Origin: Ignavibacteria bacterium
Lineage (GTDB): Bacteria; Bacteroidota; Ignavibacteria; Kapaibacteriales; UBA961
Assembly (NCBI GenBank): GCA_016873735.1
Contig: VGWD01000017.1
Span: forward strand, 1-49,140
Reading direction: 5' to 3'
DNA: 49,140 bases
In this document: positions 1 to 49,140 of the stretch, in pieces
How positions within the stretch are numbered: the stretch's first letter is position 1
Layout: the number at the start of each line of letters is the position of its first letter
Translations under genes and position numbers: made by a program
The notes under the pieces: model-generated
The model's input: only the letters and a program-made list of their open reading frames with translations
Databases searched by the model: none
What the model was told of the DNA's origin: nothing

Positions 1-136
1 AACAATGCCCTTCCGCCATTTGCATCAAGGCATTACAAAAATACGATAATACCCCATGTCGACCAACGTAATGCCCGACTCGTACCTTAAGAAATAGAAT
101 GGTTGTCGAGTGGAATGTTCAATATTGATTCATCAA

Positions 137-145
137 TGTGGAAAA
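137..145 (-). promoter_or_regulatory. DnaA box
   Basis: The plus strand reads TGTGGAAAA, the reverse complement of TTTTCCACA, which fits the consensus TTWTNCACA at every position. Confidence 0.5.
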
Positions 146-313
146 TGCCCTAAATCACTGATAATACCTAGCATACGCAATTTATGGCCACGATTTCAAG
201 CATATTCAGGGGTATTTGATGCCATGCATTGCGTATGAATGCACGGCCTTTTTACAGTTCAATAAAAAGCAAGAAATATTTTTTTTGAAAATGAAATTTT
301 CTACTTGTTTCTA

Positions 314-322
314 TGTGGAAAA
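314..322 (-). promoter_or_regulatory. DnaA box
   Basis: Second TGTGGAAAA, identical to the site at 137-145 and in the same orientation, at the edge of the AT-rich segment. It could also serve autoregulation of dnaA, although it lies about 330 bp upstream of the start codon. Confidence 0.5.
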
Positions 323-499
323 ATTTTCCATTTTTGCATCCCGGTTTTGCAGGACAAACAGAAAACAATCGGATAAGCTCCATCCCGCTTTAAGATTATC
401 CATTCACTGTTTTTGAACATGCCGATTTCCCCTCGGTTCAATCCCGGTCAGATGAAAAAGGTCATTCCCCAATTTGTGGCTTTATATCATCAACTAACT

Positions 500-515
500 C
501 AACAATGTATTGTTG
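500..515. promoter_or_regulatory. 16-bp palindrome upstream of dnaA
   Basis: Arms CAACAAT and ATTGTTG flank a central GT, giving a perfect inverted repeat about 130 bp upstream of the dnaA start. It has the size and symmetry of a dimeric repressor site. No known regulator consensus was recognised. Confidence 0.3.
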
Positions 516-634
516 TGTTAATAAGCGCGGACAAGCAGTTCGTGCATTCTCAGCTCAACGGTTTATGATTCGTTTCATGGTACTTCATGCTTTGCGTGAT
601 AAGTTCCGAACGGTTCATGCCAGCTATTTGGAAA

Positions 635-639
635 AGGAG
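635..639 (+). promoter_or_regulatory. Ribosome binding site setting the dnaA TTG start
   Basis: AGGAG lies 7 nt before TTG at 647. No comparable site precedes the upstream in-frame ATG at 587. This supports TTG as start codon and a 511-aa DnaA. Confidence 0.75.
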
Positions 640-646
640 TATCCTC

Positions 647-2182
647 TTGGCTAGAAAACGCGACACAATTGATTTATTTCCGGGCGACAAACAAACCCGA
701 GCAGATATCGTAAAAAAACAAGCGACAGATCCCAATAATCTGGTGATCGGCGAAACAGGGCAATCCATCCGACCCAGGAGTCCCCAGGCAATTGAATTTT
801 GGGAGGGAATGTCTCGACTTATACGAGATAATGTATCCTCTCAGATGTGGAAGACATGGTTTGAACTTATCAAGCCACTCACATGGGAAGATGATACGCT
901 TACCATTGAAGTACCCAGCCAATTCTTTGTTGAGTGGATTGAAGAGCATTATCGTGATCTACTTCGCAAAACACTCAGTCAGGTTGCGGGTGAGAAAGCA
1001 TCATTGCGATATGAAGTTGTAGTTAGCAAGGGTGAGACTTCACTTGAAGACAGAACCATTCGCATCCCTGCACTGCGTAATACACCAACCACGGGCAATC
1101 AATCAGTTCTTCAGTTTGCTGCGCAAAGCAAACAGGCGGAACCGGATTTTGAATTTCTTTCAGCATTGAATCAACGATATGTCTTTGACAATTTCGTGCG
1201 TGGTGAGAGCAATCAACTTGCCGCCTCCGCTGCATTCGCTGTCGCAGAAAGGCCCGGTAAAACCAATTTTAATCCATTGTTCATCTATGGTGGAACAGGT
1301 CTTGGAAAAACACATCTTGCCCAAGCAATTGGAAACTATATTGTTTCACACAAATCTGGTGCAAGGGTTTTGTACACGAACAGCGAGCGTTTCACTTTTG
1401 AATATGTGAATGCGATACAGAACAATAAGCTCAATGAATTCACAAATTTTTATCGCAGTGTCGATGTTTTGATTGTTGATGATATTCAATTCTTGGGTGG
1501 AAAAGAAAAAACGCAAGATCATTTCTTTCATACCTTCAATGCATTGCATCTTCAAGGAAAGCAAGTTGTTCTAACAAGCGACAAGCCTCCCAAAGACTTG
1601 CTTGATATTGATGCGCGTTTGATTTCAAGATTTCAATGGGGACTTTCCGCAGACATCCAAATACCTGACTTTGAAATGCGCATGGCGATTCTTCAAAAGA
1701 AATCTCAGGATGAAGGTTTCGATTTGCAGCCCGAAGTTGCTGAATACATTGCCAAAAACATCAATGGCAATGTGAGGGAATTGGAAGGAGCTTTGATCAA
1801 ACTCATAGCAAAAATCTCTCTTGATAGCAGAGTGATGGGTTTAGATTTAGCCAAGGAAGTGGTGCAGGGTATAGCAGGCACAATTGCACGTCAATTGAGT
1901 ATGGATACCATCGCTTTGGAGGTATCATCCTATTATCAGATTCCTGTTGAACTGCTCTCCGCGAAAACAAGAAAACATGAAGTTGTCATTGCCAGGCAAA
2001 TGACGATGTATCTGATTAAGATGTTGATTGGGACTTCATTGAAGAGCATCGGCGCTCATTTTGGAGGAAGAGATCACACAACTGTACTACATTCATGTCA
2101 GACAATTGAGAATTATCTCGGACATGATATCAAAGTTCGAACAGCGCTCGAAACATTGAAAGGAAATCTCTTGAGTCGGTAA
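647..2182 (+). CDS. dnaA: Chromosomal replication initiator protein DnaA
   Basis: DnaA binds DnaA boxes at oriC as an ATP-loaded oligomer, opens the duplex and loads the DnaB helicase. The 511-aa protein shows all domains: an N-terminal helicase-loading domain (about residues 25-110), a linker, and an AAA+ core with Walker A GGTGLGKTH at about 215 and Walker B VLIVDDIQF at about 274. The C-terminal helix-turn-helix carries the DnaA signature GGRDHTTVLHSC near residue 475. An in-frame ATG exists at 587, but a TTG at 647 is preceded by AGGAG at 635-639 (7-nt spacing) and starts a normal-looking N-terminus, so TTG is chosen. A weak terminator follows before the convergent smpB. Confidence 0.97.
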   Translation: MARKRDTIDLFPGDKQTRADIVKKQATDPNNLVIGETGQSIRPRSPQAIEFWEGMSRLIRDNVSSQMWKTWFELIKPLTWEDDTLTIEVPSQFFVEWIEEHYRDLLRKTLSQVAGEKASLRYEVVVSKGETSLEDRTIRIPALRNTPTTGNQSVLQFAAQSKQAEPDFEFLSALNQRYVFDNFVRGESNQLAASAAFAVAERPGKTNFNPLFIYGGTGLGKTHLAQAIGNYIVSHKSGARVLYTNSERFTFEYVNAIQNNKLNEFTNFYRSVDVLIVDDIQFLGGKEKTQDHFFHTFNALHLQGKQVVLTSDKPPKDLLDIDARLISRFQWGLSADIQIPDFEMRMAILQKKSQDEGFDLQPEVAEYIAKNINGNVRELEGALIKLIAKISLDSRVMGLDLAKEVVQGIAGTIARQLSMDTIALEVSSYYQIPVELLSAKTRKHEVVIARQMTMYLIKMLIGTSLKSIGAHFGGRDHTTVLHSCQTIENYLGHDIKVRTALETLKGNLLSR

Positions 2183-2214
2183 ACACAAAACTTAATAACG
2201 AATTGCTGATTCAG

Positions 2215-2246
2215 AAAGATCGTTCTTCACAGAATGGTCTTTTTTT
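2215..2246 (+). terminator. Terminator after dnaA
   Basis: A 12-bp stem (2215-2226 with 2231-2242, two G-T wobble pairs) with a 4-nt loop runs into a T tract at 2240-2246. The T tract overlaps the stop codon of the convergent smpB. Confidence 0.65.
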
Positions 2247-2715
2247 ATTCACCCCGGCGTAGATCACGCTCGATGTCTTTTTTCTTGAGATCTTCTCTTT
2301 TGTCATGCAATTTTTTCCCCCGAACAACGGCAATTTCCACCTTCACATAAGGACCCGAAAAATACATCGACAAAGGTACCACGGTCATTCCTTTTTCCTG
2401 AATTGCTTGTTTCAGTTTTGTCGATTCGCGGTCATGCAATAACAGTACTCGATCTCTTGTTGGTATGTGATTTTCCCGATTTCCATGATCATATGGGCTA
2501 ATATGAGTACCAATCAACATGGGAGCCACTGAATGCTTGGACTGATATAATACATAACTATCCTGCAAATTGCATTTCCCTGCGCGCAATGATTTCACCT
2601 CCGTTCCGGTAAGAACAATTCCTGCTTCCAATGTGGAGATGATCTCAAAATCATGCCTTGCCTTGCGATTTTGTGCAATCACTTTTGTGGTTCTATGTGT
2701 TTGTTTTTCTGTCAT
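2245..2715 (-). CDS. smpB: SsrA-binding protein SmpB
   Basis: SmpB binds tmRNA and brings it to stalled ribosomes for trans-translation. The 156-aa length is typical. Seen in the sequence: the N-terminal NRKARHDFEI segment, the core GTEVKSLRAGKCNLQDSYV that contacts the tmRNA tRNA-like domain, and a basic tail ending in KKKDIERDLRRGE, which inserts into the mRNA channel. It follows the TrmH-family gene on the same strand with a 42-bp gap, so the two are probably co-transcribed. The tmRNA itself was not recognised in this window. The stop codon lies inside the dnaA terminator. Confidence 0.97.
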   Translation of the reverse strand: MTEKQTHRTTKVIAQNRKARHDFEIISTLEAGIVLTGTEVKSLRAGKCNLQDSYVLYQSKHSVAPMLIGTHISPYDHGNRENHIPTRDRVLLLHDRESTKLKQAIQEKGMTVVPLSMYFSGPYVKVEIAVVRGKKLHDKREDLKKKDIERDLRRGE

Positions 2716-2757
2716 GACCTCTAAAAATGGGTTGCTCCTGACGCAAGTGATGAGAAA

Positions 2758-3540
2758 TCATTGCTTTTTGAGTAATGTAAAGCAATGATAGAGAGAAATA
2801 CCGGTAGCAATGCCAACATTGAGGGATTCAGCGGATCCTGCTCCATCAATACGAATTGGAAGAGTGACATACTCCGATGTTTGTTTTGACAAACCATGAG
2901 ACTCACTTCCCAAGATTATTCCCCAGTTCCGTGGGAGTTCTTGCAAATCTTGGAGTGAGTGTTTGCCATGTACAATCATTCCGAGAATTTCTCCTTCCAC
3001 ATATTTTTTCTTCCAGGATTGGAGGATGCTTGGAAGATTATCAGTTGATTGGATGTTCATTCTGAATGTAGAGCCCATTGCTGATCGAAGAGCTTTCGGC
3101 CCAAAAGGATCTGCACATGTGCCGCCTAAGATGATGGAATGTATGCCGAACCAATCTGCGGTTCTGAATATGGTGCCGATATTTCCGGGGTCATTGATGT
3201 CTTCCAGGGCCAAGAAACACTCCGGCAAGCCATGTTCAATATCCGGTAATTCAGCAATGCAAAAGATGTCCTGAGGTGTTTGTGCATCACTCATTCGTTC
3301 AAAAGCACTTGTTCCTGCCTTGCACACTTCTATCCCGGCTTCCTCAATTTCTTTGGCAAGCTGCAAAGCCTGTTCATTCGCATCATCTGATATCACGGCA
3401 TATTGAATGGTAATGGATGAACCGAGCAATTCCTTGCAGACTTTCATGCCTTCTGCAATAAATCTCCCTTGTTCCATACGTTCGCGTTTTTTTCCGAGCA
3501 GGCGAATTCTTGCCTGTTCGGCTTTTGACAGATAATCCAT
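2758..3540 (-). CDS. TrmH/SpoU-family RNA 2'-O-methyltransferase
   Basis: A 260-aa SPOUT-class enzyme that transfers a methyl group from S-adenosylmethionine to a ribose 2'-OH in rRNA or tRNA. An N-terminal L30e-like substrate-binding region (about 1-95) precedes the knotted catalytic domain. The three SpoU motifs are visible: DPGNIGTIFRTADWFG (motif 1), ILGSESHGLS (motif 2) and LPIRIDGAGSAESLNVGIA (motif 3). The open frame extends to a TTG at 3564, but the ATG at 3540 is chosen because the family homology starts there. The exact target nucleotide cannot be read from sequence; TsnR/RlmB-like relatives modify 23S rRNA. A TAGATTTG -7-like element lies upstream on the minus strand (3569-3576). 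Confidence 0.92.
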   Translation of the reverse strand: MDYLSKAEQARIRLLGKKRERMEQGRFIAEGMKVCKELLGSSITIQYAVISDDANEQALQLAKEIEEAGIEVCKAGTSAFERMSDAQTPQDIFCIAELPDIEHGLPECFLALEDINDPGNIGTIFRTADWFGIHSIILGGTCADPFGPKALRSAMGSTFRMNIQSTDNLPSILQSWKKKYVEGEILGMIVHGKHSLQDLQELPRNWGIILGSESHGLSKQTSEYVTLPIRIDGAGSAESLNVGIATGISLYHCFTLLKKQ

Positions 3541-3645
3541 TGAATGACTTGAAGTGATTGGCAATGGGCAAATCTACGATGTCCCGACTAGAGAAAGAAA
3601 CAAAGAGAAGATTGATTATTTTCGTGAACCAGTATTTTCGAAGTC

Positions 3646-4704
3646 ATGAACACAGAATACACACATAGAAACAGCAATGACAGAGATCTGAATGAACGAG
3701 AGAAGTCGGTCCTTCGATCCATCGTACAGTCATATATTCTCACTGCCTCACCGGTGGGTTCTCGATTTCTTTCCAAGACATCCGAAGAATTTACATTGAG
3801 CCCTGCTACGATTCGAAATGTCATGGCTGATCTGGAAGATTTGAATTTCATTAGTCATCCACATACATCAGCCGGGAGAGTGCCCACAGACAAGGGATAT
3901 AGATGCTATGTTGATACATTGATGGATGTCAGAGAGTTATCTGAGAAAGATAGACATGTTGTGAAAGATCAATTGCAGGCACTTTCTCAGGATCAGGCAT
4001 TGAAAGATGCTTCCAGAATCCTTGGTGCATTATCCCATTGTCTTGCAATTGTGGAATTGCCTCAGATGCTTGACATCAATGTGAAGAAGGCGCATCTTGT
4101 GCCATTGTCTTCCAATCGTCTATTGATTGTGATGGAATTGGATTCCAATATTGTGCGCACTGTAACATTGGAAACAGACATCGTGTATGATTCTGCGCTT
4201 CTTGATCATACAACGCATTTCATCAATAGCAGAATCAGTGGTAAGTCTATCAGGTTTTTGCGCGATCACATCGTGGAGATGATGATGGATGGAACCAGTG
4301 GACAACATTCATTACTTCGGCTATTCATTGATTCTGTTGATACATTGCTAAGTCCACATGTTTCAAGTGATGAAAAAGTTCACATAGCAGGTGCAAGACA
4401 TTTATTGGAATATCCTGAATTTGATTCCCCCAATCAATTGAAAGGTGTGATCGAATTGGTGGAAAATGAGGATGTCATCATACATTTGCTAGATCATCAT
4501 GATGATTTGCAACAGCAATCGGTTAAGATTGTCATAGGGAATGAAATGAAAGAGGAAAAACTTCATGAATACAGCTTGGTTATGGGATCTTATACGATGA
4601 AAGGGGCACATGGATCAATTGGGCTAATTGGCCCCAAAAGGATGAATTATGCAAAAATGGTCTCCCTCGTGCAATACATGGGTCAAGTGCTCTCTCAGAG
4701 TTGA
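3646..4704 (+). CDS. hrcA: Heat-inducible transcription repressor HrcA
   Basis: HrcA represses groE and dnaK operons by binding the CIRCE element and is kept active by GroEL. The 352-aa protein has the N-terminal winged helix (residues about 14-90) with the conserved SPVGSRFLS and SPATIRNVMADLE stretches and the HTSAGRVPTDKGYR segment, followed by the GAF-like dimerisation domain. The ATG at 3646 fits the usual N-terminus. The gene usually heads grpE-dnaK-dnaJ, but here the next gene is nuoJ and no chaperone gene is in the window. No CIRCE repeat (TTAGCACTC-N9-GAGTGCTAA) is seen upstream. A TATTTTCG -7-like box at 3633-3640 ends only 5 nt before the ATG, so the message could have a very short leader. 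Confidence 0.95.
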   Translation: MNTEYTHRNSNDRDLNEREKSVLRSIVQSYILTASPVGSRFLSKTSEEFTLSPATIRNVMADLEDLNFISHPHTSAGRVPTDKGYRCYVDTLMDVRELSEKDRHVVKDQLQALSQDQALKDASRILGALSHCLAIVELPQMLDINVKKAHLVPLSSNRLLIVMELDSNIVRTVTLETDIVYDSALLDHTTHFINSRISGKSIRFLRDHIVEMMMDGTSGQHSLLRLFIDSVDTLLSPHVSSDEKVHIAGARHLLEYPEFDSPNQLKGVIELVENEDVIIHLLDHHDDLQQQSVKIVIGNEMKEEKLHEYSLVMGSYTMKGAHGSIGLIGPKRMNYAKMVSLVQYMGQVLSQS

Positions 4705-4783
4705 TGAACAATGTTTTTGGGGCTCATTACGCTGGAAATTTTACTATTTTTGTCGGTGATTCAGTCATTCATTTGAGACTTTC

Positions 4784-5296
4784 GTGAATATTCAAATCAT
4801 TGCTTTTTTCGTGCTGGGATTGCTGGCAGTTGCCACAGGAATCTTGCTTGTCACAAGAAGAAATCCTGTTTCTGCGGCAGTTTCCTTGATTATGCATTTC
4901 TTTGCCTTGGCGGGTTTATATCTCACATTGCAAGCTCAGTTCATCGCTGCTGTTCAAATACTTGTATATGCCGGCGCGATTATGGTCTTGGTTGTGTTTG
5001 TGATCATGTTGCTGAATCTTGGCAAGGAAGATGCATTGAAGGAACGGTTCAATCCTCGAACAGCACTTGCGATTGCATTATCGAGTGCATTGGCTTTGGA
5101 AGTGCTTCTTGCATTTTTAAGTACCCCTACAGGTTTTAATGAGATTGCACCTTCAGCCGAGAAAATTGGATCGCCAGCAGAGATTGGGAATGTCTTGTTC
5201 TCAGGTTATATCTTTCCATTCGAAGCAATTTCATTATTGCTTTTGGCGGCAGTTCTTGGTACAATCATTTTGGCCAAAAGAAAAATCGAAGACTGA
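4784..5296 (+). CDS. nuoJ: NADH-quinone oxidoreductase subunit J
   Basis: NuoJ is a membrane subunit of respiratory complex I next to the proton channels. The 170-aa protein has five predicted membrane helices, and conserved NuoJ features are seen: [13 protein letters not shown] after helix 1 and the [21 protein letters not shown] segment in helix 3, which contains the pi-bulge. The start is a GTG at 4784; no strong ribosome binding site is visible. nuoK follows 32 nt downstream. No other nuo gene is present, so the rest of complex I must be encoded elsewhere. A TATTTTTG -7-like box lies at 4745-4752. Confidence 0.94.
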
Positions 5297-5328
5297 CAAT
5301 ATCATTGATTTCGCAATCAGAGAATACT

Positions 5329-5643
5329 ATGAATTTAACCTCGATATCTTTGGAATTTTATCTGGCATTGTCTGCAATCATTTTTGTGATTGGAGCGGCC
5401 GGTGTTATCACAAGAAGAAATGCAATCATTATTTTCATGTGTATTGAAATGATGCTCAATGCAGTGAATCTCACACTTGTTGCTTTTTCGGCATATCTTG
5501 GAGATTCTGCCGGACAAATGTTTGTGTTTTTTGTCATGGCAGTCGCAGCAGCAGAAGCAGCAGTGGGATTGGCAATTGTTCTCGCCCTATTCAGATCAAG
5601 ACAAACAGTTTATGTGGATGAAGTAAATCTCATGAAATGGTGA
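5329..5643 (+). CDS. nuoK: NADH-quinone oxidoreductase subunit K
   Basis: NuoK is an MrpC-like, three-helix proton-channel subunit of complex I. With the ATG at 5329 the protein has the family-typical 104 aa; a TTG at 5305 would only add eight poor residues. The hallmark second helix with its buried glutamate ([17 protein letters not shown]) and the third helix with a second glutamate ([18 protein letters not shown]) are both intact. It probably forms an operon with nuoJ, and a clear terminator follows at 5667-5690, so the transcript carries nuoJK only. Confidence 0.95.
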
Positions 5644-5666
5644 ACTTTCAAGCACTTAGAAAAATC

Positions 5667-5690
5667 AAACTCCCTTAGGGAGTTTTTTTT
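5667..5690 (+). terminator. Terminator after nuoK
   Basis: Eight-base-pair stem AAACTCCC/GGGAGTTT with a 3-nt TTA loop, followed directly by eight T residues. Confidence 0.85.
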
Positions 5691-5699
5691 GCTGTTTTT

Positions 5700-5983
5700 G
5701 ATTATAATCCTGCAAGAAAACATACATGATTTCGTCGATGGACCTGTTTGTGAAGTTATTGCTTGATGTAAGGTTCCATCGATACGGACTGTCTTTATAG
5801 TATCGAGTACACCACATAGTCGATACGGAAGAGCACTCTCTCTCCCTCTTTTCGCCACCCAACAAATGGCAGTGATATGCCGGATTCACCACCCGGCATA
5901 TACGCGGTCTCGATGGGACCGAATATGGAGCAATCTTCCAACAAAAAACCCCGACAATATTATGTCGGGGTTTCTTTTTTTTT
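5700..5983 (+). ncRNA. Candidate structured non-coding RNA (unassigned)
   Basis: This 280-bp stretch lies between the nuoK terminator and the convergent cytochrome c gene and holds no credible ORF. It is rich in inverted repeats: 5735-5745 with 5771-5782 (11 bp, one bulge); 5800-5806 with 5820-5826 (7 bp), which excludes a 5-bp alternative 5781-5785/5800-5804; 5875-5883 with 5893-5901 (9 bp, perfect); and 5905-5909 with 5917-5921. It ends in the strong 11-bp terminator at 5946-5983. A TATAAT hexamer at 5703-5708 could be a -10 box, but no clear -35 was seen. Signature sequences of tmRNA, SRP RNA and RNase P RNA were looked for and not found. Strand and 5' end are inferred; the terminator also works for the opposite strand. 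Confidence 0.4.
5946..5983. terminator. Bidirectional terminator
   Basis: Perfect 11-bp stem AAACCCCGACA/TGTCGGGGTTT around a 6-nt loop. It is flanked by an A run on the left and a T-rich run on the right, so it can stop transcripts from both sides: cytochrome c on the minus strand and the candidate RNA on the plus strand. Confidence 0.9.
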
Positions 5984-5995
5984 GATTACTGTTGA

Positions 5996-6424
5996 TTATT
6001 TACCTGATTTTCTCACCTTTTTCACATCCGCTTCGGAAACAATTCCACCATTATTTCCCCAGCTATTCAATACGAATGTGATTACAGCAGCGGCATCTGC
6101 ATTTGAATATTTTGTAGGAAGAGCTGTCATCACATTGTTGAATTTTTTTCCATTAACTGTAATTGGGCCTTTCAATCCGTTCACGACATTATCTGTGATC
6201 ACTTTCGCGCCTTTGGTCTTAACATAATCCGAACCTGCCACTGGGGGATATACCGTTGACAAACCCTGACCATTTGCTTGGTGGCATGTTTTGCAATATT
6301 CATTATAGACAACTTGTCCGCGTTTCATGAGTGCCGCTTTGTCAGGTCCTGCAGCATTGACAGAGAACGTACAAGCAAGTAAAGGTAGAATCGCAATAAT
6401 TAATTTCATGATTGAAATATACAT
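5996..6424 (-). CDS. Small periplasmic c-type cytochrome
   Basis: A 142-aa class I monoheme cytochrome c that would carry electrons in the periplasm. The N-terminus is a Sec signal peptide (basic start, hydrophobic LIIAILPLLACTFSV, cleavage near NAAG). The heme site CKTCH is present, followed by the typical NGQGLSTVYPPVAGSDYV segment and a distal methionine ligand in NNVMTALP. The C-terminal helix DAAAVITFVLNSWGN is standard for this fold. The ATG at 6424 has AAAGGA just upstream. An ATG at 6409 would still keep the signal peptide. It resembles the cytochrome domain of nitrite/oxidase-linked small cytochromes; the partner is unknown. Confidence 0.9.
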   Translation of the reverse strand: MYISIMKLIIAILPLLACTFSVNAAGPDKAALMKRGQVVYNEYCKTCHQANGQGLSTVYPPVAGSDYVKTKGAKVITDNVVNGLKGPITVNGKKFNNVMTALPTKYSNADAAAVITFVLNSWGNNGGIVSEADVKKVRKSGK

Positions 6425-6665
6425 GGCAGTCCTTTGTAAAATTATTCAATGGTGATTATTCTATGTTAGAACAATCAAACTGACTATTCGGTTGCGCCAA
6501 ATAAATGAAAATTCTTGCAATCTCCGTATGATGGTTAGCTTTTGACCATGGAATAATCGCCAGGAATCACAATGCGATAGTTTTTTCGAGCCTCATTTCA
6601 AAATTCTTTGGTTTTGGCCACTGTAACAATGATTTTTGTCATGGTGAAGTGAATATGGATTATAT

Positions 6666-7943
6666 ATGCAACAAGCTTTATTTACATTGATTCTCGCGGA
6701 ATCCAAAGAAATTGAAGATTCTCTGTATCCCTTTACGGTAATGCATTCATCGTGGGAATTGCGTTTTGGAGGAAGAAGAGTATTCGAGGTATTCCGTGAT
6801 GCTTTGCCTGAATTTTCATTGCGGTTCATAGGAAGGGATCTTCAAAAACGATCATTCATGGAGCAAGAAGGAATGGATGCCGCTGATTTATCGGCACCGT
6901 CTTGCCCTGTGATGATTTTGCGGTCGGATATCGCACCAACAACTCATGTTCTTACCATATTGCGTCGAATGGCAATAGATGGAGCGCAATCATTCATCAT
7001 CAGCAATAATGGTCAAATCATTGGATTGTATTTGATGCATGAATCGGAACTTTCACAACTTGATTTGTTTGCTCCTTCTTTTGAAGGTATCATTTCGCCT
7101 TTTGGGCCTGATACTTTGCCGGTAACAGACATAACTGTTGAGTATTTGAAGCATCAATGGGATGCAATGCTGATGGCTCCGCAGGCAATCGGGGAGTCAT
7201 TTGGTTATTATTCAAAGAAATATAAAGACGCTGTTCCCACTCATGTTTTTGCATTGAATTTGGATCGCATTGCAATTGGAAAGAACTGTGAATGTGCCCC
7301 GGGAATTGTATTGGATGCAAGCAAAGGACCGATCATCATAGAATCCGATGTTATCATCATGGCTCATGCTTTTATGCAAGGTCCATGTCATATCGGAAAG
7401 GGAAGCATCATCAAAGCCGGCGCGCAGATTTATGGAGGTACCGTTATCGGACCTCATTGCAAGATCGGTGGAGAGGTTGAGCAGAGTGTTTTTCAGGGAT
7501 ATTCCAATAAACAACATCAAGGTTTTATCGGTCATTCCTATTGTGGTGAATGGGTGAATCTTGGTGCAATGACAAACACCTCCGACTTAAAGAACACATA
7601 TGGAATGATTGATGTCACTTTGCGAGGAAACGAAATACAAACCGAGCATATGTTTCTTGGGGCGATGATCGGGGATCATACAAAGACTGCAATCGGTACT
7701 TGCCTGACAACAGGAACAATCATAGGAATCAGTTCGTCGGTTCATGATATCGGAGCATTTCCGCCCAAAGAAATACACTCATTTTCATGGGGAACAGCGT
7801 CAGAATCTGCCAAAAATGGTGGCAATTATGAATTGCACAAGGCATTGCAGGTAGCAGATACTGTCATGAACAGAAGGGGCAAAGAGATGAGCGCGACACA
7901 AAAAGAGCTCTTCAACAAAGAATTTCAAAGAATTACCAAGTAA
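6666..7943 (+). CDS. GlmU-like sugar-1-phosphate nucleotidyltransferase/acetyltransferase (Bacteroidota alternative type)
   Basis: A 425-aa protein with an N-terminal nucleotidyltransferase-like half and a C-terminal left-handed beta-helix made of hexapeptide repeats (about residues 195-370; for example ASKGPIIIESDVIIMAHAFM and GSIIKAGAQIYGGTVIG). The family is the alternative GlmU found in Bacteroidota-type bacteria, proposed to make UDP-N-acetylglucosamine for peptidoglycan and lipopolysaccharide. The classic pyrophosphorylase signature LAAGxGTRM is absent; the start is FTLILAESKEIED instead. This is why function is assigned from overall architecture rather than active-site residues. The gene stands alone. 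The ATG at 6666 fits the family start, but no good ribosome binding site is seen. Confidence 0.8.
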   Translation: MQQALFTLILAESKEIEDSLYPFTVMHSSWELRFGGRRVFEVFRDALPEFSLRFIGRDLQKRSFMEQEGMDAADLSAPSCPVMILRSDIAPTTHVLTILRRMAIDGAQSFIISNNGQIIGLYLMHESELSQLDLFAPSFEGIISPFGPDTLPVTDITVEYLKHQWDAMLMAPQAIGESFGYYSKKYKDAVPTHVFALNLDRIAIGKNCECAPGIVLDASKGPIIIESDVIIMAHAFMQGPCHIGKGSIIKAGAQIYGGTVIGPHCKIGGEVEQSVFQGYSNKQHQGFIGHSYCGEWVNLGAMTNTSDLKNTYGMIDVTLRGNEIQTEHMFLGAMIGDHTKTAIGTCLTTGTIIGISSSVHDIGAFPPKEIHSFSWGTASESAKNGGNYELHKALQVADTVMNRRGKEMSATQKELFNKEFQRITK

Positions 7944-8129
7944 TTATCTCCCAAAGTTATCAATTCCGGGTTTTTGGCACATACTTTGCTGAATATTAAC
8001 CAGAACATTGGTTATTATTCGCCATTTATGGCATTAGTATGTTGACCCCCGGGTTTGATGCTTCCCCCATCAATGCTGCAAAACCTGATTGGTTTCTTGC
8101 ATCAAACCTATTCTTCCCTAAGAGCACGG

Positions 8130-8160
8130 TTCCCGTAAACGCTTCCCTTGTTTACGGGAA
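8130..8160. other. Strong hairpin between two 3' gene ends
   Basis: Perfect 11-bp stem TTCCCGTAAAC/GTTTACGGGAA with a 9-nt loop. It lies about 20 bp from the atpC-side terminator at 8178-8200 in the gap between two convergent genes. It lacks a T tract on either side, so it is not a textbook terminator. It could be a second RNA stabilising or stopping element. Confidence 0.45.
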
Positions 8161-8177
8161 TTGTTGTATAAAACAGA

Positions 8178-8200
8178 AAAGGCCATCAATGATGGCCTTT
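8178..8200 (-). terminator. Terminator of atpD-atpC
   Basis: Palindrome with arms AAAGGCCATCA and TGATGGCCTTT around a single A. It is located 22 bp past the atpC stop codon on the minus strand and is followed there by a T-rich tract. The design is nearly the same as the tRNA terminator at 20030-20052. Confidence 0.8.
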
Positions 8201-8222
8201 AAAATAAACGAGGATTGTTGTT

Positions 8223-8630
8223 TTATCTGCCTGCTATGCGCACTCTATTTTCTTGAATGGAGATTGCATGTTTGAGTTGTTCTCTTTGACTGATTGTCGT
8301 CGTGTACTCAAGTTGTTGTTGTAATTCCGCGATGGAGGCGAGGGCAGCTTCGGAGTTTATTTCCGCTGCTTGCTCTGCTGTTTCAACAACGATTGACACG
8401 CGATTTTGGAGAACTTCCACAAAACCACCTTCCGTTGCATAGACAACTTCGCTATTGTCTTCATTGACAATTTTGATCGCTCCAACTTCAAGTGCTGATA
8501 CAATCGGTGCGTGATTATACAGAACTTGAAAAGGTGATTGTGCGCCGGGTATTGCAACCGAGATGCATTTACCGCTAAAGATGATTCTTTGCGGAGTGAC
8601 GATATCTATATCTAAGAGATGTTCAGACAT
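8223..8630 (-). CDS. atpC: F1Fo ATP synthase epsilon subunit
   Basis: The epsilon subunit sits on the central stalk of F1, couples rotation and inhibits ATP hydrolysis. The 135-aa protein starts with the beta-sandwich (LDIDIVTPQRIIFSG, AIPGAQSPFQVLYNHAPIVSAL, YATEGGFVEVLQNRVSIVVE) and ends in the two-helix hairpin rich in Glu, Gln and Ala. It follows atpD with a 26-bp gap in the same operon and is followed by a terminator, so the transcript holds only these two subunits. The split atpDC arrangement is known in the Chlorobi/Bacteroidota side of bacteria. Confidence 0.95.
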   Translation of the reverse strand: MSEHLLDIDIVTPQRIIFSGKCISVAIPGAQSPFQVLYNHAPIVSALEVGAIKIVNEDNSEVVYATEGGFVEVLQNRVSIVVETAEQAAEINSEAALASIAELQQQLEYTTTISQREQLKHAISIQENRVRIAGR

Positions 8631-8656
8631 ATTTCTTCAAAAATGATGGAGATCAA

Positions 8657-10237
<1,581 letters not shown>

Positions 10238-10288
10238 TCAAAGAATGAAGATCAGAGGGTGAATATTCCCCATTTTTAGGAAGTTGAC

Positions 10289-11587
10289 ATGGAACTTCAG
10301 TACAATTCAGGTTTTGGCAATGAATTTGCCACAGAGGCATTGCCCGGTGCATTGCCTGTGGGGCAGAATTCTCCACAAAAAAATCCGTATAATCTCTATA
10401 CCGAGCAAGTGAATGGATCTGCATTCACCGCCCCAAGGGATGCAAATAAGCGGTCTTGGTTGTATAGGATCAGGCCATCTGTGGTTCATAAACCGTATGA
10501 GCGCATTGACAATGGATTAATCCGCTCCACACCATTCAATGAAGTGGAAACCACACCAAATCAATTGCGCTGGGATCCACATCCGATACCGACCACTCCC
10601 AAAGACATGGTTGATGGAATCATCACTATGGCTGGATGTGGTGACTCTGTTTCTCAATCCGGTGTTGCCGTTCATATTTATGCCATCAATTCTTCCATGA
10701 AGAATAGATATTTCTACAATGCCGATGGAGAAATGTTATTCATTCCTCAGCAGGGTGCATTGTTGTTCCGGACAGAACTCGGTAAGATTCATGTCACCAC
10801 AGGTGAAATTTGCGTGATTCCTCGAGGAATAAAATTTGCGGTTGATGTATTGGAAGAAAATGCCCGTGGATATATCTGCGAGAATTATGGATCCCCGTTC
10901 ACATTGCCTGATCTAGGTCCGATAGGTGCAAATGGTTTGGCAAATCCTCGTGATTTTCAATATTCTGTTGCTTCTTATGAGCAAGTTGATGGTGAATTCC
11001 ATGTCATTTCAAAGTTCATGGGAAATTTATGGCAAGCTGAATTACGCCATTCACCACTTGATGTTGTGGCATGGCATGGCAATTATGCTCCATACAAATA
11101 CAATTTGGCTCATTTCAATTGCATCAATACTGTTTCATTCGATCATCCGGATCCATCAATATTCACTGTCTTGACATCCGGCTCCGATACGCCAGGAACT
11201 GCCAATGCAGACTTCGTGCTCTTCCCCCCAAGATGGATGGTTGCAGAGCATACATTCAGACCACCTTGGTTCCATAGAAATTTCATGAATGAATACATGG
11301 GATTGATCTCAGGAGCTTATGATGCAAAAGAAGGTGGTGGATTTGTTCCCGGTGGAAGTTCACTGCACAATTGCATGTCCGGTCATGGACCCGATGCTTC
11401 AACCTATGAAAAAGCAGTGAACGCAAATCTTGAACCTCATTATATCAATAATGGATTTGCATTCATGGTTGAAACACGCTTTGTGAACAGACCAACAAAG
11501 TATGCAATGGAAACAGGTGAATTGCAAAAAGATTATTTTGAATGCTGGCAGGGATTGAAACCATTGTTCAATCCGAATCAGCGCTAA
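10289..11587 (+). CDS. hmgA: Homogentisate 1,2-dioxygenase
   Basis: Iron(II) enzyme that opens the aromatic ring of homogentisate to maleylacetoacetate in tyrosine and phenylalanine breakdown, using O2. The 432-aa length is normal. The N-terminus [20 protein letters not shown] is diagnostic. Iron ligands are visible as a His in PPWFHRN (about residue 329), a Glu in NEYMG (about 335) and a His in SGHGPD (about 366). The ATG at 10289 has AGGAAG about 5 nt upstream. The gene stands alone without maiA or fahA, so the rest of the pathway must be elsewhere. Its presence implies growth with oxygen. Confidence 0.97.
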
Positions 11588-11607
11588 TAGTTTGTAAATG
11601 TGCGGAA

Positions 11608-11646
11608 GCCCCGACGAGAGGATATACGTCGGGGCAATTTTTTTTC
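11608..11646 (+). terminator. Terminator after hmgA
   Basis: Nine-base-pair stem GCCCCGACG/CGTCGGGGC with a 10-nt loop, followed by a nine-base T tract a few bases on. It sits 18 bp upstream of purE, so purE probably has its own or read-through transcription. Confidence 0.88.
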
Positions 11647-11664
11647 TAAGACCAAGGCAATACT

Positions 11665-12174
11665 ATGTCAGAACATGATGCATCACGTTTCGGGACAGAA
11701 CCAATCATAGGTATCATCATGGGAAGTGATTCAGATCTTCCAACGATGCAAGAAGCGGCATCGATTTGTGAAACATTTTCAATACCTTATGAATTGAAAG
11801 TTGTTTCGGCACACCGCACGCCGGAAGACATGTCCGAGTATGGAAAAACCGCGCATTTGAGAGGCATCAAAGTGATTATCGCAGGTGCGGGAGGTGCAGC
11901 GCATTTACCCGGTATGACAGCTGCTTATTCACCTTTGCCGGTGATCGGGGTTCCGGTACAAACAAAAGCACTTGGCGGACAAGATTCATTATTGTCGATT
12001 GTGCAAATGCCTCCCGGCGTCCCGGTTGCTACTGTTGCAATTGGTGGAGGAAAAAATGCAGGATTATTGGCAGTACAAATTTTGAGTGCTTGTTATCCCG
12101 ATTTGCTTGCTGAGATGACTGAATTCAAATCAAACATGGCGAATGAATCACGCAAGAAAAACAAATTGCTATGA
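11665..12174 (+). CDS. purE: 5-(carboxyamino)imidazole ribonucleotide mutase PurE
   Basis: Class I PurE moves the carboxyl group of N5-CAIR to C4 to give CAIR in purine synthesis. The 169-aa protein has the conserved [13 protein letters not shown], the catalytic-histidine loop [26 protein letters not shown] and the [17 protein letters not shown] segment. AAGG lies 7 nt upstream of ATG 11665. A tail of about 15 residues rich in Lys and Asn extends past the usual end. The stop overlaps the stop region of the convergent glycosyltransferase by 6 bp. purK is not next to it. Confidence 0.96.
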
Positions 12175-13497
12175 TACATGAGCATCCAGAAGGCGGGCGA
12201 GTTTGCGAGTGGACTCTCTCCTTTCATAACTTTTGATTGCATCAATATTCGGCTGTGCCAAAGACCTTCCTCCTTTAAAAGCACGATACATCTCAAGAAT
12301 AATATTCGCAATCCCTTTAATATCCGATTGATGAGCGATCCCACCGGCTTTAGTTTCATTCATCAAATCAGCGATAGCCCCTTGTGTTGGCGCAATTGCA
12401 ATCACCGGTTTGAAGGAACCGATATATTCATACACTTTCCCCGGAACAATTTCCTCGCTTTCTTTTGCCTCATCAACAATCAACAAGAGAACATCAGACA
12501 CAAGTAAATATGAAATGCTTTGTTCATGGGGCACATAGTCAATCACTTCAATTGATGATGAAAATGAAGTGGAGTGAAACATGTCATGCACTTCATTTCC
12601 AAATCTCCCGATGAATCGTAGATGAATGTCTCCCGGAGCAAACTCGCCTTTTTGGGCCAATAATTCCAATGCTGCAAACAGCGATGAAGGATTACGTCTT
12701 CCATACATCGAACCTGTATATGTCAATGTGAATATCCCCGGTTTTGAAAGGGAGATATCCACTTTGTCCATGGATGGATAATCCGTGGAGTCATAACCAT
12801 TCGGGACATGATGAAACTTATGTTCATCCAATTTCGGAAATTTCCGAAGAGCGTCTTTGATGATGCCAATCCAAGCACATTCAACCGCATCTGCTTCGAA
12901 AAATACCGATTGTTCCATTTTACGGTCAATCCAAGCTGGGAAGAACCAACGTTTGGGTGAAGTGAGAAATTCAGTCCAGGGATCTCTGAATCCTGCAACC
13001 CAATGCAGACCAGACTTACGCTTGACTTGCCTAGCAATCAGTGATGTTGTGTAAGGGGGTGAAGAATTGTATATTGCAACGATTGAATGCTTCTTTATCA
13101 ATTCCAATGCTTTCGGAACCGCTGTTGGAAGCCAACCAATTCTTGCATCCGGAATGAAGAATGTCGCTCTTATTGCTTCGGCAATTCGCTCTTTGAATGT
13201 TCGCTTTTGATGCTCATTTTTAATGACATTCACATCGATCGGCATGCCCTTCTTTTGCCCCATCAGCATACGATATGCATCATAAGGCTCATAGATATGA
13301 GTTCGTTCAACGATGATGTCTTTCGGAATTTTGGCAATCAATGATTCATCTCTTGCAGGAAAATCTCCGTTTGAAACTGTAAGAACAATTGGATTCCAAC
13401 CAAAATCCCGCAAGTATTGAATATGCTTCAATACACGTTGAACACCGGGTCCGCCCGATGGGGGAAAATAGTATGCGATGATCAGAACATTCTTCAT
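12169..13497 (-). CDS. GT4-like glycosyltransferase
   Basis: A 442-aa GT-B-fold glycosyltransferase, probably transferring a sugar from a nucleotide donor in surface polysaccharide or lipopolysaccharide synthesis. The N-terminal Rossmann half starts with [22 protein letters not shown], a motif typical of this subgroup. The second half begins near [19 protein letters not shown] and has the donor-site region around [22 protein letters not shown] glutamate-rich loop replaces the plain EX7E motif, so the sugar specificity cannot be called. A TATCTTTG -7-like box lies just upstream on the minus strand (13523-13530). It is divergent from the next glycosyltransferase and convergent with purE. Confidence 0.82.
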
Positions 13498-13522
13498 TAC
13501 TGTTGGCTTTCATTGTTATTTG

Positions 13523-13530
13523 CAAAGATA
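13523..13530 (-). promoter_or_regulatory. Possible -7 box of the minus-strand glycosyltransferase
   Basis: The minus strand reads TATCTTTG, fitting TAnnTTTG, 25 bp upstream of the ATG at 13497. No matching -33 TTG is found. Confidence 0.35.
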
Positions 13531-13582
13531 GCATGATTCTCTCACACTTTTCGGGAATGTCCGCATTCCACGATTCAAAACA

Positions 13583-14671
13583 ATGACAATACAAGACTTG
13601 CATTTTGATTGCATGCATTTCCGTGGGGATATACCCTGCAGGCCCAATAAAGAATCCGGGATGATATGTCCGAATTGCACGGAATATAAACCCGTTTCCA
13701 AACGCATACTCATCATAAAGCTGGGTGCCCTTGGCGATGTAATTCGCACCACTCCTTTGATCGAGGCCTACAAAAAATTGTATCCCGATTGTCATATCAC
13801 TTGGATCACTCGTCATCCTGATATCTTGCCGGCACAATCTATTGACATCATTCGTGCTTTTGAGTTTGAAGATGTATTCATCACAACAAGAACAACATTC
13901 GACATCGCAATCAATCTCTGTAAAGATGAAGAAGCAGCAATGTTGCTGGCTGAATGTAATGCTGAAGAGAAGCGAGGATTCATTTGGAAAGACGGACATA
14001 TTTCCATCGCAAATAAGGAGTCTGAACATAAGCTATTGACCGGCCTATTTGATGAACTCTCCAAAGCAAATACCAAAAGTTATCTTCAAGAAATCTTTGA
14101 GATCTGTGGTCTCACTTATGACAATGAATCATATGTTCTGAATGTAGATCCAAAATGGGTGAACAACTTTTCGTACATTCAAGAACAAGCGAATGGGAAA
14201 AAGATCATCGGACTAAATACAGGCGCAGGTTCTCGATGGCCCACGCGTCTATGGCCTATTGATAATTGGAAGGAATTAATCGGGCTTCTTCAAAAGGATG
14301 GATATGCGCCAATGCTTCTTGGCGGGCCGGATGAACATGCATTGAATGCCACATTGCATAATCAAACTCGTGCGATTTATGTTGGATCCTATCCGCTTCA
14401 TCAATATCTCGCCATTGCATCTTATGCTGATGTGATTGTAACCGCAGTTTCCATGACCATGCATATTGCATTGGGGCTTGGAAAAAAAATGATACTCTTC
14501 AATAATATCTTCAATAAACATGAATTTGATGTTTTTGGTTATGGAGAAATACTTGAGCCATCCACAGGTTGTGATTGTTATTATGGAACATCCTGTTCAC
14601 GAGAAAAATCATGCATGCATGACATAACAGTGCAACAAGTGCATGATGCAATACAAAGGCAATTGACATGA
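13583..14671 (+). CDS. GT9 heptosyltransferase-like protein with N-terminal cysteine module
   Basis: A 362-aa member of the ADP-heptose:LPS heptosyltransferase family (GT9), which adds heptose or related sugars to a lipid-linked core. The GT9 domain starts near residue 40 (RILIIKLGALGDVIRTTPLI) and includes the donor-site motif GLNTGAGSRWPTRLWP and LLGGPDE. Before it lies a short module with four cysteines (DCMHFRGDIPC, then MICPNC) that could bind zinc. The last 30 residues are also Cys-rich (GCDCYYGTSC, KSCMHD). The ATG at 13583 is used because the cysteine module would be lost with later starts. The stop overlaps the next gene's start by 4 nt (ATGA). Confidence 0.85.
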   Translation: MTIQDLHFDCMHFRGDIPCRPNKESGMICPNCTEYKPVSKRILIIKLGALGDVIRTTPLIEAYKKLYPDCHITWITRHPDILPAQSIDIIRAFEFEDVFITTRTTFDIAINLCKDEEAAMLLAECNAEEKRGFIWKDGHISIANKESEHKLLTGLFDELSKANTKSYLQEIFEICGLTYDNESYVLNVDPKWVNNFSYIQEQANGKKIIGLNTGAGSRWPTRLWPIDNWKELIGLLQKDGYAPMLLGGPDEHALNATLHNQTRAIYVGSYPLHQYLAIASYADVIVTAVSMTMHIALGLGKKMILFNNIFNKHEFDVFGYGEILEPSTGCDCYYGTSCSREKSCMHDITVQQVHDAIQRQLT

Positions 14672-15825
14672 ATGGTCAGAAGCCATTGAATATTGCCTAT
14701 CTTTCGGTGTTCTATCCATATAGGGGTGGCATTGCACAATTCAATGCGGCATTATACAGAGCATTGGAACAATTGGGTCATGTACAATCGGCTTATACAT
14801 TCACAAGGCAATATCCTGATTTCTTGTTTCCGGGTTCTTCCCAATTCGTGAATGAACATGATACTGCCGACCCCATTCCTGCCAAGCGCATTCTTGATAC
14901 AGTAAATCCTTTCAATTGGTTTTCCGTTGCTTCTGAAATCAAAGCTCAATCTTCTGATCTCTTGCTCACGCAACTTTGGATGCCTTTCATGGGACCGGCA
15001 TTCGGTACTATTGCCAGAAGAATGGAAGATGATTGTATCAAATTATGCGTTGTTCATAATGCAATACCTCATGAATCAAGGCCCGGTGATTCAGCATTTA
15101 CGAAATATATGCTGTCGGCTCAAGATGGTTTGATTGCAATCAGCGATGCAGTGGAGCATGATCTGAAGTCAATGAATCTTGGAAAACCAATTTTGCGAAA
15201 AGAACATCCCATTTATACTCATTTTGGTAATCCGGTATCAGAATATGAAGCAAGAAAGCGATTAGGTTTACCGCATGATAAACAAATCATATTGTTCTTC
15301 GGATTCATCAGAGAGTACAAAGGGCTCATGAACTTAATAGGGTCATTGAAGTCTCTTCCTGAATCCATTCATTTGGTCATTGCCGGCGAGATATACGGGT
15401 CATTCGATCACTATGATGCAACTATTGAACGTTTGGGATTGCAACATCGTATTCATAAACATATACGCTATGTTTCTGATGATGAAGCACCATTGTTCTT
15501 TTGCTCGGCAAATGCATGCGTACTGCCTTATGCAAATGCCACTCAAAGTGGAATCGTTGCAATAGCTCACCATTTTGAAACTCCCGTTTTGGCAACGTCG
15601 GTTGGCGGTTTGCCAGAAGCCGTGCGCCATGGACAGGCGGGCATGCTTTTCAAGGGGATCTCGGCTTCCGACATCGCTGAAGGAATTAGGTCTTTTTTTG
15701 AAGATTCAATGGCTCAAACCTGCATTGATGGAGCCCGGAAACTTAAAAAAGAACTCTCATGGACATCGCTCGCAGAAGATATTGTCAAGTTTCATCATTC
15801 CATAAAACACAATCACCATCCTTGA
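14668..15825 (+). CDS. GT4-family glycosyltransferase
   Basis: A 385-aa retaining GT-B glycosyltransferase. The acceptor half begins with NIAYLSVFYPYRGGIAQFNAA, and the donor half shows KQIILFFGFIREYKGLMNLI, the middle region PLFFCSANACVLPYANATQSGIV in two adjoining parts and ATSVGGLPEAVRHGQAGML, the conserved GT4 end. Translation is coupled to the GT9 gene by an ATGA overlap, so the two very likely build the same glycan. Substrate is unknown. It has no membrane segment and would act at the cytoplasmic face. Confidence 0.88.
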   Translation: MNGQKPLNIAYLSVFYPYRGGIAQFNAALYRALEQLGHVQSAYTFTRQYPDFLFPGSSQFVNEHDTADPIPAKRILDTVNPFNWFSVASEIKAQSSDLLLTQLWMPFMGPAFGTIARRMEDDCIKLCVVHNAIPHESRPGDSAFTKYMLSAQDGLIAISDAVEHDLKSMNLGKPILRKEHPIYTHFGNPVSEYEARKRLGLPHDKQIILFFGFIREYKGLMNLIGSLKSLPESIHLVIAGEIYGSFDHYDATIERLGLQHRIHKHIRYVSDDEAPLFFCSANACVLPYANATQSGIVAIAHHFETPVLATSVGGLPEAVRHGQAGMLFKGISASDIAEGIRSFFEDSMAQTCIDGARKLKKELSWTSLAEDIVKFHHSIKHNHHP

Positions 15826-15894
15826 AAGACCTCAAAATCCTCTGAATTACTCAAATTCCTCGTATTTTCTTCGTGAAGAATCATTCATTTTTCT

Positions 15895-15902
15895 TATCTT
15901 TG
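15895..15902 (+). promoter_or_regulatory. Possible -7 box of the citrate synthase gene
   Basis: TATCTTTG fits TAnnTTTG and lies 95 bp upstream of the start at 15998. A GTG instead of TTG is found at the expected -33 place, so the match is partial. Confidence 0.4.
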
Positions 15903-15997
15903 CGTCTTCAACTGTGTTGAAAAAAGCAAGTTGCTTACCAAAATTTCAATAGCACCTCAACTCGGCTTTTCATAACACAACATTCCAGGTGATTTTA

Positions 15998-17269
15998 ATG
16001 GACTTGTTCAAAGCTCGACTCGACGTGAAACTTCCCCAGCTTCGTGCCGAGAGAACAACATTGCTCAAAGAACATGGAGACACGCAAATCTCCACTATTG
16101 CCATTGAGCAAGTGCTTGGTGGCATGAGGGCTGTTCCCGCATTGCTTTGCGAGACTTCTTCCGTTTCTGCGGATGAGGGTCTTCGCATCAGAAATATTCC
16201 CATTCTCGAATTGACAAAACAAACACCGGAAGATATATTCTTTCTTCTCTGCACAGGTGTATTGCCTAATGATGCAGAAAGAGCTGAAATCAGTGCGGCA
16301 TTTGCTTCAAGAGCTAATGTTCCGGATTCCGTATGGGATGTGTTGAAGGCATTGCCGAAAGACACCCATCCGATGGTCATGCTCAGCATTGGTATATTGG
16401 TACTAGAAAAGGAGTCTGCATTCCGCAAAGCATATGAAGCAGGTGCTTCCAAAGATGATTCATGGAAAGCCACTCTTGAAGATTGCGTGACCTTACTTGG
16501 TGGTGTCACAACCATTGCGGCAGCTATTTATCGCATACGTTTTGGCAAGGGTGATCTGATTGTACCAAAGTCTGGGTTGGATTGGAGTGCAAATTTTGCC
16601 TACATGCTCGGTGTCAGTGATGATGCATCATGGCAAGATCTTGTGCGTTTGTATTTGGTATTGCACAGCGATCATGAGGGCGGTAATGTAAGTGCGATGA
16701 CTTCTCATGTGGTCAGTTCTGCATTGTCTGATGTGTTTTATTCAGTTAGTGCCGGACTTAACGGTCTTGCAGGTCCGCTTCATGGCCTTGCAAATCAAGA
16801 ATGTTTGCGTTTCATCATGGATCTTCGTCAAGAATTCGGTGGTGTTCCAACAGATGAAGCATTGCGTGAATATTGTGTAAAGCGTTTGGGTTCAGGGCAA
16901 GTCATTCCCGGATACGGTCATGCAGTATTGCGTGTGACAGATCCCCGATTCACAGCATTCCATCAATTTGCAGAACAGCATAACTTGAATGATGATAATG
17001 TTCAATTCATGAAGAAGTTGTTTGCCATCGTTCCTGAAGTATTGAAGGAACAAGGTAAAGCAAAGAATCCATGGCCAAATGTTGATGCGGCTTCCGGTTC
17101 ACTGCTTTATTATTATGGCATGACTGAATTTGAATTCTATACTGTAATGTTTGGTGTATCGAGAGCGATGGGAATTTGTTCTCAAATTCTTGTGCACCGC
17201 ATGTTGGGATCTTCGATCGTTCGACCAAAGTCAGTGACTCTTGCAGAACTTGGTAGTATGATAAAATAA
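15998..17269 (+). CDS. gltA: Citrate synthase, mitochondrial-like type
   Basis: Condenses acetyl-CoA and oxaloacetate to citrate at the entry of the TCA cycle. The 423-aa sequence follows the eukaryotic mitochondrial type rather than the common bacterial GltA: HSDHEGGNVSAMTSH, NGLAGPLHGLANQE (first catalytic His), VIPGYGHAVLRVTDPR (second catalytic His) and KAKNPWPNVDAASGSLLYYY (catalytic Asp). Such enzymes are dimers and are known from a few bacterial groups. The start is ATG 15998, because AGGTGA at 15987-15992 sits 5 nt before it; the GTG at 15989 overlaps this site. The gene is monocistronic. Confidence 0.96.
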   Translation: MDLFKARLDVKLPQLRAERTTLLKEHGDTQISTIAIEQVLGGMRAVPALLCETSSVSADEGLRIRNIPILELTKQTPEDIFFLLCTGVLPNDAERAEISAAFASRANVPDSVWDVLKALPKDTHPMVMLSIGILVLEKESAFRKAYEAGASKDDSWKATLEDCVTLLGGVTTIAAAIYRIRFGKGDLIVPKSGLDWSANFAYMLGVSDDASWQDLVRLYLVLHSDHEGGNVSAMTSHVVSSALSDVFYSVSAGLNGLAGPLHGLANQECLRFIMDLRQEFGGVPTDEALREYCVKRLGSGQVIPGYGHAVLRVTDPRFTAFHQFAEQHNLNDDNVQFMKKLFAIVPEVLKEQGKAKNPWPNVDAASGSLLYYYGMTEFEFYTVMFGVSRAMGICSQILVHRMLGSSIVRPKSVTLAELGSMIK

Positions 17270-17317
17270 TCGACATGAATATTGATCAAGGCCTCTTCAA
17301 TTTTGATAAGCCCTTTT

Positions 17318-18202
17318 TTATTTCTTACGAGCAATCAAGAATAATTCCACACCTGTGATATGCTCATAGAACCTGCCCAGCTTTTTCTTCAAAGATTGTT
17401 TATAACGAAAATTCTTGTATAAGATATTATCAGCTATGAGTCCGGTTTTGAATGTTTGGGCATCATTCGGTTTTCTACTTTTGCATTGTATTGATTCAAA
17501 ACCATGTTGCCCGATTAATGAGAGTAGTGATTTCTTTGAATAATGAACATAATGATTGCGAGGTTGGAACCAGATCCAATATTTACCCAATATTCTGCTC
17601 CAAAAGGAATCAAAATTGGGTACCCGTATGCATACTATTCCACCCGGTTTGAGTTTTGTATTGCATTCGTTCAACAAGGCATGTGGTTCCGTGAAGTGTT
17701 CAAGAACATGCCACATTGTTATGACATCGTATTGTTTTTGAACATCCTTTATATGTGCATAGACATTCAATCCCACATTCCGGCAATATGCTCTTGCTGA
17801 ATTTGATGGTTCCACTCCTGCAGCCTCATATCCGAATCTTCGGCATTGATCCAAAAAGTATCCTTTGTCACAGCCAATATCAAGAACACTCGAACTCGGA
17901 GATACTCCAATCTTTTCCAATTGGACAATCAACCAGTACATTTCTGGAATTCTAAATAATCTTCTATGCTCAGATGCATGATTTTCTTTATTGCTCATAA
18001 CATAAGTATCTGAATAATATGCATCCAAATCATATTGGCTTGGTACGTGTTGAAGGAAATGTGCATCACAATCTGAGCAGTGCAACAGAGGAATAGAACC
18101 TCTTGAAGTTTGGCTTATCGCAGTTCCATGACAAATAGGACAAATATTCACGCACATTTCCGATATTGTGAAGTGTGAATTTAAGGAAAAATCAACTTTC
18201 AT
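17318..18202 (-). CDS. SAM-dependent methyltransferase with N-terminal zinc ribbon
   Basis: A 294-aa class I methyltransferase. Near the N-terminus two CxxC pairs (CPICHG and HCSDCD) form a likely zinc ribbon, a common feature of methyltransferases in surface-polysaccharide clusters. The SAM site is VLDIGCDKGYFL, with the acidic residue in GVEPS and the post-motif HVLEHF. The C-terminal half (FDSFWSRILGKYWIWFQPRNH) is typical of the Methyltransf_11/23 group acting on sugars or quinone-like substrates. A GTG at 18223 would add seven residues; ATG 18202 is preferred only because it is ATG. The substrate is not known. Confidence 0.82.
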   Translation of the reverse strand: MKVDFSLNSHFTISEMCVNICPICHGTAISQTSRGSIPLLHCSDCDAHFLQHVPSQYDLDAYYSDTYVMSNKENHASEHRRLFRIPEMYWLIVQLEKIGVSPSSSVLDIGCDKGYFLDQCRRFGYEAAGVEPSNSARAYCRNVGLNVYAHIKDVQKQYDVITMWHVLEHFTEPHALLNECNTKLKPGGIVCIRVPNFDSFWSRILGKYWIWFQPRNHYVHYSKKSLLSLIGQHGFESIQCKSRKPNDAQTFKTGLIADNILYKNFRYKQSLKKKLGRFYEHITGVELFLIARKK

Positions 18203-18273
18203 GATTGAAGTGAGAATATTCACAATGAGCGATCATGAAGGAAATATATAATAAGAAGCATAATGGGTGATAG

Positions 18274-19821
18274 ATGGCCAACAACAATCAAATTTCAGGT
18301 AAACCAAAAACCCTAAAAGTTTTAGCATCAAACATAATCAACTCCATTCGCAATAATCAAGGGGAGAGTTTATCGGATATTGTATTAGAGTTGCAGCAAT
18401 TGAGTGAAGCTCCTGAGCAGGTGGTTGATACGATGGTTGAATTTATTATCACATACCAAAATAGAAAATCATATTCTCCCGAAGAAATGAAGAATAGAAT
18501 TTACAGACAATGTGCTGTATTTTCGAAACATAAACTCTATGAATTGAAGGCAAGGGCAACGCTGCTTCTTGGAAGCCACTATTTGGCTACGTACAAACAT
18601 TTTGCTGAATCTTTGCGAGAACTCATTGCTGTAGAATTGATCGCTCAAAAACATCTTGGAAACAATAACATGATTCTTTGTGAAGCATTATTCACAAAAG
18701 GATCAATCTATCTTTTTCAAGGAAATTATGAAGAATCGACAAAAGCCATTGAACAGGCACAATCGCTCGGAATATTTTCTACCGCCAGTCATGAATTGCA
18801 ATTTAAGTCACATGTCAATCTTGCCAGAAATTTTTCATTGACTCAAAATGTAGAAAAAATGAAATTTCATTTGGAGAAGGCGGAACAAAGTTATGTTCAT
18901 TATCAGAGTGTATATGACAAAGCAGCTTTATACATCAGAAGAGCCGATCTCTTAAAATATGAACAGGATTGGGAAGGGGCATTTCAAGCTTTGATAGAAG
19001 GATTAAATTTTTATAAATCCACCCAATTCAAATTGAGAGTTACAGAATTTTTAATGGAAATAGGGAATTTGTTGAGTTCAGAAGATTATCCCCAAAAGAG
19101 TTTTGATTCATCCATGCAATACTTTGAGCAAGCATTGGAGATTTCGCGGGAATTGAAGATTGAACGTTTGGAGGCAAAGATTGTGCAAGACATCTGGAAA
19201 ACCGCATATGCAAATAAAGAATGGAAACTATGTGCAGAAAAACTGATTGAGTTTAACAATATATTGGAGAATATAAACCAAGAGGAATTGGCAATTCACA
19301 TAAAAAAGCTCGAACAATTTGAAAGAGAGGAGCAATTGAAGTTATTGTCAGTGGGAAAGCCCTCGTATAATATCGATATGATTGATGAAGTAGTTAAGCT
19401 TAGAGAAGAAAATGAATCTTTGAAGAAAAAGAATACGAACTTCCAAAAAATTCTGGCTGAATTGGATTCTGTGGTTGGCAAATTATCCAATACAAGTAAA
19501 GTTCGTCAAAGCACGGTTGAAGAACTCGTTAATATCACAAGGAAAAGCAAGCGAGACATTTCCACTCTTGATGCATACCTTGCCGATTGTGAAGAATTGC
19601 ATCCTGGATTTTCCAGAACAATGGTAACGTTGATACCATCAATAACACAAATGCAAATGAAGGTGGCAAAGCTTATTCGCATCGGATTGAACACCCAATC
19701 GATAGCTAGTGTCTGCGGTGTCACAATCAAGAGTATCGAAAATCATCGCATGAATTTGAGAAAAAAGGGTAAACTCAATCAAGAACAATCCCTTGCAGCC
19801 TATATCATGGCCCTGAAATAA
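18274..19821 (+). CDS. TPR, coiled-coil and LuxR-type helix-turn-helix regulator
   Basis: A 515-aa soluble protein. Residues about 75-330 are helical TPR-like repeats (for example FTKGSIYLFQGNYEESTKAIEQA and IRRADLLKYEQDWEGAFQAL). A coiled coil follows at about 370-420 (VKLREENESLKKKNTNFQKIL). The end (about 440-515) is a LuxR/GerE-type helix-turn-helix (HPGFSRTMVTLIPSITQMQMKVAKLI, then GLNTQSIASVCGVTIKSIENHRMNLRKK in part). This architecture is common among Bacteroidota regulators that sense through the TPR part. No receiver or kinase domain and no transmembrane segment are seen. GGGTGAT lies just before ATG 18274. Targets and signal are unknown. Confidence 0.8.
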   Translation: MANNNQISGKPKTLKVLASNIINSIRNNQGESLSDIVLELQQLSEAPEQVVDTMVEFIITYQNRKSYSPEEMKNRIYRQCAVFSKHKLYELKARATLLLGSHYLATYKHFAESLRELIAVELIAQKHLGNNNMILCEALFTKGSIYLFQGNYEESTKAIEQAQSLGIFSTASHELQFKSHVNLARNFSLTQNVEKMKFHLEKAEQSYVHYQSVYDKAALYIRRADLLKYEQDWEGAFQALIEGLNFYKSTQFKLRVTEFLMEIGNLLSSEDYPQKSFDSSMQYFEQALEISRELKIERLEAKIVQDIWKTAYANKEWKLCAEKLIEFNNILENINQEELAIHIKKLEQFEREEQLKLLSVGKPSYNIDMIDEVVKLREENESLKKKNTNFQKILAELDSVVGKLSNTSKVRQSTVEELVNITRKSKRDISTLDAYLADCEELHPGFSRTMVTLIPSITQMQMKVAKLIRIGLNTQSIASVCGVTIKSIENHRMNLRKKGKLNQEQSLAAYIMALK

Positions 19822-19973
19822 AATTTTACACTTAAAAAAATATGGGGTTTTTATAGGGTATTATGCGAGATTAATCCCTGTAAATTGCCATTCAATCACA
19901 GTGGTTCGGAATAGGGTGATATTCTGTATCTAGGGATGATTAGTTACATTGGCTTTCAGGGGTCAGGATACTG

Positions 19974-20006
19974 GCAACAGCTCTCAACGTTATTGAGGGC
20001 TGTTGC
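19974..20006 (+). terminator. Hairpin, probable terminator after the TPR-LuxR regulator
   Basis: A 14-bp stem (one G-T wobble) with loop CGTTA, about 150 bp past the stop codon. It is followed by TATATTT rather than a clean T run. The 150 bp in between hold no visible gene. Confidence 0.6.
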
Positions 20007-20029
20007 TATATTTGGCGGGTGCAAAAGAA

Positions 20030-20052
20030 AAAGCCAATCAATGATTGGCTTT
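20030..20052 (-). terminator. Terminator of tRNA-Val
   Basis: Palindrome with arms AAAGCCAATCA and TGATTGGCTTT around one A, 2 bp beyond the 3' end of the tRNA on the minus strand and followed there by a T-rich tract. It is built like the atpC terminator at 8178-8200. Confidence 0.85.
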
Positions 20053-20054
20053 CG

Positions 20055-20128
<74 letters not shown>

Positions 20129-20306
20129 AAATAGAAGGGCAAAAATACTCACTCTGCATGAAATCAGAAAGTGTTGATGAAAAAAGCAATGGGTATCTGC
20201 ATTAAGCCGGTAAATTGTCCCCAATCCCCTCATGATAAGCGCCTCCTTTCGTATATTTGCAAGCCAAATGTTCCATTCTATGGAATGAGTTCATTCGGTA
20301 TAAACC

Positions 20307-22481
20307 ATGACATCGATCATTACTTGTTCCACTTTTCAGACTTATTGTATGACAGTTGGATTGATACTTGCATTGGGCTCTTTGGCCCTTATCGTTGCTC
20401 TTTTTTATTCACGCAGAGTGAATGCAATTTCCATTGACACAGGTGCTTCATCTCCTGAAGAGGTGGCAAAATTGACAGAAATATCTTCCGCAATCGCGGA
20501 AGGTGCGATGGCTTTTCTCAAAAGAGAATATCGCATTTTGTCTTTATTCATGGGTCTTTTTGCCGTTATCATCGTCTTTACGGTTAATGATGACCATGCC
20601 GGCATTCCACTCGGTTTATGGTCGGCAATTTGTTTTTTGATTGGTGCCGGCACCTCGGTTGCCTCCGGATACATTGGAATGAAGATTGCAACCAAAGGAA
20701 ATGTTCGTACTGCTGCTGCAGCAAGAATTTCTTTGCAAAAATCCTTCCATATAGCATTTGAATCAGGAGCTGTCATGGGTTTTGGTTTGACAGGTCTTGC
20801 TGTTGTTGGATTGATGCTTGTCTATTTGGGACTGATAACATTACATCCTTCAGTTGATCAACATTTCATCATGGAAGTTCTTTCCGGTTTTGCATTGGGT
20901 GGATCTTCCGTTGCTTTGTTTGGTCGTGTGGGTGGTGGTATTTATACCAAAGCAGCAGATGTGGGTGCAGACCTTGTTGGTAAAGTGGAAGCAGGCATCC
21001 CTGAGGATGATCCAAGAAATCCGGCAGTTATTGCTGATAATGTTGGTGACAATGTTGGAGATATCGCAGGTATGGGTGCGGATTTGTTTGGTTCAGTTGC
21101 TGAGTCGACCTGTGCTGCAATGGTAATCGGTGCTGCATCATTTGTAATACTGGAGGGTGAAGCTAAAACATCGGCTTTGCTTTTCCCATTGTTCGTAAGT
21201 GGTGTAGGAATCTTGGCCAGTTTGATTTCACTGTTTTTCGTAAGCCCAAAATCAGAAGAAAAAGTTGAATCTTCACTCAAGAATGCCTTAATCATTTCAA
21301 CGATTTTAATGCTGATTGCTTTGTATCCTTTCACGATGAACATGCTCCCCGGAGAGTTCATGCTTAGTAATCGCATGCATACAAATATGGGTGTGTTCAT
21401 TACGCTTGCGGCAGGTTTGATTGCAGGTCTTGCAATTGGCTTAATCACCGAATATTACACTTCACACAGATATTCACCCGTGAGAGAAGTTGCTGATGCA
21501 TCGCAAACCGGTGCAGCGACAAACATCATTTATGGTTTATCACTCGGTTACAATTCTTCCGTGCTTCCAATGTTGATCATGGCAGTCACGGTGGTCATCG
21601 GATTTTCATTTGCCGGCATGTATGGCATTGCAATGTCTGCAATCGGCATGCTTGGCACAATCGCAGTTGGATTGACAATTGATGCCTATGGACCGGTATC
21701 AGACAATGCAGGTGGAATCGCGGAAATGGCAGAAATGGGCAAAGATATTCGTAAGCGTACAGATGCCTTGGATGCAGCCGGAAATACCACGGCTGCCATC
21801 GGGAAAGGTTTTGCCATTGGCTCTGCGGCATTGACTTCACTTGCTTTGACTGCGGCATTTTTGACCAGAGCGCAATTGCCTACCATCAATATGCTGGATC
21901 CAATCGTCATGGCCGGACTCTTCGTGGGAGCTGCTTTGCCATTTGCATTTTCTGCAATGACAATGCGCTCTGTTGGTAAAGCAGCATTCAGTATGATCGA
22001 AGAGGTGCGTCGCCAATTCAGAACCATTCCGGGTCTATTGGAAGGAAAGGCAAGAGCAGAATATGGAACTTGCGTGGACATCTCAACCAAAGCCTCCTTG
22101 CAGGAAATGATTGCACCTGGACTTCTCGTTATTCTCACACCACTACTTGCCGGTTGGTTATTCGGTGTACACATGGTTGCCGGACTATTGATCGGTGCAC
22201 TGATTGTAGGTGTGATGTTGGCTATTTCAATGGCAAATTCCGGTGGCGCTTGGGACAATGCAAAGAAATACATCGAAACAGGTCAATTGGGTGGTAAAGG
22301 TTCAGATACCCATAAGGCAGCAGTTGTAGGTGATACCGTAGGCGATCCATTTAAGGATACATCCGGACCATCTTTGAATATTCTTATCAAATTGATGGCT
22401 ATCATTTCATTGGTGTTTGTTCCGTTTTTCATAGAAAAAGGCGGTATTTTGTTGTCAATCTTCGGACTCGGACAACGCTGA
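20307..22481 (+). CDS. hppA: Membrane-bound K+-dependent proton-pumping pyrophosphatase
   Basis: Hydrolyses pyrophosphate and pumps ions across the inner membrane. The 724-aa protein has about 16 membrane helices and the signature acidic loops [40 protein letters not shown] and [17 protein letters not shown]. The [18 protein letters not shown] segment has Ala where K+-independent enzymes have Lys, which points to the K+-dependent class. In the ion-gate helix the sequence is [15 protein letters not shown], with Gly where Na+-pumping enzymes have Glu and a Glu four residues later, as in plant H+-pumps. Proton transport is therefore inferred. ATG 20349 is a possible alternative start; no ribosome binding site decides. 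Confidence 0.95.
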
Positions 22482-22508
22482 TACAATAAGACATACGTAA
22501 AATCGTGT

Positions 22509-22549
22509 ATCGCCGCCCTCAAAGTAATCATTTATTTGTCGGCGGCGAT
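22509..22549 (+). terminator. Hairpin after the pyrophosphatase gene
   Basis: Nine-base-pair GC-rich stem ATCGCCGCC/GGCGGCGAT with a 23-nt loop, 28 bp past the stop codon. Only a T- and G-mixed tract follows, so the terminator call is moderate. Confidence 0.55.
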
Positions 22550-22657
22550 TGTTGTTCATGCTTCATACCCCAATGCATGAAACTCATTGCATCAATCTTG
22601 GGACCCTTGCAATCAATCCATTCGGGGATATTATTCACTAACTATTAGAGGTTATCA

Positions 22658-24034
22658 ATGGATATCTCTCACGTATTTCTGTTCATGTTGCTCATTATGA
22701 GCGCTTTTTCATTATGGTTTTCATATCGAACATCTAAAGGTTCTTCGAATCCCGATAATGATAAACTTATTAAGCTAGATGCAGACATTTCGCGCATGGA
22801 TCCACTGATTCGCGAGGAATTTTCTCGTAATCGTGAAGAAAATTTGCGTGCATTGCGCGAATCGCGCGAAGAGCAGGAAAATGCTTTGTCAAAATTCGAA
22901 CGACGTTTTTCAGACAGTGTAAAAGATTTAACTGAAATGCATCGCGTAAAATTTGATGATCTTGTACAGAAACAAGAACAAATTCGGAAAAACACTGATG
23001 ATAAATTGGGCGAAATTCGCTTGACTGTCGAGGCCAAGCTCAGAACATTGCAAGAAGACAATGCAAAGCAACTCGATGAAATGCGAAAAACCGTTGATGA
23101 AAAATTGCAAGAAGGTTTGGAGAAAAGGTTTAATGAGTCATTCAATCTGATTAGCGAAAGACTAGAGCAAGTCCATAAAGGATTGGGTGAAATGCAGCAT
23201 CTGGCCAATGGAGTCGGAGATCTGAAGAAGGTATTGAGCAATGTGAAAACCAGAGGAATTTTTGGTGAAGTGCAATTGCGAAATCTTCTTGAGGAATTCT
23301 TGACAAAATCACAATACGACGAAAATATTCCCGTGAAAAAAGATTCGCAAGAACGAGTCGAATTCGTCGTGAAGGTGCCAAACAGAGATGAATCAGGCAA
23401 TGATGTGATGATACCAATCGATTCAAAGTTTCCCATCGAAGTGTATGAGCGATTGATGGAAGCATATAATTCCGTTGGTTCAATCACGCAAAAAGAATTG
23501 GACGCTGCAAAAAAAGCTTTTGTAGATGTGGTGAAGGAAAATGCAAAGACGATATCCTCGAAATATCTCAATCCACCGATAACCACGGATTTTGTCATCA
23601 TGTTTGTTCCTACAGAAGGATTATATGCCGAAATCTTGAATCAACCGGGTATATCTGATACTCTTCGAAAAGATTATCAAGTGGTTGTCACCGGGCCTAC
23701 AACGCTTGTTGCATATTTGAGTACACTTCAATTGGCTTTCAGACATTTGGCGATTGAACGTCGCTCAAGTGAAGTGTGGCAATTGCTTGGTGCAGTAAAA
23801 AATGAATTCGGAAAATTCGGCAATGTGCTCGATGCCACTCGTCGCAAATTGGAATCAGCTGCAAATGAGATCGAAAAAGCCGGTGTTCGCTCTCGTGCAA
23901 TCGAAAAAAAACTCAGAGATGTGCAGGAATTACCCGCTTCTGAAACCAAAGGCATATTGGAATTACCTGCTTTTGCCGAAACCGATGAACCGATCGAAGA
24001 TGCAGATACAGACTTCATGGAAGAAGCTGAGTGA
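22658..24034 (+). CDS. rmuC: RmuC-family protein
   Basis: RmuC proteins limit recombination at inverted repeats in E. coli and carry a nuclease-like fold. The 458-aa protein has one N-terminal membrane helix (about 4-22), a long coiled coil (about 40-180) rich in Glu, Arg and Lys, and the RmuC domain (about 190-400). That domain contains KTRGIFGEVQLRNLLEEFL, the conserved IPIDSKFPIEVYERL, DFVIMFVPTEGLYAEIL and VVTGPTTLVAYLSTLQLAFR. AGAGG precedes ATG 22658. A terminator lies just past the stop. Molecular activity is not proven in the family. Confidence 0.93.
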   Translation: MDISHVFLFMLLIMSAFSLWFSYRTSKGSSNPDNDKLIKLDADISRMDPLIREEFSRNREENLRALRESREEQENALSKFERRFSDSVKDLTEMHRVKFDDLVQKQEQIRKNTDDKLGEIRLTVEAKLRTLQEDNAKQLDEMRKTVDEKLQEGLEKRFNESFNLISERLEQVHKGLGEMQHLANGVGDLKKVLSNVKTRGIFGEVQLRNLLEEFLTKSQYDENIPVKKDSQERVEFVVKVPNRDESGNDVMIPIDSKFPIEVYERLMEAYNSVGSITQKELDAAKKAFVDVVKENAKTISSKYLNPPITTDFVIMFVPTEGLYAEILNQPGISDTLRKDYQVVVTGPTTLVAYLSTLQLAFRHLAIERRSSEVWQLLGAVKNEFGKFGNVLDATRRKLESAANEIEKAGVRSRAIEKKLRDVQELPASETKGILELPAFAETDEPIEDADTDFMEEAE

Positions 24035-24050
24035 ATTAAATGAAAAAAGT

Positions 24051-24080
24051 TGGCGAGACTAAGGACTCGCCATTGTTTTT
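24051..24080 (+). terminator. Terminator after rmuC
   Basis: Seven-base-pair stem TGGCGAG/CTCGCCA with an 8-nt loop followed by TTGTTTTT. It lies inside the upstream extension of the next reading frame, which argues that the next gene starts only at 24139. Confidence 0.8.
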
Positions 24081-24138
24081 AACGCTGATTTTCTCTTTCA
24101 ATCTGCGTATCTTGCACTCCCTTAAATCAAACCTGACA

Positions 24139-26262
24139 ATGGAACAACAGAATATTACCATACATCGAGCAAAAACACTCGACTTGCTACACTCTTCTGC
24201 TGAACGGCTGAAGAAAAAGCATGGGTCTGTGATTTTTGTTTCCGGTGAAACAGGTTTCGGAAAAACAACTGCATTGCGTATTTTCGAGCAAGACATGCAA
24301 TTGCAAGACAAAGCACTTGTTTCCATGGCTTCTTGCCAAGCTCCGGTTGGCACAATGCAAGTAGGGATGTTGCAACCTCTCGGGCCTTTTCTTCGATTGA
24401 TCGAAGAATTGAAATCCGGTGAAAAGGTTATGACACCCAAAAGGAAACTTGCAATCAATATTGGTATGACATTACTGACATCCGTTCCATATTTTGGTGA
24501 CCTTGTCGATGCAGTCAAAGAAATAAATCGTGATGTTCAGTTGTATAAAAATGAAAAAGAGAAAGCAGAAAGGAAGAATGATGTCAAAGTAGAGAAGAAA
24601 GATCTCTATCTCGAATTTTACAAAACCCTTGAACAATGGGCTGCAAAAAATCCTCTAATCCTCATTCTTGATGATATGCATTGGTGCGATGCTGAATCAG
24701 CTTTGCTGATTGAAAAACTTGCTGAAAATATTTCGAAACTGCCTATCATGTTGGTGATTGCTTACAGAAAAAGCGTCGCTGAGGAAGTACTTTCTCCCTT
24801 GTTAAGCGTATTGAGAACAATCAAGGAAGATGGTGCTGCATATCGCTTCTGTGAAATGGAAGCTTTCACCACAGACGAAGTGCATGAATTATGCATTAGA
24901 ATGTTGCATGGATATTCCGGAAATAAAGAATTCGAATCTATATTATATGGCAAGACTTCGGGCATACCAAGTGTTGTTTCCGAATATGTGCGCTATTTTG
25001 CCAAAGTAACACCATTCAAGGATGATGGTTCCGTAAAAGAGGAATTCATCAGAGGCGATCTCCTCCCATCCAGTGTTCATGCGGCCTTTTCAAAATTGAT
25101 TGAAAACCTCAACGAAGATGAAGTGATGCTGCTTTCATTGTGTGCGGCAGAGGGAATCGAAAGTAGTGCATTCATCATTTCAAAGTTGCTGAATACTGAT
25201 ATTGTCACGGCAATACGAAGAATAAAAAGAGTACAGTCAAAAACAGGTGTATTGAGAAGTCTTGGACCACATGATAGATATGGAATCAAGACAACACTCT
25301 TTGAATTTACACAGACATTTTATCGCGAATACTTCGAACGCTCGCTTGAATTTGAAGAGAAAACAGCAATACACTCACAAATGATGCATGTGCTGAAAGA
25401 ACAAGCGGAAGGATTGGATGAAGTGCAGCGTTCACAAATCACGCCGTATATCGTTGCGCATGCAAATGGTGCAGGCGAACATGATATTATTCAGAATGGC
25501 TTGCTTGAGATTGCACAAACTTCACATAATTTATTGATGCCGAATATCAGTGGTTTTGCTTTGCAGCAATATGATTCGAATATTCGAAAACTCACCATGT
25601 CGGGAGAAGAAGAGCCAATTGATCAATCACTTCAACGAACGAGAATAGGTGCTGAATTGAGAGAAGAATTCGGCATGAATGTTCCGACTCTACAACAAGC
25701 CGAATTACTTGAGAAGATTAGTGAAGATGGTAGTGAAGAGCAATTGCATGATTCAGTAAAACCTGATTCAGTTGCAATGGAAAGAGAAATGATCGCTGCT
25801 TGTGATGAAGCATTATATGATCATGCATTGAAGATTGGAAATGAATTTCTTGGTCTGCATGCTGGCTCAATTCCCAAAAGAGATGAAGCCATGCTGTCAT
25901 TACTGATGGCCAGAATTTCACTTATCATTGGCGACACCGACAAAGCATTTATTTTTTTGAAAGACACCAACCAATTGTCGCAAAAAATCAATGATCCAAT
26001 AATCTCTTGCTTATTGGATAATGCCTATGCAACATATCACATGTCCGTCAATGATGCATTGCCGGCATGGAAACATCTGCAAACAGCCGCTAAATGCAGC
26101 GTTGATCTTGGAAAAGAATATCAATTGCTTACAATTGCCAATATCGCTCATCTGCTGTCCGATACAAGGAAATCTGAATCCAATAAGTATAAAAAAGCAG
26201 CCAAAACACTTGCAAAAGCACTCAATATGCCCTCGCTATCACAAGTGATTTCCTCCCTGTAA
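24139..26262 (+). CDS. AAA/STAND-type ATPase with helical C-terminal region
   Basis: A 707-aa protein of unknown role. An N-terminal NTPase has Walker A SGETGFGKTTAL (about residue 35) and Walker B PLILILDDMHWCDAES (about 173), as in the AAA_16 ATPases of LuxR/MalT-like regulators and signalling STAND proteins. An unusual charged insert (KNEKEKAERKNDVKVEKK, about 135-153) separates the two. The remainder is helical, with TPR-like repeats in the last 150 residues (for example LLMARISLIIGDTDKAFIFL). No DNA-binding, cyclase, protease or kinase domain is seen. The frame is open from 24040, but the rmuC terminator lies in that part, so ATG 24139 is chosen. It is a single gene between rmuC and the mraZ control region. 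Confidence 0.75.
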   Translation: MEQQNITIHRAKTLDLLHSSAERLKKKHGSVIFVSGETGFGKTTALRIFEQDMQLQDKALVSMASCQAPVGTMQVGMLQPLGPFLRLIEELKSGEKVMTPKRKLAINIGMTLLTSVPYFGDLVDAVKEINRDVQLYKNEKEKAERKNDVKVEKKDLYLEFYKTLEQWAAKNPLILILDDMHWCDAESALLIEKLAENISKLPIMLVIAYRKSVAEEVLSPLLSVLRTIKEDGAAYRFCEMEAFTTDEVHELCIRMLHGYSGNKEFESILYGKTSGIPSVVSEYVRYFAKVTPFKDDGSVKEEFIRGDLLPSSVHAAFSKLIENLNEDEVMLLSLCAAEGIESSAFIISKLLNTDIVTAIRRIKRVQSKTGVLRSLGPHDRYGIKTTLFEFTQTFYREYFERSLEFEEKTAIHSQMMHVLKEQAEGLDEVQRSQITPYIVAHANGAGEHDIIQNGLLEIAQTSHNLLMPNISGFALQQYDSNIRKLTMSGEEEPIDQSLQRTRIGAELREEFGMNVPTLQQAELLEKISEDGSEEQLHDSVKPDSVAMEREMIAACDEALYDHALKIGNEFLGLHAGSIPKRDEAMLSLLMARISLIIGDTDKAFIFLKDTNQLSQKINDPIISCLLDNAYATYHMSVNDALPAWKHLQTAAKCSVDLGKEYQLLTIANIAHLLSDTRKSESNKYKKAAKTLAKALNMPSLSQVISSL

Positions 26263-26440
26263 ACCCTTATATCATTACAATCAACATTTGGTCAATCTTG
26301 CACATAGCAGAATGATCGGAACTTTCTATTTTCAATAAAGGCGTATAATTCAATTTATCGCCATGATTCTTTTTATTTGGGAAAATTGGTTGACATAATA
26401 TCTTTATCGTTGCACATTCCGTAAAACTTTTGTTTTTTTG

Positions 26441-26446
26441 TATAAT
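26441..26446 (+). promoter_or_regulatory. Possible -10 box of a distal mraZ promoter
   Basis: Exact TATAAT, 4 bp upstream of the distal GTGGG pair, so a repressor on the pair would cover the expected transcript start. No -35 at 17 bp is seen; the FCB-type TTTG-N19-TAnnTTTG pattern is also absent. Confidence 0.35.
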
Positions 26447-26450
26447 CTTA

Positions 26451-26465
26451 GTGGGAGAAAGTGGG
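26451..26465 (+). promoter_or_regulatory. Distal MraZ-type operator
   Basis: GTGGG at 26451 and 26461, exactly 10 bp apart. MraZ is known to bind direct TGGGN repeats separated by 5 bp in front of its own gene, and these repeats match that pattern. It lies 609 bp from the mraZ start. Confidence 0.6.
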
Positions 26466-26883
26466 GGATGTTTGAAATGTTCAGTACAATCGCATGATCA
26501 TGGAGGGAAGCCATGTTCTTGCGTATAGCCGGAATTCCTTGATTTAAGGCATGCAGCAGCCATGAGGAAGTTCCTTGGGATTACATTCTGGTCAACTGGA
26601 AGTCGATATACACTGAACAAAAAGCATCCCCTTTCCCATGTTCATGCCCAATACCCCTCCTTTGCAATTCTTTCTAAACGCATCTAAGTATCAACAACGC
26701 ATAGACTTAAGTGTATGTATTGCTTTTGAATTCCTTCGCGCATTTCACTAAAAAATAACGGCATCAAAATTCAAGGATAATTCATCACTGATTGATGAAG
26801 TGTAAGAAAAACAGAAAAACATGGCATTTCAGCAAAAAACTATTGGTGATGTCCTATTGATTCGTGAGTTTTGTGTGAAAATT

Positions 26884-26898
26884 GTGGGTGAAAGTGGG
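26884..26898 (+). promoter_or_regulatory. Proximal MraZ-type operator 1
   Basis: GTGGG at 26884 and 26894, 10 bp apart, inside a segment almost the same as the distal block. The AAAGTGGGG part also resembles the AAAGTG[T/G] repeats described for MraZ of Mollicutes. Confidence 0.65.
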
Positions 26899-26923
26899 GA
26901 ATGTTTTTCAGTAAGAGCTATTT

Positions 26924-26938
26924 GTGGGAGAATGTGTG
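26924..26938 (+). promoter_or_regulatory. Proximal MraZ-type operator 2
   Basis: GTGGG at 26924 and GTGTG at 26934, 10 bp apart. The first repeat is 30 bp (three helical turns) from the last repeat of operator 1, so all four repeats face the same side of the helix. Confidence 0.55.
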
Positions 26939-27073
26939 GAGAAGACATATTCTCTTTGCATTACAGACACTTGCAGGCATGCAGCGATTGAGAGAGCCGA
27001 TAAAAGTGTGTAGTGTTCAGCTCCTGTTTACATTCAACTCGGATCACCGCTATTCACAAACTTGAATGGTGAC

Positions 27074-27529
27074 ATGGCTTTTTACAAAGGACAAGAAACA
27101 TATTCAGTCGATTCAAAAGGTCGAGTGAATATACCCGCAAAGATGCGCAGGGCTTTGTCTCCGGAGGCACTCAATACTTTTGTGCTGACCAGGGGCTCTG
27201 ATCGTTGCGTTGCGGCTTATCCTTTGGATGAATGGCGCAGATATGAACTTGAATATGCTAAGCTCAATCAATATGATGAACAAAGCAGATTTTTCCTGCG
27301 CACAGTGTTAGCATGGAGTGAAGAAGTGGAGCTTGATGCTCAGCAGCGCATCATTGTTCCGAGGAAATATTTGGACTTTGCCGGGATAGACGGAAAAGTT
27401 GTCATTGTGGGAATGATAGATCATATCGAATTGTGGCAACCGGAAGAATTTGATGTATACCTTGGTAAGTTTGAATCAAGTTATGAGCAAGTTGCTTCGC
27501 AGGTGATGCAGCGTCCGAATGGGCAATAA
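27074..27529 (+). CDS. mraZ: Transcriptional regulator MraZ
   Basis: MraZ is the autoregulatory repressor of the division and cell-wall cluster. The 151-aa protein has the two SpoVT/AbrB-type halves: YSVDSKGRVNIPAKMRRAL near the N-terminus and VELDAQQRIIVPRKYLDFAG near residue 85. A TTG at 27062 would add four residues; ATG 27074 gives the usual start MAFYKGQETYSVD. rsmH overlaps its end by 11 nt. Three pairs of MraZ-type operators precede the gene. Confidence 0.95.
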   Translation: MAFYKGQETYSVDSKGRVNIPAKMRRALSPEALNTFVLTRGSDRCVAAYPLDEWRRYELEYAKLNQYDEQSRFFLRTVLAWSEEVELDAQQRIIVPRKYLDFAGIDGKVVIVGMIDHIELWQPEEFDVYLGKFESSYEQVASQVMQRPNGQ

Positions 27530-28487
27530 GAAGCAATACTCAGCAAAACGGAGACCTCGCGTATCCGATAATCCCGAGATTCAGGATTATGATTATCATT
27601 TGCCGGTGATGCTTCATGAATGTGTGGATGCATTGATGTCATTCGGTCCTACAGGCACATATATTGACGGTACGCTTGGTGGTGGAGGTCATACGGCTGA
27701 GATTCTTTCTCGATTGACCGAAAAGGGAAGAATGATTTCATATGATGCAGATCCGGATGCAATCTTGCATTGCAAAGAACGATTTGCAAGCATCATGGAG
27801 GAAAATCCAGAGCGATTGACATTGCGGGAAGCGAATTTCGTATTCATGACGCAAGATGAAATTCCTGATGGAAGTATATCCGGAGTCTTATTGGATCTTG
27901 GAGTATCATCAAGACAATTGGATAAAGGGCAGCGCGGAATAAGCTATCGATTCAATACAAAATTGGATATGCGATTTGGTCCGAATGGACAAACAGCAGA
28001 AGAATTGCTTAACAGCATTGAGGAGGGTAAACTCCACCATATTCTGCGAGGTTTCGGGGAAGAACCTTTTGCAAGAATAATCGCACGGCGGGTCGTTGAG
28101 CGCCGCCGTGCGGCTCCTCTGCAATCAACATATGATTTGCGTCACCTAATCGAAGAATGCGTTCCACCGCATATTGTATCCAAATCGCTTGCCAGAGTGT
28201 TTCAAGCAATTCGCATAGCCGTGAATGGAGAATTGGACATACTTGAAAAAACCATCAGAGGAATCATGCCGAAACTCATATCAGGTGGACGAATCGTGAT
28301 TTTGTCCTATCATTCATTGGAAGATCGGATTGTAAAACATGTCTTCAAGGAATTGGCATCAAACCATGATGACAAAGCCCCTTCACTTCGTATACTAACA
28401 CCCAAACCCATAGAAGCCGATCAAGGAGAAATTTCACGGAATCCGCGGGCTAGAACCGCAAAACTCAGGATAGCCGAAAAGTGCTGA
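27519..28487 (+). CDS. rsmH: 16S rRNA (cytosine1402-N4)-methyltransferase RsmH
   Basis: RsmH (MraW) methylates N4 of C1402 in the ribosomal P site, using SAM. The 322-aa protein begins with a 25-residue basic tail, then HLPVMLHECVDAL in part, the SAM motif YIDGTLGGGGHTAEIL, YDADPDAI, and GVLLDLGVSSRQLD. The family segment RGISYRFNTKLDMRFGP has Phe where many members have Met. Near the end lie ARVFQAIRIAVNGEL and ILSYHSLEDRIVKHVF. It overlaps mraZ by 11 nt, so translation is coupled. The genes that normally follow (ftsL, ftsI, murE) are absent. Confidence 0.97.
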   Translation: MGNKKQYSAKRRPRVSDNPEIQDYDYHLPVMLHECVDALMSFGPTGTYIDGTLGGGGHTAEILSRLTEKGRMISYDADPDAILHCKERFASIMEENPERLTLREANFVFMTQDEIPDGSISGVLLDLGVSSRQLDKGQRGISYRFNTKLDMRFGPNGQTAEELLNSIEEGKLHHILRGFGEEPFARIIARRVVERRRAAPLQSTYDLRHLIEECVPPHIVSKSLARVFQAIRIAVNGELDILEKTIRGIMPKLISGGRIVILSYHSLEDRIVKHVFKELASNHDDKAPSLRILTPKPIEADQGEISRNPRARTAKLRIAEKC

Positions 28488-28551
28488 GCATCCCCTTGAA
28501 AGCATATTGATTTGCTATATTGCAACACATTCATCAATCAAAAGAACATCA

Positions 28552-30747
28552 ATGAAAATACAAAGACTCCTTTTCGCATGTTGCGCATTCTTGGCACTGT
28601 CAGCAATGATGATTGCTGCAGAACAAAAATCCATTCAAGAACTTGCCATACTTTCACCCGATTCATTATCAATTCCCTCATATTTATCTCCGCATTTTGG
28701 AGATACGATCATAGTCCGTGGAAGAGCGGGCGTTTCCGTGCTCATCAATGGATCAGGTGGGGACAGAAGGCCGATCATGCTTATCGGAAAAGGATGGTTG
28801 ACATATCTGTCTTCTGCAGACTCAAATGCGAATGCAAAAGCGGGCATCGCATTGTTTCAAAGAGACACTATGATTCGCACATCGCTATTCGACAGAATTC
28901 GCGTTGGTGATCTTATTGAATGTACGGCCATCGTCACAACTTTGCCTTATGAGTTTGATGCTTTCTCTCAACAAAGAGTTTCACTTCCCGCTTTGGAATT
29001 GGTGGCAACCGTTCCTGTGAAAACAATTGCAAGAAATGCCACACTTGATGCCGTTCCCACTTTGGAAATCTCACAGTTTTACAAAGGTACCAGAGGAAGA
29101 AATGCACAAGCTGCAGCATCCTTGTATGCAGGAAGAAAAGTTCGCTTTGATTCAGTGATAGTTAGCTCCACTTCGCCCATATTGATGTTTTCCGATGGAG
29201 ATGGAAATGAAATACCGATGTCTGATCAATCAGGATATTTCACGACAAAAAATCATTTCATCGAAGAATCGCAATTTTCTCCTTATACAATAGGTCAAAA
29301 ACTGTTCAAAGTAGAAGGATTCATCACAACCAATTTCCTTGCCGGTGGTGGTGGAGGAGGAATGGGTGGCGGATCGCAATTGTATACCTATGCAATTGCT
29401 CCTGCAATGCAACAAGATGTGATTGCCGGTCCGAAACCAGCCATCATTAGTCTCATTGCTCAAAGGCCCTCCAAACTCTTTCCATCTTCAAAAGATCAAG
29501 TGCAAATCGTGTATGATGTATTAAGTGGAACAAATCTTGTTCCATTCCAAAACATAGCATTGTTTGTTTCTGTGGATGCGGGAAAAACATATACCAAATA
29601 TCCCGCACAGGATGATCCATCCGGAAGTTGGCTCGGAGTGATTCCGGCTCAACCTGCAGGTACAATCGTTCGATATTATATTAGTGCAATTGATGATGCA
29701 AACAATGAATATCGCTTGCCTGTTGCATCGGACTATTTCTATAAAGTTGTTGACACATACCCGAAAATCTCTGATGTGAAAATTCCGGATACAGTCAGCG
29801 GTATCAGAAACATGCAAGGCGCATCAGTCACAATCGAAGGAGTTGTGATGTGTGATTCTTCAGATATATTCGGTGATAGATTCCAAAATCTAGCAAGAGC
29901 CATTATTCAAGATGGCACTTTGCCTTATTCAGGTGCTGCATTCTATAGACAAGGGAATAATTCAAAAGCAATGTCGCTCAAGAGAGGACAAAAAGTTCGC
30001 GTTTCTTCCAGACTACAAGAATACGGTGGCATTGTATTTTTTGGAAATATAGATTCATTGGAAATTCTTGGGAATGACACTCCATATCAACCCGTGAAAT
30101 TAAGTACCGCAAATTTCACCACGAATCCAAATGGCATTCAAGGATCCGATCAATGGAGAGACATGCTTGTTGAATTCCCAAATATTGTCATCAGTACAAT
30201 CGAGCCATCTGCTTTTCAATCAACAGGAGAATTCATCATTGTAGATCAGGCCCTACAACAAGATATGACACAGGGCATTCGCGTTGAAACCGATGAAAGC
30301 AAATTGAAGTATACCACAAGAGACAGCATTGTTGCAGTAACAAATCGTGTGAAGCCGACAGTTGGAGAAAAAGTGGATTTTGTTCGTGGAATCATCGGTG
30401 CTGATTTCCGTAGTAGAAGATATAAGTTGATTCCGAGATTCGACAGAGATTTCAGTATCGTTACTTCAATCAATGAACACAGCATAGAGCAATCACCGGT
30501 ATTTGCATTCCCAAATCCTGCAAGTGAATACATGCAAGTGATGTTTGATGCGAAGAATTCCGAGCCCATCATTATACAAATCTCGGATATGATTACCGGA
30601 AAAATTATCCATGTCTTGGAACAGCCCGGTCATATTGGGAATCATCGCATTCAATTGCATGTGGGTGCTTATCCTTCGGGATTATATTCCGTGTCTGTAA
30701 AGACTGGAATGCAGGTTCATATCATTCCATTGACAATACAACATTGA
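28552..30747 (+). CDS. Exported protein with T9SS type A-like C-terminal sorting domain
   Basis: A 731-aa secreted protein of unknown role. The start at ATG 28552 gives a clear Sec signal peptide (MKIQRLLFACCAFLALSAMM); the frame is open from 28507 but the extra residues are not signal-like. The body is beta-rich: an OB-fold-like region around IIVRGRAGVSVLINGSGG, a glycine-rich loop near residue 265 (GGGGGGMGGG), an Ig-like region around NIALFVSVDAGKTYTKYP, and a second OB-like region around SVTIEGVVMCDSSD. The last 80 residues (from FAFPNPASEYMQV to GLYSVSVKTG) fit a T9SS type A tail. It follows rsmH by 64 bp and precedes rpe by 12 bp. Confidence 0.8.
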   Translation: MKIQRLLFACCAFLALSAMMIAAEQKSIQELAILSPDSLSIPSYLSPHFGDTIIVRGRAGVSVLINGSGGDRRPIMLIGKGWLTYLSSADSNANAKAGIALFQRDTMIRTSLFDRIRVGDLIECTAIVTTLPYEFDAFSQQRVSLPALELVATVPVKTIARNATLDAVPTLEISQFYKGTRGRNAQAAASLYAGRKVRFDSVIVSSTSPILMFSDGDGNEIPMSDQSGYFTTKNHFIEESQFSPYTIGQKLFKVEGFITTNFLAGGGGGGMGGGSQLYTYAIAPAMQQDVIAGPKPAIISLIAQRPSKLFPSSKDQVQIVYDVLSGTNLVPFQNIALFVSVDAGKTYTKYPAQDDPSGSWLGVIPAQPAGTIVRYYISAIDDANNEYRLPVASDYFYKVVDTYPKISDVKIPDTVSGIRNMQGASVTIEGVVMCDSSDIFGDRFQNLARAIIQDGTLPYSGAAFYRQGNNSKAMSLKRGQKVRVSSRLQEYGGIVFFGNIDSLEILGNDTPYQPVKLSTANFTTNPNGIQGSDQWRDMLVEFPNIVISTIEPSAFQSTGEFIIVDQALQQDMTQGIRVETDESKLKYTTRDSIVAVTNRVKPTVGEKVDFVRGIIGADFRSRRYKLIPRFDRDFSIVTSINEHSIEQSPVFAFPNPASEYMQVMFDAKNSEPIIIQISDMITGKIIHVLEQPGHIGNHRIQLHVGAYPSGLYSVSVKTGMQVHIIPLTIQH

Positions 30748-30759
30748 TGATTTTGTAAG

Positions 30760-31419
30760 ATGAACCATCCATTGATCATAGCCCCATCCTTGCTTTCCTC
30801 TGATTTCTCTCAATTGAAATCAGAGGTGCAACGCTGTGAAGAAGCAGGAGCGGATATTCTGCATGTTGATGTTATGGATGGACATTTTGTTCCGAATATC
30901 ACGATTGGTCCATTGATTGTCGAGGCAATACGGCCACATACAAAGCTCCCCCTTGATTGTCATTTGATGATAAGCAATCCTGATGCTTATATCTCTGCCT
31001 TCGCAAAAGCCGGAGCAGATTGGATTTCTGTTCACGTTGAAGCATGCACGCATTTGCATAGAACAATCGGCATGATCAAAGATTATGGAAAAAAAGCAGG
31101 TATTGTTTTGAATCCCTCAACCCCTGTGGAATATGCTTATGAAGCAGCCGGTGAAGTGGATTTCATATTGCTGATGTCGGTCAATCCCGGATTTGGCGGA
31201 CAAGCATTCATTCCTCATGTGCTGGACAAAGCACGCAGACTTAGAACATATCTTGATGAGAAAGGTCTTGAGCATGTTGAATTGGAGATTGATGGTGGCA
31301 TCAAACCGGACATGACGCGGCAAGTCATGGATGCCGGAATCTCCATCATAGTCAGCGGTTCAGGTATATTTTCAGGTGATCTCGCAAAGAATATTGCACT
31401 CATGAAATCCAATGCATAA
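30760..31419 (+). CDS. rpe: Ribulose-phosphate 3-epimerase
   Basis: Interconverts ribulose 5-phosphate and xylulose 5-phosphate in the pentose phosphate pathway. The 219-aa TIM barrel has the family motifs IAPSLLSSDF, HVDVMDGHFVPNITIGP (metal His and catalytic Asp), LDCHLMI, LLMSVNPGFGGQAFIP and ELEIDGGIKPD (second catalytic Asp) with the phosphate-binding VSGSGIF. It is 12 bp after the T9SS protein gene and may be transcribed with it. Convergent with the next glycosyltransferase, 3 bp apart. Confidence 0.97.
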   Translation: MNHPLIIAPSLLSSDFSQLKSEVQRCEEAGADILHVDVMDGHFVPNITIGPLIVEAIRPHTKLPLDCHLMISNPDAYISAFAKAGADWISVHVEACTHLHRTIGMIKDYGKKAGIVLNPSTPVEYAYEAAGEVDFILLMSVNPGFGGQAFIPHVLDKARRLRTYLDEKGLEHVELEIDGGIKPDMTRQVMDAGISIIVSGSGIFSGDLAKNIALMKSNA

Positions 31420-31422
31420 TCC

Positions 31423-32334
31423 TCAATCCGTGCTTTGATATCCCTTCAACATTCTACTCATGATTGCATGCGGCAATAATATTGTTGACATGCCAATAGG
31501 TGAAACTTTCACGAGATATTCAGTGATGGATCCAAATACGGGATGCAATAATGCTCTGATCAACATTGAATGAATTCCTTCCCCCAATATCAGATTCATT
31601 TTGAACAATTGAGTGAATGCAGGATGTTTCGCTCTGATATAACGCAAATTCCCAGACCCAAATTCTTCCATTTGATCCAATGCTTCCTTGATTGATTTCT
31701 GCATGAATGAACGTGCTATAGCGGACTTGGCATGATAGACCAAGGGATTGAATGTCACATGTAGACGGTATGCAAATTCAGTATCTCCACCTCCATAACC
31801 ACGCATTGCTGAATCTTGCCCTTGTAGTTGGATGAAATATCGAGCAGGCATTCCAAGATTTCCTGTCGTGATATACCGAAATGGAATCACTGCCATATGT
31901 GCAAATCGCATTTTTCCTCTTGTGTGCAAATACGCTGCCCAGCGATTCTCATCGGCATTCACATAGGTTAAATCACCCGCCGAAATGCAATCACCTTGTT
32001 CAAGAATACGAAGGTGTTGTTCCAGAAAATCAGGATCAGGAATTGCATCCGAATCAAGGCAAATCACAAATGCTGCATTCACATGAGGTAGAGCAAGATT
32101 TCTTGTTGCATTTCTCCCGTGATTCTTTCCATCGGGATGCCGAAGAACCATCATATTCATTGAAGTTTGCGAACAATAATCATTAAGAAATTCAATGGTT
32201 CCATCGTTTGAGCCATCCACACAAATCAATAATCGTGCACTGTTTATGGATTGCGATTCAAATCCAAGCAGACATGCAAGTAACTCTTCACGATTATTAT
32301 ATGTGGGGAGTATGATGTCGAACAGATGGTTCAT
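31423..32334 (-). CDS. GT2-family glycosyltransferase
   Basis: A 303-aa GT-A-fold enzyme. It begins with FDIILPTYNNREELLACLLG, has the nucleotide-binding VDGSNDGT and the metal-binding DSDA (ICLDSDAIPDPDFLEQH), and the acceptor region GYGGGDTEFAYRL. It probably adds a sugar to a growing surface glycan at the cytoplasmic face. The start ATG at 32334 overlaps the stop of the upstream flippase gene by 4 nt (ATGA), so the two genes act together. No sugar specificity can be read. Confidence 0.88.
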   Translation of the reverse strand: MNHLFDIILPTYNNREELLACLLGFESQSINSARLLICVDGSNDGTIEFLNDYCSQTSMNMMVLRHPDGKNHGRNATRNLALPHVNAAFVICLDSDAIPDPDFLEQHLRILEQGDCISAGDLTYVNADENRWAAYLHTRGKMRFAHMAVIPFRYITTGNLGMPARYFIQLQGQDSAMRGYGGGDTEFAYRLHVTFNPLVYHAKSAIARSFMQKSIKEALDQMEEFGSGNLRYIRAKHPAFTQLFKMNLILGEGIHSMLIRALLHPVFGSITEYLVKVSPIGMSTILLPHAIMSRMLKGYQSTD

Positions 32335-33638
32335 GATCGCTTATGCATCAAAGAATGAACAAAATTCAATGAATCGGGAATAGCCCGAAAGAAGTCTTTC
32401 GGTGCAAAGATTTCTTGCTTTATTGCATATATGATGCCGATCATAGAAAATGTGAACGTATAACTCATAGTGCCCAATGCAACCAATTCCGAATGCCCGC
32501 TCAAGCCAATCGCTATTGAAACGACTATGCCTATAAGAGAGCTAATGATTGCATTTGCAAGCAATGCCTTCATATGATCCCTGGTGATATAGATGATAGC
32601 CGTAATCATCATCGGCAGGATGACTGCACATAACATCAACAAAGAAAAATGTTGATATGCCATTAAGTATTTATTACTTAAAAATGTGGTGACAAGCCAT
32701 TCTCCGATCCCTAAGCTCAAAGCGATCACGATCAATGTCATGCCGAACATCGTGAATGAAATAATCTTCGAAGTCATTCCATGTTCTGCTGTTCTGTCTC
32801 CTCTCGCATGCATGCGAACCAGTGCCGGATAATACAATCCGCTTATGCCATCAATCAATGCTTCGAAAAAGCGATACAGTGTTTTTGCAGATTGAAAAAT
32901 GCCTACGATTGTCGTACCGAAGAAAAACTGTATGATATACAGATCCAAATGACGCATGATGGTTGCCGGAATATTCCATGCAACTTGATAGGCCCCGAAT
33001 GTGATGAATTCCTTGAATATTACAGAATCAGGTTTTGAAAACTCCATGTGAGAAAATGCGAGTAGTCCACCTATTAGCGAACCCAAAGCCGTTCCGATGC
33101 AGGATATCACGACCATGTTTTCAAGTGATAAAGAACCGAAATTGGATCCATAGTACACTGTTAATCCAATCATCGTGAAGAACCATGTTCCATTTGCAAT
33201 GAACACCTCGCGCATTTTGGTTTCACGCAGAAGAAATTTTATGAAGAATAATCGGGGGAGCGTCAAAATCATCATGATTGGCACATATTCCGCCATTGTG
33301 ATGATGCCTTGTTCGCTGAATAATTCTGCCAATTGAACTCGAGACAAATAGATGATGCCGCACAAGATCGATGATATGCCAATGTGTGAAATTGCGATCA
33401 ATGCATTGAATTTGGCTCTTTCTGTTATACGAGAGCCATATTTGACAATCCCATTGAGGGCAAAACTATCCGTGAGGGTGGAAATAGCGATGATAATTGC
33501 ATCCAAAAGTGCAAAGAGTCCAAATTCAGAGGGGTCCATCAAGCTGACTTGATAGAGTCGGACCAATCCATATACCATGAATAACCCTTTGTCCATCATG
33601 GTCCAGGTGATTTTGCCAATATGATCTTGAATGCGCAT
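32331..33638 (-). CDS. Polysaccharide flippase (Wzx/MATE-like)
   Basis: A membrane protein of about 435 aa with 12-14 hydrophobic segments, resembling polysaccharide biosynthesis exporters that flip lipid-linked glycans across the inner membrane. Typical features: GLVRLYQVSLMDPSEFGLFALLDAI in part near the N-terminus, HLDLYIIQFFFGTTIVGIFQSAKTLYRF in part in the middle and a long hydrophobic C-terminal half. The frame is open to ATG 33683. ATG 33638 (MRIQDHIGKITW) is preferred because AAGTGA precedes it and the longer N-terminus is polar and atypical. It overlaps the GT2 gene by 4 nt. Confidence 0.85.
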   Translation of the reverse strand: MRIQDHIGKITWTMMDKGLFMVYGLVRLYQVSLMDPSEFGLFALLDAIIIAISTLTDSFALNGIVKYGSRITERAKFNALIAISHIGISSILCGIIYLSRVQLAELFSEQGIITMAEYVPIMMILTLPRLFFIKFLLRETKMREVFIANGTWFFTMIGLTVYYGSNFGSLSLENMVVISCIGTALGSLIGGLLAFSHMEFSKPDSVIFKEFITFGAYQVAWNIPATIMRHLDLYIIQFFFGTTIVGIFQSAKTLYRFFEALIDGISGLYYPALVRMHARGDRTAEHGMTSKIISFTMFGMTLIVIALSLGIGEWLVTTFLSNKYLMAYQHFSLLMLCAVILPMMITAIIYITRDHMKALLANAIISSLIGIVVSIAIGLSGHSELVALGTMSYTFTFSMIGIIYAIKQEIFAPKDFFRAIPDSLNFVHSLMHKRS

Positions 33639-33803
33639 GAATTCACTTAAATGTGAGTCTGAATCACTGCAAAAATCATGCATCCTTTAGGGGTTTTGCA
33701 AAAAAATTTGCGTATTCGCTTGACAATGCACTATTTAGTGTATTGCTTTTATGCAATTTCCTGAATTTATCGTTATTCATATTCATTTTTCAAGGATTCT
33801 CAC

Positions 33804-34541
33804 ATGAGCAATGGTGTAACTGGTTCATTGGATCTGAAAAGTGTGGCGGGTTCACTCATCATTGGATTGATTGCCGTTTTCGGTTTGGGATGGATGAGCG
33901 GAACAACTTTTGCCGCACTGCCATTTCCGGTTCTTTCTTTATTGTCAGGATTCATCTTGACTGGCATGGTGGCCGGATTGCTCTCCAAAGGAGAGACTAT
34001 TTCAGAACCTGTCATCTCATCCGTGATTGTGAGCATAGCTCTCTATTTCTTTCTCCCGGGATTGAATCTCCAGGGATTTGCCGACATCCATCCTGAGCAT
34101 ATTTTGCTTATTGGTTTGAATGGCATCATGTTGTCATTTGCCGGTGCATGGGCAGGTGAAATGTTGCAAGGAACAATGGAAACCACTGAAGAAGTGAAGC
34201 ATTTGGAATGGGGCTGGGTTTTGGCCGGAACAATTCTCGGTGTCATGGTTTCAGTTTTGGTTTCCACTTTACTGATCATCGTTTTGGGATTTGAATTCAC
34301 TCCCTTATTGATTGCATTTGTGATCGGACTCTTCCTCACGGGCTTTTTGATTGGGTTTCGGTCTGCAGGTATAACGATCATGGAAGCAGCTTTGGCGGGC
34401 TTGTTCACTCTTGTAATCAATGTTGACATTTTAACATTGGCACTTGTGCCACCGGGATTTGATGAAATCATGCTCGCATTGATTTTGGGTGGAGTGCTTT
34501 CCATGATTGGTGCTTGGGTTGGAGAAAAAATCCAAGGTTGA
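33804..34541 (+). CDS. Integral membrane protein with internal duplication (unknown function)
   Basis: A 245-aa protein with about eight hydrophobic helices and few charges. No known family is recognised. The two halves (about 15-123 and 138-245) look homologous: GFILTGMVAGLLSKG at 49 matches GLFLTGFLIGFRSAG at 175, and SFAGAWAGEMLQG at 111 matches SMIGAWVGEKIQG at the C-terminus. A charged linker (METTEEVKHLEWG) joins them. AAGGA lies 7 nt before ATG 33804. The gene is divergent from the flippase operon and has its own intergenic region, so it is probably transcribed alone. It may be a transporter or channel; that is inference. Confidence 0.75.
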   Translation: MSNGVTGSLDLKSVAGSLIIGLIAVFGLGWMSGTTFAALPFPVLSLLSGFILTGMVAGLLSKGETISEPVISSVIVSIALYFFLPGLNLQGFADIHPEHILLIGLNGIMLSFAGAWAGEMLQGTMETTEEVKHLEWGWVLAGTILGVMVSVLVSTLLIIVLGFEFTPLLIAFVIGLFLTGFLIGFRSAGITIMEAALAGLFTLVINVDILTLALVPPGFDEIMLALILGGVLSMIGAWVGEKIQG

Positions 34542-34560
34542 AAGGTAAACGCATAAATCT

Positions 34561-34591
34561 TTTGTTCTCTGCCTGAACCATGGTATTTTCG
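34561..34591 (+). promoter_or_regulatory. Promoter of the SBBP/OmpA gene run
   Basis: TTTG (34561-34564), a 19-nt spacer, and TATTTTCG (34584-34591). It matches the FCB pattern TTTG-N19-TAnnTTTG except for one base. Expected transcript start is near 34598, which is only about 13 nt before the first ATG at 34611 and favours a start at 34644 or 34668. Confidence 0.6.
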
Positions 34592-34610
34592 TAGAACCTC
34601 TGTTTGCAGT

Positions 34611-37600
34611 ATGACAGAGCGATCTCCAATTATAGCTAAAAGCATGGTTCGAATATTTGTTTCAGGCATGGGAAGATGCCTGCCAATCATACTTTTCATT
34701 GTTGTTCTCTTGGCAATCTGTCCTGAAAATGGGATTGCAAAAGACATGAAGGGTTATCAATTTCCGAAGGGTATTGTCCTCAATGCGGGGCAATACCCTT
34801 CTAATGTTTATGCTTATGCGCATTTAGGGAATAGCATCATTTGGTTTGATTCAGAGGGACTGTTATTTGATGCACGATCATCTTCGGGCAGACATACCAT
34901 TCGCATGAAATTCCCAAGCCAACACTTGAGCATCAATACGGGAGCAATCATTCAAGAAAGGAATGTGATTACAGGGCAAGGAGTTTCAAAGGAGGAATTC
35001 CTGCAATCATTCACCATGCTTGATGAAGATGGAAAGAATATATCAACATTTTTGATGAATGATTATGGTCTGCAATGGATCATAGATTCCAATCCGAAAG
35101 AAATTGAATATATGATTGATGGTGCTGATTCCATTTCCATTGATGAAGCTCGTGATTTGCTCTACTTGCATGCGGGGACATCTCACATTGCAATGCATGC
35201 ACCGCTTTTCAAGAATGCACATGGTGAATTGAAATCATTGGATTTGTTAAAGACAACAAATGAATCATTTGTCTTGCGAATTCCTCAAAAACAACATGAA
35301 TCTCTACTTGGCGTTCCCATTGTGTTTTCAACATTCATAGGCGGAACCTCATCGGAAACAATCAATGCTATCACTGTAGATCAAAGTGGAAACATCTATG
35401 TTCTCGGTGAAACTGATTCACCTGATTATCCGATTTCTACAGGTGCCTATATTTCTCAAAATGCAATTCCCAAAGATATATTCATTGCAAAATTTGATTC
35501 AACCGGAAAGAACATCATCTATTCATCGCGGATAGGCGGTGATCAGGTGGAATTAGGGACATCTATTGCAGTTGATAATCTTGGTCAGGCATGTGCTGCA
35601 GGAAGTACAACATCTAAGAATTTTCCAACAACGCAAAATGCATTTCAATCTGAAAAAACATTACCCAATGAAGATGTCTTCGTCATCAAATTGAATGCCG
35701 GTGGCAATGCTTTGGTCTATGGAACATTCATGATGGGAATGACAACCGACATTGCTCATTCGATAGGAGTAGATGAAAAAGGGGATATGTATTTAGCTGG
35801 AGAGACGCGCATACTCAGCAGAAATCCTCATACTTTTCCCAAGACACCGAATGCTTATGATACATCATATAATGGTGGATCATCGGATGCATTTATCGCA
35901 AAGCTGAATCCAGCCGGAAAAGGTATTGATGATTTGCAGTTTTGCACACTGGTCGGAGGTAATGAAAGTGATGTTGCCTTCAAAATTGCATTGGCAAAAA
36001 ATGGTGACTTGATTGTGGCCGGTGAAACCACGAGTGATTCTTTGTTTCCAATAACAAATGGTGCAATCCAAACTCGGAATCATGGACTGAGTGATGGATT
36101 CATAGCTGTGATTTCTCCAAAAGGTGATTCGCTGAAATATGCAACATATTTAGGAGGAAGTGGGGATGAAAGGATAACGGGTTTGGTTTTTGATGAGCAA
36201 TCTCAAAGCATTTTCTTTGCGGGAAATACGAATTCAGGTGGAATACCAAATGCAGGAAATCCAAACCCTATACTATTTCCTGTTACAAAAGGTGCATATG
36301 ATACTGTGTACAATGGTGGTAATAATGATGGATTTATTGGCAAGCTGAACCCATATTCAGCAAATGCTTTAAAATTTGCCTCATTCATCGGCGGTAGCGG
36401 TGATGATTATGTGATGGGATTTGGTGTTGATGTATGTGCTGCGCCTTATGTGACAGGTACAACAAATTCCAAAGATTTTCCTATCACTTATGATGCATCC
36501 GATTCTACGATTCAAAAAAACGAAGGGTTTGTCACCAAACTGAATGCACTTGCAAATGTATTGGTCTTCTCAAGTTTTATCGGGAATGATGATGATGATC
36601 AATTGAATGGAATTTATGTTGACCAATCAGGTGCAATTTATCTTGGAGGATCCGCGAAAGTAAACACAACATCTACCAATGGAAGAGATGGATTTCTTGT
36701 AAAACTTCAGGTTGGAATTCTACCTTTGAAACCAACCATTGACAATATAGGAAGTCTGTCATTTTGCAAAGGTGATTCGGTTGTTCTGGATGCAACCTCA
36801 CGCAATTTTATTTCTTATCAATGGCGTAAGGACAATGTTCCGATAAACGGTGCGAATTCATCAACATTGACGGTTAAATCAACAGGTATGTATTCTGTTG
36901 ATGTGGCTGATGCAAGCGGATGCACTGGATCGGAGTCCATAAAGGTAACCGCATTTGACAGACCGGGTTTAACAATAGCGAAAGTGCCTGTGATATGTCC
37001 CGGAGATTCAGTCAGATTAAGTGCCATCAGTGTGGATTCATTGCAGGAGATAGTATGGAGTCCGGCACTTGGATTGTCATGCACGAATTGTTTGAACCCA
37101 ATTGCCTCGCCACCAATGAGCATGAGTTATATCCTTAAGACTGTCGATACAAATGGCTGTACAAGATTTGATACCGTAAGAGTGAATGTTATTGATTCAA
37201 AAGCGGTATCAGCTCAGAGCTTAAGAGATACAGTGGTATTATGTCCAACTGAATCAACCATTATACAAGTACCACTCACAAATGCATCCGATATCGATGT
37301 GACGATTTCTATTGTGACATTTTCGGACCCTGCATTGCAATCAAAAACAGACAGCATGTTGATTCCTGCTGATTCTACAATCTTGATTCCGATAACATTC
37401 AATGGAGTTCAAACGATTGGGGCAAAAGAGTATAGCATAGTGTTTTCGGATCATTGCGGTTCGCTCAAAACTGCTCGCTGCTACATCAATGTTCAATATC
37501 CATCATTTGTATATGCACTTGATTCTATAACTGAAATATGTAGAACGGAAATAGCTCGACAAACAATCTCAATCACCAATCAAAATGGATTGAGTGGTAC

Positions 37601-38480
37601 TGTGACCATCAATTCGATTGAACCCGAATTTTCTTCTTCACGCAATTCCATACTCATGAAGCCATATGGTAGAGACTCCATATCCGTGGAATATCTAGGA
37701 ATGAAGCCTGGTCTGATACCTGTGAAGATCACCATGAAACATGAATGCGGAAGGATTGATACACTCACATGGAATATCCGAGTAATTTCAAATCCATTTG
37801 CATTTACATGGAACAAAGACACGAATACACATGCGCTTGATAAGCCAATCATAAAGATGTTGGAAATTGACAATCTCTCGAAGCAGCAGTTGCGAACTCC
37901 GCAATCATTCAATCTTTCCATTGTACATGAGTATAGTACTTTGCAACTCGATTCAATCCTATCTTCCGATTGCGGTATATCATATTCCAGATTGGGTGAT
38001 ACAATCAATGTATTCATGAAGGATTGCAGAGATACATCCAAGGCAAGAGCTTTTTTACATTTCACGGGTTTGGTTGGTGAAACGTTGAAACCATGGCTGA
38101 GAATCACCAACTTTTCAAGCGTAAACACATGTATCGATCCAATCTTGAATAATGTGGATGATACCATTTCATTGGATTCTTATGGCTGTGAATTGTCAAC
38201 AATCAAAGTGAATAGAACAAATGCACAATTACGAACTGTTCGTTTGAATCAAGATCAATCACAACTTTCCATTCGATATGCGAATGTGGAAAGAACATCA
38301 GCTCGATTTATCTGCATCAATGCTGTTGGGCAGGTAATGAGTGCCGTCAATATACCTATGATTGAACCGGGAGAGCATGAATTGTCCATGCAAATTGATC
38401 TATGTCCAAGTGGAGTGTATACATTGATTTACGAAGCCGGAAATCATATTGAATCTTCATTGTTCATGATAATGGAATAA
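34611..38480 (+). CDS. Giant exported protein with SBBP repeats, Ig-like domains and T9SS-like C-terminus
   Basis: A 1289-aa secreted protein. A signal peptide lies near the N-terminus (LPIILFIVVLLAICPENGIAK); ATG 34644 or 34668 would place it closer to the true start. Residues about 235-700 hold roughly seven SBBP-type beta-propeller repeats (for example YVLGETDSPDYP, LAGETRILSRNPHTFPKT, YLGGSGDERITG, FIGGSGDDYVMG). Ig-like domains follow (about 705-870: YQWRKDNVPINGANSSTL, a T-rich core, and a second CPGDSVRLSA copy), then beta-rich domains with paired cysteines. The last 80 residues resemble a type A T9SS tail (ARFICINAVGQVM, CPSGVYTLIYEAG). The next gene, coding a double-OmpA protein, is 5 bp away. 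Probably a surface or released adhesin-like protein; function unproven. Confidence 0.82.
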   Translation: MTERSPIIAKSMVRIFVSGMGRCLPIILFIVVLLAICPENGIAKDMKGYQFPKGIVLNAGQYPSNVYAYAHLGNSIIWFDSEGLLFDARSSSGRHTIRMKFPSQHLSINTGAIIQERNVITGQGVSKEEFLQSFTMLDEDGKNISTFLMNDYGLQWIIDSNPKEIEYMIDGADSISIDEARDLLYLHAGTSHIAMHAPLFKNAHGELKSLDLLKTTNESFVLRIPQKQHESLLGVPIVFSTFIGGTSSETINAITVDQSGNIYVLGETDSPDYPISTGAYISQNAIPKDIFIAKFDSTGKNIIYSSRIGGDQVELGTSIAVDNLGQACAAGSTTSKNFPTTQNAFQSEKTLPNEDVFVIKLNAGGNALVYGTFMMGMTTDIAHSIGVDEKGDMYLAGETRILSRNPHTFPKTPNAYDTSYNGGSSDAFIAKLNPAGKGIDDLQFCTLVGGNESDVAFKIALAKNGDLIVAGETTSDSLFPITNGAIQTRNHGLSDGFIAVISPKGDSLKYATYLGGSGDERITGLVFDEQSQSIFFAGNTNSGGIPNAGNPNPILFPVTKGAYDTVYNGGNNDGFIGKLNPYSANALKFASFIGGSGDDYVMGFGVDVCAAPYVTGTTNSKDFPITYDASDSTIQKNEGFVTKLNALANVLVFSSFIGNDDDDQLNGIYVDQSGAIYLGGSAKVNTTSTNGRDGFLVKLQVGILPLKPTIDNIGSLSFCKGDSVVLDATSRNFISYQWRKDNVPINGANSSTLTVKSTGMYSVDVADASGCTGSESIKVTAFDRPGLTIAKVPVICPGDSVRLSAISVDSLQEIVWSPALGLSCTNCLNPIASPPMSMSYILKTVDTNGCTRFDTVRVNVIDSKAVSAQSLRDTVVLCPTESTIIQVPLTNASDIDVTISIVTFSDPALQSKTDSMLIPADSTILIPITFNGVQTIGAKEYSIVFSDHCGSLKTARCYINVQYPSFVYALDSITEICRTEIARQTISITNQNGLSGTVTINSIEPEFSSSRNSILMKPYGRDSISVEYLGMKPGLIPVKITMKHECGRIDTLTWNIRVISNPFAFTWNKDTNTHALDKPIIKMLEIDNLSKQQLRTPQSFNLSIVHEYSTLQLDSILSSDCGISYSRLGDTINVFMKDCRDTSKARAFLHFTGLVGETLKPWLRITNFSSVNTCIDPILNNVDDTISLDSYGCELSTIKVNRTNAQLRTVRLNQDQSQLSIRYANVERTSARFICINAVGQVMSAVNIPMIEPGEHELSMQIDLCPSGVYTLIYEAGNHIESSLFMIME

Positions 38481-38485
38481 TGTAG

Positions 38486-40621
38486 ATGAAACACATTCAT
38501 ATCATACTGGCTTTTGTGTATTTGTTTTCAATGTCTATTGCTTCTGCGCAGACAGACGGATTCGTGCTGTATAATCCCGTTCATGTTGGGGGTGGATTTC
38601 TCACGGGCTATAATGTGCAATCCACAAATGGCACGCTTCGTTGTTTGGGGGATCCCGCCTGTCCTACTTTTGAACAAGGATCTGGATTTCGATTTGGAGT
38701 GATGGGTATTGCTGAGTGGATGCCTACTTCTTGGGGTTTAAGAACTCAATTGGGTATTGCAAGCAGTACATCGCACATGACGACAATCGATCAAAAAGCG
38801 AGAGTCAAAAATGATCAGGGAGCAATTGTACCTTTGATTCGAGAGCATGCATTGGATGCAACATTGTCTGCATTATTGTTGGACATTGGTTTGCAAACAT
38901 CATTCGGACCGACACGTTTGTTTTTCGGACCGAGCATTGCTAATTTATTGAATCCAATGTGGCGAAGCAGTTCCACAATCATTGGGCCTGACAATGTCAC
39001 ATTTCAATCCGGTAGCAGAGACACAGTTTTTGTAGATCAGTCCATTCCAAATGTCAATAGTTTGCAGTTTGGAGTGAATGTCGGGATTGGACATCATATT
39101 CCCATCAATACATCGATGGTGGTGGTTCCTGAGATTTCCGTTTCAATTCCATTTAATGCGATTCGTTCGGCTTCAGAATGGACCCAAACTTCCATTATGT
39201 TCGGTGTGTCATTGCGATTAGGTTCCGGGGCAGTGAAAGAAGAAGTGATGAGTAAAGTAGAGTTAATTGATACCGTGCAGATTCAGTCAAATGAAAGAAT
39301 TGGTACTGTGATCATTGAAGGAATGCCGAATATCTCTAGATCAACTCAAGAATACGAAACGCATAAAATTATAACCGAAACCATGAAAAGAACTGATACA
39401 ATCAAGATGGGTCTGCCTCCCAAGCAGTCTCCTAAACCATCGATTGCTGTGTTCTCATCGGTAGATAAACAACAAGGGTCCATAGATCAAGTGACAGTTA
39501 CCGGTCAATTGGTGACAGAGGCATTCCCGATTCTTCCCATGGTTTTTTTTTCTGAAGGCCAATCAAGTCTCAGTTCAAACTATAAACAACTTCGAACCAC
39601 TGAGGGTTTTTCGTCTGATCAACTCGAGCCATTGGTCACTGAACAACATAAAGACATTTTGAACATTATCGGCGAACGATTAAATCGTAATCCGAAAGCA
39701 ATGATACAATTGAAAGGGTATAGTGATCCCACAACCGAGAAATCAGACTGTTCGCTTGCAGAACAAAGAGTGGAAACAATCAGATATTATTTGTTCAATG
39801 TTTGGAACATCGACAAATCCAGAATGTCTTTTGACATCGATCGAAGGAATTGCATGCCCGAGAATCCCACATTGAGCAGAAATGCTCAGGGTTATGAGGA
39901 AAACAGAAGGATTGAGATTGCATCTGAATCAAAAGAGATATTGTCTCCGGTCATCAGAACGCGATATGTGGAATTGACGGATTTTTCCCCAAAGGAACTT
40001 CATGTCAATACACAAGGTACAATTGGCGAAGAAATCACATCATGGAATATTGGGGGAACCATCGGAGATTCGGTTTTGCATAAAAAAGACGGATCTTCAA
40101 TTCCTGAGTGGATCACATTTCCACTATCAAGAGAACAAGCACGATTCATTCAACAGTCTGCTTATCCTTCTATGAACATATCGATAATCGTGCAAGATGG
40201 AGAAGGTGAATTGGGAAGTACGGCAATAAATATTCCATTGCAAAGAGACACCACAAATCTTGCAATTCAGCGATTGTCACTCATGCATTTTCCAGTGCAG
40301 AAGGCAAGTCTTGATAAACAGGGGAAAAGCGCAATCAATGATTTTCTGAAAGACTTGGAAGATAATGCGTCCATCAGCATCATTGGTTATAGTGATAATC
40401 TGGGAAATGCACAATCAAATCTTAAATTATCTAAAGAACGTGCCGAAACAGTTCATCGTTATATCCAAAGCATCAAACCAAAAGCGAATATCATCACCGT
40501 TGATGGTGTTGGTTCTACGGCATTGCCGCCGGGTATAAAATCGCATGATCTTCCTGAAAGTAGATTTCTCAGTCGAACTGTACAAATTGAAATCAACAGA
40601 ACATGGAAAAATGCTCAATGA
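38486..40621 (+). CDS. Outer-membrane protein with beta-barrel and two OmpA domains
   Basis: A 711-aa envelope protein. A signal peptide ([16 protein letters not shown]) is followed by a beta-rich, probable outer-membrane barrel (about 22-255: [38 protein letters not shown]). Two peptidoglycan-binding OmpA-like domains follow. The first (about 355-495) shows [36 protein letters not shown] and NRRIEI. The second (about 605-705) shows [27 protein letters not shown] in part and [10 protein letters not shown]. It starts 5 bp after the SBBP protein gene and overlaps selD by 4 nt. Likely anchors the outer membrane to the wall or serves the adjacent T9SS cargo. Confidence 0.85.
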
Positions 40622-41661
40622 GTGAAATTCGATTGACTCAATTTAGTCATGGAGCCGGTTGTGGATGCAAGATTTCCCCGGCGATGCTTGATGTGATTCT
40701 TCATACAAATGAAGCATTGCCATATACCGACAATCTCATCGTTGGAAATAGTTCAAGAGATGATGCGGCAGTCTATGACCTTGGTGATGGAACTGCTCTC
40801 ATCAGCACAACCGATTTTTTCATGCCAATAGTTGATGATCCATATTCATTTGGAAAGATTGCATCAGCAAATGCGATAAGTGATGTTTATGCGATGGGAG
40901 GGAAGCCGATTCTGGCCATTGCGATTCTTGGCTGGCCTATTGATAAGCTGCCTCCCGAAATAGCCAAGACTGTTATCGAGGGAAGTAGGGCAATGTGTGC
41001 CGAAGCGGGTATAACATTGGCCGGCGGACATTCAATAGATTCTCCTGAACCAATTTTCGGATTGGCTGTCAATGGCATTGTGCCATTATCACAGCTCAAA
41101 CAAAATACCGGTGCAAAACCAGGAGATTTGCTTTATCTCACAAAGCCACTTGGAATTGGAATTTTAACGACAGCAGAAAAAAAATCTTTGTTGAATCAAG
41201 AACATATATCGCTCGCAGATTCTTGGATGATGCGTTTAAATTCGATAGGGCAGGCATTGTCTAAAATTGAAGGAGTTCATGCTTTGACCGATGTCACTGG
41301 ATTTGGATTATTGGGACATTTATCGGAAATGTGTGAGGGAAGCAATGTAGATGCTGAATTGCATGTGGAGTCCATTCCAATACTAGATTCAGTGATGGAT
41401 TATTGTAAACAAGGAGCAATCCCGGGGGGAACCATTCGTAATTGGAACAGCTATGGACATAAAGTAGGAAGCATTGAGGAGTCAATGAAGCATATTTTGT
41501 CTGATCCACAAACAAGTGGCGGATTATTGATTGCCGTTGATCCGAACAATGCGGTCGAAGTTGAACAATTGATAGCATTACATGCACCCGAATTATCAAC
41601 CAAGCCAATAGGCAGATGCATGCATCACCAACATGAAACAGTGAGAATTCGCATATCATGA
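40618..41661 (+). CDS. selD: Selenide, water dikinase (selenophosphate synthetase)
   Basis: Makes selenophosphate from selenide and ATP, the selenium donor for selenocysteine and selenouridine. The 347-aa protein has the active-site [10 protein letters not shown] with two Cys and the catalytic Lys (it is the Cys form, not selenocysteine), the ATP-binding [31 protein letters not shown], and the C-terminal [10 protein letters not shown]. The start is taken at 40618, where ATGA overlaps the preceding stop; an ATG at 40603 would add five residues. The stop overlaps lepB by 4 nt. No selA, selB, selC or mnmH is in the window. Confidence 0.96.
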
Positions 41662-42344
41662 ATGAAGAACAGTCATCACCACAAGAACAACATGAATTCT
41701 CGATTGACATACAAGATATTGCCTTGGGAATAGTATTGGCAATCATCATGGCATTATGTTTGAGAATCATGGTTGCCGAGATATTATTCGTACCAAGTAA
41801 AAGCATGGAACCTGCATTGCTTGTAGGAGATAATATCTTGGTTTCGAAGATTGCCTATGGAATTGGTCCTTCGGGTGATGTTTTTGGTTTGCGGTTTTCA
41901 GACAATCTTCATTTTTGGTTTTCAAAACCAAAGAAGAATGACATCATCGTTTTCCGAGCACCCAAATCGGCAGGAACTGAATCAAAGCAGCATCCATTGT
42001 TTGTCAAGCGCATCATTGCCGGTCCGCGTGATGAACATCCAATCACCGGTGATGTGATCCCTGCAAAAGGAATGGTTATTTCTTCGGCTTCCATTCTGGC
42101 TTCAATGTTGAAAATGATTGGTGATCCGGGATCACATTCCGATTCGACATATATCGTCGGCGAGGATTATTATTATGTGCTTGGCGACAATCGCAATCAA
42201 AGCTTTGATTCCAAAGATTGGGGATTAGTTCCTTCATCCACGATCATAGGGAAAGCCGTGATGGTACTTTGGTCACAAGAAGTTGATTCAGCAAGTTCTT
42301 CATCCTCGCTTCGTTCATCAAGATTTTTGCAATTCTGTAAGTGA
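41658..42344 (+). CDS. lepB: Signal peptidase I
   Basis: Inner-membrane protease that removes Sec signal peptides. The 228-aa protein has one N-terminal helix (about 21-45) and the family boxes: [11 protein letters not shown] with catalytic Ser49, FVKRIIAGP with catalytic Lys117, and [18 protein letters not shown]. The C-terminus ends with a serine-rich tail. ATG 41658 overlaps selD by 4 nt (ATGA). The MBL gene follows 7 nt downstream and has its ribosome binding site at the lepB stop. It would process the exported proteins encoded nearby. Confidence 0.95.
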
Positions 42345-42351
42345 TATCCCG

Positions 42352-43734
42352 ATGCAAATAGAATTCTATGGAGCTGCAAGAACCGTCACCGGTTCACAAC
42401 ATCTTCTCACATTCGGTGAATACACGATATTGCTCGACTGCGGATTATTCCAAGGAAAAAGAAGTGAAGCACAAGAATTCAATCGAACAATTCATTGGGA
42501 TGCCGCATCAATTGATGCGGTGATTCTATCTCATGCGCATATCGATCATTCCGGCAATCTTCCTACATTGGTCAAGCATGGATTCAAGGGGTCCATATAT
42601 GCCACACCTGCAACACGTGATCTTTGTGCAGTGATGCTCATGGATAGTGCAATGATTCAAATGAAAGATGCCGAGCATTTGCTGAAACATAGAGGTGAGC
42701 ATATTCAACCATTGTATGACATCGATGATGTTGCCGATACGCTCAATCTTTTTGATCCAATTCCATATCGTCGATCATTTTCTCCTGTTCCCGGTCTGTC
42801 TGTCACATTTTATGATGCCGGTCATCTCCTTGGTTCAGCTGCAGTGGTATTGGAATGGGAAGAGCAACAGCAAAAAAAGAAACTATTGTTTACCGGTGAC
42901 ATTGGAAGAGCAAATAGACCAATATTAAAAGATCCTGATTACATCGGAGATGTTGATTTCATTATCAGTGAATCAACATATGGTGGGAGACTTCATGAAG
43001 TTGAGCAAGACTTGGAGAGAAAACTCTTAACCATCATACATGATGTTATCGACAAACATGGAAAACTCTTGATTCCTGCATTTAGTGTTGGAAGAACACA
43101 AGAGTTGATTTGGTATCTCAATAATTTTTATAATCGAGGTCTGCTTCCCGCGATTGATGTATATGTGGATTCTCCGCTTGCAATAAGAGCCACGGATGTG
43201 TTTCGCATGCATCCTGAATGTTTTGATAGCCAAACAAGAAGCATGCTTTATGCAGATGAAGATTTGTTTTCATTTCCGGGTATTGTCTATGTCCGTGATG
43301 CAAATGAATCAAAACGCATCAATACATTGAAAAAGCCGGCCATCATCATAGCAGGAAGCGGTATGTGTGAATCGGGAAGGATATTGCATCATTTGGCTCA
43401 TTCGATAGAAAAAGAATCAACTACCATTTTGTTCCTTGGATATAATGCCCCGCATACACTTGGAAGTAAAATACTAGACGGAAATAAAGAAGTACGCATT
43501 TTTGGAAATTATTTCACCGTTCGAGCCGATGTTCATGAGCTTCCCGGTTTAAGTGGTCATGCAGATCATGCGGGGATGATTCAATATCTGTCTGACCGAA
43601 CAATATCTTCCGTAAAAGAAGTATTTTTGGTTCATGGTGAAATACAGGCACAAGAGCTTCTTGCTCACTCACTCAAAGATGCCGGTTTTACATCCATTTC
43701 CATACCTGAACGTGGAACTGTCATAACAATCTGA
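42352..43734 (+). CDS. Metallo-beta-lactamase/beta-CASP nuclease (RNA-processing type)
   Basis: A 460-aa beta-CASP protein of the CPSF/RNase J-like superfamily, which cleaves RNA with two zinc ions. The metal motif is HAHIDHSG, with other ligands in DAGHLLGSAA, FTGDIG and the C-terminal LSGHADHAGM. The beta-CASP core shows SESTYGGRLH, IPAFSVGRTQELIWYL and IAGSGMCESGRILHH. The frame is open from 42283, but ATG 42352 gives the family start MQIEFYGAARTVTGSQH and has AAGTGA upstream at 8 nt. The closest type is the bacterial YSH1/CPSF73-like group. Exact RNA targets are unknown. Confidence 0.92.
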   Translation: MQIEFYGAARTVTGSQHLLTFGEYTILLDCGLFQGKRSEAQEFNRTIHWDAASIDAVILSHAHIDHSGNLPTLVKHGFKGSIYATPATRDLCAVMLMDSAMIQMKDAEHLLKHRGEHIQPLYDIDDVADTLNLFDPIPYRRSFSPVPGLSVTFYDAGHLLGSAAVVLEWEEQQQKKKLLFTGDIGRANRPILKDPDYIGDVDFIISESTYGGRLHEVEQDLERKLLTIIHDVIDKHGKLLIPAFSVGRTQELIWYLNNFYNRGLLPAIDVYVDSPLAIRATDVFRMHPECFDSQTRSMLYADEDLFSFPGIVYVRDANESKRINTLKKPAIIIAGSGMCESGRILHHLAHSIEKESTTILFLGYNAPHTLGSKILDGNKEVRIFGNYFTVRADVHELPGLSGHADHAGMIQYLSDRTISSVKEVFLVHGEIQAQELLAHSLKDAGFTSISIPERGTVITI

Positions 43735-43767
43735 TGACTCATCATTCAACTTATTTCTGTACATCCC

Positions 43768-44865
43768 ATGAATGAACTACTCCAATCAGCCGAACAACGC
43801 ATTCGTAGAATACGCAAGGAAATGCTCGAATCGAAGATGGATGCATTATTAGTAAATCACCTTCCTTCAATTCGATATCTCACAGGATTTTCAGGATCCA
43901 GCGCGCTCTTTATTGTCAAGCAAGATGCATTGTACTTTTTTACAAATGACCTCTATGAAATGCAAATACAGCAAGAGGTCTATCAGTTGAAAGGAATGCG
44001 TACATTCATTTCCAGAAGTTCAATTGCAGAAATGGCAAATCAAAAAGTGTTTGCCAAGGTGAAACAACTTGGAATTTCAGAAGGATCGATGACGCATGCA
44101 ATGCATAAAGCATTGACATCCGCTTTCCCAAAAGTAAAAACCATCTCCGATGCCGGTATAGTACACAAAATCATCATGCAGAAGATGCCTCATGAAGTAG
44201 AGCATATCAGAAAAGCGGCAAAGATTGCAAGTAAAGTATTCCAATCAATCATCAAAGAAATCAAACCCGGCATTACCGAAGCTGATGTATCAGCAGAAAT
44301 TTCATATCAAGGAAGAAAAGCCGGAGCAGAAAAGGAATCATTCGACATCATTGTTGTTTCCGGTGAACGCAGTGCGATGCCTCATGGTAGAGCCACCAAT
44401 AAGAAGATCAAGAAAGGTGATGCCATTACCATGGATTTTGGATTTTATGTACAGGGCTTTGCTTCGGACATGACAAGAACAGTCTTTGTGGGAAAAGCAT
44501 CCGAACGCCAAAAATTAGTGTATAACACTGTTTTGGAAGCTGTATTGACTGCAAATGCTGCCGCAAAAGCCGGCATAGATTGTAAAAAACTTGATGGAAT
44601 CGCCAGGAATATCATAGAAAAAGCAGGGTTTGGGGAGTTTTTCCGCCATTCATTGGGCCATGGACTCGGTATTGAAGTTCATGAATCACCAAGAATTTCA
44701 CGGGATGCAGGCGGAGAAAAGGTGCCAAATGGCTCAGTTATCACAATTGAACCGGGTATTTATCTTCCAGGAGAGTTTGGAGTGCGTATAGAAGATGATC
44801 TCCACATTGCAGGAAAAGGCGCAGAAGTGTTAACTTTGGCGTCTAAACAACTCCTTGAATTGTAA
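43768..44865 (+). CDS. M24B-family Xaa-Pro aminopeptidase
   Basis: Cleaves N-terminal residues before proline in peptides. The 365-aa cytosolic enzyme has a creatinase-like N-terminal domain (about 1-130, with DALLVNHLPSIRYLTGFSGSSA in two adjoining parts) and the pita-bread catalytic domain. Metal ligands are seen in order: Asp in ITMDFGFYV, Asp in ASDMTRTV, His in HSLGHGLGIEVHE, Glu in TIEPGIYLPG and Glu in VRIEDDLHI. The PHGRATNKKI segment is also conserved. It starts 33 bp after the MBL gene on the same strand. Confidence 0.93.
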   Translation: MNELLQSAEQRIRRIRKEMLESKMDALLVNHLPSIRYLTGFSGSSALFIVKQDALYFFTNDLYEMQIQQEVYQLKGMRTFISRSSIAEMANQKVFAKVKQLGISEGSMTHAMHKALTSAFPKVKTISDAGIVHKIIMQKMPHEVEHIRKAAKIASKVFQSIIKEIKPGITEADVSAEISYQGRKAGAEKESFDIIVVSGERSAMPHGRATNKKIKKGDAITMDFGFYVQGFASDMTRTVFVGKASERQKLVYNTVLEAVLTANAAAKAGIDCKKLDGIARNIIEKAGFGEFFRHSLGHGLGIEVHESPRISRDAGGEKVPNGSVITIEPGIYLPGEFGVRIEDDLHIAGKGAEVLTLASKQLLEL

Positions 44866-44965
44866 AGAGTTTAAGTTTTAGCATGCAATGATGTTCGGCC
44901 ACATTCGTTTTTTCGAGCCCGAATACCATGTTTTTTTCGTTTCAATATCGGAGTAGATTCAAACC

Positions 44966-47011
44966 ATGAGAAGAGCACTCTCATTGTTGATGTATATGAG
45001 TTTCGGACTCCTGTGCATCACACACTACACGCAAGCGCAGAAATCCAAAGCCCCAAAAGGTACTGCAAAAGCACCTGCACAGCAAAATCCAGTAGTCATG
45101 CAAATTGGTCCTGAATCAGTTACCCTATCTGATTTGGAACAAGCATATAAACGCAATATGAATCGGAAGAACATCAAACTTTCCGAAGTGAAAAAAGACA
45201 GCGTCATGGACTTTGTGCGACTTTATACCAATTATCGCTTGAAAGTCCTTGATGCATTTGGTCGGAAACTAGATCAAGATTCTGCGGTCAAAGCTGACAT
45301 TGAACAAAACAGAAGATTGCTTGCAGATAATTATTTGTTCGAGAAGAAGCTGGTTGAACCAACCGTTGAGCAATTGCTCCAACGGAGAAAAAGAGAATTG
45401 CAAATTGCGATCATTTTTGTTGAACGTCCTGCTGATACTGTGAAGGCCTGGGAAAAAGTTCAAAGGTTTCATGCAATCGTAAAAGCGGGTGCGGACTTTG
45501 AGCGTATAGCAAGAGACTCATCTGAAGATCGTGAAACAGGAAATAAAGGCGGACTACTTCCATTCATTACCAGCGGAAGAATACTGCGAGCTGTCGAAGA
45601 TGCTGCATATGCAACACCCGTCGGACAGATTCATCCGAATATCGTCATCGGACGAGGTGGATATTTCATCGTAAAAACCATCAAAAATGATCCAAGAATC
45701 AAAGTTAAGGGAAGTCATATTCTTAGTTTTATGACAAATCCTAATGACTCTGCAAATGCAATTGCAAAAGCAGATAGCTTGCTTGGATTTCTTCGTGCAG
45801 GCGCATCCTTTGCAACAGTTGCCAAAGCTCATTCCGATGATGCTTCCAGCAAAGAGAAATCCGGATCACTCGGTGGTTGGTATACACGTTCAAAAGGCAT
45901 GGAAGGCGGTTCCGGCGATGTACTTCATCCTTCTTTTGAAGCCGCTTTATATGCATTGAAAGATGGTGAGATATCTGGGAAAGTTTGGACTGACTATGGA
46001 ATACACATCATCAAACGTGATTCTACCAAAGAAGTTAATTTGGAAGAAGATCGTGATGGCTTGAAAAGGGAATATAAGCGCATTTATTTTGAAGAAGACA
46101 AAAGACGCTATATAGATTCCATCAAAACAGCAAATGGTTGGAAATTAGAAATTCCTGTCTTGAAGCAATTGACTTCATTGACGGATACGGCAAAAATCAT
46201 GGCCGATACAACCACATTCAAAAAAGTGACAAATGAAATCAAATCTTTGCCACTGTATTCACTGAAAGACCAAGATGCGATAACCATCGGCAATTTTCTT
46301 GATAGTGTCAAAAAACAAGAATTCAGAACAATCACTGCAAGCACGCTTGGAATTACAAGAGCCTTGGATAAAATGACAGATCCAAAGGCATTGCGCATCG
46401 CAACGTCATCTCTTGAGAAAGAATATCCTGAATTTGGCACATTGATGCGTGAATTCAGAGATGGTATTCTACTTTTCAAAGTGGAAGAACAAGAAGTGTG
46501 GAGTAAATTAAAGTTTGATTCATTGGCAGCCAGATCATTTTGGGATACCACAAAGACCAAATATAGAACTGAAGTAAAATTTGATATCAGTGAAATTTAT
46601 GTTACTTCCGATTCACTTTCCAAGGCATTGCGTGAGCGTTTGAATGCCGGAGAGAAATTCGAAAGTTTGGCTAAGGAATATACAGAGAGACCCGGTTTCA
46701 AAGAAAAGGGTGGAAGATATCCTGCACAAACAATCAAAGAAAGCAAATTGGTATCAATGATAGAAAAGAAGCAATTGATGCCGGGTGATATACTTGGTCC
46801 TGAACAATTCGAGCGCGGATATGTGCTATTGTTCTTGAATGAAATCGTGCAGCCAAGAGAAAAACGTTTTGAAGAAGCAATACCTGATTTTGCTCCATTG
46901 TTTCAGGATATGGTCCAGAAACGTTTGACAGAAGAATGGTTGAATCGCATCAAAACACAATATCCCGTCACGGTGCAAACCAAAGTACTCGATTCAATCC
47001 TGAAAAAATAA
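44966..47011 (+). CDS. Periplasmic protein with three parvulin-like PPIase domains
   Basis: A 681-aa exported protein. A signal peptide (MRRALSLLMYMSFGLLCITH) leads into a SurA-like N-terminal helical domain (about 40-130). Three regions with PpiC-like rotamase features follow: about 140-240 (GADFERIARDSSEDRETGNKGG in part), 245-350 (GSHILSF, GASFATVAKAHSDD, SGSLGGWYTRSKG, DYGIHIIKRD) and 548-640 (GEKFESLAKEYTERPGFKEKGG in part). It most likely folds or escorts outer-membrane proteins. GGAG lies 11 nt before ATG 44966. A terminator-like hairpin separates it from the next PPIase gene. Confidence 0.85.
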   Translation: MRRALSLLMYMSFGLLCITHYTQAQKSKAPKGTAKAPAQQNPVVMQIGPESVTLSDLEQAYKRNMNRKNIKLSEVKKDSVMDFVRLYTNYRLKVLDAFGRKLDQDSAVKADIEQNRRLLADNYLFEKKLVEPTVEQLLQRRKRELQIAIIFVERPADTVKAWEKVQRFHAIVKAGADFERIARDSSEDRETGNKGGLLPFITSGRILRAVEDAAYATPVGQIHPNIVIGRGGYFIVKTIKNDPRIKVKGSHILSFMTNPNDSANAIAKADSLLGFLRAGASFATVAKAHSDDASSKEKSGSLGGWYTRSKGMEGGSGDVLHPSFEAALYALKDGEISGKVWTDYGIHIIKRDSTKEVNLEEDRDGLKREYKRIYFEEDKRRYIDSIKTANGWKLEIPVLKQLTSLTDTAKIMADTTTFKKVTNEIKSLPLYSLKDQDAITIGNFLDSVKKQEFRTITASTLGITRALDKMTDPKALRIATSSLEKEYPEFGTLMREFRDGILLFKVEEQEVWSKLKFDSLAARSFWDTTKTKYRTEVKFDISEIYVTSDSLSKALRERLNAGEKFESLAKEYTERPGFKEKGGRYPAQTIKESKLVSMIEKKQLMPGDILGPEQFERGYVLLFLNEIVQPREKRFEEAIPDFAPLFQDMVQKRLTEEWLNRIKTQYPVTVQTKVLDSILKK

Positions 47012-47020
47012 TCCAATCAA

Positions 47021-47050
47021 AGCCCGGCATTTGCCGGGCTTCTTCTCTTA
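47021..47050 (+). terminator. Terminator or attenuator between the two PPIase genes
   Basis: Nine-base-pair stem AGCCCGGCA/TGCCGGGCT with a 2-nt loop, followed by the T-rich TCTTCTCTTA. It lies 10 bp past the stop of the first gene and 20 bp before the ATG of the second, so it could tune expression of the second gene. Confidence 0.7.
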
Positions 47051-47059
47051 GGTTATCTC

Positions 47060-48346
47060 ATGTTGAACATCATTGCTTTACTACTCATCGCACTACCGAT
47101 TCTTACACTGCCTTCCATTGCTCAGCAATCGCAGGTTTTGGATAAAATCGTTGCAACAGTTGGAAGAGAAATAGTCCTTCAATCAGATATTGAAGGAAGA
47201 ATCGCAATGTTCATGCAGCAGAATCCCAAAGTAAATCCAAATGACCCTGAATTACGAAGGCAAGTATTGGAAGCATTGATCAATGAACGTTTGATGGTGA
47301 CAAAAGCTGTTGAGGACAGCATCTTGGTGCAAGATGAAGAAATCAATCAAAGTCTTGATTTCATGATGCAGAACATGATACAAACCTATGGATCAGAAAA
47401 GCGTGTTGAGGATTTGTATGGAATGTCTGTTTCGCGCATCAGAAAAAATTATCGCGAGGAAGTTCGCAAGCAATTACTCGTTGAACGTTTGCAACAACAA
47501 CGTTTCATGAACATCAAATGCTCTAATCGTGAAGTAGAAGACTTTTATCAGCAATATCGCGACTCAATTCGACCCATTCCTGCTTCTGTTGAATTGGCTC
47601 ATATCGTAAAGCACGTAAAACCCAGTGCAGATGCAAAAGAAGAAGTGAAGAAACTTGCTTTGCGCATCAGAGATTCTTTAGTGAAGGGTATTGACTTTGC
47701 GGAGCTTGCGAAAAGGCATAGTGGTGACCCCGGCTCAGCATCTTCCGGCGGAGATTTGGGTTGGGTGGATAAGGGAAAATTAGTTTCTGAATATGAAAGA
47801 GCTGCATATGATTTGCAATCAGGCGAAACATCGCAGCCGATTGAGACGCCATTTGGATTTCATATCATTCAAACAATTGAAAAAAGAAAAGATGCCGTTC
47901 ATACAAGACACATCCTTCTCAAACTTGGTGGTTCATCTGACGATAAAAAGCGTGTGGAAACAATACTTGCAGAATTAAAGGAGCGTAATGCAAAAGGGGA
48001 ATCCTTCGAAGAACTTGCAAAGCAATATTCCGATGAAAAAGAAACACAAGGATTCGGTGGAGCCATGGGTGTCATAGAACTCAATAGACTTCCAGCCGAT
48101 TTGAAATTCATTGTAGAGTCATTGCCCGAAGGAGGTGTATCGCAACCATTGCCTTATATGTCCGATCCAACAAAACCTGCAATGCACATTATACTCAAGA
48201 AAAAAAGTATTGCAGAACATTCTCCTACACTTGCATCGGATTTCAAAAAAATTGAGCAGATGGCAGTGCAGCAAAAACAAGGCAAGACGATGGAGAAATT
48301 TCTCAAAGAATTACGATCAATGATTCCAGTGCAGGTGACTGAATGA
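47060..48346 (+). CDS. surA: SurA-like periplasmic chaperone with two parvulin domains
   Basis: A 428-aa exported protein. The signal peptide is LNIIALLLIALPILTLPSIAQ. The SurA N-terminal domain begins with VLDKIVATVGREIVLQSDIEGR and contains LEALINERLMVTKA. Two parvulin domains follow: about 177-280 (VELAHIVKHV, GIDFAELAKRHSGDPGSASSGGDLGW in part, FGFHIIQ) and about 286-390 (TRHILLKLG, FEELAKQYSDEKETQGFGGAMG in part). It would guide unfolded outer-membrane proteins to the BAM machine. The stop overlaps the exonuclease gene by 4 nt. Orthology to E. coli SurA is inferred from architecture. Confidence 0.88.
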   Translation: MLNIIALLLIALPILTLPSIAQQSQVLDKIVATVGREIVLQSDIEGRIAMFMQQNPKVNPNDPELRRQVLEALINERLMVTKAVEDSILVQDEEINQSLDFMMQNMIQTYGSEKRVEDLYGMSVSRIRKNYREEVRKQLLVERLQQQRFMNIKCSNREVEDFYQQYRDSIRPIPASVELAHIVKHVKPSADAKEEVKKLALRIRDSLVKGIDFAELAKRHSGDPGSASSGGDLGWVDKGKLVSEYERAAYDLQSGETSQPIETPFGFHIIQTIEKRKDAVHTRHILLKLGGSSDDKKRVETILAELKERNAKGESFEELAKQYSDEKETQGFGGAMGVIELNRLPADLKFIVESLPEGGVSQPLPYMSDPTKPAMHIILKKKSIAEHSPTLASDFKKIEQMAVQQKQGKTMEKFLKELRSMIPVQVTE

Positions 48347-49113
48347 TCAAAATCATCAGTTGGAATGTAAATGGTATTCGTGCTTCTTTGAAGAAGGGTC
48401 TTACAGATTATGTTCTTCGCGAACAACCCCATATATTCTGCGTTCAAGAGACAAAAGCAGAACGCGAGCAAGTCCCCACAGATTCATGGCCTCCGGCCGG
48501 TTACAGAGACTTCTATCATTCTTGCTCAGTCCGTGGTGGTTATAGCGGTGTTGCTACATTCACCACATTAGAGACATTGCATGTGAATCGCGATATCGGC
48601 ATTGAGCGATTTGATCAAGAAGGCAGAGTGATGCAAACAGATTTCGAACAGTTTACTCTGCTCAATGTGTATTTCCCGAATGGTGGGGCAAGAGATGAAC
48701 GATTGCTCTATAAACTGGATTTCTATGATGCATTCTTCGAATACTGTGAAGAATTACGCAAACAAGGAAAGAAACTGATCATTTGTGGTGATTATAATAC
48801 CGCACATCATCCAATTGATTTGGCCAGACCAAATGAAAATAAAAAGACTTCCGGATTCATGGACGTTGAAAGGGTGAAGCTTGATGATATACAACAACTT
48901 GGATATGTTGATACATTCAGATTGTTCAATCAAGAGCCGGGTCAATATACATGGTGGGATGTAAAAACAAGATCAAGGGAAAGAAATATCGGCTGGCGCA
49001 TCGACTATCATTGGGTTACCGAAGATCTTGTCCCACATGTAAAGCATGCCTATCATCAGGCAGATCAACAAGGTTCTGATCATTGCCCTGTGGTATTAGA
49101 ACTTTCCTTCTAA
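48343..49113 (+). CDS. xth: Exodeoxyribonuclease III/AP endonuclease
   Basis: Cuts DNA at abasic sites and removes 3' blocking groups in base excision repair. The 256-aa protein of the endonuclease/exonuclease/phosphatase fold has ISWNVNGIRA, the metal Glu in CVQETKAE, the YSGVATFT region, ICGDYNTAHHPIDLARP, and the C-terminal WRIDYHWVT and GSDHCPVVL, with catalytic His. The start overlaps the surA-like stop by 4 nt (ATGA), so a DNA repair gene is translationally coupled to a periplasmic chaperone. Confidence 0.96.
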   Translation: MIKIISWNVNGIRASLKKGLTDYVLREQPHIFCVQETKAEREQVPTDSWPPAGYRDFYHSCSVRGGYSGVATFTTLETLHVNRDIGIERFDQEGRVMQTDFEQFTLLNVYFPNGGARDERLLYKLDFYDAFFEYCEELRKQGKKLIICGDYNTAHHPIDLARPNENKKTSGFMDVERVKLDDIQQLGYVDTFRLFNQEPGQYTWWDVKTRSRERNIGWRIDYHWVTEDLVPHVKHAYHQADQQGSDHCPVVLELSF

Positions 49114-49122
49114 GTGTTCGCC

Positions 49123-49140
49123 ATGAACATACTCACATTA
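49123..49140 (+). CDS. Possible start of a further gene, cut by the window edge
   Basis: An ATG 9 bp after the xth stop opens a frame (MNILTL) that runs to the window end. The hydrophobic start may be a signal peptide or a Rossmann strand. Too little is visible to name it. Confidence 0.3.

Follow-up and report, generated by a model that had tools for sequence, protein, structure and literature searches.

Repeats that resemble binding sites of the MraZ repressor lie at two places upstream of mraZ in a contig of an Ignavibacteria bacterium (VGWD01000017.1), and this arrangement raises the question of what the second, distant block contributes to the control of the genes that follow. The analysed window was the whole stretch of 49,140 nucleotides, and all window coordinates refer to its plus strand. 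The mraZ gene (27074..27529, ATG start, Pfam PF02381) encodes 151 amino acids and is followed by rsmH/mraW (27519..28487, PF01795) as the next gene of the dcw cluster. The genome contains one MraZ gene, which has two PF02381 repeats above the cut-off.

The original prediction had listed three pairs of GTGGG-type repeats, at 26451/26461, 26884/26894, and 26924/26934, and all of these coordinates were correct. The distal pair (GTGGGAGAAAGTGGGG, 26451-26466) and the first proximal pair (GTGGGTGAAAGTGGGG, 26884-26899) both read GTGGGNGAAAGTGGGG, whereas the third pair (GTGGGAGAATGTGTGG, 26924-26939) is weaker and degenerate: its second half reads GTGTGG and not GTGGG. The corresponding predicted MraZ operators are located at 26451..26465 (distal, GTGGGAGAAAGTGGG), at 26884..26898 (proximal, first pair), and at 26924..26938 (proximal, second pair). 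Within the window, four matches with at most three mismatches to the operator were found vs 0.71 expected, and at least four occurred in none of 100 shuffles. The exact 15-bp sequence GTGGGNNAAAGTGGG is present just twice in the whole 2.26-Mb genome, at 26451 and 26884. Directly upstream of mraZ, the operator GTGGG(A/T)GAAAGTGGG is nearly invariant throughout the order. Among 27 order-wide leaders, 10 contain a second pair 40 bp 3' of the first and one contains it at 41 bp, and none has it at any other offset from 14 to 89. The repeats are TGGGN-type direct repeats with the 10-bp period of MraZ operators, and the arrangement TTTTG-N10-GTGGG puts them within the mraZ promoter region, where they overlap or closely follow the predicted transcription start. 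Since the motif is conserved throughout the order in front of mraZ, does not recur elsewhere in the genome, has the 10-bp period, and overlaps the promoter, the GTGGG repeats are, as judged from sequence, two probable MraZ repressor sites, and the original assignment is supported in this respect. The G-runs lie downstream of a promoter and could instead form a G-quadruplex, as in the mraZ promoters of other bacteria; such a structure has been reported in the mraZ promoter region of S. aureus (PMC11796246). However, the conserved entity is GTGGG(A/T)GAAAGTGGG at exact 10-bp and 40-bp spacing, which is the MraZ pattern, and a single operator pair provides just two GGG runs, and we regard a G-quadruplex as extremely improbable.

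Both blocks share a promoter signature that consists, relative to GTGGG, of TTG at -41 and TTTTG at -15. The predicted distal promoter (26410..26440; TTG 26410-26412, TTTTG 26436-26440) matches the order-wide mraZ promoters in its positions and was found in five congeners, and the predicted proximal promoter (26843..26873; TTG 26843-26845, TTTTG 26869-26873) was identified in the order-wide promoter alignment. The TTTTG element ends 10 nt before GTGGG both order-wide and in the distal block. In 33 leaders, TTT at -15 to -13 is strongly and TTG at -41 moderately conserved, and a G occurs at -11 in 64%. Because the tRNA-Gly genes of the order carry TTG...TAnnTTTG at a similar spacing, this signature was taken as the house promoter of the order; it resembles the Bacteroidota -33/-7 consensus. 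The presence of both elements in both blocks supports the earlier suggestion of two promoters by sequence, but the TATAAT beside the distal block, which had been proposed as a promoter, is not conserved and is replaced by TAGCAT or TAATAT in relatives.

The conservation of the distal block was assessed in a sample of 35 relatives, from which mraZ and its upstream DNA were extracted. The distal operator was found in every congener with enough sequence (G005, whose contig ends too early, was left out of this count). It is identical in G000, G002, G003, G004, and G006, at -622 to -645 from mraZ, and the more distant G001 has the exact operator at -633. In G001 (L011) it adjoins the upstream open reading frame (ORF), without a TTTTG element or a leader RNA, which suggests that the operator can be retained for its own sake. 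The spacing between the distal and the proximal block is 433, 434, 454 (in three genomes), or 423 bp, and the remainders of these values modulo 10.5 bp are 2.5-3.5, i.e., the helical phase is equal within 1 bp. This kept phase is suggestive of DNA looping. Control could be exerted purely at the DNA level by two MraZ-bound operators that cooperate, possibly through a loop of ~430 bp, to repress mraZ, with all RNA features being incidental. The common phase and the operator of G001, where the RNA element and the promoter were lost or never present, are in line with this possibility, which nevertheless appears improbable: it leaves unexplained ~190 bp of conserved sequence, the compensatory changes, and the small RNA (sRNA) complementarity described below, and with about three independent spacings only, the phase could be due to chance.

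In the alignment of five congeners, strong conservation extends from the distal operator to about 26640, and the ~200 bp after it are largely unconserved except for a short ATAACGGC box. A small conserved ORF was rejected as an explanation for the distal block, since stop codons break the frames in the aligned genomes, and a dispersed repeat was rejected because no further strong copy of the element was found. Several other conserved sequences were observed in this region. An inverted repeat, GGCGTATAA...TTATCGCC (26340-26362), lies upstream of the distal promoter in the five congeners with matching changes in both arms, and may represent either a palindromic repressor site or an RNA hairpin that follows the upstream ATPase gene. 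The sequence TTGACATAAT (26390-26399), also upstream of the distal promoter and conserved in five congeners, is another candidate promoter or regulator box. Upstream of the proximal operator, a box AAAAATAACGGCAATA (26750-26766; variants ATAATTACAATA and ATAACTACAATA) is found in about two thirds of the leaders of the order at about -128, -138, or -150, positions that differ by roughly one helix turn, and may be an upstream activator site.

The copied unit is larger than originally described. The distance of 433 bp was confirmed, but the similar block comprises 38 nt at 79% identity instead of "about 30 bp", and the unit includes, in addition to the recognised operator, a promoter and a structured leader RNA that had been missed, both leaders being complementary to a conserved small RNA. 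The distal leader element (26451..26639, about 190 nt), delineated by conservation, fold, and a covariance model match in the window (E 3e-11), contains a helix P1 between the operator and CATCCCCTTTCCCAT (26625-26639), P2 (TGTTCAG/CTGAACA, 26478-26484/26613-26619), and P3 (26491-26503/26511-26523) with the loop AGGGAAG (26504..26510). The proximal element (26884..27038, about 155 nt), recognised by covariation and a covariance model match, forms P1 by pairing of 26897-26904 with about 27029-27036, P2 by pairing of 26909-26915 with about 27020-27026, and P3 from 26926-26937/26945-26956. Both copies thus contain the same three helices in different letters, with compensatory changes, which for P3 were likewise seen across the two copies. 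In the proximal alignment 93.4% of the pair cells are standard and 12 are double-sided vs 3.9 in shuffles (12 reached in 0/500); the structure was chosen on these same sequences, which favours it over slid controls, and the covariance model serves as the independent test. This model, built from proximal leaders alone, recovered the distal element in all five of the congeners in which it is retained (E about 1e-9), and its search of 14 genomes gave no further strong match. We therefore describe the two blocks as paralogous promoter-operator-leader modules, i.e., diverged copies, and mraZ is preceded by a predicted structured leader. Searches of the leaders against Rfam at gathering and relaxed thresholds yielded no family and chance-level eukaryotic matches only.

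The partner of these leaders is a predicted RNA encoded elsewhere in the genome, in the 3' trailer of tRNA-Gly(GCC). It comprises an open stretch (ACUUCCUCUUUAUGCUGC) and two hairpins, one of them small and the other a terminator with ACUUCCCCCC in its loop and a U run behind it, and it contains the order-wide core UCCUCUUUAUGCUGCAUGCC. In a scan of 84,980 species genomes the exact 20-mer core was found in 87 stretches, nearly all of them in records named Kapaibacterium, Ignavibacteria, Chlorobiota OPB56, or Bacteroidota, and 62 of the 80 stretches read follow a detected tRNA-Gly(GCC). A model of the sRNA matched 32/33 genomes of the order and, weakly, 3/362 others of the phylum. Its terminator stem covaries (27 double-sided cells vs 5.6 in shuffles), and in genus g8 (G017, G026, and G033) the sRNA stands apart from the tRNA. 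By sequence, the conserved core, the covarying stem, and the standalone copy in one genus are the marks of an mRNA-targeting sRNA. At the sRNA locus Rfam matched only the tRNA; the small RNA from the tRNA-Gly(GCC) tail is previously undescribed.

Some occurrences of the core differ from this general picture. Family f2 (L163, L166, L170, L178, L190, L194, and L197) has a second, shorter copy of the core, which in most of these loci adjoins a peroxiredoxin (AhpC/TSA-like) gene; no MraZ match was obtained in the four f2 genomes of the first relatives sample. Far outside the order, a contig labelled candidate division SR1 (L159:6701-6747, minus strand) carries the same 20-nt core and a terminator with a C-rich loop (52 bits), reflecting either transfer or mislabelling. 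Typical copies of the sRNA locus were also detected in L158, L178, and L199, which are labelled Melioribacter roseus and Bradyrhizobiaceae, and the labels of these metagenome-assembled genomes, or the contigs, are thus probably wrong.

Each leader contains a stretch complementary to this sRNA, GGCATGCAGC(N6)GAGGAAGTT in the distal (26548..26572) and GGCATGCAGC(N4)GAGAGAGCC in the proximal copy (26976..26998); in both, GAGGRA or a sequence close to it comes 4 to 7 nt after GGCATGCAGC. Among seven congeners, this pattern is confined to the mraZ leaders and to one tRNA-Gly(GCC) trailer per genome, where it appears as reverse complement (in G002 the tRNA side of the sRNA contig looks misassembled). 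When the 49-kb contig was ranked by predicted pairing with the sRNA, the distal leader came first of 2452 windows and the proximal leader about tenth. Pairing of the open stretch with the leaders of g1 and g2 had z values of -3.6 to -7.2 in 15/15 cases, with 0/300 shuffles as good (for G012, whose own sRNA was not found, that of a congener was used), and the distal region of G001, which is devoid of the element, gave z +0.3. The P3 loop, in the distal copy at 26504..26510, is in addition complementary to the loop of the sRNA terminator over 6 bp, GGGAAG/CUUCCC in most g1 elements and GGGGGA/UCCCCC in g2; in G000 and G004 the proximal copies match over 4 bp only.

The compact conserved fold upstream of an operon and the lack of an Rfam family would also suit a riboswitch-like metabolite sensor, the match to the tRNA trailer then being secondary or coincidental. 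We consider this very improbable, as the strongest conservation in the leaders falls on precisely the letters that can pair with the sRNA, colinear with it, and these genomes lack the pattern elsewhere except for rsmH in genus g2. There, in L047, L048, and L049, the sRNA-complementary sequence GGCATGCAGCATAGAGGAA lies inside the rsmH coding sequence (near position 1501); the synonymous codons around it are identical (42/42) in three species, and one further stretch of rsmH is equally conserved.

Outside g1 and g2, where the leaders are mostly shorter, no clear complementarity was detected in the 14 leaders tested, with one borderline case (z -2.6); five further leaders were left unscored as their sRNA was not picked up. 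It follows that the sRNA must have other, older targets, and its use at mraZ leaders looks young compared with the sRNA itself. A search of the own genome with GCATGCAGC returned, besides the two leaders and the sRNA locus, only sites within ORFs. All of them pair worse than the distal leader, and a few reach energies like that of the proximal one (-43 to -45); further targets in this genome are possible.

The explanation that we consider likely is a duplicated mraZ promoter-operator-leader module under the control of both MraZ and the trailer sRNA, so that the operon would be set at the DNA and the RNA level. The Bacteroidota-like promoter of each copy would start an RNA just before the MraZ operator, and bound MraZ would block transcription, an autorepression postulated from known MraZ systems. 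Once transcribed, the operator would supply the 5' side of the helix that closes the leader, whose fold was derived by genome comparison. The leader would then offer a hairpin loop and a stretch that could pair, in the same order, with the sRNA. Such pairing would refold the leader and affect how stable it is or how it is processed, destabilisation being our guess; since the distance from the sRNA-complementary sites to the start codon of mraZ is about 75 and 500 nt, a block of translation is unlikely.

Transcription from the second promoter would most likely give a long mraZ leader with the distal copy at its extreme 5' end, and this copy may in addition titrate the sRNA. Alternatively, it could be a separate small RNA, a sponge outside the mraZ mRNA that is controlled by MraZ and titrates the trailer sRNA. 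Its closed fold with paired ends, its rank as the best-paired and most conserved copy, and the largely unconserved sequence behind it would agree with such an RNA. However, no intrinsic terminator was found directly after the distal element in four congeners, apart from one weak match well downstream in G002, which tips the balance slightly towards the long leader and away from a free RNA. The two could coexist, but an exclusive sponge seems unlikely. Returning to the module under dual control, its furthest extension is tentative and to our minds rather doubtful: an order-wide, tRNA-linked RNA would tie tRNA production to cell division by loop-loop and open-stretch pairing with both MraZ-operated leaders, with titration by the distal copy and feedback by MraZ. 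In the simpler form of this explanation, a repressor and an RNA probably act at the same two sites to control the cell-division operon of this bacterial group.

The MraZ sites can be compared with those of other bacteria. In Burkholderia cenocepacia they lie downstream of the -10 box and overlap the transcription start (PMC7761207), and MraZ repeats and autorepression are described for Mollicutes and E. coli (PMC8475190). Like these boxes, the operators described here include direct repeats of 10-bp period directly upstream of mraZ and downstream of its promoter, over the expected transcription start and at a site unique in the genome. In contrast to them, the promoter-operator block is present in full twice, ~430 bp apart, an additional pair lies at +40 bp, and the operator would double as the closing helix of a leader RNA.

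The closest working parallel, by analogy, is StsR-UpsM of Rhodobacter sphaeroides, in which the long leader UpsM of the dcw cluster is paired by the sRNA StsR (PMC5089854, PMC8307010). Both cases involve a long dcw leader upstream of mraZ that is complementary to a trans-encoded small RNA. UpsM ends at a Rho-independent terminator, which was not found in the leaders analysed here. The present leader furthermore is duplicated and MraZ-operated, its sRNA derives from a tRNA-Gly transcript, and the phylum is a different one. Because of the missing leader terminator, the missing Rfam match, and the origin of the sRNA from a tRNA transcript, the case was not filed as UpsM. If true, it would be the second, apparently independent case after StsR-UpsM of an sRNA acting on the leader of a cell-division operon. 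The order concerned has hardly been studied, and the same nucleotides would encode both a repressor site and an RNA helix. A further gain would be an RNA gene that is conserved through the order and linked to a tRNA gene; its wider targets have become testable.

A precedent for the sRNA itself is found in the 3' external transcribed spacer RNAs (3'ETS) of E. coli tRNAs, which act as sponges. Like 3'ETS, the RNA described here lies within the trailer of a tRNA precursor and is predicted to base-pair with other RNAs. Unlike 3'ETS, it is conserved through a whole order, has its own terminator with a C-rich loop, is separate from the tRNA in one genus, and has an mRNA leader as its apparent target.
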